From the NCBI GenBank assembly GCA_002310075.1, contig DBXU01000019.1:1-6047 (forward strand): a stretch of 6,047 nt of DNA, read 5' to 3'. The translations under genes were made by a program, and so were the position numbers. The notes beneath the pieces are model-generated. The model made no database searches. It had not been told where the DNA came from and saw only the letters and a list, made by a program, of their open reading frames with translations. Positions within the stretch are counted from its first letter, which is position 1; every line of letters begins with the position of its first letter. The DNA is from Bacteroidales bacterium UBA1204 (GTDB lineage Bacteria; Bacteroidota; Bacteroidia; Bacteroidales; F082). Of the stretch, positions 1-6,047 are shown piece after piece.

Positions 1-2
1 AA

Positions 3-74
3 GGCAAAATCTTTCGTTCCGTTCATCGTCTAACTCCGATCCGTTAGACGCTTCACTTCACTCAAGAATTTGCC
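3..74. repeat. Nested inverted repeats
   Basis: The outer arms GGCAAAATCTT (3-13) and AAGAATTTGCC (64-74) are complementary with one mismatch. Inside them CGTCTAAC (27-34) and GTTAGACG (43-50) form a perfect 8-bp stem with an 8-nt loop. No T-run follows the inner stem on the plus strand, so it is not a standard terminator. It may be a structured RNA or a protein-binding site. Confidence 0.5.
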
Positions 75-88
75 GACAGTGTTGCGTC

Positions 89-103
89 CCCACCCACCCA
101 CCC
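89..103. repeat. Short CCCA tandem repeat
   Basis: Three CCCA units followed by CCC make a C-rich tract. Its end (CCACC, 98-102) can pair with GGTGG at 109-113 across a short loop, in several slipped registers. The following GGTGGCTGC (109-117) resembles the GGTGGCTAC repeat near the tRNA at the other end of the window. Confidence 0.5.
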
Positions 104-135
104 TTTTAGGTGGCTGCTCCTTTGATTGTTACTTA

Positions 136-181
136 TTAAAAACCGAGTTCTCTTAGTCCTCTGAGTGCTCCGAGTTTTTAA
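136..181 (+). terminator. Possible intrinsic terminator
   Basis: TTAAAAAC (136-143) is perfectly complementary to GTTTTTAA (174-181), and short GAG/CTC pairings extend the stem inward around a loop of about 20 nt. The T5 lies in the 3' arm. It could end transcription of a gene left of the window, or act in both directions because the 5' arm supplies an A-run. The imperfect middle of the stem keeps confidence low. Confidence 0.35.
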
Positions 182-251
182 GGTAAAAGGTAATTGTTCG
201 GTGATTCAAAAATTCAAAAAACGATGCAAAATTAGCTCGTTCCGCTTGTCC

Positions 252-343
252 GTCAAGGTCAAGCCCTACGGGTTGCTTCGGGAAAAATCTTCCTTTTCTC
301 CGCTACTCTCCGAAAAGAGTATTTTTCTCTCGCAAACCTTGAC
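252..343. repeat. Inverted repeat enclosing a hairpin with T-tract
   Basis: GTCAAGGT (252-259) and ACCTTGAC (336-343) are perfect 8-bp complements about 76 nt apart. Between them TACTCT (304-309) and AGAGTA (316-321) form a hairpin followed directly by T5 (322-326), which resembles an intrinsic terminator on the plus strand. GAAAAAT (282-288) can alternatively pair with ATTTTTC (321-327), which would compete with that hairpin. This could be a small structured RNA, but I see no clear promoter for it. Confidence 0.35.
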
Positions 344-437
344 TGCCTGCGCTCCTCTACGCTGGCAAAAAAAGCATCTTTTTTTTCTTTTTTTGTTTTG
401 TTGTTTGTTTTGGTGAAAAATTTTAATACTGCTGTCG

Positions 438-1361
438 CTATGACTTGATTGTATCAAGCATCTCTCTCAACCTCGACACAACAGCTTCACCTACCAGTTT
501 TATCATCGAATCTGCAGAACCAGTCTTTGCATAGTCGTCAAAAGCATCGTAATACTTCCTTCTATCGGCAAACTTGATATTGATAGCTGGTAAACCTGCT
601 TGTATTAACTGCAGATTCATCAAAAGCCTTCCAGTACGACCATTGCCGTCGATGAATGGGTGTATGCTCTCAAACTGCAAATGAAAATTGGCGACACATT
701 CCACAATATGCATTGTTTTACTCCATTTCTGATAATTCTTCAACAACTCCCCTATCTTCGGCTCAATCAAATACGGCTGCACCGGATTTGTCAAAGCACC
801 TGCTATCCTAACATTGACACGCCTAAAAACACCTCTATCCTCAGGACGGTCAGCCAACACCAAATTGTGGATGCTCTTGATGTCGTATTCCGACAAAGGC
901 TTGTCTTTCTTCGCAAGCTCTTCAACGTATTCGAAAGCCTCCTTATACCCCACTGCCTCCAGATGGTCTTTCAGAGGCTTCTGGTCAATGGTTATCCCTT
1001 GAAGCACAAGTGCCGTTTCCTTCAAAGTCAAGGTGTTGCCCTCGATAGCATTACTATTATAGGTATGTTCCACAAGAAACACCTCTTTTATCGCTTCAAC
1101 TTCCGCCGGAGTCAATGGACGACATGAATCCAACGATTTCTTAAGTGAGTCAACCTGCTCCAAAATTGGAGTATAATTCTTCTTAACACCACTTTTTGTA
1201 TATGTCCTGGCATCCAAAGGCTGCTCCGCATCCTCTGGAATCATATACAGATTGCCTTTCCTTTCAACTCCTGCAATGCGTCCTTGCTCGCACAAAAGCC
1301 TCACTCTTCTTGCAGAAATACCCCATTTTGCTGCTGCTTCCGAAACTTTCATGTAATTCAT
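438..1361 (-). CDS. Fic family protein with N-terminal HTH
   Basis: The 307-residue product has two parts. Residues 4-45 look like a MerR/excisionase-type helix-turn-helix (VSEAAAKWGISARRVRLLC, then a GRIAGVERKGN wing). The rest is a Fic domain with the complete catalytic motif HPFIDGNGRTGR at 234-245, where His234 is the expected base and the Gly/Asn/Arg residues bind nucleotide phosphates. SNAIEG at 103-108 matches the inhibitory-helix motif [S/T]xxxE[G/N], whose glutamate (Glu107) blocks ATP in self-inhibited Fic proteins of the N-terminal-helix class. Enzymes of this family usually AMPylate hydroxyl side chains of target proteins; the target here is unknown. An in-frame ATG three codons downstream (1350-1352) is an alternative start. 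The gene diverges from the DUF6266 genes, so it has its own transcript. An intact active site argues against a pseudogene. Confidence 0.93.
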   Translation of the reverse strand: MNYMKVSEAAAKWGISARRVRLLCEQGRIAGVERKGNLYMIPEDAEQPLDARTYTKSGVKKNYTPILEQVDSLKKSLDSCRPLTPAEVEAIKEVFLVEHTYNSNAIEGNTLTLKETALVLQGITIDQKPLKDHLEAVGYKEAFEYVEELAKKDKPLSEYDIKSIHNLVLADRPEDRGVFRRVNVRIAGALTNPVQPYLIEPKIGELLKNYQKWSKTMHIVECVANFHLQFESIHPFIDGNGRTGRLLMNLQLIQAGLPAINIKFADRRKYYDAFDDYAKTGSADSMIKLVGEAVVSRLREMLDTIKS

Positions 1362-1365
1362 ATCG

Positions 1366-1432
1366 TTCCTATTTTTATATTTTCACGCTGCAAATATACA
1401 CATATTATTCCTATTTTTACAATTTTAGGAAT
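1366..1432 (-). promoter_or_regulatory. fic promoter and putative operator repeats
   Basis: Read on the minus strand, TATATTTG (1398-1391) matches the Bacteroidota -7 consensus TAnnTTTG exactly, and TTG at 1422-1420 sits 21 bp upstream as a -33 candidate. Transcription would start near 1385, about 25 nt before the ATG. The 12-bp word TTCCTATTTTTA (plus-strand sense) occurs exactly twice, at 1366-1377 between the likely start site and the ATG, and at 1408-1419 inside the -33/-7 spacer. An inverted core TAGGAAT at 1426-1432 pairs with ATTCCTA at 1407-1413. Copies overlying the promoter fit an operator, possibly for the HTH of the Fic protein itself. The proximal AGGAA could also serve as a ribosome-binding site. 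Confidence 0.6.
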
Positions 1433-1445
1433 AAAATAAATATCC

Positions 1446-1488
1446 AACTACGCAACAAAGCGCAACAAACAGCAGTTCAAACCGATGT
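1446..1488 (+). repeat. 43-bp direct repeat, copy 1
   Basis: The unit begins AACTACGCAACAAAGCGCAA and ends TTCAAACCGATGT. It matches the copy at 2144-2186 in 41 of 43 positions, the two differences both being A/G. It contains an internal doublet of CGCAACAAA (1452-1460 and 1461-1469). Its last ten bases are the 5' arm of a terminator hairpin, as in the second copy. No same-strand gene lies upstream here, so this copy looks like a 3' untranslated region without its gene. Confidence 0.85.
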
Positions 1489-1512
1489 GTTTTTCATGTC
1501 GGTTTCTTTTTT
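1479..1512 (+). terminator. Intrinsic terminator, apparently orphan
   Basis: AAACCGATGTG (1479-1489) pairs with CATGTCGGTTT (1495-1505) around a T5 loop. The 11-bp stem includes two G-U wobbles and is followed by C and T6 (1507-1512). The nearest gene to the left is on the opposite strand, so the terminator serves no visible upstream gene. It lies 50 nt before the next start codon and could alternatively be an attenuator in that gene's leader. Confidence 0.7.
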
Positions 1513-1562
1513 ATTATTGCTTTCACAATCAACTTATTATTCACTTAAAAAACAATAAAAAT

Positions 1563-2138
1563 ATGAGTAAAACTAAAAAACGCAACTGCCCGGGCAACGG
1601 CCTTATGCCGCTAATCGATTTCATCTCCAAGACAGACCAGGAGAAAATCAAAATCGCTAAAACAATCCTCTATCCGCTCATCAAGCTGCTCAACATCGGT
1701 CTCAAGTATGTAGCCAAGAAGAAAACGCCTTACCAATATGCTGTCTCGCAGATGGTTCGTCGTGCGCTCCATACCACCGACCAAAAGCACGAGTTCTCCA
1801 TCGACCTACACGAGATCATCTTCTCTCGAGGCAGCCTTCCAAATGCTCAGGTCGAGGCAGTCACCTTCCACGACCACATATGCGAAATCCTGATGAGCGA
1901 CAACTCCGGCTACGGTGATGCACGTCCCGACGACATCTCCATGGTGCTCTTCTTAAACTTCACCAAGCAGGAGGTCGCCTACTATCTCCAAGGCTACACT
2001 CGTTCAACAGCCTCGTGCCCCTATGAGCTTCCTGAGCGTTGGACAGGCGACACAATCAACGTCTTCATCGCCATGTATTCAGCCGACAAAAAACTCGTCT
2101 CCGACTCGGAGTATCTCGGGGAATACATCTCCCAATAA
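1563..2138 (+). CDS. Divergent DUF6266-like protein lacking the hallmark N-terminus
   Basis: The product has 191 residues. From about residue 31 it aligns without large gaps to the last array protein (start 5027): shared features include a VAKxxxPxxYAxSQMxRxA block, DNSG at 113-116, the run DDISMV near 123-128, a GFTRST/GYTRST block, and an SDSEYLGE-type end. Residues 1-30 (MSKTKKRNCPGNG, then a hydrophobic/charged segment) replace the GTIKQGILGGFSGKVGTVIG head found in the other five proteins. I chose the ATG at 1563 because homology starts after it and because 26 additional in-frame codons upstream overlap the terminator hairpin. It has no signal peptide or obvious membrane span. The gene is bracketed by the two 43-bp repeats with terminators, hence separately transcribed from the array. 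Function unknown; it may be a paralog that lost, or never had, the common head. Confidence 0.8.
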   Translation: MSKTKKRNCPGNGLMPLIDFISKTDQEKIKIAKTILYPLIKLLNIGLKYVAKKKTPYQYAVSQMVRRALHTTDQKHEFSIDLHEIIFSRGSLPNAQVEAVTFHDHICEILMSDNSGYGDARPDDISMVLFLNFTKQEVAYYLQGYTRSTASCPYELPERWTGDTINVFIAMYSADKKLVSDSEYLGEYISQ

Positions 2139-2143
2139 GGTTT

Positions 2144-2186
2144 AACTACGCAACAAAGCGCAACAAACGGCAATTCAAACCGATGT
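2144..2186 (+). repeat. 43-bp direct repeat, copy 2
   Basis: This copy starts six bases after the stop of the preceding gene and matches copy 1 (1446-1488) at 41 of 43 positions. It has the same internal doublet of CGCAACAAA and again ends inside the 5' arm of a terminator hairpin. Here it plainly forms the 3' untranslated region of the gene ending at 2138. Confidence 0.85.
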
Positions 2187-2207
2187 CCTCTTTGGCATCG
2201 GTTTTTT
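2177..2207 (+). terminator. Intrinsic terminator
   Basis: AAACCGATG (2177-2185) and CATCGGTTT (2196-2204) make a perfect 9-bp stem. It can extend by a U-G and a C-G pair, and the T6 tract lies at 2202-2207. It ends the unit that contains the gene at 1563 and separates it from the five-gene array. Confidence 0.85.
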
Positions 2208-2209
2208 AT

Positions 2210-2217
2210 TTACTTTG
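2210..2217 (+). promoter_or_regulatory. Putative -7 element for the DUF6266 array
   Basis: TTACTTTG followed by CAG differs from the TAnnTTTG consensus in one position. It is the best promoter-like site between the upstream terminator and the first array gene, and would give an untranslated leader of roughly 95 nt. A TTTG at 2191-2194, inside the terminator hairpin, is a possible but closely spaced -33 element. Confidence 0.4.
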
Positions 2218-2250
2218 CAGCCAACCTTGTAAGGATTAAAGCAGGGTCTT

Positions 2251-2280
2251 CTCCCTACCAACTCCCTACCAAGGCTACCT
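2251..2280. repeat. Tandem 11-bp repeat, integrase arm-like
   Basis: CTCCCTACCAA occurs twice back to back (2251-2261, 2262-2272) and is followed by GGCTACCT. On the minus strand this reads as three consecutive GGTAG-containing units in 11-bp register: AGGTAGCC, then TTGGTAGGGAG twice. Short direct repeats spaced by about one helical turn resemble arm-type sites of tyrosine recombinases, or an operator. Similar GGTAG/GTAGCC words recur near 5811-5829 and 5943-5964. Confidence 0.6.
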
Positions 2281-2320
2281 AATAAACAATATTTTATCAA
2301 CATCTAAAACATTAAAGATT

Positions 2321-2971
2321 ATGGGTACCATCAAACAAGGAATCCTCGGAGGTTTCTCCGGTAAAGTAGGAACCGTCATCGGTTCGTCATGGAAGGGCAT
2401 CAGCTACATGCGTGGCCAGGCTCAGCACGTTAAAAATCCTCGCTCAGCAGGACAGGTCAATCAGCGTAGTAAGTTCAATCTCGTTCTGAACTTCCTCCAA
2501 CCAAACGTTCCTTACATCCGCATCGGATATAAGAGCCAGGCTGCAAAACAGACCGAGTTCAACGCAGCGTTCTCGTATCACATCAAGAACGCCGTCACCG
2601 GCAGCTATCCTAACTATGCCATGGACTACACCAAGGTCGTAGTTTCTAAGGGTGGTCTTACACAGGTCACTGAAGCTGCAGCTTCATGGGTCGCTGCCCA
2701 GAATAAGCTCACATTCAGCTGGACTGACAACAGTGGAGTAGGTAACGCTCTTGCCACCGACAAAGCCATGCCGTTCATCTACAACAAGGCTAAAAACGAG
2801 ACCATCTACAACACTGCAGGTGCAACTCGTACAACTCACACCATGGACGTCACCGTCCCTAACAACTGGGTTGGCGACAAAGTGGAAGTCTATCTCGGCA
2901 TGGTTTCTGAAGATGGCGCATTGGTCGCTGATTCCATCTACCTCGGCGAGAAAACTCTCACTGCGGAATAA
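2321..2971 (+). CDS. DUF6266 family protein, array gene 1 (subtype A)
   Basis: The 216-residue protein carries the family head at 1-32 (GTIKQGILGGFSGKVGTVIG, then SSWKG and YMRG), continued by QAQHVKNPRSAGQ at 33-45. A middle region (46-107) leads to the VSKG block at 108-111, shared by both subtypes. The subtype A C-terminal region has a TFSWTDNSG core at 131-139, aromatic and alternating hydrophobic residues that suggest a beta-rich domain, and an ADSIYLGE motif at 203-210. There is no signal peptide, membrane helix or catalytic signature. I recognise the family as the uncharacterised DUF6266 of Bacteroidota, commonly multicopy; no activity is established to my knowledge. The leader AAAACATTAAAGATT directly precedes the ATG, with no Shine-Dalgarno site. 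First gene of the five-gene transcription unit. Confidence 0.87.
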   Translation: MGTIKQGILGGFSGKVGTVIGSSWKGISYMRGQAQHVKNPRSAGQVNQRSKFNLVLNFLQPNVPYIRIGYKSQAAKQTEFNAAFSYHIKNAVTGSYPNYAMDYTKVVVSKGGLTQVTEAAASWVAAQNKLTFSWTDNSGVGNALATDKAMPFIYNKAKNETIYNTAGATRTTHTMDVTVPNNWVGDKVEVYLGMVSEDGALVADSIYLGEKTLTAE

Positions 2972-2991
2972 CCCTTTAAAACCGCTGTATT

Positions 2992-3633
2992 ATGGGAACT
3001 ATTAAGCAAGGCATTCTCGGAGGGTTCAACGGCAAGGTCGGCACTGTCATCGGGTCATCCTGGAAAGGAATCACCTATATGCGAGGTCAGGCTCAGCATG
3101 TCAAAAACCCCCGAACAGCGGGGCAAGTTTACCAGCGCAATGCGATGAAAGCCATTGCGCTGGCTTTGCGTCCGATAGCTCCCACGCTTGGCATCACTTT
3201 CGCCAAAAGTGCTGGTAAAATGTCAGGCTACAACAAAGCTGTATCGGTAAACTTAAAAAAAGCCATCGTCAATCAAGACGGCGAGCCTGTAGTTGACTAT
3301 TCCAAACTCATCCTCTCGAAAGGAACTCTTACGCCGTTCGACTATCTCAACATTGACGATATGTCCGAAAACGGTAATTACTACTTGTCAACTGTCAATA
3401 ATGACAATTCGCAGGTCGATTACGAAGGTCTAATCTTCTTCATCTACGATCCGACTGAGGGCAGCTGGTTCACTGGAGTCATCAAGCAGCACTTCCACAC
3501 CGGCGAAACATTGGAATTCAATGGCGTGCCGCTCTACGGCGACCAAGAATACCTGGCGTTCGCTTGCGCTTACGACCCATCCACTGGTGCTGTCTCAGAT
3601 CCAATCCCGGATGTCGAAGCCATGGGCGGTTAA
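2992..3633 (+). CDS. DUF6266 family protein, array gene 2 (subtype B)
   Basis: The 213-residue product keeps the head almost unchanged (Asn13 instead of Ser in GGFNGK) and the QAQHVKNPRTAGQ block. After residue 50 it switches to a different sequence from gene 1: ALRPIAPTLGITFAKSAGK (58-76), a Tyr-Asn-Lys-Ala-Val block near 80-84, EPVVDYSKL (98-106), then the shared LSKG (108-111). The C-terminal region is acidic and aromatic (GLIFFIYDPTEGSWFTGVI) and ends with a Gly-rich EAMGG. This defines subtype B, shared with the next two genes. The gene starts 20 nt after gene 1 stops; its leader (CCGCTGTATT before the ATG) is unlike those of the other array genes. Cytoplasmic or non-Sec export cannot be told from the sequence. 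Function unknown. Confidence 0.86.
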   Translation: MGTIKQGILGGFNGKVGTVIGSSWKGITYMRGQAQHVKNPRTAGQVYQRNAMKAIALALRPIAPTLGITFAKSAGKMSGYNKAVSVNLKKAIVNQDGEPVVDYSKLILSKGTLTPFDYLNIDDMSENGNYYLSTVNNDNSQVDYEGLIFFIYDPTEGSWFTGVIKQHFHTGETLEFNGVPLYGDQEYLAFACAYDPSTGAVSDPIPDVEAMGG

Positions 3634-3664
3634 CCATTAAAAAACAATATAAAGATTATGTACT

Positions 3665-4309
3665 ATGGGAACCATTAAACAAGGTATTCTCGGAGGCTTT
3701 TCCGGCAAAGTTGGCACCGTTGTCGGTGCCAGCTGGAAAGGCATCAGTTATATGCGTGGGCAAGCCCAGCACGTAAAGAATCCTCGCACTGACGCGCAGT
3801 TGTATAATCGTGCAGCCCTCCGGGCTATCACCGATGCGCTGCGCCCGATTGCCACCACTCTGCAGATTACATTTGCTAAGAGTGCTGGCAAAATGTCGGC
3901 TTTCAATAAAGCAGTCCAAATCAACTACAAAAAGGCCATCATCGACCAAAACGGCCAACCTGTAGTCGATTTCTCCAAACTAGTCCTTTCAAAAGGAAAT
4001 CTTACGCCATTTCATTACATGATTATCACGGACAGCAATCAAGATGGCTCTTACTACATTTCCATTATGTCGGATGACTATGAGTATCCTGAATACGATG
4101 GTCTTATCTTTTTCATCTACAATGTCACGGATGGCATTTGGTCAACAGGTGTCATAAAAGAACATTTTGAAGTAGGCGAAGGTTTGTTTTACGATAGTGG
4201 CGTACCATTGTATGGCTATAAAGAATACTTGGGCTTTGCTTGTGTTTATGACCCAGCCACTGGTCAGGTTTCAAATCCGATTGCCAAAGTAGAAATCAAT
4301 GGCGGTTAA
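3665..4309 (+). CDS. DUF6266 family protein, array gene 3 (subtype B)
   Basis: The 214-residue product is the closest relative of gene 2 along its whole length: same head, LRPIATTLQITFAKSAGK, QPVVDFSKL, LSKGNLTPF, GLIFFIYNVTDG, and VPLYGYKEYLGFACVYDP near the end. The true start is the ATG at 3665, since it restores MGTIKQ. A second ATG seven bases upstream (3658) is out of frame and opens a six-codon reading frame (MYYGNH, stop at 3676-3678) that overlaps the gene start; it may slightly reduce or couple initiation. The second half of the gene uses noticeably more A/T-ending codons than its first half and than gene 2. Gap to gene 2 is 31 nt. Function unknown. Confidence 0.86.
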   Translation: MGTIKQGILGGFSGKVGTVVGASWKGISYMRGQAQHVKNPRTDAQLYNRAALRAITDALRPIATTLQITFAKSAGKMSAFNKAVQINYKKAIIDQNGQPVVDFSKLVLSKGNLTPFHYMIITDSNQDGSYYISIMSDDYEYPEYDGLIFFIYNVTDGIWSTGVIKEHFEVGEGLFYDSGVPLYGYKEYLGFACVYDPATGQVSNPIAKVEINGG

Positions 4310-4341
4310 TTATTTCACAAACAATTTAAAGATTATTACAC

Positions 4342-4998
4342 ATGGGAACAATTAAACAAGGAATTTTAGGAGGCTTCAGTGGCAAGGTCGGCACCGTGGT
4401 AGGTGCCTCTTGGAAAGGCAAAGCCTATATGCGTGGCATGCCTCAACATTATACAACTCAGGCCACATGGGGCACTCTGTTCTGCCAGCGTGCGCTGAGC
4501 GCCATCATCGAGGTGCTTCGCCCAATAGCCTCAACCTTACGGTTGACTTTTGGCGATTACGACCATGGATTGTCCACTTTCAATAAGGCGGTCAAGATTA
4601 ACTACCCAGGCGCCATCGAAAACCATGGCGGTGAGCCTGTAGTTATCTATAAAAAGCTTCAGCTCTCCAAAGGCTTCCTGCAGTGCTTTGATATGTTTGC
4701 TATCGACGATCCGGCAGAAAATGGTAATTGGTTTGTTGCAGCTATTCAGTATGACAACTCTGAAGTGGTGTTTCCAGGCTTCATTTTAATCCTTTATGAT
4801 AAAGTGTCTAACACCTGGTTCTCTCACGTCTATGACCAGCCATTCACCACTGGAACCTCGCTCACCATGCAAGGCTTTCCGATTGACAGTGAGAAAGACC
4901 TCTTAGGCTGGGCGTTTGTCTATGACAAAGCTCTCGGCCAAGTGTCAAACGCTTGCTTGGATTTCCACAGCATGCACATTAACGAAGAAGATGATTAA
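4342..4998 (+). CDS. DUF6266 family protein, array gene 4 (divergent subtype B)
   Basis: The 218-residue product keeps residues 1-32 of the head intact, then departs: MPQHYTTQATWGTLFC replaces the otherwise constant QAQHVKNPRTAGQ segment at 33-48. Subtype B features follow in weakened form: VLRPIASTLRLTFGDYDHG, STFNKAVKIN, EPVVIYKKL and LSKGFLQCF. The acidic tail NEEDD and a Cys-containing end are peculiar to it. The leader ACAATTTAAAGATT (4321-4334) plus seven bases precedes the ATG, nearly the same as that of gene 3, which supports descent from a common leader-plus-gene duplication. It lies 32 nt after gene 3. The most diverged member of the array, yet with a full-length open frame. Function unknown. 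Confidence 0.84.
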   Translation: MGTIKQGILGGFSGKVGTVVGASWKGKAYMRGMPQHYTTQATWGTLFCQRALSAIIEVLRPIASTLRLTFGDYDHGLSTFNKAVKINYPGAIENHGGEPVVIYKKLQLSKGFLQCFDMFAIDDPAENGNWFVAAIQYDNSEVVFPGFILILYDKVSNTWFSHVYDQPFTTGTSLTMQGFPIDSEKDLLGWAFVYDKALGQVSNACLDFHSMHINEEDD

Positions 4999-5026
4999 GT
5001 ATTAACAATTAAAACATTAAAGAATT

Positions 5027-5665
5027 ATGGGAACAATAAAACAAGGTGTACTAGGAGGCTTCTCCGGCAAGGTCGGCACCGTCATCGGTGCCAGCTGGAA
5101 AGGCACCGCCTACATGCGTGGCCAAGCCACTCATGTCAAGAATCCTCGCACTGCTGCGCAAATCGCACAGCGCACTAAAATGGAATTCGCTCGCAACTTC
5201 CTGCAGCCAGCTGCAGAGTTCATCAATCTAGGCTTCAAAGATGTCGCTAAACATCAGTCGCCACTCAATTATGCCGCATCTCAGATGATGCGCAATGCTA
5301 TTGCTGGAGATTATCCTGATTATTCACCAATCTACTCGAAGTTGAAATGGTCTCACGGCCTGCTCACTACTCCAATAGTTGAAACAGTCTATGCCAACTA
5401 TGATGCGTTAGATTTCTTGTGGCAGGACAACTCAGGCTCCGGCAACGCCAGGGCTGACGACATCTCTATGGTTGTCGTATGCAACGCAGAGAAGAAAGAA
5501 ATCGCGTATTTCATGAACGGCTTCACCCGCTCAACTCAGAGCACACACTGCGAATTACCCGAAAGTTGGGTCGATGATCATGTACATGTTTACATCACAA
5601 TGCGCTCAGCTGATGGCAAGCTCATCTCAAACTCCCACTATTGTGGAGAATTCTTACTCGAATAA
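5027..5665 (+). CDS. DUF6266 family protein, array gene 5 (subtype A)
   Basis: The 212-residue product has the constant head (GTIKQGVLGGFSGKVGTVIG) and the QATHVKNPRTAAQ block, followed by a subtype A body: FLQPAAEFINLGFKDVAK, YAASQMMRNAIAGDYPDYSPIYSKL, WQDNSGSGNARADDISMV and a SNSHYCGE-type end. It is the nearest relative in the window of the headless protein encoded at 1563-2138, aligning with it from about residue 53 to the C-terminus. It shares the leader AAAACATTAAAGA(A)TT with gene 1, the other subtype A member of the array. It is the last gene of the run; a terminator starts two bases after its stop codon. No signal peptide, membrane span or catalytic motif. Function unknown. Confidence 0.87.
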   Translation: MGTIKQGVLGGFSGKVGTVIGASWKGTAYMRGQATHVKNPRTAAQIAQRTKMEFARNFLQPAAEFINLGFKDVAKHQSPLNYAASQMMRNAIAGDYPDYSPIYSKLKWSHGLLTTPIVETVYANYDALDFLWQDNSGSGNARADDISMVVVCNAEKKEIAYFMNGFTRSTQSTHCELPESWVDDHVHVYITMRSADGKLISNSHYCGEFLLE

Positions 5666-5666
5666 C

Positions 5667-5694
5667 AAAAAAACCGCCTCAAAGCGGTTTTTTT
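5667..5694 (+). terminator. Intrinsic terminator of the DUF6266 array
   Basis: AAAAAAACCGC (5667-5677) and GCGGTTTTTTT (5684-5694) form a perfect 11-bp stem around the loop CTCAAA. The A-run of the 5' arm and the T-run of the 3' arm allow function on either strand. It begins two bases after the stop of the last array gene. Confidence 0.93.
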
Positions 5695-5717
5695 ATGCTT
5701 AAATGAAAAAAATTTTT

Positions 5718-5725
5718 TATCTTTG
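5718..5725 (+). promoter_or_regulatory. Bacteroidota-type -7 promoter element
   Basis: TATCTTTG matches TAnnTTTG exactly, in an AT-rich stretch just downstream of the array terminator. I see no convincing -33 TTTG at the usual distance. Transcription would begin near 5731 and run into the hairpin at 5763-5796, with no protein-coding frame between. Confidence 0.55.
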
Positions 5726-5730
5726 TGGTG

Positions 5731-5796
5731 CTAAATCATTAGCAGACTCAGTTAAAGTTCTGGTGCATTTATGTCTTCATAGATGCACTTTTTTTT
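5731..5796 (+). ncRNA. Candidate small RNA
   Basis: An exact TAnnTTTG box (5718-5725) is followed within about 65 nt by a strong intrinsic terminator, and no open frame of useful length lies between (the only ATG, at 5771, gives three codons). The body includes TTAGCAGACTCAGTTAAAG and a second TGGTGC (5761-5766) repeating one at 5726-5731; the first copy could compete for pairing with GCAC of the terminator arm. Both ends are inferred. It may instead be a leader left behind by a lost gene. Confidence 0.4.
5763..5796 (+). terminator. Intrinsic terminator of the small transcript
   Basis: GTGCATTTATG (5763-5773) and CATAGATGCAC (5778-5788) form an 11-bp stem with one G-U wobble and a TCTT loop, followed directly by T8 (5789-5796). 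It is independent of the array terminator about 70 nt upstream. Confidence 0.88.
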
Positions 5797-5810
5797 CTTA
5801 GTTTTTTTCG

Positions 5811-5829
5811 TCTACCCTACAGCTACCCA
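5811..5829. repeat. Degenerate GGGTAG doublet
   Basis: On the minus strand TTGGGTAGCTG is followed by TAGGGTAGACG, two units in 11-bp register sharing GGGTAG. They resemble the GGTAG units at 2251-2280 and may be the same kind of protein-binding site. Confidence 0.35.
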
Positions 5830-5942
5830 ATTCAATTCCGATCCCATGTATAGTAATTTTTCTCAATCTTCGGAAATCTTTGCTTTTCCTAGTGAAATCT
5901 CTTGTTTTTGCTTGCGTTTATTAGGATGATAGTAATGTCTTC

Positions 5943-5964
5943 GGTGGCTACATGGTGGCTACAT
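5943..5964. repeat. Perfect tandem 11-bp repeat near the tRNA
   Basis: GGTGGCTACAT occurs twice with no spacer (5943-5953, 5954-5964) and is followed by GGG. It lies just beyond the tRNA terminator, where the arm sites of an integrated element would be expected. The core GTGGCTAC is related to GGCTACCT before the array and to GGTGGCTGC at 109-117. Confidence 0.75.
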
Positions 5965-5971
5965 GGGAAAG

Positions 5972-6006
5972 AAAAATCCCCTGTAAATCGTTGATTTACA
6001 GGGGAT
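5972..6006 (-). terminator. Intrinsic terminator of the tRNA transcript
   Basis: The arms ATCCCCTGTAAATC (5976-5989) and GATTTACAGGGGAT (5993-6006) are a perfect 14-bp inverted repeat with a 3-nt loop. Read on the minus strand it is followed by a T-run (5976-5972). It lies about 17 nt after the tRNA 3' end, in the right orientation to end tRNA transcription. Confidence 0.85.
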
Positions 6007-6023
6007 TACATCTAAAAAATCCG

Positions 6024-6047
6024 TACCCAGGGCCGGGATCGAACCGG
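6024..6047 (-). tRNA. tRNA gene, 3' part (truncated by window edge)
   Basis: On the minus strand CCGG-TTCGATC-CCGGC (6047-6032) is a canonical T-arm with the invariant TTCRA loop; its fifth base pair needs one base beyond the window. CCTGGGT (6031-6025) would be the 3' strand of the acceptor stem and A6024 the discriminator base. CCA is not encoded, the next bases being CGG. The anticodon lies outside the window, so the amino acid cannot be assigned. Confidence 0.85.

Follow-up and report, generated by a model that had tools for sequence, protein, structure and literature searches.

Five consecutive genes whose products begin almost identically and then diverge raise two questions: what keeps their beginnings alike, and to what larger unit do they belong? 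The window, that is, the whole 6,047-nt stretch analysed here, is part of a Bacteroidales contig (DBXU01000019.1), in which ORF calling placed five DUF6266 ORFs, all on the + strand, that filled nt 2321–5665:

nt 2321–2971, + strand: DUF6266 gene 1 (216 aa; slot A1, subtype A; AlphaFold model)
nt 2321–2422, + strand: constant head of gene 1, residues 1–34; the same head opens genes 2–5
nt 2992–3633, + strand: DUF6266 gene 2 (213 aa; slot B1, subtype B)
nt 3665–4309, + strand: DUF6266 gene 3 (214 aa; slot B2, subtype B; AlphaFold model)
nt 4342–4998, + strand: DUF6266 gene 4 (218 aa; slot C, divergent subtype B)
nt 5027–5665, + strand: DUF6266 gene 5 (212 aa; slot A2, subtype A)

The genes were separated, in this order, by 20, 31, 32 and 28 nt, and the closely spaced, same-strand genes described in an earlier note on this DNA were thus borne out (five genes, 212–218 aa, gaps of 20–32 nt). 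In a profile search, their products scored 284.6, 97, 88.2, 44.7 and 187.3 bits, respectively, against PF19781 (DUF6266; curated cut-off, 23.4 bits), and a sixth, headless protein described below also exceeded the cut-off. Genes 1 and 5 matched the profile to its end, whereas genes 2, 3 and 4 matched just its first half, to positions 121, 105 and 111, respectively; by this extent of match, the previously proposed division into subtypes A (genes 1 and 5) and B (genes 2, 3 and 4) holds. Over the whole protein, genes 2 to 5 shared 37, 39, 27 and 50% identity with gene 1, and gene 4 was the outlier of subtype B, with 46% identity to gene 3 versus 67% for gene 2. No paper naming the DUF6266 family was found in the literature consulted.

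The slot order of the window recurred in 25 other loci, in some of which slots were absent, disrupted or truncated by the end of a contig, so the array is not a product of chance; slot B2 (gene 3) was missing from many arrays. Ordered multi-slot arrays, seen in 25 of 78 loci and in the window, differ from what is otherwise found for the family, and at these loci the copies were clustered in a fixed order, not scattered, in agreement with the clustering on which the earlier note had relied. A single DUF6266 gene occupied the same place in 48 of 53 other loci; therefore, co-assembly of paralogues cannot be the general function of DUF6266.

The sixth member and its surroundings occupied the left part of the window:

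nt 1–438, no strand assigned: conserved non-coding, palindrome-rich region left of DUF6266 (nucleotide similarity and fold scores)
nt 438–1361, − strand: gene for a Fic protein with an HTH-like N-terminus (PF02661, 3.5e-20; HTH_17, 25.8 bits, slightly below the cut-off of 27)
nt 1446–1488, no strand assigned: left copy of a 43-nt direct repeat, overlapping a terminator-like hairpin
nt 1563–2138, + strand: headless DUF6266 gene (191 aa; 97.9 bits, PF19781 positions 40–198 only)
nt 2144–2186, no strand assigned: right copy of the 43-nt direct repeat (95% identical)

The headless gene, bracketed by the direct repeat with its terminator-like hairpin, had counterparts in seven loci (L001, L003, L005, L009, L011, L018 and L041). 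Neither this gene nor the tRNA 3′ end with which the window closes had been mentioned previously. The non-coding region shared 75–95% nucleotide identity with pieces of the DNA upstream of other arrays, matched more weakly the DNA left of DUF6266 in genomes G158 (9e-8) and G161 (5e-11), and gave fold z values of -4.3 and -4.0. The Fic protein, which also matched PADLOC entry PDC-S04 (1e-35), is encoded by an extra (cargo) gene between this region and the array.

Among the first 32 residues, 26 were invariant across genes 1 to 5, and the constant head joined to variable tails, as pointed out earlier, is real. The head is the most conserved part of DUF6266 proteins, yet AlphaFold predicted it to be disordered, with pLDDT below 50 over residues 1–34 of gene 1 and 1–26 of gene 3. 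Since it was a separate low-confidence segment in both models, head and tail are not predicted to form one inseparable fold, the outcome against which the earlier note had weighed its idea of a common docking signal.

Like heads might instead reflect recent duplication or gene conversion, not function. Between arrays, head pS (0.46–0.57) was below the values for the helix and FnIII parts (0.53–0.74) in each of the five slots, and in the comparison of A2 with C within arrays it was 0.57 versus 0.70 and 0.74 for these two parts; therefore, a degree of homogenisation, or else a constraint on codons close to the start, is likely. However, in the five other within-array slot comparisons head pS was 0.69–0.75, about equal to that of the rest of the protein, yet within arrays the heads remained 81–90% identical at pS 0.57–0.75, and the same head was present at single-gene loci of distant Bacteroidota. 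Duplication or conversion in place of function is thus very improbable, and conversion as the sole cause was rejected on head pS, though some conversion likely occurred. These substitution patterns indicate that purifying selection is the main force keeping the heads alike.

A profile of the head alone gave 294 matches among 6874 ORFs of the examined loci, 282 of them with a tail matching a DUF6266 profile; as these loci had been chosen for DUF6266, heads on foreign tails may exist elsewhere. The remaining 12 matches comprised 7 distinct ones, 6 of which were broken or cut, and the whole ORF among them (L132, nt 5336–6022; 228 aa) joined a head to a tail outside the profiles used.

Both types of tail were predicted to be FnIII-like sandwiches, and a reading of them as two kinds of domain was therefore not supported. 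Likeness to fibronectin type III domains was confined to the fold of the predicted models, for which structure libraries listed FnIII-like matches (among the families listed), while profile searches gave no sequence match of DUF6266 to any FnIII family. No match was obtained in tblastn with gene 1 against phages and plasmids, no credible one in a PDB sequence search (best E value, 0.086), and nothing below E 0.01 when 16 DUF6266 proteins were compared with PHROGs.

Downstream of gene 5, the window ended with features of an attachment site:

nt 5942–5963, no strand assigned: direct-repeat pair with an 11-bp period, putative integrase arm sites (repeat search)
nt 5975–6007, − strand: terminator-like hairpin downstream of the tRNA gene (hairpin search)
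nt 6023–6047, − strand: 3′ end of tRNA-Leu (caa by comparison), attachment core, cut by the window edge

The last 25 nt were 100% identical to the 3′ end of tRNA-Leu(caa) of locus L008; ARAGORN, for which this piece is too short, reported no whole tRNA in the window. Thus an attachment core and integrase arm repeats adjoin the array (nt 5942–6047), as in an integrative element. Among related arrays (class I, with more than 350 nt downstream; n = 21), 17 had a complete tRNA gene facing them within 350 bp, 2 faced a copy of the tRNA-Leu core and 2 the end of a dnaK-like gene, while a tRNA was faced that closely by 3 of 209 other ORFs of these loci; all 21 arrays had a tRNA or a core copy. With a strict filter, the repeat pair was found in 2 of 52 cases in other loci, no more than by chance; a looser filter, used with no control set, detected it at 4 of 5 right ends of the lysis type, and the fifth was recognised by eye.

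Three elements, in G002, G155 and G158, possessed both attachment sites and an integrase, which lay at the left end with DUF6266 at the right; they measured 16, 24 and 36 kb, the 16-kb one being that of the cultured species Seramator thermalis, and the window is too short to span such a unit. The left cores of eight other arrays were not found on the DNA examined, mostly short contigs. These findings strongly indicate that the array is the attachment-site end of a mobile integrative element, whose insertion sites in Bacteroidota are the ends of tRNA and other genes. The earlier reading, supported as to head, tail and clustering but not as to two kinds of domain, had not recognised this end. 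From left to right, the whole element may be read as starting with the left core, arm repeats and a tyrosine integrase, continuing with cargo, HTH regulators, a primase and the palindromic non-coding region, and closing with DUF6266, a second set of arm repeats and the right core.

Such elements might be NBU-like integrative mobilizable elements moved by conjugation, with the array as plain cargo, e.g. surface proteins useful to the host. In the part of the literature consulted (PMC5704250), NBU1 of Bacteroides likewise has a tyrosine integrase and inserts at the 3′ end of tRNA-Leu, and elements at the 3′ end of trmE (mnmE) exist without a relaxase of their own (SGI1) or without any (MGIVmi1). 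The ars genes and Fic found among the cargo are typical of islands. By the same source, however, NBU1 has a MobP relaxase, whereas a profile search limited to PF03432 gave none in G001, G002, G003, G005 and G006 or on the contig that carries the element of G155; G004, a genome with four arrays, has a relaxase, although in this genome and in G155 PF03432 occurred only on contigs without these elements. Moreover, DUF6266 is fixed beside the right attachment site even where elements differ in their arms and cargo, and a holin-, endolysin- or spanin-like gene follows it in 21 of the 53 other loci, neither of which is expected of ordinary cargo. Carriage by conjugation is therefore possible but rather unlikely.

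Because of the lysis-like neighbours, the elements appear closer to phage satellites than to conjugative islands. With satellites of the PICI and P4 types, as defined by their usual traits, they share an integrase, attachment repeats, an HTH/AlpA-like protein, a primase, weakly defence-like cargo (PADLOC) and, in the wider family, lysis-type genes, although a whole lysis cassette is unusual for phage satellites. No structural gene was recognised among the scanned element proteins: Pfam or PHROGs scans, which covered 15 of the 20 ORFs of the G155 element, revealed none, and those proteins of G002 and G155 that were scanned included no named head or tail protein. Unlike in satellites, no packaging or capsid-redirecting gene was recognised in the elements. 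Given the observed gene order, element ends and head conservation, and the predicted folds, the chances are about even that the array forms the attachment-site end of a satellite-like element and that DUF6266 is a late accessory protein with a docking head.

In other lineages, the right end consists of a single DUF6266 gene with holin-, endolysin- and spanin-like genes after it. This position directly before lysis-like genes could also mean that DUF6266 acts in lysis or release, as an envelope or secreted protein accompanying holin and endolysin; that role is distinctly unlikely, since the rumen arrays, in which no lysis gene was found, keep and multiply DUF6266. As a late accessory protein of the assembly type, DUF6266 would dock its glycine-rich head, disordered alone, into either a common partner or the subunit that follows, and the helical hairpin would space the head from the FnIII-like domain, which would be displayed; different variable domains would probably dock into one shared assembly through the near-constant flexible start. 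In this rumen genus, the lysis genes would have been lost and DUF6266 amplified into ordered slots (headless, A1, B1, [B2], C, A2), whose products are probably co-produced and joined in a hetero-oligomer. More tentatively, and on balance doubtfully, DUF6266 may mark an undescribed family of phage satellites of Bacteroidota that bring a lysis cassette of their own, and its proteins may form the particle surface; the rumen genus would then have a fixed multi-slot set of FnIII subunits for display, all plugged into one site by a common N-terminal arm, with up to four integrated elements per genome.

A family without known function thereby gains a genomic home, the attachment-site end of Bacteroidota integrative elements carrying Fic, arsenic-resistance and defence-like genes, and a testable role. 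Should the elements be satellites, such genes would have a new carrier within a major phylum of the gut, and the constant arm with a variable domain would offer a compact model of one docking site serving several display domains.

Between the array and the arm sites lay one further candidate:

nt 5718–5792, + strand: promoter-like box (5718–5725) and a putative two-hairpin RNA (5725–5792) with a terminal T-run (folding)

The box is presumably a promoter-like motif of the Bacteroidota type. At gathering scores, Rfam gave nothing in the window and only tRNAs in nine loci. Of 22 arrays, 16 had an RNA candidate, whose ends were chosen by hand in 8 cases; these sequences aligned too poorly in MAFFT for covariation to be counted, and 12 of the 16 were folded singly. 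Separately, an IMG/VR contig (L089), in which an integrase neighbours DUF6266 and genes of the lysis type, was considered as an excised circle and rejected because its side repeats differ by eye and it has no terminal repeat; the contig is interpreted as a tandem of two elements.

Genes 1 to 5 of the array, occupying in order the slots A1, B1, B2, C and A2, each encoded a DUF6266 protein (Pfam PF19781) above the Pfam cut-off in a profile search, and the coordinates, gene lengths and spacings reported in the earlier note proved correct when the ORFs were rechecked in the window. The same search detected a sixth DUF6266 gene, referred to as headless, which lacked the first 39 profile positions. 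Full length of the profile was covered by genes 1 and 5, and approximately the first half only by genes 2 to 4. Within the head, the near-constant and predicted disordered first 34 residues, 26 of residues 1 to 32 were invariant across genes 1 to 5, and the rest of the proteins diverged strongly. The features of the window were as follows.

nt 1–438: non-coding palindromic DNA (fold z about -4, both strands)
nt 438–1438: Fic gene, with two similar repeats (1359–1396 and 1401–1438) across its start region
nt 1446–1488 and 2144–2186: 43-nt repeat flanking the headless gene, containing a terminator-like hairpin as well as a doubled CGCAACAAA motif
nt 1563–2138: headless DUF6266 gene
nt 2321–5665, + strand: DUF6266 genes 1 to 5
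nt 5718–5792: promoter-like box and a putative RNA that would fold into a hairpin at its 5′ end and a terminator hairpin

The putative RNA had no Rfam match; 16 counterparts were found, and all 12 that were folded formed two hairpins, with differing stem sequences and z of -1.9 to -7.1. DNA of nt 1–438, which may serve as an origin of replication or as a packaging site, was partly conserved to the left of DUF6266, from the rumen arrays to other Bacteroidales loci. The Fic gene product matched PADLOC PDC-S04, and the repeats look as if the gene were self-regulated. The 43-nt repeat may have been left over from the end of an older element.

A scan limited to one genome per species yielded 78 loci, from the best 80 of 106 stretches. 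The slot order headless (if present), A1, B1, [B2], C, A2 was observed in 25 of them, although in some of these a slot was absent, broken or truncated at the edge of the contig; a single DUF6266 gene was present in 48 of the 53 other loci. All 25 array loci were from uncultured Bacteroidales or Bacteroidia MAGs, the hosts named in titles being ruminants. The six array genomes checked were members of a single genus. Of 99 genomes of this genus, 53 carried DUF6266, with between 1 and 17 matches apiece; so did 12 of 60 genomes of the wider family, G002 among them.

The final 25 bases of the window were, by sequence comparison, identical on the opposite strand to a tRNA-Leu 3′-end. An opposite-strand tRNA was located 179–346 bp past the last gene in 17 of the 21 class I arrays (those of the 25 loci that share the slot order of the window) with more than 350 nt downstream, or in 16 of 20 when one of L056 and L058, which are 99.98% identical, was dropped. 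Among 209 other ORFs of the same loci, 3 faced a tRNA within 350 bp and 8 within 2.5 kb. The tRNAs faced by class I arrays comprised six anticodons and four amino acids, three anticodons occurring in one genome. Of the four remaining arrays of the 21, L009 and L012 had downstream a copy of the tRNA-Leu attachment core followed by another integrase, and L004 and L006 a dnaK-like 3′-end (identified by eye). Close to the tRNA was a repeat pair with an 11-bp period, varying in sequence between sites; a strict filter found such pairs in 14 of 22 class I arrays, window included, in 37 of 726 random windows of class I loci, and downstream of 2 of 52 other loci. The arrays are thus very probably placed at element attachment sites. 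L009, L012 and L089 appeared to be tandem elements, a second integrase with different repeats lying beyond the right-hand end of the element that bears DUF6266.

In G002, the core and arm repeats were found again 36.4 kb leftward, next to an integrase with Arm-DNA-bind_5, SAM_5 and catalytic domains, the sole PF17293 match in that genome. This element encoded an HTH_17 protein, a PriCT_2/DUF3987 primase, a UvrD-type helicase and weak ZorA/ZorB-like matches, with the DUF6266 genes last. The weak ZorA/ZorB-like pair adjoined 465-aa and 1053-aa proteins, the region (nt 6404–13433 of L079, the G002 locus) being a candidate defence system within the element. In Seramator thermalis, a 16-kb element lay between the mnmE end (known by the C-terminus) and a degenerate copy of it, in the order HTH/AlpA-like, integrase, ars genes, two HTH, two-part primase, DUF6266, a 97-aa membrane-type protein, and an endolysin-like and a spanin-like protein. 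The element of G158, 23.7 kb long and located at a dnaK-like end, had the same plan and different cargo. In all three, integrase was at the left and DUF6266 at the right, on the same strand. For eight other arrays, the left core was not found on the DNA searched. Movement by conjugation, with the arrays then lying on NBU1-like elements, is a less probable alternative to the satellite reading given below; it has a close model in NBU1 (PMC5704250), though a profile search detected no PF03432 relaxase in five of six array genomes.

Of the 53 other loci, 21 carried one or more lysis-type genes in the 3 kb that follow DUF6266; among the 45 whose downstream DNA extended for 1.5 kb or more, the number was 19. 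All three kinds occurred in 15 of the 53. These counts include some closely related loci. No match to lysis-type genes was found in any of the 25 class I loci. The three kinds were a 136-aa protein matching endolysin phrog_873 (8.3e-40), a weakly holin-like protein of 145–151 aa, and a protein that carries a lipobox and, at its C-terminus, a membrane segment, as in a one-piece spanin. L069/L128, with two DUF6266 genes and the 97-aa type protein still present, is a possible intermediate. In L039 and L090, the DUF6266 and lysis-type module adjoined Cas2- and Cas1-like genes, and in L039 also a Cas9-like gene (by eye). The fixed place of DUF6266 by the right attachment site, on the primase strand and before lysis-type genes, suggests that the elements are satellite-like and that DUF6266 is one of their late genes. 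Several results speak against this reading: DUF6266 had no match in PHROGs or in collections of phages and plasmids, an IMG/VR scan limited by pattern yielded two contigs, and 32 of the 53 other loci showed no lysis-type gene. A role in a particle is proposed tentatively. In a literature search with most subscription journals outside its reach, no paper naming DUF6266 or PF19781 was found. The term combinations tried gave no satellites in Bacteroidetes/Bacteroidota, though "phage satellites" and "Bacteroidetes" co-occur in the literature, and the search found no lysis-bearing satellites, holin-bearing IMEs of Bacteroidales or "structural protein P5" in Bacteroides elements. A Riemerella island at tRNA-Arg (PMC6764341) shows that such islands are present in the phylum.

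Selection on the head was assessed with 62 genes drawn from the array of the window and from those of 15 of the 25 array loci, 16 arrays in all; the 10 loci left out include some with whole genes. Slot A1 heads shared 100% protein identity over 66 pairs at a mean pS of 0.48. Between different slots within arrays, heads were 81–90% identical despite pS of 0.57–0.75, and the predicted helix and FnIII-like parts fell to 11–67% identity; judged from these sequences, the head is therefore conserved chiefly through selection acting on the protein. Between arrays, head pS (0.46–0.57) was below that of the other parts (0.53–0.74) in every slot, so that homogenisation or codon constraint probably contributes to some extent as well. 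The invariant flexible arm, helical spacer and display-type domain together suggest that DUF6266 is a subunit docking via its arm, and a docking role for the head is considered moderately probable. The head would be a flexible arm that docks the subunit, the helical part would space it from the display-type domain, and the proteins of several slots in one operon would share a docking site while the displayed domain varies.

Class II arrays (L121–L139), a divergent type in the same genus, had a nearly identical head and very different tails, with proteins of about 223, 252, 224, 227 and 228 aa; 6 of 12 faced a tRNA, at 575–2205 bp. L052 and L054, from Bacteroides, each had one longer DUF6266 protein, possibly domesticated, without lysis-type genes or repeat pair; that of L054 had a Gly/Ser-rich C-terminus and was adjoined by a radical-SAM/TRAM gene.
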